Position numbers and translations under genes: made by a program. Below the pieces are notes generated by a model. That model saw only the letters and a list, made by a program, of their open reading frames with translations. It was not told the DNA's origin and did no database searches. 64,000 bases of DNA from Desulfovibrio sp. Huiquan2017 (GTDB lineage: Bacteria > Desulfobacterota > Desulfovibrionia > Desulfovibrionales > Desulfovibrionaceae): NCBI RefSeq assembly GCF_017351175.1, contig NZ_JAFMPN010000007.1:124001-188000 (forward strand). Reading direction: 5' to 3'. Positions 1 to 64,000 of this stretch are shown piece after piece. Each line of letters starts with the position of its first letter. The first letter of the stretch is position 1.

Positions 1-951
1 ACCGCCGAAGGCCGGGATAAGGACGAGGTTCCCCGGCTTGATGAAGCCGGTGCGCACGGCCTCGGCCAGGGCCACGGGGATGGCGGCGGCAGAGGTGTTG
101 CCGTATTTGTGGATATTGGAAAAGACGCGTTCTTCGGGGATGTCGAAACGGCGGCCCACGGCGTCGATGATGCGCTGGTTGGCCTGGTGCGGCAGGAGCA
201 CGTCCACGTCGGACTTTTGCAGTCCGTTGCGCTTCAGGATGGCCTCGGAAATGTCAGTCATGTTGCGCACGGCGTGCTTGAAGACCTCGCGCCCCTGGAA
301 TTCGACGAAATATTCGGGCCCCACGGCCTCGCCCAACTTGTAGGAGTAGGCCGAACCGCCGCCGTTGACCGAGAGCAGATCGCCGAGCGAACCGTCGGCC
401 GCGAGCATGACGTCCAGGACCTCGGGGCCGTCGCCGGGCGCGCCCGCGGTCAGGACCGCCGCGCCGGAGGCGTCGCCGAACAGGACGCAGGTGGACCGAT
501 CCTCCCAGTTCATGCGCCGGGTGACGATCTCGCTGGCGACCACCAGGATCTTGGCTTCGGGCTCCAGGCAAAGCAGGCCGCGCGCGGTCTGCAATGCGTA
601 GAGAAATCCGGAGCAGGCAGCCGCGACGTCCATGCACATCTGTCCGGTGAGGCCGAATTTTTCCTGCAAGCGGCAGGCGGCGGACGGAATCATGGAATCC
701 GGAGTGAAGGTCGCGCAGAGGATGTGGGTCAACTCGGAGGGATCCACGCCCGCGTCGGCCAGGGCCTGCTTCGAGGACTCGAAGGCCAAGTCGGAAGCGG
801 CCTGCCCTTCGGCGGCCAAGTGCCGTTCCTTGATCCCCGTGCGGGTGGTGATCCACTCGTCCGAGGTATCGACGATTTTTTCGAGATCGGCGTTGGTCAG
901 TATCTTCTCAGGAGCATACAGGCCAAAGCCACGAAGGATAAAGCTGATCAT
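1..951 (-). CDS. fabH: 3-oxoacyl-ACP synthase III (partial, C-terminus cut by window edge)
   Basis: This enzyme condenses acetyl-CoA with malonyl-ACP to start fatty acid synthesis in the cytoplasm. The reverse strand is open from the ATG at 951 to the edge (317 codons). It shows the thiolase-fold motifs: the active-site cysteine in AAACSGF near residue 113, the histidine in PHQANQR, and the asparagine in HKYGNTSAA. The last readable residues (IPAFGG) lie just before the family's usual end, so only about 10-20 residues are missing. It follows plsX in the same direction after about 80 bp, the classical yceD-rpmF-plsX-fabH order, and is probably co-transcribed with it. The identification is secure. 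Confidence 0.96.
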   Translation of the reverse strand, partial: MISFILRGFGLYAPEKILTNADLEKIVDTSDEWITTRTGIKERHLAAEGQAASDLAFESSKQALADAGVDPSELTHILCATFTPDSMIPSAACRLQEKFGLTGQMCMDVAAACSGFLYALQTARGLLCLEPEAKILVVASEIVTRRMNWEDRSTCVLFGDASGAAVLTAGAPGDGPEVLDVMLAADGSLGDLLSVNGGGSAYSYKLGEAVGPEYFVEFQGREVFKHAVRNMTDISEAILKRNGLQKSDVDVLLPHQANQRIIDAVGRRFDIPEERVFSNIHKYGNTSAAAIPVALAEAVRTGFIKPGNLVLIPAFGG

Positions 952-1029
952 GGATTGGGTGTTTATGCCAATGGCAATGCGCGGTCAAGCTGCGCAAGTT
1001 TTTTCACATCCCGCGGGGCGCGGGAGGGG

Positions 1030-2088
1030 TCAGGCCGCGTCCCTGTCGGGTTTTGCGGCCAGTTCCTTGTGGGCGGCCAGGCCTTCGGCCAGATGGCCGT
1101 GCACGTTGTTGCGCACGCTGGTAGCGGCCATGCGAATGCAGTTGGTCATGGCCAGCTCGTTGGACTTGCCGTGGGCCACGATGACGATGTCCCGCAACCC
1201 CAGAAGCGGCGCTCCGCCGTACTCGGCGTAGTCCACGAGCTTCTTGACACGCTTGAAAGCGCCGAGGGAAAGCAGCGTGCCGAGCATTGACAGCAGGCTG
1301 GACTTGAGCTCGTCCTTGAGGATGCGACTCAGAGAACGGGACAGGCCTTCGGAAAGCTTCAGGGCCACGTTGCCCACAAAACCGTCGCAAACCACGATAT
1401 CCACCTCGCCGGTAAAAATATCGCGGCCCTCGACGTTGCCGATGAAGCGCAACTGGGAACGCTTGAGCAGATCAAAGGCTTCACGCACGGCGGCGTTGCC
1501 CTTGCCCTCCTCCTCGCCGATGGACAGGATGCCCACGGACGGGTCCTTGAAACCCAGGACATGCCGGGCCAGGGCGTCGGCCATGAGGGCGAACTGGAGC
1601 AGGTGCTGGGGCTTGGAGTCCACGTTGGCACCCACATCGATGAGCACCACCGGCTTCTTCTCGGTGGGCATGATACCCGCCAGAGCCGGACGCAGCACAC
1701 CGGGGATGCGCCCCAGAACGAACATGCCGCAGGCCACGGTCGCGCCGGAATGTCCGGCCGAGACCACGCCATGCGCGTTGCCGTCCTTGACCAGGCGGCA
1801 AGCCACCTGGATGGACGAATCCTTCTTGCGCCTGAGCGCGTCGGCGGGCTTGTCGCCCATTTCCACCACTTGGGAGGCATGCACGACGTCGATGTCCAGC
1901 CCCTTGGCGTCGCATTTCGCGAGCTCGGCCCGGACACGCTCCGCGTCACCGACGAGAACGATGGAAATGCCCTCGCGCGCGGCAGCCACGGCGGCGGGCA
2001 CGACGATGCGGGGACCGAAGTCTCCCCCCATGGCATCCACGGCGATGCGTGGAGCCTGGACGGATTCGGTGCTAGGCATCTTTGCCAT
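1030..2088 (-). CDS. plsX: Phosphate acyltransferase PlsX
   Basis: PlsX converts acyl-ACP to acyl-phosphate, the acyl donor that PlsY uses to begin phospholipid synthesis. The 352-residue product has the family's N-terminal [12 protein letters not shown] signature, the GATVACG segment, and usual length. I chose the ATG at 2088. It is preceded by AGGTGA, and the coding start lies inside the end of rpmF, giving a 17-bp overlap and probable translational coupling. A TTG at 2091 would add one residue. The fabH gene follows downstream. This linkage of ribosomal protein L32 with plsX is widespread in bacteria. Confidence 0.96.
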
Positions 2089-2251
2089 CAATCACCTGAC
2101 GGCCCTTGTAGGAGCCGCAAACGGAGCAGGCGCGATGGGGCAGAGTGGGTTCACCGCACTCGCAGTAGATGACGTTGGGAGTGGCGACTTTGTCGTGAGC
2201 GCGGCGCATGCCCTTACGGGACTTGGACGTTTTCTTCTTGGGGACAGCCAT
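2072..2251 (-). CDS. rpmF: Large ribosomal subunit protein bL32
   Basis: This 59-residue basic protein of the 50S subunit begins [14 protein letters not shown], which is diagnostic for L32. A zinc-ribbon-type cysteine set is present (C30, C32, C42, C45), so this is the zinc-binding (C+) form. The ATG at 2251 is chosen over in-frame starts further upstream because it gives the family's universal N-terminus. Its last codons overlap the plsX start. The upstream gene is the yceD-like protein, as in many bacteria. Confidence 0.97.
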
Positions 2252-2316
2252 GATATATACCTCGTATTGATTTGTTCTCAACCGGATGCCCGAAGTAAAA
2301 CTCCGAGCAAGGGGCG

Positions 2317-2838
2317 TTACTTTATCTTCAAGTCGCGGAAAACCGCAAGCCTTTCATCGCCCTCTTCCGGCTTGCAGGTGCACTCGCCGGTATTGAGGTT
2401 CGCGCCGCAGCCGGGGCAGATGCCTCCGCACTCCTCGGAGCACAGGGGCTTGAACGGCAGGGCCAGAGCGAATTCTTCCCAGAGGATGGAGCCCATGTCC
2501 AGTTGCAACTGGCCGTTCTCCACGCGCACGCGCGGCTCGCCCTCGCTCTCCTCGCCGTCGGGCAACTGCTCGAAGGCGTCGAAGCTCGTGTCGATCGAAT
2601 ACTCGAAAGGCTCGGCGCAACGGTCGCAGACAAGCTGCACGGACCCGGCGAGGGTACCGCGCACCAGCGCCCCGTCCTCGGACTGGGGCAGGACCGTAAA
2701 CTCGGCTACCAGATCGCGGCCGGGACGGACGCCCAGCTTGAACGCGCGCCACGCATCGCGCCAGAACGTCTGGTCGTCGAAGGTGAAGTCCTTGCCCTCT
2801 GCGGCAACATCGCTGATCGTCAGCCAGAATTCAACCAT
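2317..2838 (-). CDS. YceD/DUF177 family protein
   Basis: The product is about 173 residues long when started at the ATG at 2838 (MVEFWLT...); upstream in-frame codons lack family character. It has the central VCDRC.EPF motif of the DUF177/YceD family and a C-terminal cysteine cluster ([13 protein letters not shown]...CTC) that looks like a zinc knuckle. YceD family members are implicated in 23S rRNA accumulation, and they almost always precede rpmF, as here. It is the first gene of the leftward yceD-rpmF-plsX-fabH transcript, behind a good promoter at 2908-2935. The biochemical role is not established. Confidence 0.88.
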
Positions 2839-2907
2839 GATCCTCTCCGTAAGCTCCGGTTTCCCCGGGCTGGGGTCTCCGGCTCCACGGCCGGACAACC
2901 GGTGCTT

Positions 2908-2935
2908 CCTATATGGTAACAAATTCTCCTGTCAA
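2908..2935 (-). promoter_or_regulatory. Sigma-70-type promoter for the yceD-rpmF-plsX-fabH operon
   Basis: Read on the reverse strand there is a perfect -35 hexamer TTGACA, a 16-bp spacer, and a -10-like TATAGG. The start of transcription would fall near 2900, about 60 nt before the yceD start codon. It points away from rpmB, which is divergent. Confidence 0.6.
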
Positions 2936-3067
2936 GAAAAAAACCCTTGCCATTTGTCGCGGGGCTCGGTAAGAATTCTCTCCCGCTGTTCGGAGAAGCT
3001 ACCACGACCCGGCAGCACTGAACAAACGAAAATAAACTATTTCCTTAGAATACATCAGGAGGTCGCA

Positions 3068-3283
3068 ATGTCTCAGGTTTGCGATATTTGTGGAAAGGGT
3101 CCCCAGACCGGCAATAATGTCAGCCACTCCCACATCAAGACCAAGCGCCGCTTCATGCCCAACCTGCAGAAGGTCCGGCACCAGCTTGAGTCCGGCCAGG
3201 TGGTCAGCATCAAGGCCTGTACCCGCTGCATCCGCAATGGTGCCGTGGTCAAGCCCGTGGCCTCCCAGAAGACCGAGGCCTAA
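3068..3283 (+). CDS. rpmB: Large ribosomal subunit protein bL28
   Basis: This 71-residue 50S protein starts at the ATG at 3068, directly after a strong AGGAGGT ribosome-binding site. Its N-terminus [21 protein letters not shown] is typical of L28. Two CxxC pairs (C5/C8 and C51/C54) form the zinc site of the C+ variant. It is a monocistronic gene, divergent from the yceD operon, with an intrinsic terminator at 3314-3349. Confidence 0.97.
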
Positions 3284-3313
3284 GCCCCGCATTTCATTTC
3301 GGCATCAAGTGCC

Positions 3314-3349
3314 AAGCTGCCATCGGCCATAGCCGGTGGCAGCTTTTTT
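3314..3349 (+). terminator. Rho-independent terminator of rpmB
   Basis: AAGCTGCCA-T-CGGC, loop CATA, then GCCG-G-TGGCAGCTT followed by a run of T. The stem is about 14 bp and lies 30 bp after the rpmB stop codon. Confidence 0.88.
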
Positions 3350-3384
3350 GCGTCCAATCCCCTATCGGCCGACAGCGCGCCCAC

Positions 3385-3432
3385 TGTGCAAGACTTTGCC
3401 TTCCCGGGCGCAGCCTTTTGCACACTTGCACA
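3385..3432. promoter_or_regulatory. TGTGCA/TGCACA half-sites upstream of the SHOCT gene
   Basis: Three copies of the same 6-bp half-site occur: TGTGCA at 3385-3390, TGCACA at 3419-3424 and TGCACA at 3427-3432. They lie roughly 80-130 bp upstream of the predicted start point of the sigma-54-like promoter at 3487. The same half-site occurs in a dense phased array in front of the zraP-like gene at 15641-15699, at similar distances. I infer binding by the NtrC-type activator encoded at 10687-12075. Confidence 0.42.
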
Positions 3433-3486
3433 TGGTTTCTCTTCAGTACAATTCTATAACTAATTAATTTTTTTGTATAATTCATT

Positions 3487-3502
3487 TGGCACGCCCCATG
3501 CT
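3487..3502 (+). promoter_or_regulatory. Sigma-54-like (-24/-12) promoter of the SHOCT gene
   Basis: The sequence is TGGCAC-GCCCC-ATGCT, one mismatch from the consensus TGGCAC-N5-TTGCW, with the invariant GG and GC dinucleotides correctly spaced. Transcription would start near 3513, about 20 nt before the ATG at 3533. It is in the right orientation in an otherwise non-coding stretch. Confidence 0.62.
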
Positions 3503-3532
3503 ACCTCACCGTAAACACGATCTGGAGGCGAC

Positions 3533-3820
3533 ATGGAGTATTTAACCGCATTCGGCAACTGGTGTTCCGGTCCGGGACTGTGGCACGGCGGCGGATTCGG
3601 GGGATGGGGCGGTTCCCTGGGAATGGCCTTCCCTCTCGGAGGGATCTTCCAACTTCTGGTCATCGGCCTGATCATTTATTTCACGGTGCGCCTGATCCGC
3701 AAGCCCGCCACACACTCGGGACCGGGCACACCGCACGACATCCTCAAGCGCCGTTACGCAGCCGGTGAAATCGACCGGGAGACGTACCGCGCCATGCAGG
3801 ATGAGCTCGGCAACAGCTAG
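3533..3820 (+). CDS. Small SHOCT-domain membrane protein
   Basis: The product has 95 residues. Residues 11-32 are glycine- and tryptophan-rich (GLWHGGGFGGWGG). A single hydrophobic helix spans about 33-54. The C-terminal part, about 68-92 (DILKRRYAAGEIDRETYRAM), is a SHOCT motif, a short helical module common at the ends of bacterial membrane proteins. The start follows GGAGGCGAC. No enzymatic residues are seen, and the function is unknown. The upstream sigma-54-like promoter and TGCACA half-sites suggest control by the Zra-like regulator of this window, hence a role in envelope or metal stress. That assignment is inference. Confidence 0.85.
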   Translation: MEYLTAFGNWCSGPGLWHGGGFGGWGGSLGMAFPLGGIFQLLVIGLIIYFTVRLIRKPATHSGPGTPHDILKRRYAAGEIDRETYRAMQDELGNS

Positions 3821-3844
3821 GACATATACACACCTCCCCATGCA

Positions 3845-3881
3845 AAGGGCCCCCGCCGGAACGTTTCCGGCGGGGGCCCTT
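3845..3881. terminator. Bidirectional terminator between the SHOCT gene and gltX
   Basis: A 17-bp perfect inverted repeat (AAGGGCCCCCGCCGGAA...TTCCGGCGGGGGCCCTT) lies between the convergent ends of the SHOCT gene and gltX. The flanking T or A runs are short, so efficiency is uncertain in either direction. Confidence 0.75.
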
Positions 3882-3908
3882 CCCTTGTTGCGCATGTCGG
3901 AGCGCGAC

Positions 3909-5306
3909 CTACAGTTCCACGGCCCTGCCGATACGGGCGAGGGTCTGGTCCTTGCCGAGCACGACCATGGTTTCGAACAGACCGGGGGATTGGGTCTTGC
4001 CGGTGATGGCCACCCGGAGAGGCTGGGCGATGGCCTTGAACTTGATGCCCTTTTCCTCGATGAACCCGCGATGCAGGTCTTCCAGGGCAGCCTCGGTGAA
4101 TTCGTCGAGCCCGGCCATGCGGTCGGCGATCTCGGTCAGCAGCGGCTTGGTCTCCCCGGTCAGGAACTTCTTCACCGCCGCCTCGTCGTAGGCCAGGGAT
4201 GCGGCGTCCTGAATGAACGGACGGGCCTGCTCCAGCATGTCCACCAGGGACTTGGCCCGAGGCTGCAACAACGGCGCGATCTTGGCGAACTGCGCGCGGC
4301 TGACGGCCTTGGCCTGGTCCTCGCCCACCTCGCGGGCCAGGAAGTCGCACAACAGCCCGGCCAGCCGGTCGGGGTCGGCCTTCTGCATGTATTGGCCGTT
4401 GACCCACTCGAACTTGGTCAGGTCGAAGACCGACGGCGAATTGCCCAGGCCGTCCGGAGTGAACAATTCAACCATCTCATCCATGGTGAACAGTTCCTGG
4501 TCGCCGTGGGACCAGCCGAGTCGGGCCAGGTAGTTGGTCACGGCCTCGGGCAGGTAGCCCATCTTCTCGTATTCCATGACGGACAACGCGCCGTGGCGCT
4601 TGGAAAGCTTCTTTTTGTCCGGGCCGAGGATCATGGGCACATGGCCGAACTCGGGCACGTCCCAACCCATGGCGCGGTAAATGAGAATCTGACGCGGGGT
4701 GTTGTTCACGTGGTCGTCGCCACGCAGCACGTGGGTCACGCCCATGTCGTGATCGTCCACCACCACGGCCAGGTTGTAGGTCGGGGTACCGTCCGAGCGG
4801 CGCAGGATCATGTCGTCCATTTCGGTATTTTCCACCGAGATGAACCCCTTGACCAGATCCTTGTAGCCCGTGGCGCCCTCTTGCGGAGCCTTCAGCCGGA
4901 CCACGCCCGAGGTCAGCCCCCTGTCGCGGCAGGTGCCGTCATATTTGGGCTTGCGGCCTTCCTTCATGGCCTTCTCGCGCATGGCGTCCACGGCCTCCTT
5001 GCTACAGTCGCAATAGTAGGCGTGGCCCGAGGCCAACAGTTGGTCGATGACCTCGTTGTGCCGGGCCGCGCGTTCGGACTGGAAGACGATCTCGCCGTCG
5101 TGGGCCAGGCCCAGCCAACGCATGGAGTCGATAATGGCGTCCGTGGCCTCCTGCGTGGACCGTTCGCGGTCCGTATCTTCGATGCGCAGGCGAAACTCGC
5201 CGCCCATGGACCGGGCCAGGAGCCAGGAAAACAACGCGGTGCGCGCACCGCCGATATGCAGAAACCCGGTGGGGCTCGGCGCGAAACGGGAAACGACCTT
5301 GGTCAT
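3909..5306 (-). CDS. gltX: Glutamyl-tRNA synthetase
   Basis: This cytoplasmic class I aminoacyl-tRNA synthetase charges tRNA-Glu. The 465-residue length is normal. The HIGH-type motif is in SPTGFLHIGG at about residues 11-20, and the KMSKS-type motif is KKLSKRHG at about 233-240. The four-cysteine zinc site is only partly visible (YCDCS). Between its start and the Nfu-type gene lies a 200-bp Desulfovibrio-type intergenic repeat. The gene is leftward, and its end faces the SHOCT gene across a bidirectional terminator. The call is secure. Confidence 0.97.
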   Translation of the reverse strand: MTKVVSRFAPSPTGFLHIGGARTALFSWLLARSMGGEFRLRIEDTDRERSTQEATDAIIDSMRWLGLAHDGEIVFQSERAARHNEVIDQLLASGHAYYCDCSKEAVDAMREKAMKEGRKPKYDGTCRDRGLTSGVVRLKAPQEGATGYKDLVKGFISVENTEMDDMILRRSDGTPTYNLAVVVDDHDMGVTHVLRGDDHVNNTPRQILIYRAMGWDVPEFGHVPMILGPDKKKLSKRHGALSVMEYEKMGYLPEAVTNYLARLGWSHGDQELFTMDEMVELFTPDGLGNSPSVFDLTKFEWVNGQYMQKADPDRLAGLLCDFLAREVGEDQAKAVSRAQFAKIAPLLQPRAKSLVDMLEQARPFIQDAASLAYDEAAVKKFLTGETKPLLTEIADRMAGLDEFTEAALEDLHRGFIEEKGIKFKAIAQPLRVAITGKTQSPGLFETMVVLGKDQTLARIGRAVEL

Positions 5307-5310
5307 GGCA

Positions 5311-5515
5311 ATGCCTCCGGCGGCCAGGGAACCTTTTGAAAAAGGTTCCCTGGACCCTCCAAAACTTTTTATCGCCGCTTCGCGGATGGTGCGAACGCGG
5401 CGTTTTTTTATTTATGCACTATGTCGAATGACGCCTTCCGGCCTATTCCCCGTTGCTATCCCCTCGCGAAGCGACCCAAAAAGTTTAGAGAGGGGATGGG
5501 GGCCGGGGGCACCTC
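5311..5515. repeat. Desulfovibrio-type intergenic repeat element
   Basis: The segment between gltX and the Nfu-type gene opens with GCCTCCGGCGGCC and a 12-bp stem-loop (AGGGAACCTTTT ... AAAAGGTTCCCT at about 5328-5353). A stretch follows with CTCCAAAACTTTTTATCGCCGCTTCGCG. An inverted, diverged copy of this last stretch (CGCGAAGCGACCCAAAAAGTTTAGAG) lies at about 5464-5490. Elements with this composition are, from memory, frequent in intergenic regions of Desulfovibrio-group genomes. No credible reading frame is present. Its function is unknown. Confidence 0.6.
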
Positions 5516-5520
5516 TGCCG

Positions 5521-5742
5521 CTACACGGCTTCGACGCCCTTCACTTCGGGGATTTCCTTGAGGATGATCCGCTCGATGCCGTTTTTCAGGGTCATCTGGG
5601 ACATGGGGCAGCCCTTGCAGGCCCCGGTCAGGCGGACCTTGACGATGCCGGAGTCGGTGACCTCCACCAGTTCCACGTCGCCGCCGTCTCCCTGGAGCAT
5701 GGGGCGAACCTTGTCGAGCACGGCTTCCACTTTTTCTTGCAT
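5521..5742 (-). CDS. Nfu-type Fe-S scaffold/carrier protein (NifU C-terminal domain)
   Basis: The 73-residue product consists only of the NifU C-terminal (Nfu) domain. It has the conserved [12 protein letters not shown] motif with the CxxC pair at residues 42 and 45, which holds a [4Fe-4S] cluster at the dimer interface. The ATG at 5742 (MQEKVEAVL) is chosen because GGAGG lies 8 nt upstream and because it gives the family's N-terminal helix. It would carry Fe-S clusters to cytoplasmic apoproteins. Two HesB/IscA-like proteins at 45906-46924 belong to the same physiological area but are not linked to it. Confidence 0.9.
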
Positions 5743-5868
5743 GACAAAACCTCCGTTGATTCGGGTTCGGACGGAACATCTACGGCCTGGTGCGCGCATT
5801 GTCAAACCCGGCGCACCGGGACCATTGGAATTTCAGGGTAGCCAAAGACGCCGGTTTTTGGGAGTCGC

Positions 5869-6936
5869 CTAGCGGGTGAGAAGAACGGCGAAAGCCTCTT
5901 CCAGTTCCTCATCCAGATCCGCGACCATCTCGTCCATCCGCTCCGGGGTAAAATTCATGGACGCCCACCCCTCGGCGGAAGGCGGCTGGACGAAGAATTC
6001 GCCGCTGGAACCGACGCCCAGGCCGGTGGCGATGGTCTCGGCGCAGTGAACCAGAAGCGGCTCGGCCTCCTTGTGCCCGGGCTTGGGCTGGTGATGTTCG
6101 AGCACGGCCGAGACCAGGACGTAGGGGAAATTCCATTTGCGCAGGAGCATGCCGCCCAGGGTGGCGTGATCGAACCCGAGCAGGGCCCTTTCCTCGACGA
6201 ACAGGACCTCGTCCTTGGCCCGGGCATGGGCATGCACGGCCGTGGCCCGCTCCGGCTCCACCTGAAGGAGAATGAGCTGGCCGATGTCGTGCAGCAGGCC
6301 GGAGACGAAGGCGCGTTCCGGATCGCCCTTGCCCGTCATGCGGCACAGCCGCCGGGCGATGAGCCCGCAGCAGATGGAATGCTTCCAGAACTGCTCCATG
6401 TCGATGACGTCGGCGGGCACGTCCTTGAACAGGGACATGACCGAAGTGCCCACGGCCAGGGTGGAGAGTTGGTTCACGCCGACCACGGTGACCGCCCGGG
6501 AGATGGTGTCGATCTGCATGGGCAGGGAGTAAAAGGCGGAATTGACCATGCGCAGGAGAAAGGCCGTCAGGCCTGGATCCTGGCTGATGATCTCGGCCAG
6601 GTCGTCGGCCGACGTGGACCGGGAACCGATGGCCTGCTGCAATTCGAGAAAAACCTGGGGCAGGGCCGGAAGCTGGTGGTCGTGGCGCAGGATGTCCAAC
6701 GGGTCCAGGGGCAGGACCTCGGCCAGGCGGGCTTGGCCCTCAAGCCGCCCGTACCGATGCGGGTTCACGGACATATCCTTGGCCACGTGCCGGACCCCGA
6801 GACGGGCCAGCCGCTTCAGGGCGTCGTCCGGCTTCCGGATGAACCGGAATCGTTTGGTCAGCAGTTTTTTCGCCGCTTCAACTGTTGCGGGCGCGATCGG
6901 GATTTCGACCTTCCCTGGGACGCTCTCTTCTGCCAT
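5869..6936 (-). CDS. HDOD-domain signalling protein
   Basis: The product is a 355-residue cytoplasmic protein. Residues about 75-290 form an HDOD domain, with the opening LPALPQVFLELQQAIG, the LAEIISQDPGLTAFLLRMVNSAFY segment, and a partially kept HD site (LLHDIGQ). HDOD domains are non-catalytic relatives of HD phosphohydrolases, found in signalling and in motility or stress pathways. The 75-residue N-terminal region has no clear match. The gene is leftward, 126 bp upstream of the Nfu-type gene. It may regulate through cyclic nucleotides or protein contacts, but nothing in the sequence names a partner. Confidence 0.86.
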   Translation of the reverse strand: MAEESVPGKVEIPIAPATVEAAKKLLTKRFRFIRKPDDALKRLARLGVRHVAKDMSVNPHRYGRLEGQARLAEVLPLDPLDILRHDHQLPALPQVFLELQQAIGSRSTSADDLAEIISQDPGLTAFLLRMVNSAFYSLPMQIDTISRAVTVVGVNQLSTLAVGTSVMSLFKDVPADVIDMEQFWKHSICCGLIARRLCRMTGKGDPERAFVSGLLHDIGQLILLQVEPERATAVHAHARAKDEVLFVEERALLGFDHATLGGMLLRKWNFPYVLVSAVLEHHQPKPGHKEAEPLLVHCAETIATGLGVGSSGEFFVQPPSAEGWASMNFTPERMDEMVADLDEELEEAFAVLLTR

Positions 6937-7179
6937 CTGTCGATCCTCAATGGTTATGGAAGCCAGCCGCCTGCACCATAATAGAAGAGACGTAGAGTTT
7001 AAAGCGTTTTTTCCCGCAAACGGGACGCGCGGCCTAGATCAGCTGGAAATCGTATTGCAGCCGCAGGCGAGCTTGACAGCCGTTCCCGCCGCCCTCCCAA
7101 GCAAGAGGGTATCGTAAGGATTCGCCACAGCCGCCACACACGCGGGGAAACGGCTTCCATTCCGCAACAGGCTGATTTT

Positions 7180-7806
7180 TCAAAAAATAAAATGCGGATT
7201 GTTCGCTTTTTCATGGCTCACGGTGGTCATGGGACCATGGCCGGAATAAACGCGGGTGGCGTCGGGCAGGGTAAAAATGCGCGAACGGATGGAGGCGAGC
7301 AGTTCCGAGGAGCTGCCGCGCGGCAGGTCGGTACGCCCCACGGCGATCATGAACAGCAGGTCGCCCACGAACACGCACCCGGCGGCCGGAAAGAAGTAGG
7401 ACAGGCCGCCCGGCGTGTGCCCGGGGGTGTCCAGGACGAGCATAGGCTGGTCCAGCACGGTGCGCCGTCCTGGGCCGATGGCCGTGTAGGGGAAGTCGAT
7501 GTACTGCGCGAACTCCCGGTTGCCCCCCGCTTCGAAGGAAAATTCCCTGAGGAATTCATCTTCGGGACTGGCGAAGACCGGGGCGGGAACGGCCTCAAGG
7601 AGTTCCTTGACCCCGCCGATATGGTCCAGGTGAAAATGCGTCAGGAACACGCCTTCCAAAGTCAGGCCCAGGGCCGTGATGCGTTCGATCAGCCGCCCCG
7701 GCTCCATCCCGACGTCAACAACCACGGCACGGCCGTCCATGCTCACCAGGTAGCTGTTGGCCTCGTCCGGACCGAGGATGAAAGTTTCTATGGTCAGTAT
7801 CGCCAT
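7180..7806 (-). CDS. Metallo-beta-lactamase-fold hydrolase (glyoxalase II-like)
   Basis: The 208-residue protein carries the complete dinuclear metal site of this fold: THFHLDH at residues 56-62 (H57, H59, D61, H62), the histidine of DTPGHTPGG, the aspartate of VGDLLF, and the final histidine in YSGHGPMTT. Size and motif order match the GloB-like hydroxyacylglutathione hydrolase subgroup. Substrate cannot be deduced, and thioester or other ester hydrolysis is likely. It stands alone on the reverse strand; the 243 bp between its end and the HDOD gene (6937-7179) hold nothing I recognise. It is divergent from the gene at 7872 with a 65-bp gap. Confidence 0.9.
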   Translation of the reverse strand: MAILTIETFILGPDEANSYLVSMDGRAVVVDVGMEPGRLIERITALGLTLEGVFLTHFHLDHIGGVKELLEAVPAPVFASPEDEFLREFSFEAGGNREFAQYIDFPYTAIGPGRRTVLDQPMLVLDTPGHTPGGLSYFFPAAGCVFVGDLLFMIAVGRTDLPRGSSSELLASIRSRIFTLPDATRVYSGHGPMTTVSHEKANNPHFIF

Positions 7807-7871
7807 GGCTTGCCCTGTCTCGATTCAATGCGTATGCAATAGATGACATTAACGATTTCGCGAGGATAAGA

Positions 7872-9038
7872 ATGCTGCACTTCCTGGGCAACTGTCAAAT
7901 GGATTTCCTGTCCCGGGCCGCGGCCGCACTGGGGTTGCCCGTGATCCACCGGGAACTGGCCTCGCCCATGACCCATGCCAGCCACCCCGCGGGGGTTCCG
8001 TCCGCGCTGGACCGGCTCGTCCGCGAGCACGGTCTCGCCGACGCCTTCAACGGCCGCCAGCCCGAGTGCCAGTTCGGCCTGCCCGACGGCGAGCCGCCCG
8101 CCCTGCTGGTCTTGAATCTCTTCCACGAGACCAGCCCACTCTTCCTGCACACCGAAGACGGCTTCATCTTTCACATGAATCCGGCGGCCTGGCGCAACGC
8201 CCCCGCCCTGGCCGCCTGGATGGACGCCAACTGCCGACGCATCGCGCCCAATCCGGCCACGTACCTGAAGCGGTTCGGGCAGTTCCTGGCGCTCGTCCGC
8301 GAACGCTTCGCCAACACGCCGATACTCCTGGCCACCCGCCTCAACCACTATCCGGCCTTCGGCCCGACGCCCCACTCCTACCTGGAAAATTGGGAAGACT
8401 TGAGCCGTGAAGCCCCGGCCCACTACGCGCTCTGGGAGCGCGAACTGAACGTGCGCCCGCTCGACGTGAACCGCGTATTCGGCGGTATCTGGCGGGAATC
8501 GGACGGTGCCATTGAGCCCCACTGCCCATTTCTCAAGATCGAGCTTGCGGAACGGGACGGCGCGGTGGTCGGCGTGCGCGCCTCACGCGACGTGGAGCAC
8601 GTCGGCCCGCTGTGGGCCAGGCTGGCCGACAAGGTCGCCGCCTTCCTGAAGACCGGGGAAATCCGCTACGAGGCGCGGGAGACCGTGCCTCCGGAATGGA
8701 ACCGGCCATGGCACCCCACGGTCCTGGACGAGGAGGCCGTCATCGACCGGTTCGCCAGCGAACGCAACTACCCCTGGGCCGAAGCCGTGGGCAGCTTCTT
8801 CATGGACCTTTCGCGAGACCGCACCCCCCTGCTGGCCGCATCCGGCGAATTCATGCCCGTGTGCCACAACACCCTGCACATGATCCGGGCCTACGGCCGC
8901 ATCTTCAAGAACCCGCTGCTGGCGACCTTCTGCGACACCCACCGCCCGGCCGCCGAGGCCTTCACCGACAACGGCCCGTTTTACCGAACCGAGTACCTGG
9001 CCCGCCTGGACGAGATACGGGCGCACGCGCTGAGCTAG
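7872..9038 (+). CDS. Hypothetical protein with N-terminal GNCQ motif
   Basis: The 388-residue protein has no signal peptide or membrane helix. It begins MLHFLGNCQMDF; a GNCQ-type start after a beta strand is also seen in WcbI-like capsule enzymes and SGNH-type hydrolases. Later conserved-looking blocks are TRLNHYPAFGPTPHSY around 157-172 and a C-terminal CHNTLHMIRAYGRIF. I do not recognise the family with confidence. A second protein with an NCQ N-terminus (41472-42317) suggests that the organism carries several of these. It overlaps, by a few bases, a decayed Rhs remnant on the other strand. Confidence 0.75.
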   Translation: MLHFLGNCQMDFLSRAAAALGLPVIHRELASPMTHASHPAGVPSALDRLVREHGLADAFNGRQPECQFGLPDGEPPALLVLNLFHETSPLFLHTEDGFIFHMNPAAWRNAPALAAWMDANCRRIAPNPATYLKRFGQFLALVRERFANTPILLATRLNHYPAFGPTPHSYLENWEDLSREAPAHYALWERELNVRPLDVNRVFGGIWRESDGAIEPHCPFLKIELAERDGAVVGVRASRDVEHVGPLWARLADKVAAFLKTGEIRYEARETVPPEWNRPWHPTVLDEEAVIDRFASERNYPWAEAVGSFFMDLSRDRTPLLAASGEFMPVCHNTLHMIRAYGRIFKNPLLATFCDTHRPAAEAFTDNGPFYRTEYLARLDEIRAHALS

Positions 9039-9268
9039 CCGAATCGCCGCCCGTGTCGCCAATTAGGATCAGGCGCGGTCCATCTCCCGGGTTTTACGTC
9101 ATAGCCGCGCCAGCCGAAACGGACGAAGCCGAGATCCCGGCCGTGCAGGCCGCCGACGAAGCCGATGGGCAGACGCAGGGGCGGGTTGGTGTCCTCAATG
9201 ACCCCGCCGAACGGGTCGCTCAACCAACTGACAATTTTATCATTGCCAGAGTACCATTTTGGCGATAC
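9035..9268 (-). pseudogene. Rhs/YD-repeat core domain remnant
   Basis: The reverse strand is open from 9268 to 9035 and reads WLSDPFGGVIEDTNPPLRLP...GFVGGLHGRDLGFVRFGWRGYDVKPGRWTAPDP. This matches the C-terminal RHS-repeat-associated core motif (PFG.v...n..lRfpGq..D..tGl...R.YdP..GRft..DP). Immediately after DP a one-base shift would restore IGDTGGDS, the usual continuation, so the reading frame is broken there. No start codon, no upstream YD repeats and no toxin tip are present. It is a fragment left over from a larger polymorphic toxin-type gene. Confidence 0.72.
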
Positions 9269-9332
9269 CTACCAACTGCTCATATGAACATTCTTCAATT
9301 ATTTCTCTGGTCCACCGCAAAAAGGAATTAGC

Positions 9333-9851
9333 ATGGTGAACAAACAAAGGACAAGTGCTGTGTTAGCCGCTTTGGTGCTCATTTCATTATGCGCTTGTCA
9401 GTACTCCACACAGACCAGATATAATTATTCTGAAGTCGGCCAGGTTCAGGTTGTTCAATTCGGTACGGTTGTTGCTGTAAGGGATATCGATATCTATGGA
9501 GAAAATAGCGGAGCGACAGCTCTCGCCGGTGCGGCCGGAGGGGCGGCCCTGGGGGCCGGCACGGGAAACGGATTCAGCAGTGTTGCCGGTGGAGTTGCTG
9601 GAGCAGCAGCCGGCGCGGCCCTTGGCTCGGGACTTGAGCAAGCCATCAGAAGGCGTGGCGGCGTTGAATATACGGTGGTCCTACAAAATGGAAAGACGAT
9701 AACCGTAGCTCAGAATGTTTCCGAAAAAGATACCATTCTTGAGATCAACGACAGAGTCATGGTTCAAATAAATGGACAATATCAACGTGTATTGCCAGCC
9801 AACAATCTTCCAGAAGAAATAGAAAAACCAAAAGGTATTAAATTAAAATGA
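9333..9851 (+). CDS. Glycine-zipper outer-membrane lipoprotein (SlyB-like)
   Basis: The 172-residue protein has a lipoprotein signal peptide (hydrophobic 10-19, modified cysteine probably C22 in LCAC). Residues about 60-105 form a glycine/alanine zipper (GATALAGAAGGAALGAGTGNG...GGVAGAAAGAALGSG) like that of SlyB/Pcp lipoproteins. The remaining C-terminal domain (VEYTVVLQNGKTITVAQ...) fits the same family. The start follows AAGGAATTAGC. The base composition is clearly AT-richer than in the surrounding genes. The stop overlaps the next lipoprotein gene in an ATGA arrangement. Insertion in the outer membrane is expected; the physiological role is unknown. Confidence 0.85.
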   Translation: MVNKQRTSAVLAALVLISLCACQYSTQTRYNYSEVGQVQVVQFGTVVAVRDIDIYGENSGATALAGAAGGAALGAGTGNGFSSVAGGVAGAAAGAALGSGLEQAIRRRGGVEYTVVLQNGKTITVAQNVSEKDTILEINDRVMVQINGQYQRVLPANNLPEEIEKPKGIKLK

Positions 9852-10477
9852 AGATACTAGCTCCTCTCTTTGCGTTGTTTGTATTATCCGGTTGCGCGAT
9901 GACGGTCGATAAGATCGACGTTCCTTACCAAGGTGCTGCGAACATTACGATTGTTGAAGGTGCTGAGAATGTTCCCATCACTGTCACGCACGAAGACAAG
10001 CGTACCGTGTACAAGGATCGTGTAGGCACCAAAAAGAATGGCTACGGCATGGAAATGGCCGAGATCGTAGCTACTAACGATATCGCCCAAACGGTTGCGG
10101 ATGGTGTTGCGTTCGAACTTGCAAACGAAGGCTTCAAGATCGGCGATGAGGGGAAAAATATCAACGTAAAATTAATGCGTCTGTATAACGATTTTAAGAT
10201 GGGTTTTTGGTCCGGCAGCGCAGTTGCCGACGGCTTAGTCCAAGTCGAAGTCCGTGAAGACGGGAAATTAGTCTTCTCAAAATCTTACGAAGGCGGCGGC
10301 GTTGAGGAAAGCATACAGCTCGCAAGCGGTAAAAATGCACGAGCGGCTCTGATCAAGGCGATGACCGACATTGTTACGAAGATCACTCAAGACCCGCAAC
10401 TCCATTCGGCACTACTAAAACCCGTTCCATCCTCTGAACAACCCCTTGCCGAAACAGAAAACGCGGAGAAGTTGTAA
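9848..10477 (+). CDS. YajG-like lipoprotein
   Basis: The 209-residue product begins with a lipoprotein signal peptide and a clear lipobox (LSGC, modified C16). The middle resembles YajG-type lipoproteins: an early beta region, AQTVADGVAFELANEGFKI, then DGLVQVEVREDGKLVFSKSYEGGG. It overlaps the preceding glycine-zipper lipoprotein gene by 4 bp, so the two are translationally coupled and probably act together at the outer membrane. Like its neighbour it is AT-richer than the flanking DNA, which suggests transfer. An intrinsic terminator follows at 10606-10648. The molecular function is not known. Confidence 0.82.
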   Translation: MKILAPLFALFVLSGCAMTVDKIDVPYQGAANITIVEGAENVPITVTHEDKRTVYKDRVGTKKNGYGMEMAEIVATNDIAQTVADGVAFELANEGFKIGDEGKNINVKLMRLYNDFKMGFWSGSAVADGLVQVEVREDGKLVFSKSYEGGGVEESIQLASGKNARAALIKAMTDIVTKITQDPQLHSALLKPVPSSEQPLAETENAEKL

Positions 10478-10605
10478 GCCTGTGTAGGCGACAGCTCAAA
10501 GGGAAACGTTTTCACGCCGCCCCACGAGGCCTTGCGATTAGGCTTTCCTTTAACCCGTTCGCTAAGGGCACTACCACTTTCACAACGCTGAACAACACCC
10601 AAAAT

Positions 10606-10648
10606 CGGGCCGCCCGTCCTTTATGGTCGAGGCGGCCCGTTTTTTTTG
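10606..10648 (+). terminator. Terminator of the lipoprotein pair
   Basis: CGGGCCGCC, a 16-nt loop and GGCGGCCCG are followed by nine T. It ends the rightward lipoprotein transcript before the leftward response-regulator gene. The other 120 bp after the lipoprotein stop show nothing recognisable. Confidence 0.88.
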
Positions 10649-10686
10649 CTTTATGCATGGAGAAGGAGCCCTGTCGCTAGTGGCCG

Positions 10687-12075
10687 CTAACGCCGCGTAA
10701 GTCCATATTTCTTGAGTTTGTATTGCAGCGTGCGGCGGCTGATCCCCAGGGCCTCGGCCGTGCGTTCGCGGTGGTTGCCGTTTTCTTCGAGGGCCTGGAT
10801 GATGGCCTGCTTCTCGGCTTCTTCGAGATTGGCGGGAGTCGGCTGGGGACGCCCGCCGTGGGAAAACTCCATGTCGATGACGTTTTCCCGGGCCCCGGTG
10901 ATCTGGGGCGGCAGGAGATCCGGGCCGAGCGCATCGGACCGGGAGAGGATCAAGGCGCGTTCCAGGACGTTTTCCAGTTCACGCACGTTGCCTGGCCACT
11001 CGTAGCCGGACAAGGCGTCGAGAAAGGCCGGGGTCACGGTACGGATGATCTTGTTGTTCTTGTTGCCCAGGCGGCGAAGCAGGAAGCTGACCAGAAGCGG
11101 CAGGTCCTCCTTGCGTTCGCACAGCGGCGGGATGCGTATTTCGAGCACGGCCAGACGGTAGTAAAGGTCCTCGCGGAAACGGCCCGCCTCAACCTCCCTC
11201 TTGAGATTGCGGTTGGTGGCCGCGATGATCCGGGCGTCCACCTGGAGGGTGCGCACCGAGCCGAGCGGCTCAATGGTTTTCTCCTGGAGGGCGCGCAAAA
11301 GCTTGGCCTGAAGGGCGGCGGGCATTTCGCCGATCTCGTCCAGGAACAGGGTGCCGCCGTCGGCCAGTTGAAACCGGCCGGGTTTGTCCTTGACCGCGCC
11401 GGTGAACGCGCCCTTTTCGTAGCCGAAGAGCTCGGATTCGAGAAGGTCGTCGGGCAGGGCCGCGCAGTTGACCTTGATGAGCGGTTTGTCGGCCCGCGGG
11501 CTGGCCCGGTGGAGCCCCTCGGCGACCAATTCCTTGCCGGTGCCGCTCTGGCCGAGGATGAGCACCGTGGCCTCGGTGGGCCCGGCCTGGGCAATGAGGT
11601 CGCGGACCCGCTCGATGCCGGGGCTGCCCCCGATGAAGTCGGGCTCGCTGCCCACTTCGGCGCGCAGCCGGGCATTTTCATCCAAAAGTTTGTGATATTC
11701 GAATGCTTTACCGAGAACGGCGGTCAACTCGTCGTTGTCGGCGGGCTTGGTCAGATAGTCGAAGGCTCCGCGCTTCATGGCGTCCACGGCGGAGCCGACG
11801 GAGCCAAATGCGGTCAGCAGGACCACAGGCATGGAAGGCCGCCGGACCTGGAGCTCCTTGAGCAACTGCATGCCGTCCATGCCGGGCATCTTCATGTCCA
11901 CCATGGCCACGTCGGGGTAGGTGTCGGATTCGGCCTCCTCGGCCAATACGGTCAGGGCGCGTTCGCCGGATTCGGCTTCGAGCACGGTCCAACCGTCGTC
12001 TTCGAGCACGGCGCGGACCATCATCCGGTGCCCCGGTTCGTCGTCCACAATCAACGCGATACGTTCTTCATTCAT
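10687..12075 (-). CDS. Sigma-54-dependent response regulator (ZraR/NtrC family)
   Basis: The 462-residue protein has three domains. An N-terminal receiver has phospho-acceptor D60 (MVDMKMPGMDG) and conserved K110. A central AAA+ ATPase has Walker A GQSGTGKE at 175-182 and an intact GAFTGA loop at 222-227, the part that contacts sigma-54. A C-terminal Fis-type helix-turn-helix spans about 420-460. It lies 4 bp after the histidine kinase gene and is the last gene of a zraP-DUF4405-kinase-regulator operon. The -24/-12 promoter and palindromic half-sites before zraP (15574-15699) are its most likely targets, which would give autoregulation. Confidence 0.95.
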   Translation of the reverse strand: MNEERIALIVDDEPGHRMMVRAVLEDDGWTVLEAESGERALTVLAEEAESDTYPDVAMVDMKMPGMDGMQLLKELQVRRPSMPVVLLTAFGSVGSAVDAMKRGAFDYLTKPADNDELTAVLGKAFEYHKLLDENARLRAEVGSEPDFIGGSPGIERVRDLIAQAGPTEATVLILGQSGTGKELVAEGLHRASPRADKPLIKVNCAALPDDLLESELFGYEKGAFTGAVKDKPGRFQLADGGTLFLDEIGEMPAALQAKLLRALQEKTIEPLGSVRTLQVDARIIAATNRNLKREVEAGRFREDLYYRLAVLEIRIPPLCERKEDLPLLVSFLLRRLGNKNNKIIRTVTPAFLDALSGYEWPGNVRELENVLERALILSRSDALGPDLLPPQITGARENVIDMEFSHGGRPQPTPANLEEAEKQAIIQALEENGNHRERTAEALGISRRTLQYKLKKYGLTRR

Positions 12076-12079
12076 GAAT

Positions 12080-14005
12080 CTATTCCTTGTCTGCCGCAGG
12101 CGGCGGGTCGGGGAAGAACAACTTCATCTCGGCCCCCCGGCCTGGTTCGGATTCGATAAGCACCCGGCCCTTGTGGGCGCGCATGATGTTCTGGACAATG
12201 GCCAGCCCCAGTCCGGTACCGGTCTTCTTGCCCGTGACGAAAGGCTTGAAGACGTCGTCGCGGATGTCCGGATTCATGCCCGGGCCGTCGTCGGCCACGA
12301 TGATCCAGACGCCCTTGTGGCCGCGCATGGAAACCAGCCGGACGTGGCCGGGCTTGTCGCACTCGGCGCACCCCTGGATGGCGTCCAGGCTGTTGGAAAT
12401 AAGATTGAGCAGGACCTGCCGGAGCGCGTCCGGGTCGGCCCAGACCGGCTCGGGCCCGAAGTCGAACTCCGGCTCGATCTGCTTGTCCTCAAAGTCGAAG
12501 CGCATGAGCTGCCGAAGCGAGTCGCCGACCTTGAACATGTCGATGAAGACCGGATCCAACTGGCGCGGCCGGGCCAGGTAAAGCAGGTCCGTGACCACGC
12601 GGTTGAGGCGGTCCGCCTCCTGGACCATGGCCGTGGCGTACTGATCCAGCGGAGCCTGGCCCTTGAGCTTGGTGGCGAAGAGCTGGGCGAAGCCGCGCAG
12701 GGAGGAAAGCGGGTTGCGCACCTCGTGGGCCACGCCCGCCGCCAGCGAACCGATGGCGGCCAGCCGCTTGGCCTCGTTCAGGTCCTCCTCCAGGGAGCGG
12801 ATCTCGGTGCGGTCCCGGATCAGGACCAGCCGCTGCGCCTGCTCCGGGCCGTCGTCCTCGTCGTGTTCCTGGAACGGCAGGAAAAGGATCTCCAACTGGC
12901 GGCCCTGATAGTCGAACTGTTCCCACTCCACCGGGCCGGACGGCGGGTTCTCGCTGGTCTGGCGGCCAAAGTCGAAATCCCGCCAATTGGCGCCGATGAT
13001 CTCGGGCGGCACGGGCGCGTCGCCGCCTTTTTTCCCGTCCTTGCCCCGTCCCTTGGCGCTCCCTTCCTTGCCGCCCGCGTCCGGGGAGTCCTCCAGGCCG
13101 TCCGTATCCCCGGACTCCTCGTCCGGCATCGGGGCGAGCAGCTCCAGGGCCGAGCGGTTGGCGGCCAGGATTTCGCCGTCCTCGGCCAGGGTGACCAGGC
13201 CGTCGGGCATGTTGTCCAAAAGCTTGTTCTGGAACCGCTCCAGGCGGATGAGCTTGCGGCTCGCGCCCCGCCTGCGCAAGTAGGCGAAGGCCAGGGACCA
13301 GAGGACCACGGCGGCCAAGAAAACGTAGCCGGTCTGGTACGTGGCGGCCTGCCGGTACTGGCGGAATTGGCGCATGTGCTTTTCGGCGTTGAGGCCGACC
13401 ACCAGGTAGACCTTGGACTGGACGTCCTCGTCGAACATCATGCCCGGGCCCATGCCCTGCCCGAGCCCCCGGCCCAGACCGTTGCGCCCCTGCCCCCCTT
13501 CGTCCGGGGACAGGCCGAGGAGGGAGGCGACGCCCGCGCGGACCTGGAGCCCGGACAAAAGCACGCTGGTCTTGTCCACTTCGGCCATGACGTGCCAGGC
13601 GCGGCCGGGTTCGATATCCTCGGCCACGGCGTCGGGCAACTGGAAGATGGGGTGGTTGTTCTTCTTGACCGAGGTGACGATGGGATGCCCGGTACGGTCG
13701 AACAGGGTGACGAACTCGATGTCGTCGGACTTGGCCAACTCGGTGAAAAGCTCCTCGGTCATCGTCCGGAACAGGGTCGAGGACTGTCCGCCCATGCGCA
13801 GGGTCCGGGCGATGCGGAAGATGTTGTTGTCCACGCCGCGCAGGATGGAATTGCCGGTCATGACCATGTGGTCCTCGACAATCTTACGCTGTTGGGCGAT
13901 GGACTGCCAGGTCAGGTAGAGACTGCCCAACCCCAGCACGATAAGCGCCAGGACCAGGGCGACCAGGGGGCCTTTCTCCCTGCCTTCCGGATGGACGACC
14001 TCCAT
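12080..14005 (-). CDS. Membrane sensor histidine kinase (ZraS/NtrB-like)
   Basis: The 641-residue inner-membrane kinase has one transmembrane helix at about 14-32, an extracytoplasmic sensor region of about 200 residues, a second helix near 238-258, a PAS-like segment (LLDNMPDGLVTLAEDGEILAANRSA) near 275-300, a HisKA domain with the phosphorylated histidine in AHEVRNPLSS near residue 427, and a C-terminal HATPase with N, G1 (DDGPGM) and G2 (GTGLGLAIV) boxes. A charged, Gly/Lys/Asp-rich linker (about 305-335) splits the PAS region. It pairs with the adjacent sigma-54 regulator. A signal related to zinc or envelope stress is suggested by the zraP-like gene in the operon. Confidence 0.93.
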   Translation of the reverse strand: MEVVHPEGREKGPLVALVLALIVLGLGSLYLTWQSIAQQRKIVEDHMVMTGNSILRGVDNNIFRIARTLRMGGQSSTLFRTMTEELFTELAKSDDIEFVTLFDRTGHPIVTSVKKNNHPIFQLPDAVAEDIEPGRAWHVMAEVDKTSVLLSGLQVRAGVASLLGLSPDEGGQGRNGLGRGLGQGMGPGMMFDEDVQSKVYLVVGLNAEKHMRQFRQYRQAATYQTGYVFLAAVVLWSLAFAYLRRRGASRKLIRLERFQNKLLDNMPDGLVTLAEDGEILAANRSALELLAPMPDEESGDTDGLEDSPDAGGKEGSAKGRGKDGKKGGDAPVPPEIIGANWRDFDFGRQTSENPPSGPVEWEQFDYQGRQLEILFLPFQEHDEDDGPEQAQRLVLIRDRTEIRSLEEDLNEAKRLAAIGSLAAGVAHEVRNPLSSLRGFAQLFATKLKGQAPLDQYATAMVQEADRLNRVVTDLLYLARPRQLDPVFIDMFKVGDSLRQLMRFDFEDKQIEPEFDFGPEPVWADPDALRQVLLNLISNSLDAIQGCAECDKPGHVRLVSMRGHKGVWIIVADDGPGMNPDIRDDVFKPFVTGKKTGTGLGLAIVQNIMRAHKGRVLIESEPGRGAEMKLFFPDPPPAADKE

Positions 14006-14012
14006 GGTTCCC

Positions 14013-14831
14013 CTACTCGCCCCTGACGATCATGTAAATGCCCTTGGGCGACATGTCGTGCGCGCCCGCCAGATCCTTGAAGGAGCTTTCCGGAGTGGCG
14101 TCGATGCCCGCGTTCTTGAGCCGGGCCAGGACCTCTTCCAACTCCAGGCCGTAGGTCGTGCACACGGCAGTGACCGTCAACTTGCCGGTGCCCTCGGGGG
14201 GCTGGACCGGCATCAGGGCAAAGGGGTCGCCGCCCTGTCTGGCACGGATGATGTCGTAAACGTGCTGCGGACTGACGCCGCGCGACCGGGCGATGTCCTG
14301 GACCAGGGTGTTCTCGTCGATGGACGGGTCGAACCCGGCTTCGCGCAGGGCGGAAAGCGCCATATTCACGTCCAGACCGAGAAATCCGCAAAATTTCTTC
14401 AGCGGGCTGGTCTCGGCGTGGCCGTAGGGAGGATTGCCGTAGACCTCGGTGGCTTCCTCCTTGATCCGTGCGCTGTAGTCGAGCAGTGTGCTCATGGGCG
14501 GCAGATTGATGAGGGTGCCCGCGAAGACCAGGAAGACCAGGATGAAGCTGAAGATCATGGAGGGCGTCATGACCACGAATTCGCGGGCCCGGTTCTTCAT
14601 GTAATGTGTAATCGGCTTCCAGTTGAGCCAGGTGTGCAGGAGCAGCGCAAGAAGGAAGAGCGTGCCCACGGCGGTGTGGACGTCGCCCCATTGGGTCTTG
14701 GTCATGCCCAGCAGATGCCAATCGGCCCAGTACGCCACACGGCCCTCGGGCACGATGTACAGGACCACACTGGTAAGGAGCGTGACAAGAAACGAAAGAA
14801 GCGCGGTAAGGGACGTGATTTTCCGGAACAT
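14013..14831 (-). CDS. DUF4405-type membrane protein
   Basis: The 272-residue product has about three to four N-terminal transmembrane helices (about 5-28, 50-70, 86-110). Histidines in ADWH and LLHTWLNW recall cytochrome-b-like DUF4405 proteins. The soluble C-terminal half (about 130-270) has two repeated DUF-like blocks that each begin with a segment of the form L.DVN/GLE..L..L..AGID and end HDMSPKGIYMIV or GVSPQHVYDII. It sits between the zraP-like gene and the kinase, 7 bp from the latter. Heme binding and a redox or sensing role are possible but unproven. Confidence 0.78.
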   Translation of the reverse strand: MFRKITSLTALLSFLVTLLTSVVLYIVPEGRVAYWADWHLLGMTKTQWGDVHTAVGTLFLLALLLHTWLNWKPITHYMKNRAREFVVMTPSMIFSFILVFLVFAGTLINLPPMSTLLDYSARIKEEATEVYGNPPYGHAETSPLKKFCGFLGLDVNMALSALREAGFDPSIDENTLVQDIARSRGVSPQHVYDIIRARQGGDPFALMPVQPPEGTGKLTVTAVCTTYGLELEEVLARLKNAGIDATPESSFKDLAGAHDMSPKGIYMIVRGE

Positions 14832-14904
14832 CCAAGGACCTCCTCGAGAAGTGAAGCATTGCCGTGGATCCCCTGCATGCCCGCCATCGCCTGCAGATGA
14901 TCAT

Positions 14905-14941
14905 TTGCGGGACAGGCGGCCCCACGCCACCTGTCCCGCAA
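14905..14941. other. Intercistronic hairpin between zraP-like gene and DUF4405 gene
   Basis: A near-perfect 16-bp stem (TTGCGGGACAGG-GGC / GCC-CCTGTCCCGCAA) lies in the 156-bp gap downstream of the zraP-like gene. No T-run follows it on the reverse strand, so it is more likely an mRNA-stabilising or partial-attenuation element than a full terminator. It could keep periplasmic ZraP-like protein in excess over the signalling proteins. Confidence 0.55.
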
Positions 14942-14987
14942 TATCCTGTTTTCCGGGTTATCGGAAATATCTGTTCAGTTCAATGAC

Positions 14988-15500
14988 TTAGTACATCCCT
15001 CGACCCATGCCGCGTCCGTACATGCCGTGCCCGTACATACCGCGGCCCTGGGCGGGGCCGTCATCGTCGTCGCCCTGCCCGAAACGGGGGCCGGGGCAGG
15101 AGCCGAAGGCGGCGATACCGGTGGTCTTGACCAGTTCCTCGGCCATGGACGCACGCAGGTCACGCATCTTGTTGCGCAGGCTGGAGATGTCGGTCACCAA
15201 TTTGGTGATGGCCTGTTCATCGGCCTTGCCGCCGTTGATCATGGCCTGGAGCACGGACCGCTTGGCCCAGATCTGGGTGCGAACGGTCTCGAACTGTGGT
15301 TCGTACTTGTCCACCACGGCCTTGACCTCGGCCTGTTTCTCGGGGGTCAACTGGCTGTACGCGGCACCGGGACCGTAACCGGGGGCGCCGCAAACGCCGT
15401 TGGCGCCTCGACCGTAGCCAGGGCCGGCCACGGCGAACGCGGCCATGCTCAGGACGAGAGCGGCCGCCAAAGCGGAAATGGTGATGTTCTTTTTGGACAT
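14988..15500 (-). CDS. zraP: Periplasmic ZraP/Spy-like metal-stress chaperone
   Basis: The 170-residue protein has a signal peptide (residues 1-25, cleavage after AVA), an LTPEKQAEVKAVVDKYEPQF motif of the Spy/CpxP/ZraP family, and a long helical middle. The C-terminus is His/Gly/Met-rich (RGMYGHGMYGRGMGRGMY), a probable metal-binding tail. ATG 15500 is chosen because it opens a normal signal peptide and has GGAGGC upstream. It heads the operon with the DUF4405 protein, kinase and sigma-54 regulator and is preceded by a -24/-12 promoter. I expect zinc-responsive or envelope-stress-responsive chaperone function. The symbol is given by family and context. Confidence 0.86.
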   Translation of the reverse strand: MSKKNITISALAAALVLSMAAFAVAGPGYGRGANGVCGAPGYGPGAAYSQLTPEKQAEVKAVVDKYEPQFETVRTQIWAKRSVLQAMINGGKADEQAITKLVTDISSLRNKMRDLRASMAEELVKTTGIAAFGSCPGPRFGQGDDDDGPAQGRGMYGHGMYGRGMGRGMY

Positions 15501-15573
15501 TGGGTGCCTCCTGGCGGTTATACTTTCATGCAACAGGAAGAAGAGAGTGTGTGATCTTCTTGTCTCTTCAGAA

Positions 15574-15589
15574 AGCACAGCCCGTGCCA
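15574..15589 (-). promoter_or_regulatory. Sigma-54 promoter of the zraP operon
   Basis: Read leftward: TGGCAC-GGGCT-GTGCT, one mismatch from TGGCAC-N5-TTGCW with the GG and GC correctly spaced. Transcription would start near 15564, giving a leader of about 60 nt before the zraP ATG at 15500. The same operon encodes a GAFTGA-containing sigma-54 activator, which supports the assignment. Confidence 0.75.
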
Positions 15590-15640
15590 AAATCGCAAGC
15601 TGTTTGAATTCATCGCTATTCTAATCGCCGATTCGGATAA

Positions 15641-15699
15641 ATGCACATCTTTTGTGCATTTTACTGCACAGACTCTGCACAAAATCTGTGCAATGTGCA
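15641..15699. promoter_or_regulatory. Upstream activator array: phased TGCACA/TGTGCA half-sites
   Basis: Six half-sites occur, starting at 15642, 15653, 15665, 15676, 15687 and 15694, mostly about 11 bp apart, thus on one face of the helix. Two form perfect palindromes with 5-bp spacers: ATGCACA-N5-TGTGCAT at 15641-15659 and TGCACA-N5-TGTGCA at 15676-15692, centres 34 bp apart. They lie about 80-135 bp upstream of the sigma-54 start point, the normal place for NtrC-type enhancers. The rightward FmdB gene at 15781 is also nearby and could be affected. Confidence 0.62.
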
Positions 15700-15780
15700 A
15701 GAGATTGTCCCTTGACAACGGCCCGACTCGACACAACTTGTTGGCCATCGGCAACCTATATGAAGCGCGGAGGCAAGGTC

Positions 15781-15981
15781 ATGCCCATCTATGAATATAT
15801 CTGCAAGCAGTGCGGCCACGAATTCGAGGAGCTGGTGTTCAAAGCCGAAGCTCCCGCGCCCTGCCCCCGGTGCGGTTCCGCCGAGACCGAAAAGCTCATG
15901 AGCGCCTGCTCCGCCAAAGTGGATGGTGGCGGGCCCAATCTCGAAGCCCTGAAAGAGTACGGCTGCGGCTCCGGCGGCTGA
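15781..15981 (+). CDS. FmdB-family zinc-ribbon protein
   Basis: The 66-residue protein starts MPIYEYICKQCGHEFEEL, the hallmark of the FmdB-type putative regulatory zinc ribbon. Four cysteines (C8, C11, C28, C31) make the metal site. The C-terminus is a short Gly-rich tail (GCGSGG). A paralogue with the same N-terminus is at 36966-37214. Members are named from a possible role in formamidase gene regulation, but the function is not established in general. A hairpin with a T-run at 16030-16053 probably terminates its transcript. Confidence 0.88.
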   Translation: MPIYEYICKQCGHEFEELVFKAEAPAPCPRCGSAETEKLMSACSAKVDGGGPNLEALKEYGCGSGG

Positions 15982-16029
15982 GGCGTCTAGCCCGCGCCCC
16001 GGTCGGGGCGCATTCCATCACGCATCATC

Positions 16030-16053
16030 CGGCCGCGCCAGCGGCCGTTTTTT
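16030..16053 (+). terminator. Terminator of the FmdB-like gene
   Basis: CGGCCGC, loop GCCA, GCGGCCG and a run of six T, 50 bp after the stop codon. Confidence 0.78.
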
Positions 16054-16202
16054 CGTCCCCCCGACAGTCCGTTCGCGGTCGGTACGCCACGCTCCACGGG
16101 GTGGCCCGAAGCGGGATCCCGTGCGCCCCGGCCGTTCCCTTTCAGAACAAGAAGTGATAGGGAAACCGAACCGACCTCCACTTCGAACGAACGAGGAGCC
16201 CC

Positions 16203-16661
16203 ATGCCCGACAGACTGCCCTGGCCGGAATATTTCATGCGCATCGCCCATCTGGTGGCCCAGCGCTCCACCTGCACCCGCCGCGCGGTGGGGGCCATCGC
16301 CGTGCGCGACAAGCGCATCCTGGCCACCGGCTACAACGGCGTGCCCACCAACATCGCCCACTGCGAGGAGGTCGGCTGCCTGCGCGATCAACTCGGCATT
16401 CCCTCGGGCGAACGCCACGAATTGTGCCGGGGCCTGCACGCCGAGCAGAACGTCATCATCCAAGCGGCCACCAACAACCTCGACCTCAAGGGATGCGACA
16501 TCTACTGCACCACCAAACCCTGCATCCTGTGCACCAAGATGCTCATCAACTGCAGTGTGCAGAACATCTATTACGCCGAAAACTATCCCGACGAGCTTTC
16601 CGAGGCCATGCTGCAGGAAGCCGGAGTGAATCATGTCTTCATGGAAGGCGACTTCCGCTAA
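16203..16661 (+). CDS. comEB: dCMP deaminase family protein
   Basis: The 152-residue zinc deaminase has the HAE motif (H79, E81 in GLHAEQNV) and the PCxxC pair (C107, C110 in TTKPCILC). It would deaminate dCMP to dUMP for dTTP synthesis; the B. subtilis homologue is ComEB. A second cysteine/histidine cluster (CEEVGC...H) near 54-72 matches the structural zinc site of dCMP deaminases. It is the first gene of the riboflavin cluster and overlaps ribD by 29 bp. The linkage comEB-ribD is typical of Desulfovibrio-group genomes. Confidence 0.9.
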
Positions 16662-17766
16662 CGAGGCCTTCATGGCCCGGGCCGTGGAGCTGGCCCGGCG
16701 CGGCCGCGGAGCCACGGCCCCGAACCCGTGCGTGGGGGCGGTGCTGGTCCGCGACGGCAAGGTGGCGGCCGAGGGTTGGCACACGCAATTCGGCAAACTC
16801 CACGCCGAGCGCGAATGCCTGGCCGACGCCCGAAGCAAGGGCGTGGACCCGCGCGGCGCGACCATGTACGTCACCCTGGAGCCGTGCAACCACCACGGCA
16901 AGACCCCGCCGTGCACCGACGCCCTCATCGACGCGGGTGTGGCCGAAGTGGTCGTCGGCGCGCGCGACCCCAATCCGGTGGCCGCCGGCGGTATGGAAAG
17001 GCTCCGGGCCCACGGCATCAAGGTCACCGAAGACGTGCTCGGCCAAACCTGCCGCGACCTCATCGCCGATTTCCTACTCTGGCAAGGGTCCCACTCGCCC
17101 TACAACATCCTGAAAATGGCCGCCACCCTGGACGGCAAGATCGCCGCCAGCACACGCCGCCCCGAACCGATTTCCTGCGCCCAGTCCTTTGCCCGGGTCC
17201 ACGACCTGCGCTCCCGCGTGGGCGCGGTCATCGTCGGCGGCAATACCTTCTACGCCGACAACCCCAGCCTGACCTGCCGCATGCCAGGCCTGCCCGCCGA
17301 CTTCGTCCAACCCTTCGGCGTGGTGGTCACCTCGCGGCTGCCCGAGGATCCGAGCCGATTCACCCTATTGCACGACCGCCCCGAGCGGGCCATTTTCATG
17401 ACATCCAAGACGGCGGCCCACAGCCCCCGGGCGGATGCCCTGCGGCGGCGCGGCACTTCGGTCTGGCCCATGCCCGGCCGGGCCGGAGCCTTGGTCCTGG
17501 CCTGCGGCTTCGAGCGCCTGCGCTACGATTGCGGCTGCCACTACACCCTGTGCGAGGGCGGCGGCAGGTTCGCCATGGCCCTCATCGAACAGGGGCTGGC
17601 CGACGAGCTCATCCACTTCGTGGCCCCGCGCATCCTCGGCGACGAATCCGCCCCATCCGCCTATTCCGGCCGCGAAGCCGCAGCCATGGCCCAGGCCCTG
17701 GATTTCCGCATCGCCGACTTCGAGCCCGTGGGCGCGGACCTCATGCTCACCCTGCGCCGCCCCTAG
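16633..17766 (+). CDS. ribD: Bifunctional riboflavin biosynthesis protein RibD
   Basis: The 377-residue enzyme combines an N-terminal pyrimidine deaminase (about 10-150; H57, E59, C85, C94 in KLHAERE and [13 protein letters not shown]) with a C-terminal reductase (about 155-375). The two domains catalyse successive steps from the GTP-derived pyrimidine toward ribityl-uracil. It begins inside the end of comEB, so translation is probably coupled. Unlike the usual arrangement, ribE does not follow directly: two solute-binding-protein genes lie in between. The DPNP motif is followed by VAAGGM, a slight deviation from the common VxGxG. Confidence 0.94.
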
Positions 17767-17826
17767 CCGCCGTCCGGAACCGCTGGGCTTGCCTTGAACT
17801 CGTCATTTGGCTATCATTGATCTATA

Positions 17827-18579
17827 ATGGTCACTGGTATAATGGTCCTGCCCCTGCTGGTCGGGCTCCTTCTGTCGGCAGCGCCCGCCTCGGCGCATGA
17901 GTCCGACGACCCCACCGAGGGGCTCACCTACCTGACCGAGGAGTTCAGGCCTTTCAACTATACGGAAAACGGCCGTCCCACCGGCCTTGCCGTGATCCTG
18001 CTCAAGCAGATTTGGCAGGAGATGGGCGTACCGGAACAGCCCATCCGGGTCATGCCCTGGGCCCGCATCTACGACGCCGCTCAACTCGACCGGCATACCA
18101 TGATCTTTTCCGTCTACCGCACCGAGGAACGGGAAAAATCCTTCAAATGGGTCGGGCCCATCGTCCAGGGACGGCTGGCCCTGTTCGCCCTGCGCGTCCG
18201 GCATCTCGCCGTCAATTCCCTGCGTGACCTGGCCGGACGGCGGATCGCCTCGCTGCGCGACACCGCCGCCACCATCAAGATACTCAGAGTCGGGCTTGCC
18301 CCCACCTACGCCTCCCGCGCCGAACATGCCGTGCAACTGCTCGAATCGGGCCGCGTGGACGCCGTGGCCATGGACATCTTCCGTTTCCGCCGAGCCACGA
18401 CGGCCATGGGTATTCCGCAGGACACCTTCGAGACCGTCTGGGTCCTGAGCGAAGACTTCCTGTACTACGCCTTCAGCCGGGATACCGCCGACCCCCTCAT
18501 CGCCCGCTTCCAGCGGGCCCTGGACGCGGTCACCCGGCGGCCGCTCTACCGGAACCTACTCAATTTCTATATAAATTAA
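17827..18579 (+). CDS. Family 3 periplasmic solute-binding protein, copy 1
   Basis: The 250-residue product has a signal peptide (about 1-23, ending ASAHE) and the fold of amino-acid-type (family 3) periplasmic binding proteins: LTYLTEEFRPFNYTENGRPTGLAVILLKQ at the start, the WVGPIVQGR segment, and RVDAVAMD near the end. No permease or ATPase gene is nearby, so it may serve a distant transporter or act in signalling. It is closely related to the next gene; both end in QRALDAVTRRP.YR.LL, which indicates tandem duplication. The pair is inserted between ribD and ribE. Confidence 0.86.
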   Translation: MVTGIMVLPLLVGLLLSAAPASAHESDDPTEGLTYLTEEFRPFNYTENGRPTGLAVILLKQIWQEMGVPEQPIRVMPWARIYDAAQLDRHTMIFSVYRTEEREKSFKWVGPIVQGRLALFALRVRHLAVNSLRDLAGRRIASLRDTAATIKILRVGLAPTYASRAEHAVQLLESGRVDAVAMDIFRFRRATTAMGIPQDTFETVWVLSEDFLYYAFSRDTADPLIARFQRALDAVTRRPLYRNLLNFYIN

Positions 18580-18625
18580 CATTGGGCACGCTCCATCCCC
18601 CGGGGGCTGGAATTCCTCTTCCGTC

Positions 18626-19414
18626 TTGCCTTTCCCCCTGTTCATGCGTACTTTTTTCGAAATGCACCGCTTTCCATTGCCCGCGTTCCTGCTCGCCGTC
18701 ATCCTCTTCGCAGCCATCCCCGCCCAAGGCAACAGCGGCGCCGATCCCGCCGAAAATCTGACTTACGTAACCGAAGAATACTGGCCCATGAACTACACCC
18801 GGGCCGGACGGCTCACGGGGTTGTCCGTGGACCTGCTCAAGCTCGCCTGGCAGGAGATGGGCGTGCCGGAACAGCCCATTCACCTGTTGCCCTGGCCCCG
18901 GGCGTACGACATGAGCCGCGTCGATTCCCGGACCGTGCTCTTCGCCATGTACCGGACCAAGGGCCGGGAAGCGGACTTCAAGTGGGTCGGTCCCATCGTC
19001 CGGGGCAAGACCGAAGTATTCACCCTGCGCTCCAGGAAACTGAGCGCGCGCTCGCTCCGGGATCTCGGCGGATGGCGGCTGACCGCAGTGCGCGACGTGG
19101 CCTCGGCCAACATCCTGCGGGATGCGGGACTGCCCTATACCGGCTCCAGCTCGCCGAACACGGCCATCCGCATGCTCGAACGCGACCGGGTGGACGCCGT
19201 GGCCATGGACGCCCTCCAATTCCACCACTTCTCCGCCCAACTAGGACTCCCTCCCGGCGAGTTCAAGCCGATCATGACCCTGTGCGCCGAGCCCCTGTAC
19301 TATGCCTTTGCCAAAAACACCCCGGAAGCCCTGATCAAACGCTTCCAGCGGGCTTTGGACGCCGTCACCCGACGCCCCGTCTACCGGAGGCTGCTCAAGT
19401 GGTACCTGGATTGA
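18626..19414 (+). CDS. Family 3 periplasmic solute-binding protein, copy 2
   Basis: The product has up to 262 residues, with a signal peptide; the likely functional start is ATG 18662 (MHRFPLPAFLLAV...), since the stretch before it is not signal-like, but the longer start is kept because no clear ribosome-binding site decides. The mature part aligns end to end with copy 1 ([62 protein letters not shown]). Residues around the presumed ligand site differ (RPFNYT versus WPMNYT), so specificity may have diverged. No transporter genes are adjacent. Confidence 0.85.
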   Translation: MPFPLFMRTFFEMHRFPLPAFLLAVILFAAIPAQGNSGADPAENLTYVTEEYWPMNYTRAGRLTGLSVDLLKLAWQEMGVPEQPIHLLPWPRAYDMSRVDSRTVLFAMYRTKGREADFKWVGPIVRGKTEVFTLRSRKLSARSLRDLGGWRLTAVRDVASANILRDAGLPYTGSSSPNTAIRMLERDRVDAVAMDALQFHHFSAQLGLPPGEFKPIMTLCAEPLYYAFAKNTPEALIKRFQRALDAVTRRPVYRRLLKWYLD

Positions 19415-19753
19415 CGCGGCCCAATTCACCACATCGGTTTCTCCTGCCATAGATGGCCTCTTGTCCGCCCGCAGCATCTTCCGCAAAGAGATCGCCGCGG
19501 GGACACCATGCCCCGAACGGGGCGTTCACGTGCGCGCTCCGTGTGCATCGCCCGCAAGGACCGCCACAGCCGCAGACACTCCCCGCCGATATTAAGGAGT
19601 TGCCGACGGGCTCCCCGCGCGGGGACATCTCGGACGGATACCCGGCCCGCCTACCGGCGGCGGTTCGACGCCTATCGGGACCAGCGCGGATTTACACCCG
19701 CTCCCCAGCCTGCTACAACGGGCCCATCCAACGCCTGAAACGAGGTATTTCAT
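19415..19753. other. Leader region of ribE (no gene)
   Basis: The 339 bp between the second binding protein and ribE hold no credible reading frame. Small GC-rich palindromes are present (GCCCCG-AA-CGGGGC at 19510-19523; CCCCGCGCGGGG near 19615). A GCCGACGGG and a CGGACGGATA recall pieces of an FMN riboswitch, but the conserved order and the 5' half are missing, so I do not call one. Confidence 0.5.
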
Positions 19754-20413
19754 ATGTTCACCGGATTGATACTCGGCATGGGCCGCATCGAGGCCGCCGA
19801 GGCCAGGGGGGCCGAGACGCGCTTCCGCATCCGCCCTCTATTCGACCTGCCCGACATCCAATTGGGCGAATCCATCGCCGTGAACGGCGCGTGCCTGACC
19901 GTGGAGACCTTTGCCGACGGCTGGTTCACCTGTTACGCCAGCCGCGAAACCCTGTCCGTCACCAGCCTGGGGTTCCTTCGCCCGGGCAGCACGGTCAACC
20001 TGGAGCGGGCCATGGCCATGGGCGACCGCTTCGGCGGGCACATCGTGGCGGGCCATGTGGACTGCCTGGCCGAAGTGGCCGAAGTGCGCCCGGAGGGCGA
20101 ATCCAGGATATACCGCCTGTCCTTCGACGCGGCACATGGCCGTTACGTCATCCCCAAGGGATCGGTGACCCTGGACGGCATCAGCCTGACCGTCAACGAC
20201 TGCGCCCCCACCTGGCTGGAGGTGAACATCATCCCCGAGACCCAGAAGGTCACGACCATCTCCGGCTGGACGCCCGGCACCAAGGTCAACATGGAGACCG
20301 ACGTCATCGGCAAGTATGTGGAGCGGATGGTCCAGCCGTGGACCGGCGGGGGTGAGGCCCCGCAATCCGGCGGCGGGATCACCATGGAGTTTTTGCGGAA
20401 GAACGGCTTCTAG
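19754..20413 (+). CDS. ribE: Riboflavin synthase alpha subunit
   Basis: The 219-residue enzyme dismutates two 6,7-dimethyl-8-ribityllumazine molecules to riboflavin. It starts with the invariant MFTGLI and shows two lumazine-binding barrels: GESIAVNGACLTV and GGHIVAGHVDC in the first half, and KGSVTLDGISLTVN and IPETQKVTT in the second. The C-terminus has a short GGGITMEFLRKNGF tail. It is separated from ribD by the two binding proteins and is followed by a terminator and the repeat region; ribBA and ribH, its usual downstream partners, are on the opposite strand 5-7 kb away. Confidence 0.96.
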   Translation: MFTGLILGMGRIEAAEARGAETRFRIRPLFDLPDIQLGESIAVNGACLTVETFADGWFTCYASRETLSVTSLGFLRPGSTVNLERAMAMGDRFGGHIVAGHVDCLAEVAEVRPEGESRIYRLSFDAAHGRYVIPKGSVTLDGISLTVNDCAPTWLEVNIIPETQKVTTISGWTPGTKVNMETDVIGKYVERMVQPWTGGGEAPQSGGGITMEFLRKNGF

Positions 20414-20457
20414 CCGGGGGATCCTTCCGTATGTCCCGCGCTTGGCGGCGGGAAAGG

Positions 20458-20484
20458 AAAGCACGTCTTCGGGTGTGCTTTTTG
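20458..20484 (+). terminator. Terminator of ribE
   Basis: AAAGCAC, a 10-nt loop, and GTGCTTTTT, 45 bp after the ribE stop. It marks the start of a 1.8-kb gene-free region. Confidence 0.72.
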
Positions 20485-20585
20485 TTTGGCCGGATTGCGG
20501 CGGCGCGGTTGCGGCGGCAAAACGCGGGATGATTGTGGTTTTGCTCGTGTGTTTGGTGAGAACCGCGTCCGACGTTGAGAGCCGC

Positions 20586-20660
20586 TGGGCGGGCTGAAGC
20601 CCGCCCAATGCTCCAGGCCCTCCCGGCGGGGTCCTTTTTTTGCTGGCCCAAAAAAAGGAC
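20586..20660. repeat. Hairpin pair resembling a diverged repeat unit
   Basis: GGGCGGGC-TGAA-GCCCGCCC (20587-20606) is followed by GTCCTTTTTTT-GCTGGCCC-AAAAAAGGAC (20631-20660). The second hairpin has the same T-stem/A-stem layout as the hairpins in the three tandem units downstream (CTTCCTTTTTT-N10-AAAAAAGGAAG). It looks like a related but diverged element. The surrounding stretch up to 21086 holds no credible gene. Confidence 0.5.
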
Positions 20661-21086
20661 GAAAAAAAGGGCCCTGGAGTGGGCGCGGCCGCCCGGGGGA
20701 TCGAGCGCAAGAATCCGATCCGCTTGGGGCGGCTCCCTCTGCCTAAAGATAAAGCGAGGTTCACGGGTCGAGACGCTTCCTTCTACTGCGGTCCGACTCC
20801 CGCCGGAACAGGAGCCGCCGCCCCTTCGCGGTCGGCTTCTAACGCCCGATCCAGGGCTCGTTCGGCGTGGTGAAGAGGGATGAGGGGACGCGGGGGGAAA
20901 TTGCCATGACCGGGAGACCGAGGAGAGCCGCTGTCGGGTGCGGGGCACCCGAGGCGCCCCAGGAGGGGGGCCGGGGTGTGTTGCGGGTGGAGCTTTTGTT
21001 GGGCGGGACGCGGTTATTTTTTGTAAGACGAGTACGCAGCATCATTTTTAATGGCGACTTTTCGTCCTCCCACCATTTCGGCACCG

Positions 21087-21450
21087 CGAACGCGCAGACA
21101 AAATTTCGTCCCCACACCTCCCCAAAACCGGGCTGACCGCGCCCGCCCAATCCCCTTACGCAGGACAACAATCGGAAGCGAACCCTAGAGCCCGTGTCCG
21201 GCGAGCTGAAGCGCGGCTTTGATCGAGTCTGCGCAGCAGACATCTATCAAACCAGCGGAAGCCGCCTACGGGCTCTTGGGTCCGCTTCCGCGCGGCAGCA
21301 CCGTAGCGCAGTTTTTGCTTCCTTTTTTCTGCGCCAGCAAAAAAGGAAGTCGCCGGAAAGGCGAAACAACAATGTAAAGAGAACAACCCAAAGCCCCGAC
21401 GCGAAAGCGCGGCCCAACCGTCCGCCAACAAACCTAATTTCTCCTGGCCC
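21087..21450. repeat. Tandem repeat unit 1 of 3 (about 364 bp)
   Basis: The unit contains a nested set of inverted repeats: outer AGAGCCCGT (21187-21195) with ACGGGCTCT (21268-21276), then TTTGAT (21218-21223) with ATCAAA (21246-21251), and inner GTCTGC-GCA-GCAGAC (21227-21241). It also has the hairpin CTTCCTTTTTT-N10-AAAAAAGGAAG at 21318-21349. Long frames exist on both strands but are the same in every unit and lack gene character. It may be a structured RNA or a non-autonomous repeat; its identity is unknown. Confidence 0.85.
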
Positions 21451-21822
21451 CGGAGGCGCGGACAAGTTTCCGCGCCCCACCTCTTCAAAACAGGGTTAAC
21501 TGCACCCGCCCAACCCCCTTACGCAGACCATCAATCGGAAGCGACCCCTAGAGCCCGTGTTCGGCGAGCTGAAGCGCGGCTTTGATCGAGTCTGCGCAGC
21601 AGACATCTATCAAACCAGCGAAAGCCGCCTACGGGCTCTTGGGTCCGCTTCCGCGCGGCAGCACCAATAGCGCAGTTTTTGCTTCCTTTTTTCTGCGCCA
21701 GCAAAAAAGGAAGTCGCCGAAAAGGCGAAACAACAAAGTAAAGAGAACAATCCAAACCCCCGACGCGAAAGCGCGGCCACTCTCCCCGCACCGCCAAAGG
21801 GCAACCCGCTATTTTCTCACCG
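21451..21822. repeat. Tandem repeat unit 2 of 3 (about 372 bp)
   Basis: It has the same order of motifs as unit 1, with substitutions and a few extra bases. The T/A hairpin is at 21682-21713. The nested inverted repeats around GTCTGCGCAGCAGAC are kept. The sequence in the last third (CTCTCCCCGCACCGCC...) differs from units 1 and 3, which are more alike there. Confidence 0.85.
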
Positions 21823-22204
21823 CAAACGCGCGGACAAAACCTCCGCGCCCCTCCTCTTCAAAACAAGATTAACTACACCCGCCCAATCCCCTTACGCAGA
21901 ACAACAATCGGAAGCGAACCCTAGAGCCCGTGTCCGGCGAGCTGAAGCGCAGCTTTGATCGAGTCTGCGCAGCAGACATCTATCAAACCAGCGGAAGCCG
22001 CCTACGGGCTCTTGGGGCCGCTTCCGCGCGGCAGCACCGCAGCGCAGTTTTTGCTTCCTTTTTTCTGCGCCAGCAAAAAAGGAAGTCGCCGTAAAGGCGA
22101 AACAACAAAGTAAGGAGGACAACCCAACCCCCCGACGCAAAAGCGCGGCCCAACCGCCCGCCAACAAACCTAATTTCTCCTGGCCCCGGAGGCGCGGACA
22201 AAAC
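21823..22204. repeat. Tandem repeat unit 3 of 3, plus partial fourth start
   Basis: A third copy runs to about 22186, followed by 18 bp of a fourth (GGAGGCGCGGACAAAAC) that ends at the leuS terminator. The T/A hairpin is at 22054-22085. The last third closely matches unit 1, including CCAACAAACCTAATTTCTCC and TGGCCCCGGAGGCGCGGACAA. Confidence 0.85.
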
Positions 22205-22240
22205 AAAAAAGGCCGGAAGGACAAACCTCCCGGCCTTTTT
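22205..22240 (-). terminator. Terminator of leuS
   Basis: Read leftward: TAAAAAGGCCGG, a 13-nt loop, CCGGCCTTTTTTG. It is 19 bp beyond the leuS stop and forms the boundary with the repeat array. Confidence 0.88.
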
Positions 22241-22258
22241 ATTCCGTAGGATAAAAAC

Positions 22259-24760
22259 CTAACCAACCACGATGTTGACCAGCTTGTTGGGGATGACAAT
22301 AACCTTGCGGATCGTCTTGCCCTCCATGAACTTCTGCACGTTCTCCAAATCCGTGGCAAGCTTTTCGACCTCGGCCTGCGGGGCGTTGTTCGGGGCTTGG
22401 AATTTACCGCGCACCTTGCCGTTGACCTGGACAACCATGGTCACCTCATCGAGGATCAGGGCCTTTTCGTCATAGGCGGGCCAGGGCTGGGCGGTCATGT
22501 GAACCGTGTGGCCGAGCGCGGCCCACAACTCCTCGCAGATGTGCGGAGCAACCGGGGAAAGCAGGGTCACGGCCGTTGCTATGGCCGAGGACAAAGCCGC
22601 GGGTTCGGAGGACTTGAGTTCGTCCTTGACCTGATAGAGCTCGTTGACCAACTCCATGATGGCCGCGATGACCGTGTTGAACTGGAACTCGTTCTCGATG
22701 TCGCGGGTGGCCCGACGGATGGTGTCGTGCTCCTTGAAGCGCAACCCCTTGGCCGCTTCGGAAACGGGCTTGTCGCAAGAGCCGGGGGTCATGGGCGTGA
22801 GCACGTCCTCAAGCTCCTCCACCAGCCGCCACAGGCGGGACAGGAAGCGATACGCGCCGTCGATGCCCTGGTCGGACCACTCCAGCTCCTTGACCGGCGG
22901 GGAAGCGAACAGGATGAACAGGCGGGTGGCGTCCGCCCCGTACTGGTTGATCATGGCGCCCGGATCGACCACATTGCCCTTGGACTTGGACATCTTGCCG
23001 CCGTCCTTGAGAACCATGCCCTGGGTCAGCAGATTGGCGAACGGCTCGCTATTTTTGACGTAGCCGCAGTCGCGCAGGGCCTTGGTGAAGAATCGGGAAT
23101 AGAGCAGGTGCAGGATGGCGTGTTCGATGCCGCCGATGTACTGGTCCACGTTCATCCAGTAGTCCAGATGCTCCGCGCCCAGCGGCTCGCTCTCGTTGCG
23201 CGGGTCGCAATAGCGCATGTAGTACCAGGAAGACTCGAAAAAGGTGTCGAAGGTATCGGTTTCGCGCCGGGCGGGTTTGCCGCACTTCGGGCAGGTGCAA
23301 TTGACGAACTCGTCCATGGTCGGCAGGGGCGATTTGCCGTCCTTGCGCACCTGGGCGTTCTCGGGAAGCAGGACCGGCAGATCCTTTTCCGGCACCGGGA
23401 CCACGCCGCAGTCATCGCAGTAAATGATCGGAATGGGCGCGCCCCAGAACCTCTGACGGGAGACGTTCCAGTCGCGCAGACGGTAGTTGACGGCCATCTT
23501 CCCCTTACCCGAGGCGTCCAGATGTTCGACCACGGCCTTCTTGGCGTCTTCGTTGGGCATGCCGTCGAATTCGCCCGAATGGATCAGGAAACCGGGGGCG
23601 GAATACGCTTCGGTCAGATCGGCCGCGTCCAGCTGTTCGCCCTTCGCGTGCAACTCGGGGGGATTGATGACCACCTGCTTGTGCAGACCGTACTTGGTGG
23701 CGAACTCAAAATCGCGCTGGTCGTGGGCGGGCACGGCCATGACCGCGCCGGTCCCGTAGCCCATGAGCACGAAGTTGGCGACGAAAATGGGGATATCCTT
23801 GCCGGTCACCGGGTTGACGCAGTACTTGCCGGTGAAGATGCCTTCCTTCTCCAGATCCTCGGCCCCGCGCTTGATGCGGTCCATGTTCCGGATGTTGGTC
23901 ACGAAGGATTCGATCTCGGCCTTGTTCGGGGCATCCTTGATGAGCCGCTCCACAAGCGGATGCTCTGCGGCCACGGACATGAAGGTCGCGCCGAACAGGG
24001 TGTCGGGCCGAGTGGTGAAGACGTCGATGGTCTCATCCATGCCCTTGACTTGGAAGGTCAACTCCGCGCCGTAGGACTTGCCGATCCAGTTGCGCTGCAT
24101 GGTCAGCACGCGCTCGGGCCAGCCGCCCTCCAGCTTCTCCAGGTCTTGAAGCAGCTCGTCGGCGTAGTCGGTGATGCGCAGGAACCACTGCTCCATGTCC
24201 TTCTGCTCCACCTCGGAATCGCAGCGCCAGCACAGGCCGTCCTCGACCTGTTCGTTGGCCAGCACGGTGTTGCAGGTCGGGCACCAGTTCTGCGGGGAAT
24301 CCTTGCGGTAGGCCAGTCCCTTTTCCAGGAACTTAAGGAAGAAAAGCTGCTCCCACTTGTAGTATTCCGGGCGGCAGGTGGCGATTTCGCGCCGCCAGTC
24401 ATAGGAATAGCCCAGCCGCTGCAACTGCTCGCGCATCTCCGAAATGTTCTGATAGGTCCAGGTGGCGGGATGGGTCTCGTGCTTGATGGCCGCGTTCTCG
24501 GCGGGCAGTCCGAAGGCGTCCCAGCCCATGGGATGCAGGACGTTGAACCCCTGCATGGTCTTGAACCGCGCGACCACGTCGCCGATGGAGTAGTTGCGCA
24601 CGTGGCCCATATGGATCTTGCCGGACGGATAGGGGAACATCTCCAGCACGTAGTACTTGGGCTTGGACGGATCCGTCTCCACCTGGAAGCAGCCGGACTC
24701 CTTCCAGATGGCCTGCCATTTCTTCTCGATGTCCTCGGGGGAGTATTTGCCTAATGCCAT
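22259..24760 (-). CDS. leuS: Leucyl-tRNA synthetase
   Basis: The 833-residue class I synthetase charges tRNA-Leu and edits mischarged tRNA. The HIGH motif is in [14 protein letters not shown] (about 43-56) and the KMSKS motif is in [10 protein letters not shown] (about 590-599). The CP1 editing domain is present ([14 protein letters not shown]). Two zinc-type cysteine clusters are seen ([12 protein letters not shown]...CWRC and CPKCGKPA). It is the last gene of the leftward block ribBA-ribH-nusB-leuS. In E. coli and Desulfovibrio leuS precedes lptE-holA; here these are separated and inverted relative to each other. Confidence 0.97.
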
Positions 24761-24836
24761 GTCGATGTTTCCTACTTGATCGTTTCGTCCCCGACGGCGG
24801 GCCGGAAGGCGCGGCGGAGCCGTGCCATGGGGGCGG

Positions 24837-25286
24837 TCAATTTCGCTTCAGGGTCTTGGCCACGCCGTCCAGTATGCCGTTGACGAAGGAACGGGACTTC
24901 TCGTCGCCGAAGGTCTTGGACAGCTCGATGGCTTCGTTGATGGCCGCCTTGACCGGGATGTCGGTGAACAGCATCTCGTACAGGGACAGGCGCAGGATGG
25001 ACAGCTCCACCATGGCGATGCGCTCGATCTTCCAATGCTGGGAGTGTTCCTCGATGGTCCCGTCGATGTCGCGCAGATTCACGCTGACGCCCCGGATCAG
25101 GTCGCGGGCGAAAGCGCGCGCGGTCTCGGACTCCTGTTCAACGACCATGGGGTTGATGTCGAACAGGGTATCCATGTCCAGGGGATTTTCCTTGTCGAGG
25201 AAATGGGTGGAGTAAAGCACCTGGAAGGCCAGGGTGCGCCCCACCCTGCGAATTCCGGGTCTGTTGCCCTTTGATTTCGAAGCCAT
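24837..25286 (-). CDS. nusB: Transcription antitermination factor NusB
   Basis: The 149-residue all-helical RNA-binding protein takes part in rRNA antitermination together with NusE (S10). The N-terminal basic segment [17 protein letters not shown] and the C-terminal [27 protein letters not shown] motif are diagnostic. It starts 3 bp after the ribH stop and lies before leuS with a 76-bp gap. This ribH-nusB pairing is widespread. Confidence 0.95.
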
Positions 25287-25289
25287 GGA

Positions 25290-25757
25290 CTAGAGCTGCT
25301 CCATCACGCGGATGGTTTCAAGCATGGCGGACGCGGCTTCCACGCCCTTGTTGCCGGCCTTGGCTCCGGCCCGGTCGATGGCCTGGTCCAGGGAATCGCA
25401 GGTCAACAGACCGAAGCCCATGGGCAGGCCGGACTCCATGGAGGCATGGGCGATGCCCTTGGCGCATTCGCTGCACACATAGTCGAAATGGGGGGTGCCG
25501 CCGCGAATGACCGCGCCGAGCACGACGATGCCGTCGTACTTGTCGGAACGGGCCACTTTCTGCGCGGCCAGCGGCAACTCGAAGGCGCCGGGCAGGCGGA
25601 TCAGGGTCAAGTCGTCCTCGGACGCGCCGTGGCGGACCAGGTAGTCCACGGCCCCGGAAATGAGGCGGTCAACGATGAAGTCGTTGAACCGGGCGGCCAC
25701 GATGGCGATCTTGAGTCCCTTGGCGTCCAGCAGCCCTTCGATGGTCTTCACGGACAT
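25290..25757 (-). CDS. ribH: 6,7-dimethyl-8-ribityllumazine synthase
   Basis: The 155-residue enzyme forms lumazine from ribityl-aminouracil and dihydroxybutanone phosphate, the step before RibE. Recognisable segments are [20 protein letters not shown] at the N-terminus, [34 protein letters not shown] with the catalytic histidine, and [18 protein letters not shown]. It assembles as an icosahedral or pentameric shell. It lies between ribBA and nusB in the inverted block. Confidence 0.96.
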
Positions 25758-25832
25758 GATGTATTCTCCCTACTGTATGAAATATATAGCGGTGTAATAT
25801 GTTATCGCTTCCCCAAAAGTCAACTTGGGGCC

Positions 25833-27044
25833 CTACTTCTCGTCCACCTTCAGCAGGTGGTGCATCTTGTCGCGCTTGGTCCTGAGGTAGCGCTCGTTGA
25901 GCTCGCACGCGCCGACTTCGATGGGCACGCGCTCGACCACTTGCAGGCCGTAGCCCTCCAGGCCGATCATCTTCTTGGGGTTGTTGGTCATCAAGCGCAT
26001 CTTGGAAACGCCGAGCGCCACCAGGATCTGCGCGCCGGTGCCGTACTCGCGCATGTCCGGCGGGAAGCCGAGCTTGACGTTGGCCTCCACGGTGTCCAGC
26101 CCCTGATCCTGCAGGTGGTAGGCCCGGATCTTGTTGCCCAGGCCGATGCCGCGCCCTTCCTGGCGCATATATACCAGCACGCCCTTGCCCTCGTTGCGGA
26201 TCATGCACATGGCGTCCTGAAGCTGGGGGCCGCAGTCGCAGCGCAGGGAGCCGAACACGTCGCCGGTCAGGCACTCGGAGTGGACCCTGACCAGGGTAGG
26301 GTCATCGGGATGGATGTCGCCCATGTACAGGGCGATGTGGGTCTTGCCGTCGGCTTCGGAGTAAAACGCCGCGGACTCGAAATTGCCCCAGCGGGTGGGC
26401 AGGTGCGCTTCGCCCACCTTGGTTACGGACTTGCCGTCGAACTTCATGCGGTAGGCGATGAGGTCGGCCACGGAGCAGATCTTCAGCCCGTGCTTCTTTG
26501 CGTACTTCTCCAGGTCGGGCATGCGGGCCATTGTCCCGTCATCGTTCATGATCTCGCAGATCACCGCAGCGGGCTTGAAGCCGGCCAGCCGGGCGATGTC
26601 GCTGCCGCCCTCGGTCTGGCCCGCACGGACCAGCACGCCGCCGTCCTTGGCCCGCAGGGGGAAGACGTGGCCCGGGGTGACGATGGCTTCGGGACCGACC
26701 CCGTCGGCCACGGCGGCCAGCACGGTGGTGGCCCGATCCTTGGCCGAAATACCGGTGGTAACGCCCTCGCGCGCCTCGATGGACACCGTGAAGTTGGTGC
26801 CGAAGCCGGACTCGTTTTTCTTGGTCATCAGCTCCAGACCCAGGGCGTCGGCCATATCGTTGGACATGGGTAGGCAGATGAGCCCACGCCCGTAAGTGGC
26901 CATGAAATTAATGGCTTCGGGCGTAACCGCCTCGGCGGCGCAGACCAGATCGCCCTCGTTTTCGCGGTCCTCGTCATCCACCATGATGACCATTCGGCCC
27001 TGGCGGATATCCTCAATGGCTTCTTCGATCTTGCAAAGGGACAT
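25833..27044 (-). CDS. ribBA: Bifunctional DHBP synthase / GTP cyclohydrolase II
   Basis: The 403-residue enzyme supplies both precursors of riboflavin. The N-terminal RibB domain (1-200) has [12 protein letters not shown] and the H-rich loop TPGHVFPL. The C-terminal RibA domain (205-403) has the zinc cysteines in [17 protein letters not shown] and the [11 protein letters not shown] loop. ATG 27044 is chosen because GAGGTAAC precedes it; longer in-frame starts give non-family residues. It is the first gene of the inverted ribBA-ribH-nusB-leuS block. The 212 bp upstream of it (27045-27256) show a GC-rich hairpin but no FMN riboswitch. Confidence 0.95.
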
Positions 27045-27256
27045 GCTGTTACCTCGATGATGATTTACCCTGACGGGCGCGGAAAAACGCGCGCCCCTCG
27101 CCATCCGGCGGGGAACCAATGTACTTAACGTAAATGACTCCGAGGGGAAAGGGGAAAATTCAGCGCATAAAGCGTACGCATATCAGATAGTTATGAATAC
27201 GCCTTGCAGGCCGCCCTTCGAAGACCGCCGTTCCCAGCGGGCGGCGGCGCGCCCCG

Positions 27257-28030
27257 TCACACCAGGGTCAACTGGCGTTCGCGTCCGGCCACGCGCACGA
27301 GTACCTGATTGCGGCCGTTCCGCTTGGCCTCGTGCATGGCCTGGTCCGCGGCCAGGACCAGGGCGTCCCGCACGGTCCCCCGGCCCGGACGCACCGAGGC
27401 CAGGTCGGCCACGCCGCAGGATATGGTCACCTTGATCTCCGGCCCCTCCAGGCTGATATCGTTGACCTCCACGACCATGCGTAGCTTTTCGGCGGCCTGG
27501 GCGGCCTGGGCCGCGTCCGCTTCGGGCAGGATGATCATGAACTCCTCGCCGCCGTAACGCGCGGCCACATCCGAGGTGCGGATGTTGGCGGCCAGCAGCC
27601 GGGCCACCTCGGCCAGGGCCAGGTCGCCCAGCGGGTGGCCGAAGGTGTCGTTGACCCGCTTGAAGTGATCCAGATCGACCATGATCAGGGAAAGGTTGTT
27701 GCCGTACCGCTCGGCGCGGTCGATCTCTGCGTCCAGCCGGTCGAAGAACCGGCGGCGGTTGAGCAGACCGGTCAGGTCGTCGTGAGAGGTCAGGACGGCG
27801 ATCTCGTCGTAAACCCCATCGAGCAGGCGCAGGGACCTCGAAGCGCAAAACAGGGTGATGCCGAGGACCAGGATTGCGGCGGCGGGCGGAGCGGCCAGAG
27901 TCCAGGCGCGGGTCCGGAACAGGAAAACCGGGAGCAGGACGAGGACGACGGCGGCCGAGGACAGGCCGCATTGGAGCAGGAGAATCCGCCACGCCCGGTT
28001 GCGCAGGCGGGCCTTGCTGGTCTGGGGCAT
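27257..28030 (-). CDS. Membrane diguanylate cyclase (GGDEF)
   Basis: The product has 257 residues. Two transmembrane helices (about 14-40 and 46-66) precede a short linker and a GGDEF domain (about 85-250) with DDLTGLLNRRRF at its start and an intact active-site GGEEF. An RxxD inhibitory I-site is not clear before it. It would make cyclic di-GMP. ATG 28030 (MPQTSKARL) has GGAAG at the right distance; an alternative 13 residues upstream lacks one. The gene lies between the riboflavin block and a glycosyltransferase, on the same strand as both. Confidence 0.9.
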   Translation of the reverse strand: MPQTSKARLRNRAWRILLLQCGLSSAAVVLVLLPVFLFRTRAWTLAAPPAAAILVLGITLFCASRSLRLLDGVYDEIAVLTSHDDLTGLLNRRRFFDRLDAEIDRAERYGNNLSLIMVDLDHFKRVNDTFGHPLGDLALAEVARLLAANIRTSDVAARYGGEEFMIILPEADAAQAAQAAEKLRMVVEVNDISLEGPEIKVTISCGVADLASVRPGRGTVRDALVLAADQAMHEAKRNGRNQVLVRVAGRERQLTLV

Positions 28031-28164
28031 GCAGGGCTTCCTTTGTTCGCGAATATAGGTTGGCCGCATTGTACGCGGATCGCGAAAAAAGGAAAGAGGC
28101 GTGCGCCGCCCGGTCGGACCCGGGCGACGAACGGCCTTGGCCGCGATGCGAAAGGCGGCCCGGA

Positions 28165-28917
28165 TCAGGCCAGGGCCAGGCTCGGCATCCGCCGGACGGC
28201 GGGCCGGACCGGCGACGCGCCGCGCTCGACGGCAAGTCCATCCAGAAGGGCCGCTTGGCGCGAGGACAAGGCCGCGCGGTCCAGGCTGCGCCCGGCGTCA
28301 AAGATGCCGACCACCTCCTCGATGACGGTCACGCTGCGCGCCCGGCGGTGCCATTCGGCCATGTTCCGGTGGCAGGAATCCGGGGCGGTCCGGTATTGCC
28401 AGCCGCCGCAACGGTCCACGACCAGGCTGCGCGACAGGCACAGGCAAAGCAGGTCCAGATTGCCCGGCCGGACCAGGGGGCCGTCGTCGCAGACCGGCAG
28501 CCAGGGCTGCCCGAGGGTAAGCTGGGCGTCGATACGGCCGATGACCATCTCGGCGTCCAAGTGACGGAGGTAGCGGCTCAGGCTGCACGGCTTGAGCACA
28601 TTGTCGTCGTCCAAAAAAACGATTTTATCGCCGCCCGAGAGCTTGAGCAGGGTATCGCGCACCCCCCGTCCCCGGTTGTGGTCATTGGGCAGGCTGAAGG
28701 TCCGCACCGGGTAGGCGCAGTCCGGGGCCGCCCCCCGGGTGCCGTCGAAGCCGACGAGTATTTCCAGTTGATTGCTTTCCAGCCCGGCGAACCGGGCCGC
28801 CCTTTCCACGGATGCCACCGCGTTTTGCAGGGCGTTCGGCCGGTTTCCGGCCGTGGGCGTGATGATTGAAAACAGCATATCGCCGTCCATGGCCATAGCG
28901 TGGTCTCCCTCCCGCAT
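28165..28917 (-). CDS. Family 2-like glycosyltransferase
   Basis: The 250-residue protein begins, after a short lead (MREGDHAMAMDGDM), with FSIITPTAGNRPNALQNAVASVERA, which resembles the nucleotide-sugar-binding start of GT-A glycosyltransferases. IVFLDDDNVLKP supplies the DXD-type metal motif near 100. The remainder is shorter than full GT2 enzymes. The translation start may be ATG 28896 or 28878 instead. No sugar-pathway genes are adjacent, so donor and acceptor are unknown. Confidence 0.72.
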   Translation of the reverse strand: MREGDHAMAMDGDMLFSIITPTAGNRPNALQNAVASVERAARFAGLESNQLEILVGFDGTRGAAPDCAYPVRTFSLPNDHNRGRGVRDTLLKLSGGDKIVFLDDDNVLKPCSLSRYLRHLDAEMVIGRIDAQLTLGQPWLPVCDDGPLVRPGNLDLLCLCLSRSLVVDRCGGWQYRTAPDSCHRNMAEWHRRARSVTVIEEVVGIFDAGRSLDRAALSSRQAALLDGLAVERGASPVRPAVRRMPSLALA

Positions 28918-28954
28918 CCATGCGGGGTTGACGGGGCCTACATGCCCCTTGTGA

Positions 28955-29176
28955 TCAAATGCCGAAGGCCGGGGTGACCCGACGCTTCCCTTTATATATC
29001 GGTGGCCGGACCGTTTTGTTTAGGGCCGGCGGGTCAATTAATTTGCCGCGCCGCCTCATCGCGGCCCACGGATCAATTTTTATTTCAGCGTGATACGCAA
29101 GCGCCGCGCCCGACCGTGGCGAAACTCGCCGTCCGACGGCTGGACCTTTGCCCCGAATCCCTTTATCGTTCGACAT
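28955..29176 (-). CDS. Doubtful small ORF
   Basis: A 73-codon frame (MSNDKGIRGKGP...RRVTPAFGI) is open in the 280-bp gap between the glycosyltransferase and lptE, on the reverse strand. The product is basic, without recognisable motifs. There is no convincing ribosome-binding site, and the frame's base composition is uneven. It overlaps the likely promoter region of lptE. I list it because nothing else occupies this gap, but it may not be a gene. Confidence 0.22.
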   Translation of the reverse strand: MSNDKGIRGKGPAVGRRVSPRSGAALAYHAEIKIDPWAAMRRRGKLIDPPALNKTVRPPIYKGKRRVTPAFGI

Positions 29177-29198
29177 CACTGAACCCTTGGAGAACTTG

Positions 29199-29693
29199 AT
29201 GCCCCTGCTGCGATACACGTCGATCCTCCTGCTCCTCGCCCTGGCCGGTTGCGGCTATTCCTTCGGCGAAGGCGGCAATTCCGTGCTCAAACCCCAGTTC
29301 CGCACCCTGGCCGTGGGCGAAATCGAGAACCCGACCACCCTGTCCTGGCTCGAACCGCGCCTGCGCAAATTGCTGCGCGACGAACTGCACAACCGGGGGA
29401 CCATCACCTGGGTGGACGACACGGCCAAGGCCGACGCACTGATCACCATCATCATCGACCGCTACTATCGCCCCACCGCCGTGGCGGACAAGGATGACCG
29501 TACCCGGCTCTCCACGGCCATCTTCCGATTCGACGCGGTCATCCGCTCCACCACGGACGAATCCGAGCTCTGGAGATCGGGCGAAATTGAAGAAAGCTGG
29601 CCCTTCGACTACGGCAATGGCGAAAAAGCGGACATGGAGGTCACCCGGCGCGGCATCCAGCGGCTGGCTGACCGCATGACCCAGGATTACTAG
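29199..29693 (+). CDS. lptE: LPS-assembly lipoprotein LptE
   Basis: The 164-residue outer-membrane lipoprotein is the plug partner of LptD in lipopolysaccharide export. The signal peptide ends in a clear lipobox (LALAGC), followed by GYSFGEGGNSVLKPQFRTLAVGEIENPT, typical of LptE. The ATG at 29199 is chosen since it starts directly at the signal peptide and has TTGGAGAAC upstream. It is followed 13 bp later by holA. In other genomes leuS precedes lptE-holA; here ribBA faces it instead because the leuS block is inverted. Confidence 0.88.
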   Translation: MPLLRYTSILLLLALAGCGYSFGEGGNSVLKPQFRTLAVGEIENPTTLSWLEPRLRKLLRDELHNRGTITWVDDTAKADALITIIIDRYYRPTAVADKDDRTRLSTAIFRFDAVIRSTTDESELWRSGEIEESWPFDYGNGEKADMEVTRRGIQRLADRMTQDY

Positions 29694-29706
29694 CCCCGGA
29701 CGAATC

Positions 29707-30702
29707 ATGGCGAACCGGCCCCGATATCTCTTTCTCGTCTGCCCCGACCCTCAACTGATCAAGGGCGAGGTGGACCAGCGCCTCAAGCAGTCCGGCCAGG
29801 ACGGCTGGGAAACCAAGCCGTTCTGGGGCGATGACGACGATCCCCTGCCCCCGGGCTTCTGGACCGACCTGACCATCAAGTCGCTCTTTCCCCAGCCCAA
29901 GGCCCTGGTGGTCCGCCGCGCCCACGCCCTCAAGGCGGACCAGTGGGACAAGCTCGACGCCTCGGTTCGGGGCCTGAGCGCGGACATCTACCCGATCTTC
30001 TGCCTCGAAGGGGAATGGAAGGGCAAAAAGGCCCCGATACCGCCCGCCCTGTCCCGCCGCCAGCTCTACAAGAAGGCGCGTGAAGAAGGCTGGGTCTGGG
30101 AATCCGCCGGGCTCGACCAGCGTTCCCTGACCGACTTCGTCAAGGCCTGGGCCGCCAAGGCCGGACTGACCTTCGAACCGGGCGCGGGACAGGCCCTGAC
30201 CCAGGCCCTGCCCACGGACGCCGTGGCCGCCCGCCTGGAGCTGGACAAGATGGAGCTGGCCGCCGGAGACGACAAGGTCGTCCGCAAGGAGCACGTCGCT
30301 CTGGTGGCTCCCACCGGCGAGATGCCCTTCTTCGACCTCATGGACGCCCTGGGGCGGCCCGGGGCCGAGGCCTCGGTCTGGAAACGGGTCATCGACGACC
30401 ACGCCAAGTCCGCCAAGGACCAGATGCTCTTCAACCTCATCGGCTTCCTGGCCGGACAGGCCCGCATGTACTGGCTCCTGGCGCACGGCGGCAAGGCCGC
30501 GGGCAGCCCGTATATGCTCAAGAAGAAAGCCCCGGTGGCCCAACGCCTGGGCGCGCGCGGCATCGCCCGCATGATCGACCTGGCCATGGAGGCCGAGCTT
30601 TCCCTGAAGACCGGCGAACGCAAGTACGAGGAGGCCCTGGACATGCTCATGGCCGGGTTGATCGACCTCTTCCGGCCCAAACCCCAGACGCGCCGGTACT
30701 GA
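29707..30702 (+). CDS. holA: DNA polymerase III subunit delta
   Basis: The 331-residue protein is the clamp-loader subunit that opens the beta clamp. The N-terminal segment PRYLFLVCPDPQLIKGEVDQRL, the middle TDAVAARLELDKMELAAG and the C-terminal FDLMDALGRPG...LLAHGGK regions fit HolA, although the family is divergent. Its place directly after lptE, as in many proteobacteria, strengthens the call. It is followed by radC with only 1 bp between stop and start. Confidence 0.85.
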   Translation: MANRPRYLFLVCPDPQLIKGEVDQRLKQSGQDGWETKPFWGDDDDPLPPGFWTDLTIKSLFPQPKALVVRRAHALKADQWDKLDASVRGLSADIYPIFCLEGEWKGKKAPIPPALSRRQLYKKAREEGWVWESAGLDQRSLTDFVKAWAAKAGLTFEPGAGQALTQALPTDAVAARLELDKMELAAGDDKVVRKEHVALVAPTGEMPFFDLMDALGRPGAEASVWKRVIDDHAKSAKDQMLFNLIGFLAGQARMYWLLAHGGKAAGSPYMLKKKAPVAQRLGARGIARMIDLAMEAELSLKTGERKYEEALDMLMAGLIDLFRPKPQTRRY

Positions 30703-30703
30703 T

Positions 30704-31393
30704 ATGTCCGACACCCCCAGGGAAACGCCCCACTATATCGGCCACCGGCAACGCCTCAAGGACCGCCTCGCGGACAATCCGCGCGGCCTGGCCGACTATG
30801 AAATTCTCGAACTGCTCCTGGCTCTGACCCTGCCCCGCCGCGACACCAAGCCCATGGCCAAGGCGCTCATCGAGCGCTTCGGCTCCCTCAAGGAGTCGAT
30901 CCTGGCCGAGCCCGACCAACTCGACGGGATCAAGGGACTTGGCCCGGCCGTCCAGGCCCAATGGATGCTGCTCCAGGAACTCCACGCCCGCTTGGGCGAG
31001 GCGAATGCCCGGCGCGGCCAGACCGTCAGCGACCCCGACACCCTGGCCCGGGCGGCCATGGCCCGGCTCGGGCACAAGGACATCGAAGAATTCTGGGCGG
31101 TCTTCCTGGACACCAAGAACCGGGTCATCAGTTGGGAGCGGATGAGCAAGGGCACCACCAACGCCACCGCCATTTTCCCGCGCGAGATCGCGGCGGCCGC
31201 CCTGCGGCTGTCGGCCACCAACATCATCCTCGTCCACAACCACCCGGGGGGCGGCAGCGACCCGTCCGCCGAGGACATCCTGCTCACCGCCAAGGTGGCC
31301 GAGGCCTGCGCCAGCCTCGACATCGCCGTGCGCGACCACATCATCGTCACCGATCACGACTACTACAGCTTCAACGAATTCGGGAGGCTCTAG
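30704..31393 (+). CDS. radC: RadC family JAMM-domain protein
   Basis: The 229-residue protein has an N-terminal helix-hairpin-helix-like region (LAEPDQLDGIKGLGPAVQAQW) and a C-terminal JAMM metallo-domain with HNHPGGGSDPSAED. The JAMM residues are complete, so hydrolase activity is possible, but the historical link to DNA repair is weak. It is tightly packed between holA and the acylphosphatase gene, with no gap to the latter, in a probable lptE-holA-radC-acyP operon. Confidence 0.93.
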   Translation: MSDTPRETPHYIGHRQRLKDRLADNPRGLADYEILELLLALTLPRRDTKPMAKALIERFGSLKESILAEPDQLDGIKGLGPAVQAQWMLLQELHARLGEANARRGQTVSDPDTLARAAMARLGHKDIEEFWAVFLDTKNRVISWERMSKGTTNATAIFPREIAAAALRLSATNIILVHNHPGGGSDPSAEDILLTAKVAEACASLDIAVRDHIIVTDHDYYSFNEFGRL

Positions 31394-31666
31394 ATGCGGG
31401 AGCTGACGGCCGTGATCCAGGGAAAGGTCCAGGGCGTCTGGTTCCGAGGCTGGACCCGCGAGGTCGCCCGCGCCCTCGGCGTCACCGGTTGGGTGCGAAA
31501 CCTGCCCGACGGAGCCGTCGAAGTCCTGGCCCACGGCAGCGACGAACAGCTCGACCGGTTTGAGAAAAGCCTCCGGCAAGGCCCCCCGCTGGCCCGCGTC
31601 ACCGCCGTAAAGGTCCAACGCGCCATGGCCGACGCCCCGCTTTCGGATTTCAGCGTGCGCCGCTGA
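31394..31666 (+). CDS. acyP: Acylphosphatase
   Basis: The 90-residue protein cleaves acyl phosphates. It shows VQGKVQGVWFRGWTREVARALGVTGWVRNLPDGAVEV with the catalytic arginine (VWFRG) and asparagine (VRNLPDG). It starts directly after the radC stop codon and probably belongs to the same transcript. Downstream, the 190 bp up to lon contain the lon promoter region. Confidence 0.95.
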   Translation: MRELTAVIQGKVQGVWFRGWTREVARALGVTGWVRNLPDGAVEVLAHGSDEQLDRFEKSLRQGPPLARVTAVKVQRAMADAPLSDFSVRR

Positions 31667-31786
31667 CGCGGCGACGCCGACTCGGACCACCGCTCCCTCT
31701 CCCCGTTCCCGCTCCAGGCCGCAGCCCGGCCGTTGGCCTTCCAGTCCGGCAAGGACCAGCGGGATGAATTTACCATAATAATGGAC

Positions 31787-31814
31787 TTGCCAACTCGGTT
31801 TGACGACATATGTA
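31787..31814 (+). promoter_or_regulatory. Possible promoter of lon
   Basis: TTGCCA, 16 bp, TATGTA, about 40 bp before the translation start. It is a moderate sigma-70 match; no heat-shock (sigma-32 or CIRCE) element was recognised. Confidence 0.35.
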
Positions 31815-31856
31815 GGGTAACACCATCTGTTTGCACATGAATCAGAGGATATCCAT

Positions 31857-34373
31857 TTGAGCCAAAAAAAGAAGAAATCCCCCATCCGTCCCTCGCACAT
31901 CAAACGCAAAAAGGCGGACGTGGACATTGATAAGACCCCGAAATCCGACGCGCCCGGCAAGGACGAGGAAGACATCCCCGAAATCATCGAGGCGTTGACC
32001 ACCGGCCCCGGGGCCACGTTGTTCGGAGACGGCGACGACTTGACCGGACACAATCCCGCGGACATTCCGCAGGTCCTGCCGGTGCTGGCCGTACGCGACA
32101 TCGTGGTCTTCAACTACATGATCCTGCCGCTCTTCGTGGGCCGCGAAAAATCGGTCCGGGCCGTGGACGCGGCCCTGGCCGGGGACCGCTACATCCTTAT
32201 CCTGACCCAGAAGGACGAGGACGTGGAGGATCCGACCCCCGACGACCTGTACATGACCGGCACGGTGGGCATGATCATGCGCATGCTGAAGATGCCCGAC
32301 GGACGCCTCAAGGTCCTGGTCCAGGGACTGGCCCGCGCCAAGGTCAAACGGTTCTCGTCCAACGACCCGTACCACATCGCCGAGCTGAGCCCGATCATCG
32401 AGCCCGAGGCGGGCACACTCTCCTCCGAGCAGGAGGCGCTGGTGCGCTCCTCGCGCGAACAGTCCGAGCGCATCCTGACCCTGCGCGGCATTTCCAGCGC
32501 GGACATCATGTCCGTGCTGAACAGCGTGTCCGATCCGGGCAGGCTGGCCGACCTGATCGCCTCCAACCTGCGTATGAAGGTGGAGGCGGCCCAGAAAATC
32601 CTGGAGTGCGTGGAGCCTTTCCGGCGGCTGGAGCTGGTCAATGAGCAATTGCTCAAGGAGGTCGAGGTGGCCTCCATGCAGAACAAGATCCAGACCATGG
32701 CCAAGGAAGGCATGGACAAAGCCCAGCGCGACTTCTACCTGCGCGAGCAGATCAAGGCCATCAAGCGCGAACTCGGCGACGACGCCGACGAGTCCGAGGA
32801 AATGGAGGAGCTGCGCAAGGGACTGGCCGCGTCCGGCATGCCCAAGGAGGTCATGAAAGAGGCCTTCAAGCAGCTCAAGCGGCTGGAAACCATGCACGCC
32901 GAGTCCTCGGAGGCCACGGTCATCCGCACCTATCTCGACTGGATGATCGACCTGCCGTGGAAGAAGCTCTCCCGCGACCGGCTGGACATCAAGAAAGCCG
33001 AGGAAATTCTCAATACCGACCACTACGACCTGGAAAAGGTCAAGGAGCGCATCCTCGAATACCTGAGCGTGCGCAAGCTCAACCCCAAAATGAAGGGCCC
33101 GATCCTCTGCTTCGTGGGGCCTCCGGGCGTGGGCAAGACCTCGCTCGGGCGGTCCATAGCCCGCTCGCTGGGGCGCAAGTTCCACCGCATGTCGCTCGGC
33201 GGCATGCGCGACGAGGCCGAGATACGCGGCCACCGGCGGACCTACATCGGGGCCATGCCGGGCCGCATCATCCAGGCCATCAAGCAGTGCGGTACGCGCA
33301 ACCCGGTGATCATGCTCGACGAGATCGACAAGCTCGGCTCGGATTTCCGGGGCGATCCTTCCTCGGCCCTGCTCGAAGTGCTCGACCCCGAACAGAACTT
33401 CTCGTTCACGGACCATTACCTGAACGTGCCCTTCGACCTGTCCAAGGTCATGTTCGTGTGCACGGCCAACATGCTCGACTCCATCCCCGGCCCGCTCATG
33501 GACCGCATGGAGGTCATCCGCATCCCCGGCTACACCGAGCAGGAAAAGACCGTCATCACCCGGCGCTACATCATCCCGCGCCAGATCGGGGAGAACGGCC
33601 TGAATGAAGGCGAGCTGGTCATTTCCGACAAGCTGGCTGCCAAGGTCATCCGCGAGTACACCCGCGAGGCGGGCCTGCGCAACGTGGAGCGCGAGATCGG
33701 CACCCTGTGCCGCAAGATGGCCCGCAAGAAGGCCGAGGGCGAAAAGGGGCCGTTCAAGATCACGGTGAACAACCTGTACAAGCTCCTCGGGCCGCCGCGC
33801 TTCCTGGACGACGAGAAGGAGCCGACCCTGCCCCCGGGCGTGGCGGTCGGCCTTGCCTGGACCCCGGTGGGCGGCGAAATCCTGCATATCGAGGTGACGA
33901 CCATGCCGGGTAAGGGCAAGCTGATCCTGACCGGCAAGCTCGGCGATGTCATGAAGGAGTCGGCCCAGGCCGCCCTCTCCATCGCGCGCGCCCGGGCGGA
34001 CCACTACGGCATCGACCCGAACTTCGCCGACAAGCTGGACATCCACGTGCACGTTCCGGCAGGGGCCACCCCCAAGGACGGTCCGTCGGCGGGCGTCACG
34101 CTGGTCACCGCGCTCATCTCCGCCCTGACCGACACCCCGATCTCGCCGGACCTGGCCATGACCGGCGAGATATCCCTGCGCGGCCGCGTCCTGCCCGTGG
34201 GAGGTATCAAGGAAAAAATCCTGGCCGCCGTGTCGCGCGGCATGAAGAAGGTGCTCATCCCGGCCCAGAACAAAAAGGACCTGGCCGAAATCCCGGACGA
34301 ACTGCGCAAACGCATCACCATCAAGACCATCGAAAAGGTGGACGAGGTCTGGCCCCTGGCCAGGGCCAAGTAG
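31857..34373 (+). CDS. lon: ATP-dependent protease Lon
   Basis: The 838-residue cytoplasmic protease has three parts. An N-terminal LON substrate domain (about 75-290; LPVLAVRDIVVFNYMILPLFVG) is preceded by a Lys-rich extension (residues 1-60) that most Lon proteins lack. An AAA+ module has Walker A GPPGVGKTS near 420. The C-terminal Ser-Lys peptidase has S744 (KDGPSAG) and K785 (GGIKEK). Translation begins at TTG, after AGAGGAT. It degrades misfolded and regulatory proteins. A strong terminator follows at 34396-34431. Confidence 0.97.
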   Translation: MSQKKKKSPIRPSHIKRKKADVDIDKTPKSDAPGKDEEDIPEIIEALTTGPGATLFGDGDDLTGHNPADIPQVLPVLAVRDIVVFNYMILPLFVGREKSVRAVDAALAGDRYILILTQKDEDVEDPTPDDLYMTGTVGMIMRMLKMPDGRLKVLVQGLARAKVKRFSSNDPYHIAELSPIIEPEAGTLSSEQEALVRSSREQSERILTLRGISSADIMSVLNSVSDPGRLADLIASNLRMKVEAAQKILECVEPFRRLELVNEQLLKEVEVASMQNKIQTMAKEGMDKAQRDFYLREQIKAIKRELGDDADESEEMEELRKGLAASGMPKEVMKEAFKQLKRLETMHAESSEATVIRTYLDWMIDLPWKKLSRDRLDIKKAEEILNTDHYDLEKVKERILEYLSVRKLNPKMKGPILCFVGPPGVGKTSLGRSIARSLGRKFHRMSLGGMRDEAEIRGHRRTYIGAMPGRIIQAIKQCGTRNPVIMLDEIDKLGSDFRGDPSSALLEVLDPEQNFSFTDHYLNVPFDLSKVMFVCTANMLDSIPGPLMDRMEVIRIPGYTEQEKTVITRRYIIPRQIGENGLNEGELVISDKLAAKVIREYTREAGLRNVEREIGTLCRKMARKKAEGEKGPFKITVNNLYKLLGPPRFLDDEKEPTLPPGVAVGLAWTPVGGEILHIEVTTMPGKGKLILTGKLGDVMKESAQAALSIARARADHYGIDPNFADKLDIHVHVPAGATPKDGPSAGVTLVTALISALTDTPISPDLAMTGEISLRGRVLPVGGIKEKILAAVSRGMKKVLIPAQNKKDLAEIPDELRKRITIKTIEKVDEVWPLARAK

Positions 34374-34395
34374 CCCCCCTCTCTCCGCAACGAAA

Positions 34396-34431
34396 AGGGC
34401 CCGGACCGTTATGGTCCGGGCCCTGTTTTTT
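34396..34431 (+). terminator. Terminator of lon
   Basis: AGGGCCCGGACC, loop GTTAT, GGTCCGGGCCCT and a T-run, 23 bp after the lon stop codon. It separates lon from the convergent hydrolase gene. Confidence 0.92.
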
Positions 34432-34454
34432 CCGGGCGTCGGGACGGCTGCCGC

Positions 34455-35531
34455 TTAGCGGGGCGTCACGTCCTTGATGGCGTTGCCCGAGGGGATGGAC
34501 ACGGGAATGGAGGCGTAGTCCGAGCGGGTGAAGTCAAGTTTCTTGAGGTCGATGGCCCGCAGGGTCTGATCTTTGTAGTCGGCGAAATAAACCACACGGT
34601 TGGTCAGGTCTTCGATGGCGGTCCACTGCGTATAGTCGGCGGCTTCGCCCCGGGGCGTTTTCTCCCGGCTGACGCCCGGCATGACATCGACCTGTTGCAA
34701 CAGATGCCGGGCCAGGATCACGGCGTCCTTCCCGGTTTCCGGCTGGTAGGCGAAGCGCTTGAGCACGGCGGTGCGCACGAAGCGGGAAGGCGGCGTGCAG
34801 TCGCCCGGCAGGCCGAGCAGGCCGGAACCGTTGCCCGTGCCGGAAATCTTGACACCGTCCAACTCAAGCGAAGGCTGCATCATGGGCGAAAGATTGACGT
34901 AGTTGCGCAGGTTGGCCCACTGGTGGGGCAGAGGCGGCTCATTGGTCATGACGCCCAGCGGGTTGTCGTAGACGTTCAACTTGCCGTCGATCCACTCAGC
35001 CACCATGCTGTTGCCCTGCGCGTCGTGCACGGCCAGGTGCAGCACCGGGACACTGTCCAGCCCGGGGAGTTCCCGGCCCCAGACGAACATATGGGGCAGG
35101 GCTTTCTTGACTTCGGCCACGGTCTGAAAACTGCCCAGGATCCAATCCGGCACCAGGGCGACATCCAGGGCCTTTGCCTCCTGCCCCTTGGGCACGGTCT
35201 GATAGCCGACCGAGGGAAGCCAGAGAAGCTTGGCCGACAGGCCCTTTTCATTCATGCCGTCCGTGGATGCTTCTTGGCCCAGGACGGAAAAGCCCACAAA
35301 ACCATACTGTTGTTTCCACTGAAAGCCCTGTTTCTTGCCCGGCGCTTCCGAGGTCCATTGTTTCCCCCGGGGGTAGACGGTCGCCTTGGCCTCAAGGTCG
35401 ACGGCGAAATCCATGGAACGCCCGCCCACGACCGTGCCGTCCTTGGCCTGGATGACGAAATCCGTGCAGGCCATGGCGGGCGCGGCCATGAGCGCGAAAA
35501 GCAGAAGGAATAAGAGAATTCGGTATAGCAT
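34455..35531 (-). CDS. Choloylglycine hydrolase-family amidase (secreted)
   Basis: The 358-residue product has a signal peptide (1-21) whose cleavage (AMA|C) would expose C22, the N-terminal nucleophile of this Ntn-hydrolase family. The following CTDFVIQAKDGTVVGGRSMDF is characteristic of penicillin V acylase and bile-salt hydrolase relatives. Signal-peptide processing would thus activate the enzyme in the periplasm or outside. The start is ATG 35531 with AAGGAGAAC upstream. The substrate is unknown; N-acyl amides such as acyl-homoserine lactones or antibiotics are possible. No partner genes are linked. Confidence 0.86.
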   Translation of the reverse strand: MLYRILLFLLLFALMAAPAMACTDFVIQAKDGTVVGGRSMDFAVDLEAKATVYPRGKQWTSEAPGKKQGFQWKQQYGFVGFSVLGQEASTDGMNEKGLSAKLLWLPSVGYQTVPKGQEAKALDVALVPDWILGSFQTVAEVKKALPHMFVWGRELPGLDSVPVLHLAVHDAQGNSMVAEWIDGKLNVYDNPLGVMTNEPPLPHQWANLRNYVNLSPMMQPSLELDGVKISGTGNGSGLLGLPGDCTPPSRFVRTAVLKRFAYQPETGKDAVILARHLLQQVDVMPGVSREKTPRGEAADYTQWTAIEDLTNRVVYFADYKDQTLRAIDLKKLDFTRSDYASIPVSIPSGNAIKDVTPR

Positions 35532-35776
35532 ATGTTCTCCTTGGATATGCGGATAGGTGCCGCTCGAGACGTCGAACGGGCGCTTATGAGAACAGATACG
35601 CCGTATCAGGGGAGGATGTCGAGCCGAGAAGTCCACAACACCCCGCTTGATGAAAAACCGCCGTGTCGCGGCCGGAAAGCCGAAGGCCCCACCGCGATGC
35701 GGGCCGGGAATCATCCCGGCGCCACGCGCCCCCTCTACGGTTCGGATGCGGGCGCGTACAACCGGAACGGTGCGGG

Positions 35777-36727
35777 CTAGTCGTCGTCGCCGTGGCGCTT
35801 GAATTCCACGTGGCCCAAGCCGCCGGAACGGGCGCGGCCAGGCTCCACGGGGCGGCCGACCAGGGTGTCGTCGAGCTTGAGCCTGCCGGACCCTGCGGCC
35901 AAAAGCTGGCGGGCGCGGGCGGCCACGGCGGACGGCACGGGCGGCTTGGCGTAGCGGGCCAGCAACCGCTCGTCCCCCTCCAGACCGACCATGAGTTCAA
36001 GCAGGTCGTTGGCTGCGGGCAGGGACGGATTGAACTTGTGGGACTGGATCAGGTAATCCAGGGAGCTCGTCCAGTCGCCGTTCTCGTAGTGGGCCCGAGC
36101 CAGGTTGTAGAAGAGGTTCTCGTCGTCCGGGACGAACTCCAACGCGCGCAGGAAAAAGGCGATGGCCTCGTCGAACAGGCCGCACTTGCGCAGGGCGATG
36201 CCGAAGTCGTTGAACAGGAACTGGTCCTTGCCCTCGAAATCGGTCGAAATCCGGGCCAGGTCGGAGAACAAGGCGGAGGCCCGTGCAGGCTTGCCGCGCT
36301 CCAGGTAGACCAGCCCCAGGCCGAACAGGCCGTTGAACACGTGCGCGTCGATGACCGAGGCCGGGCCGTCCTCCGGGATGCCCCGGGCGCGCAGGGCCGG
36401 AACGGCCTGTGCCTCAAAGTAGGCCAGCTCGGGTGCGTAGTCCTCCACGAGTTCGTCCAGGGTGATTAATTGGACCTCGCCCACGGGCAGGTGGCGGTCG
36501 CTGAGCAGACGGCCGGCGAAATCGTCCACGCCGGTCTGCTCCACGAAACGGAAGACCTGGGTCTCGCGGATACGGCTGCTCGCGCCCATGCCCATTCTCA
36601 CATGGGTGGCCGTCGAAAACACGCAACGGACCAGGCCGCCCGCCATGTAGGCCCGGCCGGACGGCCGGGGGGACGCCAATCCGCCGTCCCCGTTATCGAG
36701 ATGCAGGGCAAAAAAATCGTCTTTCAT
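35777..36727 (-). CDS. TPR-repeat protein
   Basis: The 316-residue cytoplasmic protein has an N-terminal region of about 110 residues without recognisable motifs, then two to three tetratricopeptide repeats at about 130-235 (FNGLFGLGLVYLERGKPARASALF, FNDFGIALRKCGLFDEAIAFFLRAL, FYNLARAHYENGDWTSSLDYLI). The C-terminus ends GLGHVEFKRHGDDD. TPRs mediate protein contacts; the partner is not evident. The gene stands alone on the reverse strand, with 245 bp (35532-35776) of apparently empty DNA to the hydrolase gene. Confidence 0.82.
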   Translation of the reverse strand: MKDDFFALHLDNGDGGLASPRPSGRAYMAGGLVRCVFSTATHVRMGMGASSRIRETQVFRFVEQTGVDDFAGRLLSDRHLPVGEVQLITLDELVEDYAPELAYFEAQAVPALRARGIPEDGPASVIDAHVFNGLFGLGLVYLERGKPARASALFSDLARISTDFEGKDQFLFNDFGIALRKCGLFDEAIAFFLRALEFVPDDENLFYNLARAHYENGDWTSSLDYLIQSHKFNPSLPAANDLLELMVGLEGDERLLARYAKPPVPSAVAARARQLLAAGSGRLKLDDTLVGRPVEPGRARSGGLGHVEFKRHGDDD

Positions 36728-36965
36728 GAATCCTCGGCTGCGGCTTTAACGGAGCAAAAGACCCCGAGTTCACACAATCATCTTCTTAGCCGGGTGCGGG
36801 GCGCGGTGTAAAGGCCGGATTTAGCGCTCCGGGGGGTGGACACCGCGCGATGCGGACTTACCTTATGGCCGGCCGGGGGCGACGTTGCCAGTCCGGTCCT
36901 TTTCAGCTATGGAAACCCTCTGCCGGGAACGTCCGGCCCATCACAACACCATTTCGGAGCACGCC

Positions 36966-37214
36966 ATGCCCATTTTCGAATACAAGTGCAACGCATGCGG
37001 CAACGAATTCGAGGAACTCGTCTTCGACCGCGACGACTGTCCGCCCTGTCCCAAATGCCAATCCACCGACACCGGCAAGCTCATGAGCGCCGTTCGCTCC
37101 AAGGTTGGCGGTTTCCGACCCGACACCGGGGGCGACTCCGGCCCGGCCGCGCCCAGCGCGCCCTCATCCGGCTGCGCGGGTTGCTCCGGCGGCAACTGCT
37201 CCAGTTGCGGCTAG
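36966..37214 (+). CDS. FmdB-family zinc-ribbon protein (paralogue)
   Basis: The 82-residue protein starts [31 protein letters not shown], matching the protein at 15781 in its first 35 residues. The zinc site is C8, C11, and the CxxC pair near 28-31. The C-terminus is different: a Cys/Gly/Ser tail ([14 protein letters not shown]) that may bind metal. The ATG at 36966 follows GGAGCACGCC. It lies 34 bp before hemC and may be co-transcribed with it. Its function is unknown. Confidence 0.86.
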
Positions 37215-37248
37215 CGTTCTCCTTTCACAGATCAAGGTTACATACAGC

Positions 37249-38181
37249 ATGAAAAAGCTCACCATCGCCACCCGAGGCTCCGCCCTGGCCCTGTGGCAGG
37301 CCAACCACATCAAGGACCGGCTTGAGGCCGAACACCCCGGTCTGTCCGTGGACCTGCTCAAGATCAAGACCAGAGGAGACAAGATTCTGGACGTGCCGCT
37401 GGCCAAAGTCGGCGGCAAAGGACTCTTCGTCAAGGAGATCGAGGAGGCGCTGCTCGACGACCGCGCCCAGTTGGCGGTCCATTCCATGAAGGACGTGCCC
37501 ACCGAACTGCCCGAAGGCCTGGAAGTCGGCATCATCCCCGAACGCGAGGAACCCACCGACTCCCTGCTCTCGGTCAAGTACGACGGCCTCAAGGGGCTGC
37601 CCCAAGGCGCGGTGGTCGGCACTTCGAGCCTGCGCCGCCAGTCCCAGCTCTGCGCCCTGCGCCCGGACCTCAAGATCGAAACCCTGCGCGGCAATCTGGA
37701 CACCCGGCTGAACAAGCTGTTGAACGGCGATTACGACGCCATCGTCCTGGCCACCGCCGGGCTCAAGCGGCTGGGCATGTCCGCGCCCAAGCAGGAAATC
37801 CTGGGGCCGCCGGAGTTTCTGCCCGCCGTGGCCCAAGGCGCGCTCGGCATCGAGTTCCGCTCGGCCGATGATGAGGTGCGCGGCCTGCTCGCCTTCCTGG
37901 ACCACGCTCCCACCCGCTATCAGGTCCTGGCCGAACGGGGCTTCCTGACCGGGCTGGACGGAGGCTGCCAGGTGCCCATCGCGGCCTGGTCCGAGATTGA
38001 AGGCGAGACCCTCCAGCTGACCGGCTACGTCGCGGAGGTGGACGGCTCCACGCCCATCCGTCGCACGGTCGAAGGCAACGTTCGCCACGCCTGGGACCTG
38101 GGCATGATCCTGGCCGGGCGGGTGCTCGAAGCGGGCGGCAAGGCCATCCTCGACGAGGTCTACGCCCGGGAAACCAAGTAG
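37249..38181 (+). CDS. hemC: Porphobilinogen deaminase (hydroxymethylbilane synthase)
   Basis: The 310-residue cytoplasmic enzyme polymerises four porphobilinogens, the entry to siroheme, cobalamin and heme. Motifs are [15 protein letters not shown] at the start, [38 protein letters not shown], and C240 in LDGGCQVP, which binds the dipyrromethane cofactor. Cobalamin-related genes further downstream (riboswitch, cobT, cobD-cobQ) fit the same tetrapyrrole pathway, though they are not in one operon. Confidence 0.97.
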
Positions 38182-38370
38182 CCGAAGCGACAACGACGAT
38201 TCTACCATCGATAAATATTTGCATTTCTTTATATGAAAAAAGTCAACAAGATAAAATTGTTAGGTGAGCGCCAGCCGCGCGGACCGCTCAAAGCCCTAAA
38301 GGTTTCCCAATATTCACCGATAAAAGCGGCAAGAAATATGTTCAATGCTCCATGGAAGGAGGTACGAATC

Positions 38371-38568
38371 ATGGAAATTGCCGGTTTGGAAACCCAGGGC
38401 CCGAATCTGTCCGAACAGATCAAGTCAATTCGCAAGGTTCGTCTCCAGCGCGAGGTGCTGGAGAATCCCGAGGTGGCCCGCGAACTCGTCAAGGTCGAGT
38501 CCACGGGCACATACAACACTCGAGGCGACATCGTTCAAGCCGTCTCCACCGACTTGGGGGATGCGTAG
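38371..38568 (+). CDS. Small hypothetical protein (65 aa)
   Basis: The product MEIAGLETQGPNLSEQIKS... is short, charged and probably helical. A strong GGAGGTACG ribosome-binding site 6 nt before ATG 38371 and the terminator directly after it (38593-38630) argue for a real gene. The end (VARELVKVESTGTYNTRGDIVQAVSTDL) recalls the GTY pattern of FlgM-type anti-sigma factors, but too weakly to call. No motifs for metal, nucleotide or membrane binding are seen. Its leader is AT-rich. Confidence 0.7.
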   Translation: MEIAGLETQGPNLSEQIKSIRKVRLQREVLENPEVARELVKVESTGTYNTRGDIVQAVSTDLGDA

Positions 38569-38592
38569 TGCGCACCGACTCATCCAAAGAAT

Positions 38593-38630
38593 AAGGGCCG
38601 ACCGGAAATTCCGATCGGCCCTTATTTTTT
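38593..38630 (+). terminator. Terminator of the small gene at 38371
   Basis: AAGGGCCGA-C-CGG, short loop, CCG-A-TCGGCCCTT, followed by ATTTTTT. The stem is about 12 bp. Confidence 0.88.
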
Positions 38631-38711
38631 GGATGACGCCCGTCAATAGGCACGAACGGCCCCCTTGACAGTCTTTGCGCTTCACTATATCAATATATAT
38701 AGATATAGTAA

Positions 38712-38842
38712 GACAAGAAACGGAAAGCGGTGAGAATCCGCTGCGGACACGCCACTGTAACCGATATTGCCCGGCCGAAGCCACTGCCCACGAGGCGGGA
38801 AGGCGAGGCCCGCACGGGCCGGGAGTCAGGAGACGTCTTGTC
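38712..38842 (+). promoter_or_regulatory. Cobalamin riboswitch (AdoCbl aptamer)
   Basis: The conserved blocks of the cobalamin riboswitch occur in order: GCGGTGAGAATCCGC, ACGCCACTGTAACCG, GAAGCCACTG (B12-box part), GGCGGGAAGGCG, and GAGTCAGGAGACGTC. A 7-bp P1 stem closes it: GACAAGA at 38712-38718 pairs with TCTTGTC at 38836-38842. It lies 220 bp upstream of a cobalamin-independent methionine synthase-like gene, so B12 should repress that gene. A GC-rich stretch between 38860 and 39061 probably holds the expression platform. Confidence 0.93.
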
Positions 38843-39061
38843 ACGACAGCCGACGCGAGGTCGGCGGAAGGGGCGGCTCCGTGTATGGGCGGTCCCCGAA
38901 AAAGTCGATGAAAACCATCCGTCAGCTTCCGCCCCCGACGCGCGGAAGCCCGTTCCCGTCTTGCGGCTTACCCTGATGCCGCCCCGGCATGCCGCCGTCC
39001 GCAAGGATCGGCACGCAATCGGGGTCCATGTCCGACAACTCAAGACAAAAAGGAAAAGACC

Positions 39062-40195
39062 ATGACCAAAACATTCGCATCCGCCACGACCCGCGATCTG
39101 CCCCCGTTCCGGGCGGACCACGTCGGCAGTTTCCTGCGCCCGGAATCCGTCAGGACCGCCCGTCTGCGCCTGCAGGCCGGGGAAATATCCGAAGACGACC
39201 TGCGCGCCGCGGAGGACGCGGCCATCCGGGACCTGGTGGAGAAACAAAAGGCCTGCGGCCTGCGGGCCGTCACGGACGGCGAATTCCGCCGCAGTTGGTG
39301 GCATCTGGACTTCTTCGCCGGGCTGGACGGCCTGCGGAAAAAGACGACCAGCACGGGGTTCGCCTTCCACGACGTCCACACCCGGGCGGAGAGCGTGGAG
39401 TTGGTGGATGAAATCCGGTTCGGCGCCCACCCCATGCTGGAACATTTCGCCTTCCTGCGGGATTGCGCCGGAACCCACACGGCCAAGATGACCATCCCCT
39501 CCCCGGCCATGCTTCACTTCGTGCTGGCCGTCCGGGACGAGCGGTTCGCCCGGCCCGCCTTTTACCCCACGGAGAACGCCTTCACCGAGGGCATCGTCCA
39601 GGCGTACCGCGACGCCGTGGCCGCCTTTTACAACGCGGGATGCCGCTACCTGCAATTGGACGATACCAGTTGGGGAGCCCTCTGCTCCGTCGAACAACGG
39701 GCGGCCATGCGAGAACGGGGCATAGACCCCGACGGGCTGGCCGAACGATATGTGGACATCCTCAACGCGGCCATAGCCGAACGCCCGGCCGACATGACGG
39801 TGACCATGCACATCTGCCGGGGCAACTACCGCTCCACTTGGTTTTCCAGCGGCGGATACGAGCCGGTGGCCCCGCAACTGTTCGCCAACGGGCGCCTGGA
39901 CGGCTTCTTCCTCGAATACGACACGGACCGCGCCGGGGACTTCGCCCCCCTGCGGCACATCCGCGACCAGCAAGTGGTTCTGGGGCTTGTTTCCTCCAAG
40001 ACCGGCGAGCTGGAAAAGGCTGAAGACGTGCTCGCGCGCATCGACGAGGCGGCGGCCGTCGTCCCCATCAACCAACTCTGCCTCAGCCCCCAATGCGGCT
40101 TTTCCTCCACCGAGGAAGGCAACACGCTGAGCGAGGAACAACAGTGGGCGAAAATCCGTTTTATCACGGAACTTGCCGCAACGGTCTGGAAATAG
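39062..40195 (+). CDS. Cobalamin-independent methionine synthase-like protein (YxjG/MetE C-terminal family)
   Basis: The 377-residue protein covers only the catalytic C-terminal half of MetE, as in the YxjG group. It has the FRADHVGSFLRP start, MTVTMHICRGN with the zinc-ligand histidine and cysteine, and NQLCLSPQCGFSS with the last zinc cysteine. It would transfer a methyl group to homocysteine; the donor (folate or other) cannot be told. The upstream cobalamin riboswitch implies that it replaces B12-dependent MetH when B12 is scarce. The start follows AAAAGGAAAAGACC. Confidence 0.88.
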   Translation: MTKTFASATTRDLPPFRADHVGSFLRPESVRTARLRLQAGEISEDDLRAAEDAAIRDLVEKQKACGLRAVTDGEFRRSWWHLDFFAGLDGLRKKTTSTGFAFHDVHTRAESVELVDEIRFGAHPMLEHFAFLRDCAGTHTAKMTIPSPAMLHFVLAVRDERFARPAFYPTENAFTEGIVQAYRDAVAAFYNAGCRYLQLDDTSWGALCSVEQRAAMRERGIDPDGLAERYVDILNAAIAERPADMTVTMHICRGNYRSTWFSSGGYEPVAPQLFANGRLDGFFLEYDTDRAGDFAPLRHIRDQQVVLGLVSSKTGELEKAEDVLARIDEAAAVVPINQLCLSPQCGFSSTEEGNTLSEEQQWAKIRFITELAATVWK

Positions 40196-40207
40196 GTAAA
40201 GACCTCG

Positions 40208-40236
40208 CCCCGCTCCGGCCGTTGGCCGGGGCGGGG
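40208..40236. terminator. Hairpin between convergent metE-like gene and cobT
   Basis: CCCCG-CT-CCGGCC, loop GTT, GGCCGG-GG-CGGGG in the 59-bp gap between the two stops. No T-run follows, so it may be a weak or Rho-assisted terminator. Confidence 0.5.
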
Positions 40237-40254
40237 ATTCCGGGCGGCCGGGGC

Positions 40255-41322
40255 CTACCGGCTCTCGGACACGCCCGCTGAAGCGAAGGTGGCCATCTGG
40301 TTGAAGACGTTGGCGGCGGCGCGGACCAGGAACATGGCACAGGCCGCGCCGGTGCCCTCGCCGAGGCGGAAGCCGAGGTGAAGGTAGGGAGTGACGCCCA
40401 TGGCGCGAGTGACGGCGGCATAACCGGGCTCGGCCGAGGCGTGACTGAGCAGGCAGTAGTCCTTGACCGCCGGGCGGATCTTCCAGGCCGCCAGGTAGGC
40501 GGCGGTGGAGATGAAGCCGTCCACGCAGACGAGCTGGTGATTTTTGGCCCCGCCCAGGACCAGTCCGGCCAAAGCGGCGATTTCGAGCCCGCCCAGGGCG
40601 GCGAGAATGTCCACGGGATCGCCGGAAGCGACGGCCGCCTTGTTGGCTTCAAGCCCGCGCCGGATGACGGCGGTCTTGGCCGGGAGATTCGCCGGGTCCA
40701 AGCCCGCGCCGGGACCGGTCAGGCTCGCCGGGTCCAAGCCGAGATAGGCCGCGTACAGGGCCGTGGACGGCGTGGTGTTGGAAATGCCCATGTCGCCGGT
40801 ACCGAGCACCTTGACGCCGTCCGCGTGGGCGCGGTCGGCCAGGGACACGCCGAGAAGCAGGGCTTCAAGGCACTGTTCGCGGGTCATGGCAGGGCCTTGG
40901 GCCAGATTGGCCGTGCCGGGCGCGACCTTGGCCTGGATCAGGGCCGGATGGTCGTCAAACGGGCCGCCGCAGCAACCCGCGTCCACCACGAAGAGTTCGG
41001 CTCCCACGGTCTTGGCCAGGACGTTGATGCCCGCGCCGTCGGCCAGAAAATTGAGGACCATCTGGCGGGTGACCTCCTGGGGGTAGGGCGACACGCCCTC
41101 GGCATTGACCCCATGATCCCCGGCCACGGTATAGACCCGCATGGGATCGGACTGGGGCGGCTGCCCGCCCTGGATGAGGTAGAGCTGCAAGGCCAGCTCC
41201 TCAAGTCGGCCAAGGCTGCCCACGGGTTTGGTCAGGTTGTCGATATGGGCCTGGCCCCCGGCTTCGGGGGTGCGGTCCACAGGGGTGATTTCATCGAGTA
41301 TCCGCTTGAATGCTGCTTCCAT
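40255..41322 (-). CDS. cobT: Nicotinate-nucleotide:dimethylbenzimidazole phosphoribosyltransferase
   Basis: The 355-residue enzyme activates dimethylbenzimidazole for the lower ligand of cobalamin. Diagnostic segments are DNLTKPVGSLGRLEELA at the N-terminus, VYTVAGDHGV, GDMGISNTTPSTALYAA, and DGFISTAAYLAAW. It lies convergent to the riboswitch-controlled methionine synthase-like gene. Another cobalamin gene, the CobD-CobQ fusion, is at 51682-54357. No riboswitch was seen in front of cobT. Confidence 0.95.
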   Translation of the reverse strand: MEAAFKRILDEITPVDRTPEAGGQAHIDNLTKPVGSLGRLEELALQLYLIQGGQPPQSDPMRVYTVAGDHGVNAEGVSPYPQEVTRQMVLNFLADGAGINVLAKTVGAELFVVDAGCCGGPFDDHPALIQAKVAPGTANLAQGPAMTREQCLEALLLGVSLADRAHADGVKVLGTGDMGISNTTPSTALYAAYLGLDPASLTGPGAGLDPANLPAKTAVIRRGLEANKAAVASGDPVDILAALGGLEIAALAGLVLGGAKNHQLVCVDGFISTAAYLAAWKIRPAVKDYCLLSHASAEPGYAAVTRAMGVTPYLHLGFRLGEGTGAACAMFLVRAAANVFNQMATFASAGVSESR

Positions 41323-41471
41323 GGGGCGTTCCTTGGTGGTTATTTTTCAGTCCGGGAGGCATACACCGGCCAATAGGCGGCTGTAAACCCGCAAGGCCCG
41401 TTGCGCCGTCGCCGATTACATGCTATCCATATGAAAAGGTTCGGCAATTTATCTCAACTTTGAGGACATCC

Positions 41472-42317
41472 ATGGCCCGGGAACTCTGCCTTATCCATGC
41501 CAACTGCCAGGGCGAACCGCTCCAGGCGCGACTGGACTGCTGTCCGGCGTTCCGCGAACGCTACGAATGCCGCCTGTATACCAACTACGTGCGCGAGCCC
41601 ATTCCCGAAGCCGACCTGACCCGCTGTTCGCTGTTCCTCTACCAGTACCTCGGCCCCACCTGGGGCGAACTGGCTTCGGAAACGCTGATCGGCAAACTGC
41701 CGGATCATGCCCGCGCCCTGTGCGTGCCGAACATGTTCTTCAAGGGCTACTGGCCCACCTGGTCGGGCCGGGCCGGGTTCGACTACCGCTGCGAACTGCT
41801 CGACGGCTACATCGACGCAGGGCTGACCGCGGACGAGGCCACCCTGCTCTACCTGCGCGCCAATCTGGTCACCAAACTCGACCTGGCGGCGCTCCGAGAA
41901 GGGAGCCTGCGCCGAGAGCGCGAACGCGAGGCCCTCACCCCGGTCAAGTACACGTCGCTCATCGAGGAATTCCACGGACGCGAGCAGCTCTTCAACACGG
42001 TCAACCATCCCGGCGCCCGGCTCATGGACCATGCGGCGCGCGGCGTGCTGCGCGAACTCGGTCTGCCCAGGCCGGACGCCGACGCCCTGGCGGCCCTCGG
42101 CGACCCGTTCCCGGAATTCGAACAGCCCATCCACCCCTCGGTGGCCACCTTCTTCGGTTGGGACTTCGCCGGACCGGGGCGACGATACAAGGTCTACGGC
42201 CGCCGGATGACTTTCGCGGCCTGGACCGCCAACTACGTTTATGCCCGCAGGCACGGCGTCACCGACTTCATCGGCTTTCTGCAAGGGGACATCCCCGCCC
42301 AACTTCACGAGATCTGA
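41472..42317 (+). CDS. WcbI-like polysaccharide biosynthesis protein
   Basis: The 281-residue protein begins MARELCLIHANCQGEPLQARL. The HANCQGE motif, DLTRCSLFLYQYLG, and the later PNMFFKGYWPTW and HPGARLMDHAARGVL blocks resemble WcbI, a capsule biosynthesis enzyme with an SGNH-like fold. Substrate and reaction are not established. No capsule genes are near, and the neighbours are cobT and a methyltransferase. The start at 41472 follows a weak TTGAGGACATCC site. Length fits the family. Confidence 0.78.
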   Translation: MARELCLIHANCQGEPLQARLDCCPAFRERYECRLYTNYVREPIPEADLTRCSLFLYQYLGPTWGELASETLIGKLPDHARALCVPNMFFKGYWPTWSGRAGFDYRCELLDGYIDAGLTADEATLLYLRANLVTKLDLAALREGSLRREREREALTPVKYTSLIEEFHGREQLFNTVNHPGARLMDHAARGVLRELGLPRPDADALAALGDPFPEFEQPIHPSVATFFGWDFAGPGRRYKVYGRRMTFAAWTANYVYARRHGVTDFIGFLQGDIPAQLHEI

Positions 42318-42342
42318 CGGATGCCCCCGCCGGCCTGCGCGG

Positions 42343-43158
42343 TCAGGACGGCTTGCGGGCCGTGACCAGGGCCATGTCGCCACCGGGCTGAGGCCAGTCC
42401 GGGTGAACGGTCACGCCGCAAAGGCCCGCCTCGCGGAGCAGGGCCGCCATCTCCTCCCCGGTCCACGCCTTGGTGGTGGAGCGGTAGCGCAACGGCTCCG
42501 TCCGGCCCTCCACGCGCACGAAAAAACGCTGTTGGGCCACGCCCTCCTCCTCGAACCAACGGTTTTCGGTCAGGCAGACGTAGGGGGCGTCCGCGAACAG
42601 CCCGCCCCCGGGGGCGCGGACCTCGCTGTCGGCCCCCCGGCCCACGTCGCGCACGGCCGCGAAACGCTGCCGCTCGACGAGCAACAGGCCACCGGGAGCA
42701 AGGGCGTCGTGCGCCTTGGCCAGTAAGGCGCGGGCCTGGGCCGGCGGGAACACGTTGAACTCGCCATATAACATCATCACCAGGTTGAAGGGGCCGCCAA
42801 AATCCGCCTCGGTCACGTCGGCCAGGCGAAATTCCCCGTTGGCCGGTCCGTTGCGCCGGGCGTGGTCGATGGAGGCCGGGCTGAAGTCCAGCCCCACATA
42901 CCGGGCGCAGCGCGAAGCCAGGATTTGGGCGTACAGGCCGGGGCCGCAACCGAGGTCGAGCACGGTGGGCTTGGGCACCGGGAAATGGTCCGCTATCCAG
43001 GCCGACTGGGTCTCGACGAACGCCCGCTTGCGGCTGGCCAGGTCATGCGCCTGGGACAGGTGTTCCTTGAGGATGCGCGCGCTGAACGCGGGATCGTTCC
43101 AGGGAATCTTGTAGCCGTCGCCCCATAGGGACGAGATGTCACACGACCTAGTATTCAT
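42343..43158 (-). CDS. SAM-dependent class I methyltransferase
   Basis: The product has about 271 residues with the start at ATG 43158 (MNTRSCDISSLWGDGYKIPWNDP), which has CGGAGCG upstream. Motif I VLDLGCGPGLYAQIL and the acidic residue after strand 2 (YVGLDFSPASIDHAR) show AdoMet binding. DALAPGGLLLVE is the motif III region. The N-terminal helix with WN/DP and the later FFVRVEGRTEPLRYRSTTKAWT segment probably form the substrate cap. Substrate unknown. It is convergent to the WcbI-like gene. Confidence 0.86.
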   Translation of the reverse strand: MNTRSCDISSLWGDGYKIPWNDPAFSARILKEHLSQAHDLASRKRAFVETQSAWIADHFPVPKPTVLDLGCGPGLYAQILASRCARYVGLDFSPASIDHARRNGPANGEFRLADVTEADFGGPFNLVMMLYGEFNVFPPAQARALLAKAHDALAPGGLLLVERQRFAAVRDVGRGADSEVRAPGGGLFADAPYVCLTENRWFEEEGVAQQRFFVRVEGRTEPLRYRSTTKAWTGEEMAALLREAGLCGVTVHPDWPQPGGDMALVTARKPS

Positions 43159-43352
43159 GACTCGCTCCGAGTGCGGGGGAATGGGGATCGCCGGACGCGG
43201 CGACAGGGCAAAACCGTTTGGCGCGGCCAAGAGCGCACGATCATGGGGGTAGCCCCGAGTGAGCCCGTCGTCAACCCGGCCCGACATTGAACATCAAGTT
43301 TTATCGAGAGACGTCCGATAGGAACTGTACGCGACCATCACGGAGGAAGGTC

Positions 43353-43709
43353 ATGTACATAGAAATGGACACCACGCAAATCGAGGGCGGTTCGATCTTC
43401 GAGCCGTGGCCCGAAACGGCCGAACAGGAACCGGGACAGGCATGGCCCGGCGACACCATCGAAATATCGGACGAGGCCATCCGGGCCTTCCGCGAGGCGG
43501 CCATCGAGCCCATCAAGCACGGCACCTTCACCCTGGACCGGCTGGAGGCGCGCATCAACGTGGTCCGCGCCGAGATCGTCCACATCTGGGATTCCGCACT
43601 GCCCGACGACGAAAAGGAACTCCAGATTTCCGCCCGCCAGAATGAGATAGCCCTGCTCCAGGCGGGCCAGTTCACCTTCGCCAAGGCGGGCTTTCCGCTG
43701 TCGGTCTGA
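43353..43709 (+). CDS. Hypothetical protein (118 aa)
   Basis: The frame has a strong GGAGGAAGG ribosome-binding site before ATG 43353 and codon use like its neighbours. The product is acidic (MYIEMDTTQIEGGS...) with a helical middle (FTLDRLEARINVVRAEIVHIWDSALPDDEKELQISARQNEIALLQAG). No signal peptide, membrane helix or cysteine is present. I do not recognise it; likely a lineage-specific cytoplasmic protein. Confidence 0.75.
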   Translation: MYIEMDTTQIEGGSIFEPWPETAEQEPGQAWPGDTIEISDEAIRAFREAAIEPIKHGTFTLDRLEARINVVRAEIVHIWDSALPDDEKELQISARQNEIALLQAGQFTFAKAGFPLSV

Positions 43710-43713
43710 GCGC

Positions 43714-43965
43714 CTACGGCTTGCAGACCTTGCACGGCCGGAAACCGGCTTCCAATGCGGCCTGCCGCGAGACGAAGACCACGACGCAATGTTTGCAGTT
43801 GTAATACCGGCAACCCGGTCGATGAAAGATGCGCGAATTGCGGTTGCCGTGGTACTCGCCCGCCGCCACGGACGGAAATGCCGCCACGGGCAAAGGCCGT
43901 TCGTCGGCCGCGGCTCCGACGGCCAGCGCGAGCAACAGGGCGATGCAGACGAGCACTTTCCTCAT
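43714..43965 (-). CDS. Secreted small protein with Ada-type zinc-binding motif
   Basis: The 83-residue product has a signal peptide (1-20, ending AAA). The rest, EYHGNRNSRIFHRPGC...NCKHCVVVFVSRQAALEAGFRPCKVCKP, carries the four-cysteine pattern of the metal-binding domain found at the N-terminus of Ada and at the end of some nucleases. An exported stand-alone domain suggests metal binding in the periplasm; function is unknown. It ends 4 bp from the convergent hypothetical gene. Confidence 0.78.
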   Translation of the reverse strand: MRKVLVCIALLLALAVGAAADERPLPVAAFPSVAAGEYHGNRNSRIFHRPGCRYYNCKHCVVVFVSRQAALEAGFRPCKVCKP

Positions 43966-44008
43966 GATTTTCCCCTACTCCCGGAAGCGGAAAAAATCCA
44001 GACCACGC

Positions 44009-44043
44009 AAAAAAAGGCCGCCGGAACTCCTTCCGACGGCCTT
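44009..44043 (-). terminator. Terminator of the pyrR-aroK-ykgJ operon
   Basis: Read leftward: TAAGGCCGTCGGAA, loop GGAG, TTCCGGCGGCCTTTTTTT. It follows the stop of the YkgJ-type gene by 22 bp. Confidence 0.88.
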
Positions 44044-44064
44044 ACCCGCTTCGCCTGCGGGGAA

Positions 44065-44667
44065 TTATTTCAATCGCGGCGGTCCGATGATGATCATTTC
44101 GGCGATGGTATGGTCCACTTTCGGCAGTACGCGCAGGTTCTTGCCCACGAACTGCATCTCCAGCATGACCAGGTCCCTGTAGAGGGGGGTGCGGTCCACA
44201 AACGGAACCTCCTCCATATCCCCGGTCAATTCCTGGCAGCGGTAGCAGCCGGGAAAGCGGACTTCCTGCCCCGTGTTGCGGGTCAGCAGATTGGGCACGC
44301 CGTGCATGCGGCAGATCATCAGCCGATGGTCGTACAGGCCGCAAATGCCCTGCTTCTCGTCGATGTTCAGCGGACACATGATGTGCGGACGCTCACCGCG
44401 CGCCAGGGCGAGCTGGGCCCGGTCCACGTAGTCCCGGGCGCGCTCCCTGATCGCTTCGAGGCGGTCGGCCGGAAGGCGGTTCAGCCCCTCCCACATATAG
44501 GCCCACTCCACGTAGGTGTGGTGCTGGAAGAAGGACAGGCAGCAGTTGTCGCCACAGCCGTCGCAGGTCATGCCGATGGGTCCGGCCACCTCGTCGTAGC
44601 GGACGACCATCTTGTCGTATATGGCGGCCAGCTTGCGGAAGGCGGCCTTGGGAGTCAGTTTGTTCAT
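44065..44667 (-). CDS. YkgJ-type cysteine-cluster protein
   Basis: The 200-residue cytoplasmic protein has the cysteine pattern of the YkgJ / CxxCxxCC family (MTCDGCGDNCCLSFF, IMCPLNIDEKQGICGLYDHRLMICRMHGVPN, FPGCYRCQ), which probably binds zinc or an Fe-S cluster. ATG 44667 overlaps the stop of the shikimate kinase gene (ATGA), so translation is coupled. The role of the family is not known. It is the last gene of a pyrR-shikimate kinase-ykgJ operon. Confidence 0.84.
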   Translation of the reverse strand: MNKLTPKAAFRKLAAIYDKMVVRYDEVAGPIGMTCDGCGDNCCLSFFQHHTYVEWAYMWEGLNRLPADRLEAIRERARDYVDRAQLALARGERPHIMCPLNIDEKQGICGLYDHRLMICRMHGVPNLLTRNTGQEVRFPGCYRCQELTGDMEEVPFVDRTPLYRDLVMLEMQFVGKNLRVLPKVDHTIAEMIIIGPPRLK

Positions 44668-45200
44668 GCGATCTTGATATGTTGGAGTATCTGGTCCACG
44701 CACTCCTCGGGAGCGCATTGGTCCGTGCGGACCGTCAGGTCGGCGGCCTTGCGGTACAACGGCAGCCGTTCATTGTACAGGTCGCGCATGGTCTTGCCCG
44801 GGCCGATGGCCAGGCCGCGATTCTCGCCGTCGCCCACGCGCTCGAAAAATGTGGTCTCGTCGATGTCGAGCAGGACGACCGGGCCGAGTTCCTTGAGACG
44901 CTGAACGGCCTCGGGGCCATAGATGACCGAGCCGCCCGTGGATATGACCGTGCGCGTCAGGGTCAGCTCCGAAACGAGCCGTTCCTCGATGCGCAAAAAA
45001 TCCTCCAGGCCGTATGTGTCCATGATCCGCTGAAGGGAAAGCCCGTAATAGGACTCCATGTAGCGGTCCGTGTCGAGCTGGCTCCAGCCGAGCCGCCGGG
45101 CCAAAAGCCCGCCCAGGGTGGACTTGCCCGCCCCGGCCATGCCCACCAAGGTGATGCACGGCCGCTTGACCTCCTCGCGCTGGATCGGAGTGAAGGACAT
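44664..45200 (-). CDS. aroK: Shikimate kinase
   Basis: The 178-residue enzyme phosphorylates shikimate on the route to chorismate. It has the Walker A GMAGAGKST (20-28), the DTDRYME motif that binds shikimate and magnesium, FLRIEERLV, and STGGSVIYG. It is followed by a coupled YkgJ-type gene and preceded by pyrR with a single base between them. Residues in the lid (ENRGLAIG) differ from classical AroK (RPLL), so a related kinase function cannot be fully excluded. Confidence 0.85.
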   Translation of the reverse strand: MSFTPIQREEVKRPCITLVGMAGAGKSTLGGLLARRLGWSQLDTDRYMESYYGLSLQRIMDTYGLEDFLRIEERLVSELTLTRTVISTGGSVIYGPEAVQRLKELGPVVLLDIDETTFFERVGDGENRGLAIGPGKTMRDLYNERLPLYRKAADLTVRTDQCAPEECVDQILQHIKIA

Positions 45201-45201
45201 C

Positions 45202-45747
45202 CTACTCGCCCCGTACCAGGCAGACCCGATCCTCGCCGTCGCGCTCGGTCACCAGCACGTTGACGTGTTCATCGCCCAGGGTATCCACCTTTTTGCCCAC
45301 ATAGTCCGCCTGTATAGGAAACTCGCGGTGTCCCCGGTCCACCAAGACCAACAGCTCCACCCGCTTGGGGCGGCCGTAGTCGAGGATGGCCTCCAGCGCG
45401 GCCCGGATGGTCCGGCCGGAATAGAGCACATCGTCCACCAGCACCATGGAGGTGCCTTCCACCTCGAAGCCGATCTCCGAACAGTTGATGGTCGGGGCCA
45501 ACTCCAGATTGGTGGTCCAATCGTCGCGGTACAGGTTGATGTCCAGCTTGCCCAGGGGGATCTTGCGGCCCAGCCGCTCGTCCAGCAGCTTTTTCAGCCG
45601 TTCGGCCAGATCCGCGCCCCGGCGCTGGATGCCCAGGATGGCCAGGGACGCGTCGTCGCCCCGGCGCTCGTATATCTCGATGGCCAGCCGTTCCAGGGTC
45701 CGGCTCATCTCCTTTTCGGACAATATGGTACCGCAGTCTTTCATCAT
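45202..45747 (-). CDS. pyrR: Bifunctional pyrimidine regulator PyrR / uracil phosphoribosyltransferase
   Basis: The product has 181 residues when started at ATG 45747 (MMKDCGTILSEKEM), which has GTGAGGC upstream. It shows the PRPP-binding loop SMVLVDDVLYSGRTIRAAL and IQRRGADLAERL, both typical of PyrR. In some bacteria PyrR regulates pyr mRNA by attenuation; in others it only acts as a weak phosphoribosyltransferase. No pyr operon is next to it here, so its regulatory role is unproven. Confidence 0.9.
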   Translation of the reverse strand: MMKDCGTILSEKEMSRTLERLAIEIYERRGDDASLAILGIQRRGADLAERLKKLLDERLGRKIPLGKLDINLYRDDWTTNLELAPTINCSEIGFEVEGTSMVLVDDVLYSGRTIRAALEAILDYGRPKRVELLVLVDRGHREFPIQADYVGKKVDTLGDEHVNVLVTERDGEDRVCLVRGE

Positions 45748-45843
45748 CTCGGCCTCACAGGGCTTGGCGGTTGAAGGAACGTAGAAAACTAGCCCATCCC
45801 CCATGTACGGTCAACTCCGCCGCCGACCATGGACAGTTTCGAT

Positions 45844-45872
45844 TTGACAAAGGATGTTATTGATCTTACCTC
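45844..45872 (+). promoter_or_regulatory. Possible promoter of the HesB selenoprotein gene
   Basis: A perfect -35 TTGACA (45844-45849), 17 bp, and a weak -10-like TACCTC. It is about 35 bp upstream of ATG 45906 in the right orientation. Confidence 0.35.
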
Positions 45873-45905
45873 TTCATTCCCCGACCCAAATTAGGAGGCA
45901 TTATA

Positions 45906-46247
45906 ATGATTGAAGTCACCGATGCTGCCCGGAAGCAGCTCGAAGGCTACTTCCAGGAAAAGGAAGCGACCCCCATCCGCGTGTACCTCGCGGCGGGCGG
46001 CTGAGCGGGCCCGCGCCTGACTTTGGCTCTGGATGAGCCTAACGACAAGGACGAGGTGTCCGAGGCCGGTGGATTCACCTTCCTCGTGGAAAAGGACCTG
46101 CTGGCTCAGACCGGCGATATCAAAATCGACATGACCTACTACGGATTCGTCGTGGAGTCCCAGAACCCGGTCAGCGGCGGCGACAGCTGCTCCTGCTCCT
46201 CATCGAGTTCCTGCTCCTCCGCCGGTTCCGGCGGCTGCGGCTGCTAG
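45906..46247 (+). CDS. HesB/IscA-like selenoprotein (in-frame TGA = selenocysteine)
   Basis: ATG 45906, after a strong TTAGGAGGC site, opens a frame that runs 32 codons to a TGA at 46002-46004 and continues in frame to the TAG at 46245-46247 (113 residues). The continuation aligns with the paralogue at 46604: LAAGG-U-SGPRLTLALDE versus LADGG-C-SGPRLSLALDE. The TGA therefore replaces C33, the first Fe-S/metal ligand of IscA-type proteins. A hairpin with a GG-containing loop lies 20-35 nt downstream (46022-46042). The C-terminus is Cys/Ser-rich, ending GGCGC. HesB-like selenoproteins are an established bacterial selenoprotein family. Conventional calling would report only the part after the TGA. 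Confidence 0.88.
46022..46042 (+). promoter_or_regulatory. Candidate bacterial SECIS element
   Basis: GGCTC (46025-46029), loop TGGAT, GAGCC (46035-46039), with two more outer T-A pairs after a mismatch. The GG in the apical loop lies about 26 nt after the TGA at 46002, within the range known for SelB-bound SECIS hairpins. It is inside the coding sequence, as required in bacteria. A longer GCGGGCCCGC pairing directly after the TGA could compete. Confidence 0.55.
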
Positions 46248-46333
46248 CCGGCGACAAGCGGCGATCCGCCGCGCCGGGAGAATTGTCGGCGAGTCTTCGA
46301 GCCGTACACACCCCTGCGCCCCGGATGGATAAC

Positions 46334-46387
46334 AAAAAGCCCGGACCATCGCGTATGTTCAATACGCTTCGGTCCCGGGCTTTTTTT
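46334..46387 (+). terminator. Terminator of the selenoprotein gene
   Basis: AAAAAGCCCGGACC ... GGTCCCGGGCTTTTTTT with an inner GCGTAT-N5-ATACGC stem. It is almost identical to the terminator of the second hesB-like gene (46955-47007), which shows that gene and terminator were duplicated together. The rest of the gap to the next gene is AT-rich promoter DNA without a gene. Confidence 0.92.
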
Positions 46388-46603
46388 CGCGTCTTGCGGG
46401 GAAGCTTCCCGCCGTTCGGCCCGCCTCCGTCCGGAAGCCGGGTGGTCGTCGCACGGGTCGTCGGAACAAAATTTCGGATTTTTTTGGGCGGGATTTCGGC
46501 AGGTTGAGGTGGTTTCCAAAGATCTTGCATCGTTTTTCTCTTTACATCGAATAGAGTATCCTTATTGTCTTGGGTAACGAAACCCACCCCAGGAGAAAAC
46601 GAC

Positions 46604-46924
46604 ATGATTACAGTTACCGAATCGGCTCTGAACGAACTGACCAAATATTTCGAGGATAAGGATGTGCAGCCCATCCGGGTGCATCTGGCCGACGGCGGTT
46701 GCTCCGGCCCGCGCCTGTCCCTGGCCCTGGACGAGTTGCGTGAAGGCGACAAGTCCGTGGAGCAGGGAGACTTCACCTTCCTGATCAACGAAGAACTGGT
46801 CCAGGCTTCGGGCGCCGTGTCCATCGACATGACCCCCTACGGCTTCCAGGTCTCCTCCGAAAACCAGATCGGCGGCGGGGGTTGCGGATGCTCCTCCTGC
46901 GGCACCGGCTCCTGCGGCTGCTAG
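46604..46924 (+). CDS. HesB/IscA-like protein (cysteine form)
   Basis: The 106-residue protein is the cysteine-containing paralogue of the selenoprotein just upstream. C33 in ADGGCSGPRLSLALDE and the C-terminal cysteines (GGGGCGCSSCGTGSCGC) give the three-ligand pattern of IscA/HesB Fe-S carriers, with an unusually cysteine-rich tail. It starts at ATG 46604 after AGGAGAAAACGAC. It probably handles Fe-S clusters or metal in the cytoplasm. It is monocistronic with its own terminator. Confidence 0.9.
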   Translation: MITVTESALNELTKYFEDKDVQPIRVHLADGGCSGPRLSLALDELREGDKSVEQGDFTFLINEELVQASGAVSIDMTPYGFQVSSENQIGGGGCGCSSCGTGSCGC

Positions 46925-46954
46925 CCCGCAACGACGCCATCCGCCACGTCGCGG

Positions 46955-47007
46955 AAAAAGCCCGGACCCTCGCGTATTGCAATACGCTTCGGTCCCGGGC
47001 TTTTTTT
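46955..47007 (+). terminator. Terminator of the second HesB-like gene
   Basis: AAAAAGCCCGGACC-CTC-GCGTATTGCAATACGC-TTC-GGTCCCGGGCTTTTTTT. It is a twin of the terminator at 46334-46387. The next 330 bp to 47341 hold no credible gene. Confidence 0.92.
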
Positions 47008-47341
47008 GCGTCTTGCGGCTGACGGGACCACTCCCAAAGGCCGATCGGCCAGAACGCGGGCCGAACGGGGCGGCCGGTGCTTTCCGATCGGAAAGGCCTC
47101 CCCGCTACGTCCTTCGGCTTTCAAACGGGAAAGCCCCCATCCACCCTGGAACGCCTTCGGGGCCCAGCCTGCACCCGGGCAGCGGCTCACAAGCTCACCC
47201 CTTCGCACCCGCGCGCCGCCAAGCTTGGGCGGAGGGGACGGATACGCATCTCCCGAGGGGAGAGCGACCGCAGTGTCCCCCGCGTGCATGAGCCCCCCCG
47301 GGAAGCGTGCGGACACCCGCTATCGCAAGCCGCGCCACAAG

Positions 47342-47374
47342 AAAAAGGGCGGTGCTCGCATGGCACCGCCCACT
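47342..47374 (-). terminator. Terminator of the PaaK-like gene
   Basis: Read leftward: GTGGGCGGTGCC, loop ATGCGA, GCACCGCCC, TTTTT. It lies about 40 bp beyond the stop of the PaaK-like gene. Confidence 0.85.
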
Positions 47375-47411
47375 TCGATTAGGACCGCAATCCCGGCCCT
47401 GACAGCCGGGT

Positions 47412-48650
47412 TTAATCGAAAGTTCTTTCATTGACGAGACGGGGGGCATCCTCCGGCAGCGTGCCGGGAACGCAGGTCTCGACGACAGGTCGCAATTTCA
47501 TCGAGGCCTGGAAGTCGGCCTCAAAGCTTTCCGTATCGAAAGGTTGCGCCGTTTCGGCCACAACCACAATTACGTCGTTGTCATTAACACGTTTGACCTG
47601 AATCTGCCAGCCGGAAATGGCCGGGAATCGAGAAAAAACCACAGCGGCCTGACCAGGGTAGACGAACTGGCCCTTGACCTTGGCCGTATCGTCGGCCCGG
47701 CCTTTCCATCCGGCAAGTTTTCTGGCCGTGCGCCCACACGCGCATGGCCCCAGGTCCATGGACGACAGGTCGCCCGTGGCCAGGCGGACCAGCGGATAAT
47801 CGGTGAAAAACGGGGTGACGACCACCTCGCCCACCTCGCCGTCGGGCACGGGCAGGCCGGTGTCCGGGTCGCATATCTCCACGTGCCGGTAGTTGGACAG
47901 GTGCATGCCGCCGAGTTCCCGGCACTCGTAGGCGATGCAGCCCACATCCGCCGTGCCGTATCCTTGGCGGACGGTGATGCCGAACATCGCCTCCAACTCG
48001 GCGCGCAGGCTTTCCGACAGCGGCTCGGCCGCCACATAGGCCTTCTCCAGATGGAAATCCTCCAGCGGATCGAGCCCGGTGGCCACGGCCCTTTCGCCGA
48101 TGATCTTCAGGTAGCTGGCCATGCCGATGAAGGCGTTGACCGGCAATCGGGTCAGCAGCTCGATCTGCTCGCCGGTGTTGCCCGGACCGGCCGGGACGAC
48201 CGCGCAGCCAATGTCCCGCAACGGCTCCTCGAACATATGTCCGGCCGGGGTCATATGGTAGGAAAAGGTCATCTGCGCAAGGTCTCCGGGCCGGAAGCCC
48301 GCCGCGAAAAAGCCCTCGGACCAGGCCCAGTAGTCCGGTTCGCGGCCCTCGGGATCATAGATCGGGCCGGGCGACTGATAGATGCGCGAAAGCTCCCCGG
48401 GCCGGACGGCCAAAAACCAACCTATGCCATGCTCCCGCTGCCATTTGACGACATCCTTCTTGCGCAGAGGCGGGATCTTGGCGTAGTCGTCCCAGTCCTT
48501 GAAATCCTTGGCGCACGCCCCCAGGCTCCGCAGCCGGGCCTGGAACTCGCCCGAAGACCGCTCCGCCGCCATGAGCACGTCCTTCACGCCTTTCCACTTG
48601 CGCTTCATCCGCTTCTCGCGCGGCTCCGTTTCATATTCGGTATAGTACAT
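47412..48650 (-). CDS. Phenylacetate-CoA ligase-like (PaaK) adenylate-forming protein
   Basis: The 412-residue protein has the PaaK-type start (RLRSLGACAKDFKDWDDYAKIPPLRKKDVV), the adenylation core (FSYHMTPAGHMFEEPLRDIGCAVVPAGPGNTGEQIELL; RQGYGTADVG; GEVVVTPFFTDYPLVRLATGD) and the C-terminal GRADDTAKVKGQFVYPGQ. It would activate an aryl or related carboxylate with ATP and CoA. ATG 48650 is chosen for the family-like N-terminus; the frame stays open upstream but codes for non-family residues. No aromatic degradation genes are adjacent. Confidence 0.86.
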   Translation of the reverse strand: MYYTEYETEPREKRMKRKWKGVKDVLMAAERSSGEFQARLRSLGACAKDFKDWDDYAKIPPLRKKDVVKWQREHGIGWFLAVRPGELSRIYQSPGPIYDPEGREPDYWAWSEGFFAAGFRPGDLAQMTFSYHMTPAGHMFEEPLRDIGCAVVPAGPGNTGEQIELLTRLPVNAFIGMASYLKIIGERAVATGLDPLEDFHLEKAYVAAEPLSESLRAELEAMFGITVRQGYGTADVGCIAYECRELGGMHLSNYRHVEICDPDTGLPVPDGEVGEVVVTPFFTDYPLVRLATGDLSSMDLGPCACGRTARKLAGWKGRADDTAKVKGQFVYPGQAAVVFSRFPAISGWQIQVKRVNDNDVIVVVAETAQPFDTESFEADFQASMKLRPVVETCVPGTLPEDAPRLVNERTFD

Positions 48651-48861
48651 GGATGCGCCCCCGAATCCCGTTGGAAAATTGTCGTCGCGCCGTCGCGTAC
48701 GGAACGGTCCGCCCGGCTCTGTTCTTGTCACGCTACGACAGATGCGCTGTTTTTTCCACCACTCTCCGCGTCCCGCTTTCCACAGGAAATTCCGGCGAGC
48801 CGTCCATGCGAGGGGAGCGTTTCCAGAACCGGTCCGGGGCGCGCGGGGTTCCCGCGCCACG

Positions 48862-48896
48862 AAAAAAGGCGCGGCCTCAAGCGAAGCAACGCCTTT
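48862..48896 (-). terminator. Terminator of the CBS-ACT gene
   Basis: Read leftward: AAAGGCG, an 18-nt loop, CGCCTTTTTT. It lies in the 365-bp gap (48651-49015) that otherwise contains no gene I can support. Confidence 0.65.
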
Positions 48897-49015
48897 GTAG
48901 ACAAGGGGGGCAAGCTGGCCCCGTTCTATCACGGCCAGGAAACCCGAGGTTCCCGCCGGCCTTCGTGCGGTCCGCCGGTAAAAGCCGAAACGCGCCCGGA
49001 CCAGGCCGATCGGAC

Positions 49016-49672
49016 CTAGGTCCACTCCTCCTCGAAATCCACGGCAGTGACCACCTTATAGCCCCGGTCCTCAAGCGCGGCGGCGACCAGGGACGGGTCC
49101 TCGGCGTCCATACGGACGACCACGACACGGCGCCCGTTGTAAAAGAAGGTGCCGGTGGAAATGATGGAAATCTTCATGTTGGCGATGACCCCGGCGACCT
49201 CGTAAAGCACGCCGGAACGGTCCTCGACCTCAAGGGTCAGGCGGCTGCCGCCCTCACGGTAGCCCATCTGCTCGGCCAGGACGTCGAGCATGACGTTGCG
49301 GTTGATGTAGCCGATGAGTTCACCGTCGGCATCGACCACGGCCAGCCCGGCAAGGTTCATCTCGTACATCATGTCGGCCGCGCCCTCGATCTCCGTCTCC
49401 GGGGCCACGGTCTTGATGTCCGTACGGTAGATCTTCTCCACCGTGAGCTTGCTCATCAGGTAGGTGATCTCATGTTTCTCAAGGGAAGTCATGATGCTGG
49501 GCAGGGCCGCTGAAACATCTTCCTTGCGCACGTAGCCGACCAGCTTGCCTTCGTCGTCCACCACCAGGAGCATCCAGAGCTTGTTGTCCTCAAGCTGTTT
49601 CTGGGCGTCCTTGACCAGCGTCTGGGGGGTGACCTTGACGAAGTCGCGAAGCATTTTCAGTCCGACGTACAT
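49016..49672 (-). CDS. CBS-pair protein with C-terminal ACT domain
   Basis: The 218-residue cytoplasmic protein has two CBS motifs (about 12-65, VTPQTLVKDAQKQLEDNKLWMLLVVDDEGKLVGYV; and about 80-135, VAPETEIEGAADMMYEMNLAGLAVVDADGELIGYINR) that form one adenosine-nucleotide-binding unit. An ACT-like domain follows (about 145-218, LTLEVEDRSGVLYEVAGVIANMKISIIS). Such proteins sense adenine nucleotides and a small ligand. ATG 49672 has AAGGAGG upstream. The gene is single. The 322 bp upstream (49673-49994) hold no gene I can support. Confidence 0.88.
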   Translation of the reverse strand: MYVGLKMLRDFVKVTPQTLVKDAQKQLEDNKLWMLLVVDDEGKLVGYVRKEDVSAALPSIMTSLEKHEITYLMSKLTVEKIYRTDIKTVAPETEIEGAADMMYEMNLAGLAVVDADGELIGYINRNVMLDVLAEQMGYREGGSRLTLEVEDRSGVLYEVAGVIANMKISIISTGTFFYNGRRVVVVRMDAEDPSLVAAALEDRGYKVVTAVDFEEEWT

Positions 49673-49994
49673 GAATTCCTCCTTGGCAGTGCAGCGCATG
49701 CTCTGTGTTGCATAAATGACATGTATTCGTCCCGGCTGGATACACGTTTTCCTTGCATGGCGCAATTCAAACCGTGCCCGGCGCGCCGCGCCCGGCGGTT
49801 TCCCGACAGCCCCATCAAACGGCGAGCACATACGAAATAGCCTGTTTTAACGAGAGGGATACGATATCGACGACCGAAAGCCACCCGTTTCGAACCCTGG
49901 CCAGCGGGGCAACACCGCCTCGGCACTTGACTTTTCTGATTTCCAAGGCACAGTTATAAGGGGGAAAAATGGAGCGGGCCACGGGAACGGGCAC

Positions 49995-51668
49995 ATGACT
50001 TTCAAGATCAAACACCGAAACGCCGAGGGCGCGAAGGACGAGGAAAACCACCTGGTCGTCCTTGGCGGCATGCGCATATTTCTTGTTCTCACACTGGTCG
50101 TCGGAGCCCTGCTCTTCGGCGGCGGGATGCTCATCTACCACACCGAGCGGGAAGACTTCCTCGAAAGAATCCGTTTCTCGGAACGCAGTGCGATAGCCTT
50201 GCAAAGCTCGGCCATGGCCCGGGAGCTGGACCGCATCGTGGCCGACATCCTGTACCTGTCCAAACAGAACGAACTCACCCTGCATCTCGACACCGGCGAC
50301 CGGAAGGCGATCCGGGACATGGGCCGGGAATACGAGCAACTGGCCAAAAACCGCCCGAACTACGATCAGATCCGCTACATCGACGCCAAGGGCGTGGAGC
50401 GGGTCCGCGTCAACCATCGCGACGGCCAGTCCCGGGTCGTGCCCCTGGCGGAGCTTCAGGACAAAAGCGACCGGTACTACTTCAAGCGCTGCATCCCCCT
50501 GGCCCGGGGAGACATCTACCTCTCCCCCCTGGACCTCAACGTGGAAAACGGAGTGATAGAACGCCCGTTCAGGCCCGTGTTGCGCATCGGCACCCCGGTC
50601 TTCGATACTTCGGGCCGCAAGCGGGGCATCATCCTGATCAACTACAACGCCCAGGCCCTGCTGGACCGCATCCACCGCGCGAGCTACCCGGCCGAGGGCG
50701 GGTGCATGCTCATCAACTGCCAGGGCTACTGGATCCTGAACCCGGACAAGAGCAAGGAATGGGGATTCATGTGGCCGGAGATGCGCGACGTCCGCTTCGA
50801 CAAGGAACTACCCCTGGAGTGGAAACGGATACTGGACGAAGAGCACGGACAGTTCCGCACCGGCCCGGGCCTGTTTACCTTTTCCGTCGAACGCCCCCTG
50901 ACGGAGATGCAGGCATTCAGCCTGCATCTGCACGACCCGACCGAAACCATCTTTGAAGCGAGGCATGAATCGCCCCGCTTTTGGGTCCTCGTCTCCCTGG
51001 TCCCCCCCGCCATCCTCGACGAACAAGCCCACTCTTTGCTCTTCAAGCTGCTCATGAGCGGCGGCCTGCTCTTCGCCTTGATGACCTTCGGCGCCTGGCA
51101 TTTGGCCCTGGCCATATCCCGGCGCCAACTGTACCAGAAACAACTCGAGGCAGCCGCCCTGTTCGACGCCCTGACCGGGCTGCCCAACCGCAAGCTCTTC
51201 TTCGACCGTCTGGAGGCGGCCCTGACGCTGAACGCCCGGCACGAACGCAGGCTGGCCCTGCTCTATATCGACCTGGACGGCTTCAAGTCGGTCAACGACA
51301 CCATGGGACACGACGCGGGCGACGAACTGCTCAAGCAAGTGGGCACCCTGCTGTCCGGCACGGTGCGCCAATCCGACACCGTGTCCCGGCTGGGCGGCGA
51401 CGAATTCGCCGTGCTGCTACACGAGGTGGCCAACGTGGAGGCTGCGGCCCTGGTGGGTGAGAAGATCGTGTCCGTGCTGCACGAGCCCATCCAGCTCAAG
51501 GCCGGTTCGACGACCATCGGCGCCAGCGTGGGCGTGGCCGTGTACCCGGAGCACGGCGATTCCGCCGAAACCCTGATTCGAAACGCGGACCAGGCCATGT
51601 ACGTCTCCAAATCCAAGGGCAAGAATACCTGCACCATGGCCGGTTCACCGCGCCATGCGAACGCCTGA
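49995..51668 (+). CDS. Sensor diguanylate cyclase (dCACHE-GGDEF)
   Basis: The 557-residue inner-membrane protein has a helix at about 26-48, a periplasmic sensor region of about 290 residues with CACHE features (YDQIRYIDAKGVERVRVNHRDGQ; YLSPLDLNVENG; VLRIGTPVFDTSG), a second helix at about 345-368, and a GGDEF domain (about 385-550) with DALTGLPNRKLFFDRL and intact GGDEF. It would make cyclic di-GMP in response to an extracellular small molecule. A second GGDEF protein is at 27257-28030. No EAL domain is present. Confidence 0.92.
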   Translation: MTFKIKHRNAEGAKDEENHLVVLGGMRIFLVLTLVVGALLFGGGMLIYHTEREDFLERIRFSERSAIALQSSAMARELDRIVADILYLSKQNELTLHLDTGDRKAIRDMGREYEQLAKNRPNYDQIRYIDAKGVERVRVNHRDGQSRVVPLAELQDKSDRYYFKRCIPLARGDIYLSPLDLNVENGVIERPFRPVLRIGTPVFDTSGRKRGIILINYNAQALLDRIHRASYPAEGGCMLINCQGYWILNPDKSKEWGFMWPEMRDVRFDKELPLEWKRILDEEHGQFRTGPGLFTFSVERPLTEMQAFSLHLHDPTETIFEARHESPRFWVLVSLVPPAILDEQAHSLLFKLLMSGGLLFALMTFGAWHLALAISRRQLYQKQLEAAALFDALTGLPNRKLFFDRLEAALTLNARHERRLALLYIDLDGFKSVNDTMGHDAGDELLKQVGTLLSGTVRQSDTVSRLGGDEFAVLLHEVANVEAAALVGEKIVSVLHEPIQLKAGSTTIGASVGVAVYPEHGDSAETLIRNADQAMYVSKSKGKNTCTMAGSPRHANA

Positions 51669-51681
51669 CCCCGCGGCGAGA

Positions 51682-54357
51682 TCACCTTCCCGGACGGCGG
51701 AAAAGCGGGGCCTGGGCACATCCGCCCGACAGGCCGAGCGCCCGGTAGACCGCGTCCATGTCCACGGCCTCGCGCACCACGGAAGCCAGGTTGTCCAGGG
51801 CGTCCTCCAGGCCGAAGACGGTCTGGATCGCCTCCAGGGGCGAGAGCCCCTTGTCCATGCGCAACTGGTCGATGAACCAGCGGCGGAACCCGTCGGCGTC
51901 GAACAATCCATGCAGATAGGTGCCGAGCACCCGCCCGTCCGGACGCATGTATCCCAACGGCTCGCCCGCGTTGTCGCGCAGGGCCACGCGCAGATCGTCG
52001 GACAGCGGCTCGGTGCGGCCGTGGTGGATCTCGTAGCCGTGCACGGTCAGGCCCGAGGCCGAATGGGTACCGAAAGTCCGGGTCAGGGTCTTTTCGGGGC
52101 TCAGGGTGGTCTGCACCGGCAAGAGGTCGAAACCCTCCACGCGGGTGGTCTCGGACTCCAGGCCATAGGGGTCGTCCACTATGCGGCCGAGCATCTGGAA
52201 TCCACCGCAGATGCCGACGATGCGCGTGCGGCCCTCGGCCAGTTCGCGCAGGACGGCGGCCATGCCCGTGCCCTTGAGGGCGCGCATGTCCGGCACCGTG
52301 GACTTGGAGCCGGGAATGATCACCGCGTCGGGCGTTCCCACGTCGCGGGCGTCGGCCACCACGCGCACGCGCACGTCCGGCTCGGCGTAAAGCGGGTCGA
52401 TGTCGTTGAAATTCGAAATACGCGGCAGGTCCAGAACCACGATGTCCACGCACCGATCCTCGGGAAGCTTGTCGCCCTCGGGCCGGAACCCGTCCTTGAA
52501 CGAGACCGAATCCTCTTCGGGCAGGCCAAGGGCGTGGATATACGGCACCGTGCCGAGCACCGGCTTGCCCGTGCGCTCGAACATCTGGCCGAAGGCCGGG
52601 TCCAGCAGCGAGGCGTCGCCCCGGAAACGATTGATGACGTAGCCCTCCACCCGGCTGCGCTCTCCGGCCGTAAGCAAGCTCATGGTCCCGACGATGGAGG
52701 CGAAGACTCCGCCCCGGTCTATGTCCCCGGTGAGCAGGACGCGCGCCCCCGCGTACTCGGCCATGGTCATGTTGACGATGTCGTGGTGCTTGAGATTGAC
52801 CTCGGCCGGGCTGCCCGCCCCTTCCAGGACCAGGACGTCGTGCTCGTTGGCCAGGGAGTCGTAGGCCGCCTTGACCGCTTCCCAGGCGCGCGGCTTGTAC
52901 TCCACATACTCGCGCACGCTCATGTTGCCCACGGGACGCCCCATGACGATGACCTGCGAGCCGATGTCCGAGCCGGGCTTGAGCAGCACCGGGTTCATGC
53001 GCACATCCGGGTTCAGGCGGCAGGCCATGGCCTGGGTCACCTGGGCGCGGCCCATCTCGCCGCCCTGGTCGGTGACGTAGGAGTTGAGCGACATGTTCTG
53101 GGCCTTGAACGGGGCCACGTCGAAACCGTCCTGCAACAGGATACGGCAGAAGGCGGCCGCCAGCACGGATTTACCCGCGTTGGAGCTGGTCCCCTGGATC
53201 ATCAGGGCCGGAGTCCGACGGGTGCGCTTGACCACCGGACCGCGCGCCGTGCCCGCCACCCCCTCCATGGCCCGGATGAGCGTCTCGTTGTCCGCGCGGC
53301 CGCGCACGGCCACCCGGAACCACTTGTCGTCCAGGCCGGTGTAGTTGCCGCACAGCCGAATGCCGATGCGATACTCGCGGAGCAGACGGTCCCGCAGCAT
53401 GGCGGCATCCTGACCCACGCGATCCACGCGGCAGAAGAGATAGTTGGCCGCGCCCGGCAGGACCCTGAGGCCCGGCACCTGCCGGAGCCCCGAAGCCAGG
53501 GATTCGCGCAGCAACCTGGTTTGCTCACGGGTTTCGGCCAGGTAGGCCGCGTCCTTCAGGCAGCGTTCGCCGACCTTCTGGGCCAGGGTATTCACGGACC
53601 AAGCGGGCATATTGCGGTGAATGCGCAGGATCACGTCCGGGTCGGCGAAGGCCAGCCCCAGCCGCAGGCCGGGAATGGCGTAGGTCTTGGTCAGGGAGAG
53701 GACGCAGATGACGTTGGACGGCCGGTCGCGGGTCAACCGGTCCGCCCCCTCGGGCAAAAATTCCGCAAAGGACTCGTCCACCACGAAGGTGGACCGGGGA
53801 AACATGGCCGCCACCTCGCGCAGGTCGTTGGCCGAGACCACGGTGCCGGTGGGGTTGTTGGGGCTGCACAGGAAGACCAGGGAGGGCGTGGCCAGGAGTG
53901 TACCCATGGCCGGGAAGTTCACGGTAAAGTCGTCGGCGAGCGGCGGTTCCACCACGGGCAAACGATGGACCCGGCACGCCCGGGCATAATCCACATATGT
54001 GGGCGAAGGGATGATGGCCTGGCGAAATCCCTTGAGGGCGGCGATGGCGAAAAGCAATTCGGACGCGCCGTTGCCCGCCGTCACCTGCGTGGGCCAAACC
54101 TTGTAGCGCTCGGCCGCGGCCATGAGCAGCCGGGTGCAGTCCGGATCCGGATAGGCGTCCACCTCCTGGAGGGCCTGGCCGACCACCTGCCCGAGCCACG
54201 TCGGCGGCCCGAGGGGATTCACGTTGGCCGAAAAATCGAGGATATCCTCCGGCGCGCACCCTGCCGTCTCGGCCATGCGCCGCCGGTTCCCCCCGTGGGC
54301 GAACCGCCGTTCATCCAACACCTCGGGTATCCCAGCGAAAAGATTCTGCTTATCCAT
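51682..54357 (-). CDS. CobD-CobQ fusion: threonine-phosphate decarboxylase-like + cobyric acid synthase
   Basis: The 891-residue protein fuses two cobalamin enzymes. Residues 1 to about 365 are a PLP-dependent CobD/CobC-type enzyme ([34 protein letters not shown], and lysine in [14 protein letters not shown]). Residues about 375-891 are CobQ: an N-terminal P-loop-like ATPase ([25 protein letters not shown]) and a class I glutamine amidotransferase with the nucleophile in [10 protein letters not shown] and a histidine in LGTYLHGLF. It would amidate cobyrinate and supply aminopropanol phosphate. It follows the convergent diguanylate cyclase gene by 13 bp. Confidence 0.93.
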
Positions 54358-54470
54358 AGCAATCCGTCATCTGTAGAGAAATTCAAGATTTTCATTGGAA
54401 TACGCGCAAAGGGACCGGGTGTCCACTTCGGGATGGCGCGATGCGAAATCGACCGGGCGGCCCGGCCCGG

Positions 54471-54926
54471 CTACGGCGAAACAAGGGCGAGACCCCCCAA
54501 GGCCAGACCGCCGCAGAGGCACCAGTACGCCACGCCGAGCCAGCGTTGCCGCCCCAACAGCAAAGCCTCCTGCCGGAGGTGCTGTTCATAGGGATTGTCC
54601 GTGGCCTCCTTCAGCGAAGTGGCCCGGTACCGCGGGCGCAGAACCGCCAAGCCGATCAGCAGCGATGCCAACAAAAAAACCAGGGATGCGTAATAGGCGC
54701 AATAGACGAAGTCCCCGGTCCCAACGGACGGTTTGAAAAAACCGCCAAGGAGGCTGATGACTGCCAGATTCGCCGCGATCAAGACAGTGGAGAAGGTCTG
54801 AAGATGCGTCAGTTGGTGCTGCCGATCCTGCTTGGCTACTCTCAGGCTGGCGAGAATCAGCCGTTCGATCTCTCCGTCAACCGGCTTCAGCTCATCTTGC
54901 AAAGTCTCGTCCCGTTCCCCCTTCAT
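54471..54926 (-). CDS. Small membrane protein, three helices
   Basis: The 151-residue protein has a charged N-terminus (1-40, helical, MKGERDETLQDELKPVDGEIERL), helices at about 45-63 (FSTVLIAANLAVISLLGGFF), 75-98 (VYCAYYASLVFLLASLLIGLAVL) and 130-149. A cytoplasmic loop with RQEALLLGRQRW separates the last two. I do not recognise a family. The start overlaps the stop of the upstream zinc-ribbon gene (ATGA), so the two are translated together. Confidence 0.74.
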   Translation of the reverse strand: MKGERDETLQDELKPVDGEIERLILASLRVAKQDRQHQLTHLQTFSTVLIAANLAVISLLGGFFKPSVGTGDFVYCAYYASLVFLLASLLIGLAVLRPRYRATSLKEATDNPYEQHLRQEALLLGRQRWLGVAYWCLCGGLALGGLALVSP

Positions 54927-55147
54927 GACTGGTAATAAGGTTTTTTACAGTATCGACAATAATATACTTCACGCCACGTATTCCCGACGGATTCCGGCAA
55001 ATTCCGCAAGCCGCGCCCCAGTGAAGCCTTGTCTGTCGGCCGGGGAGAAAGCGGAGGGATGCCCGGATGGTGGAAGGCATCATCAACCCCTTCAAGGCGT
55101 ATCATAACTTCTCCGCAACGAGGACAACAGACGTTCAGGGTATCCAT
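54923..55147 (-). CDS. Small zinc-ribbon protein coupled to membrane protein
   Basis: The 74-residue protein (MDTLNVCCPRCGEVMIRLEG...VYYCRYCKKPYYQS) has two CxxC knuckles (CCPRC and CRYC) flanking a 45-residue insert with KASLGRGLRNLPES. A GGAGGGAAATCCC site precedes ATG 55147. It overlaps the next gene by 4 bp. No enzymatic motif. It may recruit or regulate the membrane protein; function is unknown. Confidence 0.72.
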   Translation of the reverse strand: MDTLNVCCPRCGEVMIRLEGVDDAFHHPGIPPLSPRPTDKASLGRGLRNLPESVGNTWREVYYCRYCKKPYYQS

Positions 55148-55401
55148 GGGATTTCCCTCCGGTTTGTTTGGCGTATTGGGCTGAAACATGGGCTCAACGG
55201 CCCAACTCCACATGAAAACCATAGACACGCCGGTGGAAAACTTCAAACACTATCTCCATCCTTACGGCCGGCCCGAACCAGGGTGTTCCCACTTTCCTGC
55301 TGGTAATCATTCCCGATTCATGCAATCCTGCGTGGGCGTCCCGCCGCCTTCCCTGCGGGGCCGTATCCGACACTTTTTCAATGCCACGACGGAGGCGCAT
55401 C

Positions 55402-57459
55402 ATGTGGAAGCGCGCGGTTTGCACCAAGGATTGTCCCGACACCTGCGGCCTGCTGGTCCGGGTTGAGAACGGCCGGATCACTCAAGTCAAGGGCGATCCG
55501 GACCATCCCTACACGCAGGGATTCATCTGCAAGAAGGGAGCGCGGTTCCCGGAACATGTGCACGGCGAGGCGCGGCTGACCACGCCGCTTCGGCGCACCG
55601 GCCCCAAGGGCAGCGGCCGGTTCGCGCCGATCTCCTGGGACGAGGCCCTGGACGAAGTGGCCGACAACATCAAGCGGGTGGCCGAGGAATTCGGGCCCGA
55701 GGCCGTACTGCCCTACTCCTATGCCGGACACATGGGCATGGTCCACCGCAACTCGGGCAACGCCTTCTTCAACAAGCTCGGCGCCAGCCGCCTGGACCAG
55801 ACCATCTGCGGCCCGGCGGCCACGGCGGGCTTCAAGGCCTCCCTGGGAGGCGGCCCGAGCACTGAAATCCAGGAAGCCGCCCAATCCGACCTCATCGTCA
55901 TCTGGGGCAACAACACCCTGGTCACCAACGTCCACGCCTGGCCGCACTTCACCCGCGCGCGCAAAAACGGCGCGCGGATCGTGGTCATCGACCCCTACCG
56001 CAACCCCACGGCCAGAGAGGCGGACACCCACCTCATGCTCCGGCCCGGCACGGACGCGGCCCTGGCCCTGGCGGTCATGCACGTGCTCATCGCCGAGGAT
56101 CTCGTCGATCACGAATTCATCCGCTCGAAGACCGTCGGCTTCAACCGGCTCAGGGAGCGCGCCCAGGAATGGCCGCCCGCCCGGGCCGCCGAGACCTGCG
56201 GCCTGAGCGAGGCCGACATCACGGCCTTCGCCCGCGCCTACGGCACGGCCCGCGCGCCGTACATCCGCACCGGCTGGGGCCCGGCCCGGCAACTGGCGGG
56301 CGGCATGGCCATGCGGACCATCGCCCTGCTCCCGGCCCTGGTCAACGCCTTCGCCAAGCCCGGCGGCGGCATCACCCGCTCGCTGGGCGGCGCGCCCGGC
56401 AAGACCGCGAGTCTGCTGCGCGATGATCTCCGCCCCGAGGGCACGCGTACCGTGAACATGGTCCACCTGGGCCACGCCCTGACCGAACTTGCCGACCCGC
56501 CGGTCATGCTCTTCTACAACTACCTGTCCAACCCCGCGGCCGTGGCCCCCCAGTCGGCGCAGGTCATGGCCGGACTGGCCCGCGAGGACCTGTTCACCGT
56601 GGTCCAGGAGCTGTACATGACCGACACCGCCCAATATGCGGACGTCATCCTGCCCGGCGCAAGCTTCCTCGAAGTGGGCGACATCTACCGCTGCTACGGC
56701 CACAACTACATCCAGATCGCCCGGCCGGTGATCGAGCCCGTGGGCGACAGCCGCCCCACCCTGGACATCTTCCAGGCCCTGGCCGCCCGCATGGGATACA
56801 CGGAGGAGGTCTTCTCCCTGACCGAGGAGGAGTGCATCGAACGCATCCTGGCCGAAGCCGACTCGCCCTACATGAATGGCGTGGACCTCGACGCCCTGCG
56901 CCGGGGGGACCCTGTACGCCTGAACATCCCGGCCAACCCCTTTGCCGGGGGATTCAGAACCCCGTCCGGCAAGGTGGAATTCTTCTCACAGGCCATGGCC
57001 GACCAGGGGCTCGACCCCCTGCCCGACGGCACGCCCGTGCGCGACCCCGAGGGCGGCGAAGCGTACCCGCTCGAATACATCACCCCGCCCCACCCCCTGC
57101 TGCTCAACTCCGCCTTCAACGAGGTCGAGGCCATCCGGGAGCGGGTCGGCGGCCCCCGGGTGCTCATCCACCCGGAAACCGCCGCCGCGCGGAGCATCGC
57201 CCAAGGCACGACCGTCCGCGTGTTCAACGCACGCGGCTCGAACACCGCCCGGGCCGAGATCACCGAGGACACCCGCCCGGAGCTGCTCGTGGCCGAGGGG
57301 CTGCACTGGCCCAACGCCGTGCCCGGTCAAGGTTCCAACCAGCTCACCAGCCAACGGTTGACGGACATGGGCAATACGTGCGCATTCCACTGCAACCGGG
57401 TGGAGGTGGAACCCCTGGCCGAACCGGAACGCGCGCCCGGCGAAGCGCAACCGGCCTGA
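55402..57459 (+). CDS. Molybdopterin-dependent oxidoreductase (catalytic subunit)
   Basis: The 685-residue enzyme belongs to the DMSO reductase superfamily. An N-terminal [4Fe-4S] motif is present (CTKDCPDTCGL... and later GFICKKG). The central and C-terminal parts bind the bis-MGD cofactor (SGNAFFNKLGASRLD, WGNNTLVTNVH, TDTAQYADVILPGASFLE, HPETAAARSIAQG). A ligand-type cysteine is in TICGPAATAGF; no selenocysteine codon was seen. No signal peptide or electron-transfer subunits are adjacent, so it is probably cytoplasmic and its substrate is unknown. ATG 55402 has GGAGG upstream. Confidence 0.9.
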   Translation: MWKRAVCTKDCPDTCGLLVRVENGRITQVKGDPDHPYTQGFICKKGARFPEHVHGEARLTTPLRRTGPKGSGRFAPISWDEALDEVADNIKRVAEEFGPEAVLPYSYAGHMGMVHRNSGNAFFNKLGASRLDQTICGPAATAGFKASLGGGPSTEIQEAAQSDLIVIWGNNTLVTNVHAWPHFTRARKNGARIVVIDPYRNPTAREADTHLMLRPGTDAALALAVMHVLIAEDLVDHEFIRSKTVGFNRLRERAQEWPPARAAETCGLSEADITAFARAYGTARAPYIRTGWGPARQLAGGMAMRTIALLPALVNAFAKPGGGITRSLGGAPGKTASLLRDDLRPEGTRTVNMVHLGHALTELADPPVMLFYNYLSNPAAVAPQSAQVMAGLAREDLFTVVQELYMTDTAQYADVILPGASFLEVGDIYRCYGHNYIQIARPVIEPVGDSRPTLDIFQALAARMGYTEEVFSLTEEECIERILAEADSPYMNGVDLDALRRGDPVRLNIPANPFAGGFRTPSGKVEFFSQAMADQGLDPLPDGTPVRDPEGGEAYPLEYITPPHPLLLNSAFNEVEAIRERVGGPRVLIHPETAAARSIAQGTTVRVFNARGSNTARAEITEDTRPELLVAEGLHWPNAVPGQGSNQLTSQRLTDMGNTCAFHCNRVEVEPLAEPERAPGEAQPA

Positions 57460-57463
57460 CGCC

Positions 57464-58342
57464 ATGCGACGCTCCATGAGACCACTTCTCCGTCTGCTCT
57501 GCGCGGCCCTGCTGTCCCTCCTCTGCGCCTGCGCCATCCATCGGGGGCCGCAGGACACGCCGGTCCGCATCGTCGAGGCCGACGGCGTGTCCCTGGCCTA
57601 CCGCACCTTGGGCAGCGGCCCGCCCCTGTTGCTCATCATGGGCTACGCCGGGACCATGGACGTCTGGGACGGCCCCCTGGTGGCCGAACTGGCCCGGAGC
57701 CGGACCGTGATTCTTTTCGACAACCGGGGCATGGGGTATTCCGGCACGGACGGAACGCCCCTGACCATCGACCTGATGGCCTCGGACGCCCTGGCCCTGC
57801 TGGATGCGCTCGGCCTTGCGCGGGCCGACGTCATGGGCTGGTCCATGGGGTCGATCATCGCCCAGGAAATGGCCCTGACCCACCCGGAACGAGTCGGCAA
57901 GCTGATCCTCTACGGCACGGCCGTGGACCCGGCCCCGGTCATGGCCGCTCTGGACGACATGGGCACCCTGGCGCCGGAAGACTTCCTGGCCCGGCTCTTC
58001 CCCGAGCCGTGGAGGACCGCCCATCCCGACATCTATTCCCGCCTGCCCGCGCCCGCAATCGCGCCTTCCCCGGACGTGATCCGACAGCAATACCGGGCCC
58101 TGGACGCCTGGCCGGGCACCCGCGACCGCCTGGCCGCGCTCGACCGGCAAACCCTGATCATCGTGGGCGAGGCGGACCGGGTCACGCCCCCGGACCAGGC
58201 CCTGGACGCCGCCGCGCTCATCCCCGGCGCGTGGCTCGCCCGCTATAAGGGAGCCGGACACTGGCTGATGTACCAGGCCGGGCAGGACATGGCCCGGACC
58301 ATCGAGGATTTCCTGACCGTCCATCAGGACCTGCTGCGCTGA
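57464..58342 (+). CDS. Lipoprotein alpha/beta hydrolase
   Basis: The 292-residue product has a signal peptide with a lipobox-like LCAC (about 20-23). The hydrolase fold shows GSGPPLLLIMGYAGTMDVWDG (oxyanion region), the nucleophile elbow GWSMGS, the acid near ADRVTPP, and the histidine in GAGHWLMYQ. It begins 4 bp after the molybdoenzyme stop, so co-transcription is likely. Esterase or lipase activity at the membrane is expected. Palindrome GGGAAAGCGCTTTCCC follows at 58365-58380. Confidence 0.87.
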   Translation: MRRSMRPLLRLLCAALLSLLCACAIHRGPQDTPVRIVEADGVSLAYRTLGSGPPLLLIMGYAGTMDVWDGPLVAELARSRTVILFDNRGMGYSGTDGTPLTIDLMASDALALLDALGLARADVMGWSMGSIIAQEMALTHPERVGKLILYGTAVDPAPVMAALDDMGTLAPEDFLARLFPEPWRTAHPDIYSRLPAPAIAPSPDVIRQQYRALDAWPGTRDRLAALDRQTLIIVGEADRVTPPDQALDAAALIPGAWLARYKGAGHWLMYQAGQDMARTIEDFLTVHQDLLR

Positions 58343-58364
58343 AAGATGTGGGTGCCCGGCGAAA

Positions 58365-58380
58365 GGGAAAGCGCTTTCCC
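58365..58380. other. Perfect palindrome downstream of the hydrolase gene
   Basis: GGGAAAGCGCTTTCCC is perfectly self-complementary, without a T-run. It may act as a hairpin or as an operator for the 58482 gene; no evidence separates the two. Confidence 0.35.
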
Positions 58381-58481
58381 GCCCCCCGGAACTCCGGGTA
58401 TCCGCGGAAACATTGCTTTTCCTGGAGCGACAAGCTAATAGGCCGTATTGCCCGTCCTGTACGGCTTGACAATGGAGCCCC

Positions 58482-59753
58482 ATGCGAAGAGTCCACGCCT
58501 ACATATTCCTCATTCTCCTCCTGCTGCCATCCGTGGCGGCGGCGGAGGAGCAGGCCTATCCCTTCACGGACCCCTACCGGGCCACGGTATTGGGCACGCC
58601 CGCCACGGCGCGCTACCAGTTCGCGGCCCCGGTGTTGCCGGACGTCCGGGCCATCCGCATTGAGGGCAGACAGGTGCCGGAGGTCTTCGAATACAGCCGG
58701 GACATGAATTTCACCACGGCGCTGCAGGACCACGCAGCCCCGCTCATCTTCGTCATCGCGGGCACGGGAGCGGAACACAATTCCGGCAAGATGTCCTTCC
58801 TGACCCAGGTCTTCCACGAGGCCGGATACCACGTGGTCGCCCTGTCCTCGCCCACGCACATGAATTTCGTCGTCAGCGCCTCGCAGCACGCGGTGCCGGG
58901 ATACGTCCCCTACGACGTGACCGACCTGAATCGGGTCATGGGCTGGATCCGCGAGGAGCTGGTCAAGGAATGCCAGATCACCGGATACAGCGTTGCCGGG
59001 TACAGCCTGGGCGCCCTGCACGCGGCTTTCCTGGCCAAGCGGGACGCCGAGACGCACGAATTCGACTTCCGGCACGTGCTCATGATCAATCCGCCGGTCT
59101 CCCTGTACCGCTCGGTGACCCGGCTGGACTCCTGGGTAACCGACGAAAACCTGGGCCGTACCACGGTGCATCGTGAGATCGCGGGCTTCATCGACCGCTT
59201 CTCGGACTACTACCTGCACGCCGAGGTAACCGACCTGGACGACGATTTCATGTACGACATGATCACGGACATCGGCCTGAGCAAGCGCGACTTCAAGACG
59301 CTCATCGGGGCCGCCTTCCGGGTCTCGTCCGCGTCCATGATCTTCAGTTCCGACGTCTGCCTGCAGGCCGAATACCTGGTGCCGCCGGACCAATACCCGC
59401 TCAAAACGGCCACTCCGCTCCTGGACTATGCCCGGCAGGCCTTCGACATCTCCTTCGAACAATACCTGGACGAGTACATGCTGCCCTACCTGCGCTACCG
59501 GAATCCGACCATCACCCGGGCCCAGGTCATTCGGCAGTCCAGCCTGGAGTCCATCCGGGGCTGGCTCGAAAAGACGGACAAGGTCGTGGTGGTGGGCACA
59601 AAGGACGACGTCATCCTGAGCTATAAGGACGAACAATTCCTGGAAACGGTTTTCAGCCACGGCCGGGCGGTGCTCTTCGAGCACGGCGGGCACTGCGGAA
59701 ACATGATGCACCCGACCTTTGTCCGGGCGCTGAAGGAAAAGGTGCGCCTGTGA
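58482..59753 (+). CDS. Secreted alpha/beta hydrolase-like protein linked to mlaA
   Basis: The 423-residue protein has a signal peptide (1-21, VAAAEE). LIFVIAGTGAEHNSGKMSFLTQVFHEAGYHVVALSSPTH and the elbow GYSLGALHAA show an alpha/beta hydrolase. The final histidine is in EHGGHCGN. The product lies 1 codon from the next gene, mlaA (stop/start overlap), a linkage that suggests a role in outer-membrane lipid handling, perhaps as a phospholipase. That role is inferred from position. Confidence 0.83.
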   Translation: MRRVHAYIFLILLLLPSVAAAEEQAYPFTDPYRATVLGTPATARYQFAAPVLPDVRAIRIEGRQVPEVFEYSRDMNFTTALQDHAAPLIFVIAGTGAEHNSGKMSFLTQVFHEAGYHVVALSSPTHMNFVVSASQHAVPGYVPYDVTDLNRVMGWIREELVKECQITGYSVAGYSLGALHAAFLAKRDAETHEFDFRHVLMINPPVSLYRSVTRLDSWVTDENLGRTTVHREIAGFIDRFSDYYLHAEVTDLDDDFMYDMITDIGLSKRDFKTLIGAAFRVSSASMIFSSDVCLQAEYLVPPDQYPLKTATPLLDYARQAFDISFEQYLDEYMLPYLRYRNPTITRAQVIRQSSLESIRGWLEKTDKVVVVGTKDDVILSYKDEQFLETVFSHGRAVLFEHGGHCGNMMHPTFVRALKEKVRL

Positions 59754-60550
59754 GCATGCGCGCGGCCGTCCTGCTCCTGCTGGCCACGCTGGTCCTCCCC
59801 CTGATGGGCGGATGCGGCCCCAAGGTGATGAACGTGACCGATCCGCTGGCCGGGCCCGACCCCGCCGGATTCCGGACCACGGTCCACCACTGGCCCACGG
59901 AAGATTCCCCCTCCCTGCGCTTCCTGAACGTCTACGATCCGTGGGAGCCCATGAACCGCAACCTGTATGAGGTCAACGCCAGCCTGGACAAGTACGTCAT
60001 GTACCCGGCGGCCACCCTGTACAAGGTCTTCATCCCCGAGCCCATTCGCACCGGGGTCCGAAATTTCTACAACAACCTGAACGAGATGCCCACCGCGCTC
60101 AACAGCATCCTCCAGGGGCGCATGCGAAAGGCGGCCATCTCCTTCACGCGCTTCCTGATCAACTCGACATTCGGCCTGCTCGGCGTGCGCGACCTGGCCT
60201 CGCGCAACAAGAAGCTGCCGCGCCAGAACGAGGACGTGGGCCAGACCCTGGGCTACTGGGGACTTGGCCCGGGCCCGTACTTCGTCATGCCGGTCATGGG
60301 CCCGTCCAGCGTGCGCGACACGGTAGGTTTCGGCGGCGACATCCTGATCCTCTACGTGGAGGTGGAGATGATCTACCAGGCCGCGGGTATGGACGACACC
60401 CGCCCCCTGGACCTGACCGACCTGATCCTCCGGGGCCTGAACATCCGCGCCAACACCGCCTTCAGCTACCACTCCACCGGCTCGCCCTTCGAATACGAGA
60501 TGGTCCGGTTCATCTACACCAAGAAACGCGAACTGGACATCCAGCGATAA
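59750..60550 (+). CDS. mlaA: Outer-membrane lipid asymmetry lipoprotein MlaA (VacJ)
   Basis: The 266-residue lipoprotein removes mislocalised phospholipid from the outer leaflet. The lipobox is LMGGC; the VacJ domain starts NVYDPWEPMNRNLYEVNASLDKYV and continues VRNFYNNLNEMPTALNSILQG, FLINSTFGLLG and DVGQTLGYWGLGPGPYFVMPVMGPSSVRD. It overlaps the hydrolase gene by 4 bp. No mlaBCDEF genes are in the window. It ends 57 bp from the convergent lysR gene. Confidence 0.94.
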   Translation: MSMRAAVLLLLATLVLPLMGGCGPKVMNVTDPLAGPDPAGFRTTVHHWPTEDSPSLRFLNVYDPWEPMNRNLYEVNASLDKYVMYPAATLYKVFIPEPIRTGVRNFYNNLNEMPTALNSILQGRMRKAAISFTRFLINSTFGLLGVRDLASRNKKLPRQNEDVGQTLGYWGLGPGPYFVMPVMGPSSVRDTVGFGGDILILYVEVEMIYQAAGMDDTRPLDLTDLILRGLNIRANTAFSYHSTGSPFEYEMVRFIYTKKRELDIQR

Positions 60551-60607
60551 CCGCGCCGCGCGCTTCCCATGCTCTTCCCGCCGCGCGTAAAAACGGCCGC
60601 GAAGGCG

Positions 60608-61468
60608 CTATCGGCGGGCGGACTCGTCCTCTTCGAGAAAGGCGGCGACGAGGTGTTCCCTGAAGCAGGCCACAGCAGCCGAGACGGGAGCGTTCCGCGT
60701 ATGCAGGACAACGCTTGACGGCGGCAACGCGGGCAGGCCGTGCCGCGTATCGAGACCCACCAGATCGTGGGGGAGCGTCCGCTCTATGGCAGGCGTCACC
60801 GCCAGCCCCGCCCGGGCCGCGTCGAGAACGCCGGACACCCCCCGACTCACGTAGAAAATTCGATAGGGCAGCCCAGCCTCCGCCAGGGCGCGCAACGCCC
60901 AGTCGCGAAAAACGCACCCCTCCTCCACGGCCAAGGGAAGGCGGCCGGGCCGATTCAGGTCGAATCCGGGCCGCGCCGCCCAGACCAGCCGATCCCGACA
61001 AACAACCTGCCCGCCCGCATAGGCGTCGGTGCACAGGCCTATATCCAGCTCGCCCTCGTCAAGTCCCCTTTTGACCATATCGCTCGTCCAGCAATGCATC
61101 TCCACGATGACGTCCGGGTGGTTCTGCGCAAACCCGGCGAGCAGCCTCGGCAACAGTCCCATGGTGTAATGCTCGGGCGAACCGAAGCGGATAACCCCTT
61201 CGAGCCGCGCATCGGTGAGCGACAGGACGGCATCGTCATGGCGCTGAACGATATCCCGCGCATGGCTGATCAACAATTTCCCCTCCGGGGTGAGCCGGGC
61301 CGTCTTTCCATCCCGTATGAACAAAGGCCTGCCCACCTCTTCCTCCAACCTCCGGACCTGCACGCTTACCGCAGACTGGGAACGGTTCACCTGAGCGCCC
61401 GCGCGGGTGAAGCTCCGGGTGGCGGCAACGGCAAGGAAGGTGCGCAAATATTCGGTCGGCAATTGCAT
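60608..61468 (-). CDS. LysR-type transcriptional regulator
   Basis: The 286-residue regulator has the N-terminal winged helix-turn-helix (YLRTFLAVAATRSFTRAGAQVNRSQSAVSVQVRRLEEEVG, about 7-46) and a LysR substrate-binding domain. It is divergent from a flavin reductase-like gene with a 122-bp intergenic region that holds the palindrome ATGATGA-N7-TCATCAT. By family habit it probably controls that gene and itself. The co-inducer is unknown. Confidence 0.93.
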   Translation of the reverse strand: MQLPTEYLRTFLAVAATRSFTRAGAQVNRSQSAVSVQVRRLEEEVGRPLFIRDGKTARLTPEGKLLISHARDIVQRHDDAVLSLTDARLEGVIRFGSPEHYTMGLLPRLLAGFAQNHPDVIVEMHCWTSDMVKRGLDEGELDIGLCTDAYAGGQVVCRDRLVWAARPGFDLNRPGRLPLAVEEGCVFRDWALRALAEAGLPYRIFYVSRGVSGVLDAARAGLAVTPAIERTLPHDLVGLDTRHGLPALPPSSVVLHTRNAPVSAAVACFREHLVAAFLEEDESARR

Positions 61469-61469
61469 T

Positions 61470-61490
61470 ATGATGATCTCTCTTCATCAT
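61470..61490. promoter_or_regulatory. Candidate LysR operator
   Basis: ATGATGA-TCTCTCT-TCATCAT, perfect 7-bp arms with a 7-bp spacer, lies just before the lysR start codon in the divergent region. The T-N11-A geometry of LysR sites fits only loosely. The rest of the gap to the reductase gene is AT-rich. Confidence 0.4.
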
Positions 61491-61590
61491 TTTAAAAAAA
61501 ACAATTCATTTAACATATCCAATAGACAGCCTTAGTCTTGCCGTCAATCGATTCTCACCCACACAGACCGCAACGCGGCAAGGAGATAGA

Positions 61591-62169
61591 ATGAACATAT
61601 TGACTTTGCTTGGCAGCCCAAGGGCCAAAGGGAATACGGCGACGATGCTGGAAGCCGTCGAATCGGAATTCAGGAAGCAGGGACATGGCGTGCGCCGGAT
61701 TCACGTCGCCCGCAAGCGGATCGGCGGCTGTCTCGGATGCAACGCATGCCGGAAGGTTCCCGACCGGATCGCCTGCGTTCAACAGGACGATGCCGTGGAA
61801 GTTCTGCGGGAAATGATCGATGCGGACATGATCCTGTTCGCCACCCCGGTCTACTACTGGGGCATGACCGCCCAACTCAAGGCGCTGGTGGACCGGACCA
61901 ACGCGCTCATCACCCGGTACGGCGAACCGGAGCAGAACTCTCTGGTGCGGGGCAAACCCGTCGCCTTGCTGGCTACCGGCGGCGGGATATATGAAAACAA
62001 CAAGCTTGTCTTCGCGGCCTTTCAAAAAACGGCCGCCGCCCTGCAAACCAGGCTTGTCGGGGAATTGCACATAGGCGAATGCACGGAACCCGGCGACATG
62101 ACCGCCGAAACCCGGTCCCGGGGAACGGAATTCGCCAGGCACATCCTTCGGCAGACGGCATCGAACTAA
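61591..62169 (+). CDS. NADPH-dependent FMN reductase / flavodoxin-like protein
   Basis: The 192-residue protein starts MNILTLLGSPRAKGNTATMLEAVE, the FMN-phosphate loop of the iron-sulfur flavoprotein / NADPH-dependent reductase group. The segment RIGGCLGCNACRKVPDRIACVQQDDA carries a CxxCxxC pattern with a later cysteine typical of iron-sulfur flavoproteins. ATPVYYWGMTAQLKALVDRT is the second FMN loop. It is probably under control of the divergent LysR. Substrate unknown. Terminator at 62182-62213. Confidence 0.9.
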   Translation: MNILTLLGSPRAKGNTATMLEAVESEFRKQGHGVRRIHVARKRIGGCLGCNACRKVPDRIACVQQDDAVEVLREMIDADMILFATPVYYWGMTAQLKALVDRTNALITRYGEPEQNSLVRGKPVALLATGGGIYENNKLVFAAFQKTAAALQTRLVGELHIGECTEPGDMTAETRSRGTEFARHILRQTASN

Positions 62170-62181
62170 CCGCGCCACGCG

Positions 62182-62213
62182 AAACGGCCCGCTCCACATG
62201 GAGCGGGCCGTTT
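62182..62213. terminator. Bidirectional terminator between flavin reductase and cstA
   Basis: AAACGGCCCGCTCC, loop ACAT, GGAGCGGGCCGTTT. The 14-bp stem lies between convergent genes. Confidence 0.85.
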
Positions 62214-62244
62214 CTATTGCAATGCCTGTAAAGCCGTTGCGGGG

Positions 62245-63666
62245 CTAGGCGGAGGTCTCGGCGGGGGTCTTGCCGGAGAAGACGTACTTGAACAGGAAGC
62301 AGGCGAAGATCACGGCGGCGCCTACGAGCCCGATGATCACGGAGGTGTCGTAGGACAGGCCGAAGCCGATCTTGGCATTGGCGATGAAGCTCAGGCAGAC
62401 GGCGGTCATGAACACGGCGGGCAGGGTGGCGATCCAGTGCAGCTTGCCGCGCTGGGCCAGGTAAGCGGCCGACGCCCACAGGACCAGGGCGCTCAGGCAC
62501 TGGTTCGAAAAGCCGAAGTAACGCCAGATGGTCGAGAAGTTCTGGGTGGAGATGACGTAGCCGATGACGAACAGCGGCACGGAGATGATCAACCGCTTGG
62601 CGGCGACGTTCTGCTTGACCTTGAAGGTCTCGGCCACGATCAGGCGGGTGGACCGGAAGGCGGTGTCGCCGCTGGTGATGGGCAGGACGATGACGGCCAG
62701 GATGGCCAGGCCGCCGCCGATGGTGCCGAGCAGGGAATGCGAGACCTCGGCCACGACCGCGGACGGGGAGCCGGCGGAGATGACGGCCTGCAGAGCCTGC
62801 GGATTGTCGTAGAAGGAAATGCCCAGCGCGCACCAGATCAGGCCGATGATGCCTTCGATGATCATGGAGCCGTAGAACACGGCGCGTCCCTGGCGCTCAT
62901 TCTCGATACAACGGGCCATGAGCGGCGACTGAGTGGAATGAAAACCGGAGATGGCGCTGCACGAGATGGTGATGAAAAGCAGCGGCCAGATGGGCTTGTC
63001 GGCCGGGTGCATGTTGCTGAAATCGAGATTCGGCAGGACCTGGTGGCCGGAGAACATCAGCGCCACGAACAGGGCGGTGGTCATGGCCAGGAGCAGGAAG
63101 CCGAGCAGGGGGTAGATGCGGCCGATGATCTTGTCGATGGGCAGGATGGTGGCCAGGAAATAGTAACCGAAGATGCAGGCCACCAGCAGGCCGGTGTTGA
63201 TGCCGGTCAGGCCGTTCAGGAGCTGGGCCGGGGAAAGGACGAAGACCACGCCCACGAGCATGAGCAGGATGAAGGAGAACAGACGCATGACCTGGCGGGC
63301 GGGCATGCCGAGGTACTCGCCGACGACCTCGGGGATGGACGCGCCGTTGTTGCGCACCGAAAGCATGCCGGAGAAATAGTCGTGGACCGCGCCGCCGAAG
63401 ATGCAGCCGATCACGATCCAGATCATGGCCACCGGGCCGTACAGGGCGCCGAGAATGGGGCCGAAGATGGGGCCGATGCCCGCGATGTCGAGCACCTGGA
63501 TGAAGATGAGCTTCCACTTGGGCATGACCATGTAGTCGATGCCGTCGGCCATGGCGATGGCCGGAGTGACGCGGTCCTCATCCGAACCGAAAATACGGTC
63601 CACAAACGTGCCGTACACGAAGTAACCGGCAATGAGCAGAGCTATGCAACCAAAGAAAAATAGCAT
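62245..63666 (-). CDS. cstA: CstA-family carbon starvation / pyruvate transporter
   Basis: The 473-residue inner-membrane protein has about 12-13 hydrophobic helices. Typical segments are GIDYMVMPKWKLIFIQVLDIAGIGPIFGPILGALYGP, CIFGGAVHDYFSGMLSVRNNGASIPEVVGEYLG and ITSGDTAFRSTRLIVAETF. The family includes CstA and the pyruvate transporter BtsT, which are controlled by LytS/LytR-type systems. The end of a LytS-like kinase lies just upstream on the same strand. The ATG at 63666 follows GGAGGTTG. It is shorter than E. coli CstA (about 700 aa) and matches the short subgroup. Confidence 0.93.
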   Translation of the reverse strand: MLFFFGCIALLIAGYFVYGTFVDRIFGSDEDRVTPAIAMADGIDYMVMPKWKLIFIQVLDIAGIGPIFGPILGALYGPVAMIWIVIGCIFGGAVHDYFSGMLSVRNNGASIPEVVGEYLGMPARQVMRLFSFILLMLVGVVFVLSPAQLLNGLTGINTGLLVACIFGYYFLATILPIDKIIGRIYPLLGFLLLAMTTALFVALMFSGHQVLPNLDFSNMHPADKPIWPLLFITISCSAISGFHSTQSPLMARCIENERQGRAVFYGSMIIEGIIGLIWCALGISFYDNPQALQAVISAGSPSAVVAEVSHSLLGTIGGGLAILAVIVLPITSGDTAFRSTRLIVAETFKVKQNVAAKRLIISVPLFVIGYVISTQNFSTIWRYFGFSNQCLSALVLWASAAYLAQRGKLHWIATLPAVFMTAVCLSFIANAKIGFGLSYDTSVIIGLVGAAVIFACFLFKYVFSGKTPAETSA

Positions 63667-63740
63667 GTTTCACAACCTCCGATGAAAAGTTACGCCGCCG
63701 GGCGGCAACTTTTCTATAGGAGGTTCGGGAAAGGCGATGC

Positions 63741-63769
63741 GACGGTTTTTGTTCGAACCGACCGTTTTC
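63741..63769. promoter_or_regulatory. Candidate LytTR-type operator upstream of cstA
   Basis: Two direct repeats, GACGGTTTT (63741-63749) and GACCGTTTT (63759-63767), start 18-19 bp apart, like the paired sites of LytTR-domain regulators. They also fall in a larger imperfect inverted repeat (ACGGTTTTT ... AAAAACCGT). They lie between cstA and the sensor-kinase gene. Confidence 0.38.
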
Positions 63770-63802
63770 CGGTCTGAAAAACCGTATCCCTTGTTTCAGC
63801 GG

Positions 63803-64000
63803 TCAGGAACGCCGGGGTATCTGGAGGGTGATGGTGGTCCCCCGGCCCGGGGTGCTGTCCACCCTGGGGGCATACTGGCGGCCGTAAATGTGTTCCATGC
63901 GACTCAGACAGTTGCGCATGCCGATGCCCCCGGTCACGGAGTCGGCGCACTCCTTGTTGAGCACCCGGTCCAAGGTTTCCCGGTCCATGCCCACGCCGTC
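63803..64000 (-). CDS. LytS-like sensor histidine kinase (partial, C-terminal end only)
   Basis: Only the last about 66 codons are in the window; the gene continues beyond 64000. The visible part GVGMDRETLDRVLN...GIGMRNCLSRMEHIYG...DSTPGRGTTITLQIPRR is the ATP-binding end of the HATPase domain, with the G1 box (DGVGM) and GIGMRN, as in LytS/YehU-type kinases. Such kinases pair with LytTR response regulators and control CstA/BtsT transporters, and cstA is the next gene on the same strand. Confidence 0.85.
   Translation of the reverse strand, partial: DGVGMDRETLDRVLNKECADSVTGGIGMRNCLSRMEHIYGRQYAPRVDSTPGRGTTITLQIPRRS

Follow-up and report, generated by a model that had tools for sequence, protein, structure and literature searches.

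Does the TGA that stands at codon 33 of a hesB-like frame end a gene, or is it read as selenocysteine (Sec)? The question is raised by a locus of Desulfovibrio sp. Huiquan2017, found in a stretch of 64,000 nucleotides, called the window here. The genome of the window comprises 3.97 Mb in 48 contigs, and its same-genus relatives are named Pseudodesulfovibrio. A preliminary description of this DNA had proposed a HesB/IscA-like selenoprotein with Sec in place of the first ligand Cys.

A hesB-like frame with an in-frame TGA

The frame starting at ATG 45906 translates as MIEVTDAARKQLEGYFQEKEATPIRVYLAAGG-U-AGPRLTLALDEPNDKDEVSEAGGFTFLVEKDLLAQTGDIKIDMTYYGFVVESQNPVSGGDSCSCSSSSSCSSAGSGGCGC, where U stands for the TGA at 46002-46004, and, as had been described, it stays open beyond this codon to the TAG at 46245-46247 (Table 1). 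When the TGA is taken as Sec, a 113-amino acid protein of the IscA fold is predicted. Without recoding, the longest downstream ORF reported by a mechanical ORF caller begins at TTG 46023, hence the first 39 codons are missing, which is the loss foreseen for standard annotation. The downstream paralogue has Cys at the aligned codon 33, again in line with the preliminary description (GGC-SGPRL versus GGU-AGPRL), and the two proteins are 54% identical. We propose that the UGA at codon 33 is decoded as Sec and that the product belongs to the HesB-like selenoproteins (of the NF038090 or UxGP kind), a joint reading to which we assign a probability of about 0.94.

Table 1 Features of the Sec/Cys gene pair (window coordinates).
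Feature	Position	Strand	Details and basis
Shine-Dalgarno AGGAGG of the Sec gene	45893..45898	+	sequence; 7 nt 5' of the ATG
Putative hesB-like selenoprotein gene	45906..46247	+	113 codons, Sec = codon 33, then TAG; NF038090 115.8 bits, cut-off 85
In-frame TGA taken as selenocysteine, GGU-AGPRL	46002..46004	+	sequence and recurrence in relatives
SECIS-like upper stem-loop GGCUC-UGGAU-GAGCC	46025..46039	+	comparative conservation
Intrinsic-terminator-like palindrome and T-run after the Sec gene	46334..46387	+	sequence; near-identical to that of the Cys gene
Shine-Dalgarno AGGAG of the Cys gene	46591..46595	+	sequence
Cys paralogue, GGC-SGPRL	46604..46924	+	106 codons; NF038090 108.7 bits, cut-off 85
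Intrinsic-terminator-like palindrome and T-run after the Cys gene	46955..47007	+	sequence

Family membership and predicted fold

Both window genes score above the curated cut-off of the NCBIfam model NF038090 (IscA_HesB_Se) over the whole length of the model (115.8 and 108.7 versus 85 bits), and Pfam PF01521 (Fe-S_biosyn) matches too. NF038090 covers Sec and Cys forms alike and does not extend to their tandem arrangement; a literature search for this accession found no paper. The UxGP motif is present as GGUAGPRL, with the TGA at the position of the first conserved Cys, and is conserved among the Sec copies collected. This motif, which has been tabulated (PMC13188914), is shared with the proteins described by TIGR01911 (HesB-like selenoprotein, UxGP), and the HesB-like protein of Methanococcus maripaludis likewise contains Sec (PMC11097638); however, the window protein stays below the cut-off of TIGR01911 (39.7 versus 66.35 bits), and archaea have SECIS elements of a different type. 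IscA, SufA and ErpA resemble the window protein in fold and in the first ligand position, but the latter has Sec for Cys and a variable Cys-rich tail, and it reaches none of the IscA/SufA/ErpA equivalog models (23-28 bits versus cut-offs of 117-151).

HesB-like selenoproteins have been listed for D. vulgaris and D. desulfuricans (PMC1794560), and DVU_1382 of D. vulgaris was named as a HesB protein containing TGA (PMC1914089). These proteins of closely related sulfate reducers are HesB/IscA-like and have an in-frame TGA, and no difference from the window protein was found in a comparison that did not include an alignment with DVU_1382. The gene is a further member of a known selenoprotein family. 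The precedent to which the preliminary description appealed had been published in 2006-2007 (PMC1794560, PMC1914089), with Desulfovibrio members of the UxGP type included, and the surprise it attached to the gene was overrated.

An AlphaFold2 model, obtained with 20 sequences from the window and from relatives, is confident in the core (residues 1-91) but not in the Cys-rich tail (pLDDT <50 from residue 92). The tail contains CxC motifs (CSC, CGC), which fall in this low-confidence part, and the low pLDDT means that the ligand set cannot be placed. The tails of the Sec copies have 3-5 Cys and vary in length and in Cys spacing. The best PDB matches of the model in a Foldseek search (E 9e-7 to 2e-4) are an IscA with a [2Fe-2S] cluster (PDB code: 1x0g), the E. 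coli IscA (PDB code: 1s98) and SufA (PDB code: 2d2a). According to the predicted fold and the alignment, Sec33 sits where A-type Fe-S carriers would have their first ligand Cys. A whole-genome search with PF01521 returned zero matches, the known pair included; being blind even to this pair, the search says nothing on the absence of canonical carriers and gives no ground for claiming it. A genome search with TIGR00049 returned the Cys copy alone, below the cut-off.

Selenocysteine machinery and distribution of the TGA

The search for the Sec machinery that the preliminary description had called for (selA, selB, selC and selD) was carried out in the genome of the window, where selA (615 bits), selB (386 bits), selD and, for selC, one tRNA-Sec with the anticodon TCA were all found. 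The selD gene has an in-frame TGA of its own, and two stretches of formate dehydrogenase alpha genes also contain an in-frame TGA, therefore this genome has other genes with a recoded TGA that belong to known selenoprotein families.

The TGA copy was found in 36/36 genomes of the genus Pseudodesulfovibrio, and in most of them a Cys copy lies no more than a few kb away. At the level of the family, 221 of the 247 genomes have a protein over the cut-off and 199 have a selA over the cut-off. Twenty family genomes are at least 90% complete and lack selA; copies over the cut-off are extant in 13 of them, all without a TGA, and G124 and G174 are the only two of the 20 with the TGA form; these assemblies are split into 820 and 220 contigs, respectively, and their congeners have selA. 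This distribution of the TGA form and of selA implies that the TGA and the Sec machinery go together. In the phylum, 131 of the 296 genomes have a protein over the cut-off, with one TGA in most of the matches listed. In a match with two TGAs (G432), the second TGA was dismissed as an ordinary stop. When the window is compared with its closest relatives, most codon changes downstream of the TGA leave the amino acid unchanged (e.g. 8 silent, 2 replacing).

A conserved SECIS-like stem-loop after the TGA

Bacterial SECIS elements are constrained to an apical loop of 3-9 nt, a G in the first two loop positions, a stem of 4-16 bp and a UGA-loop distance of 16-37 nt (PMC13188914). The hairpin with a GG-bearing loop that had been noticed after the TGA consists of GGCUC (46025-46029), the loop UGGAU (46030-46034) and GAGCC (46035-46039), and meets these constraints with a G in the second loop position, 5 bp and a loop 25 nt past the UGA. 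Single-sequence folding of the region after the TGA gave an energy that is not exceptional (z -0.60); since this value is not significant, the SECIS argument rests on comparison. All five stem pairs are formed in 62/62 Sec copies of the family and in 90/90 distinct Sec copies overall, versus 2/60 Cys copies, the Sec-copy counts being drawn from related genomes and not standing for independent events. Owing to this kinship, the Cys copies of the same genomes are the better control.

The Ala codon of the stem is GCT in 62/62 family Sec copies versus 93/469 at other Ala codons of the same genes, and the Glu codon is GAG in 62/62 versus 142/465 at other Glu codons. Compensatory changes were detected in L073 (TTA...CTA, an A-U pair for G-C) and in L146 and L148 (GTT...GAA, a U-A pair for C-G). 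Judging from the fixed silent codons and the compensatory changes, the stem is upheld by selection. A lower SECIS stem shows no conservation, and Rfam gave no SECIS family at the hairpin site, even at a permissive threshold. From the conservation of the stem-loop and the presence of the machinery we infer that Sec would be inserted at UGA codon 33 via SelB and the stem-loop at 46025-46039.

Two Cys copies, L106 (from G230, a genome without selA) and L020 (from G010), retain the full SECIS upper stem, which is likely the remnant of a former Sec gene.

Two readings in which the TGA does not encode Sec have to be weighed against these data. The TGA is one base away from TGC and TGT and a Cys paralogue adjoins, which could speak for a sequencing error, or for a recent nonsense mutation in a pseudogene. 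The same codon is TGA, however, in 36/36 genomes of the genus and in many families of the phylum, the changes after it are mostly silent, and the stem codons are invariant. The recurrence in 36 independent genomes of the genus means that neither chance nor a read error is at work; it rules out sequencing error and pseudogene (we see practically no chance for either), and with them the read error that the preliminary description had named as a threat to its interpretation. The unexceptional folding energy is in keeping with a TGA that is a true stop, or that an ordinary tRNA decodes leakily, with some other role for the hairpin; this reading is very improbable, given the complete Sec machinery and the other TGA-bearing selenoprotein genes of the genome, the lack of TGA forms in near-complete selA-less genomes (the two fragmented assemblies aside), and a hairpin that fits the published bacterial constraints (PMC13188914). 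Decoding of the UGA as Sec in a HesB/IscA-like protein, as originally proposed, agrees with (i) the NF038090 score; (ii) the presence of the machinery; (iii) the conservation of the SECIS-like hairpin; and (iv) the recurrence of the TGA in the genus.

Possible role of the product

Both the fold and the location of Sec suggest an A-type-like protein that carries an Fe-S cluster or a different soft metal and whose Cys tail would close the site. In the predicted IscA-fold product, Sec33, placed at the first ligand Cys position, would bind the metal, and the remaining ligands would come from the flexible Cys-rich tail. The most likely role, at roughly even odds, seems to be to bind an Fe-S cluster or some other soft metal transiently and to pass it on. 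The gene context at the locus contains nothing that points to a client. The selenoprotein may instead be devoted to thiol/selenol redox chemistry or to the binding of a soft metal such as mercury or arsenic, and not to Fe-S cluster carriage, an alternative that we hold to be a substantial possibility, if short of an even chance. The variable length and Cys spacing of the tail (3-5 Cys in the Sec copies) and the scores below every Fe-S carrier equivalog cut-off favour it, and a review holds most uncharacterised selenoproteins to have redox functions (PMC13188914), while the conserved IscA/SufA fold and the first-ligand position argue against it. Mutagenesis and 75Se labelling showed the HesB-like protein of M. 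maripaludis to be a selenoprotein; a mutant in this protein showed normal nitrogen fixation (unpublished observation cited in PMC11097638), which counts against the Fe-S carrier explanation.

The Cys paralogue and the shared locus

The pair is flanked by opposite-strand genes (45202-45804 and 47412-49025), and the Sec and Cys genes each stand alone. The terminator-like palindromes of the two genes have 28 identical nucleotides and a further 23 nt at 96% identity; the 28-nt part has no other occurrence within the window. This 3' likeness of Sec and Cys genes is present in some congeners and absent in others. Comparison of the upstream regions of the two genes revealed no detectable similarity, consequently no common regulatory site can be proposed, and the separateness of these regions suggests that the two genes are under separate control. 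The Cys paralogue, which has an upstream region and a terminator to itself, might step in under Sec shortage or serve another client, a proposal that we regard as tentative.

The pair may serve as a test system, as the Sec and Cys forms of one A-type-like protein are neighbours in this genome and in dozens of related ones. It would permit a direct test of the effect of a selenol at an Fe-S ligand position, as well as of the idea that Cys twins are backups for selenium shortage.

Origin of the Sec/Cys pair

In a weakly resolved tree of 150 proteins (101 columns), Sec and Cys copies are intermixed by lineage, with 14 Sec/Cys label changes, at least 12 of which are forced by starred branches. When the Sec/Cys column was masked and near-copies were thinned to 74 family rows, 8 label changes were needed, 7 of them forced by well-supported branches. 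A single clade of all Cys copies was rejected (p-AU 3e-9), this group having been named after the first tree was seen. By these analyses, the Sec copies and the Cys copies are not two separate clades. The gene order is Cys-Sec in three genera (codes g9, g10 and g41) and Sec-Cys elsewhere, and the Sec form predominates in related families. As the tree is unrooted, the direction of the Sec/Cys change is not given by the tree itself. The mixed clades, together with the varying gene order, suggest that Cys twins appeared repeatedly next to a retained Sec gene; a Sec ancestor with repeated tandem births of Cys copies would be the simplest reading. We lean, by a little, towards the view that in the Desulfovibrionaceae a Sec gene that was retained has repeatedly given rise to Cys paralogues, which stayed in tandem with it.

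The near-identical terminators and the unrelated upstream regions of the window pair look like local homogenisation or lineage-specific 3' copying. These features speak for a single ancient Sec/Cys duplication followed by gene conversion that homogenised the two copies within each lineage. We consider such a history a serious rival, though less likely than not. The gene order varies, Cys coming first in three genera and Sec elsewhere, which argues against one ancient duplication, as does the rejection of a single Cys clade, a result that conversion would equally give. The preliminary description spoke of a ligand thiol replaced by a selenol, a change that it deemed unusual. The position does differ between the two copies in this way, but the direction is probably wrong for this lineage: related families widely have Sec, and it is the Cys copies that seem to be derived. 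The less familiar part of the system is its evolution, with its hints of Cys twins arising repeatedly.

Other observations in the genus and in the window

In another genome of the same genus (G223), an ErpA-related protein is encoded at L163:985-1278 (NF033940, 142.5 bits versus a cut-off of 65); its frame contains a TGA at L163:1096, followed by a hairpin with the loop GGUCU that is inside the SECIS range. Its counterpart in the genome of the window, on contig 13 (L160:987-1280), has Cys at this position (GCGC-HSK versus GGGU-HAK in L163). Found in one genome only, the L163 protein may represent a second A-type family in its Sec form.

Within the window, a cobalamin riboswitch (Rfam RF00174, 71 bits) lies at 38694-38854, just 5' of a gene (39062-40195) whose translation resembles a methionine synthase-type protein, and apparent cobalamin biosynthesis genes, likewise judged from their translations, are situated at 40255-41322 and 51682-54357.
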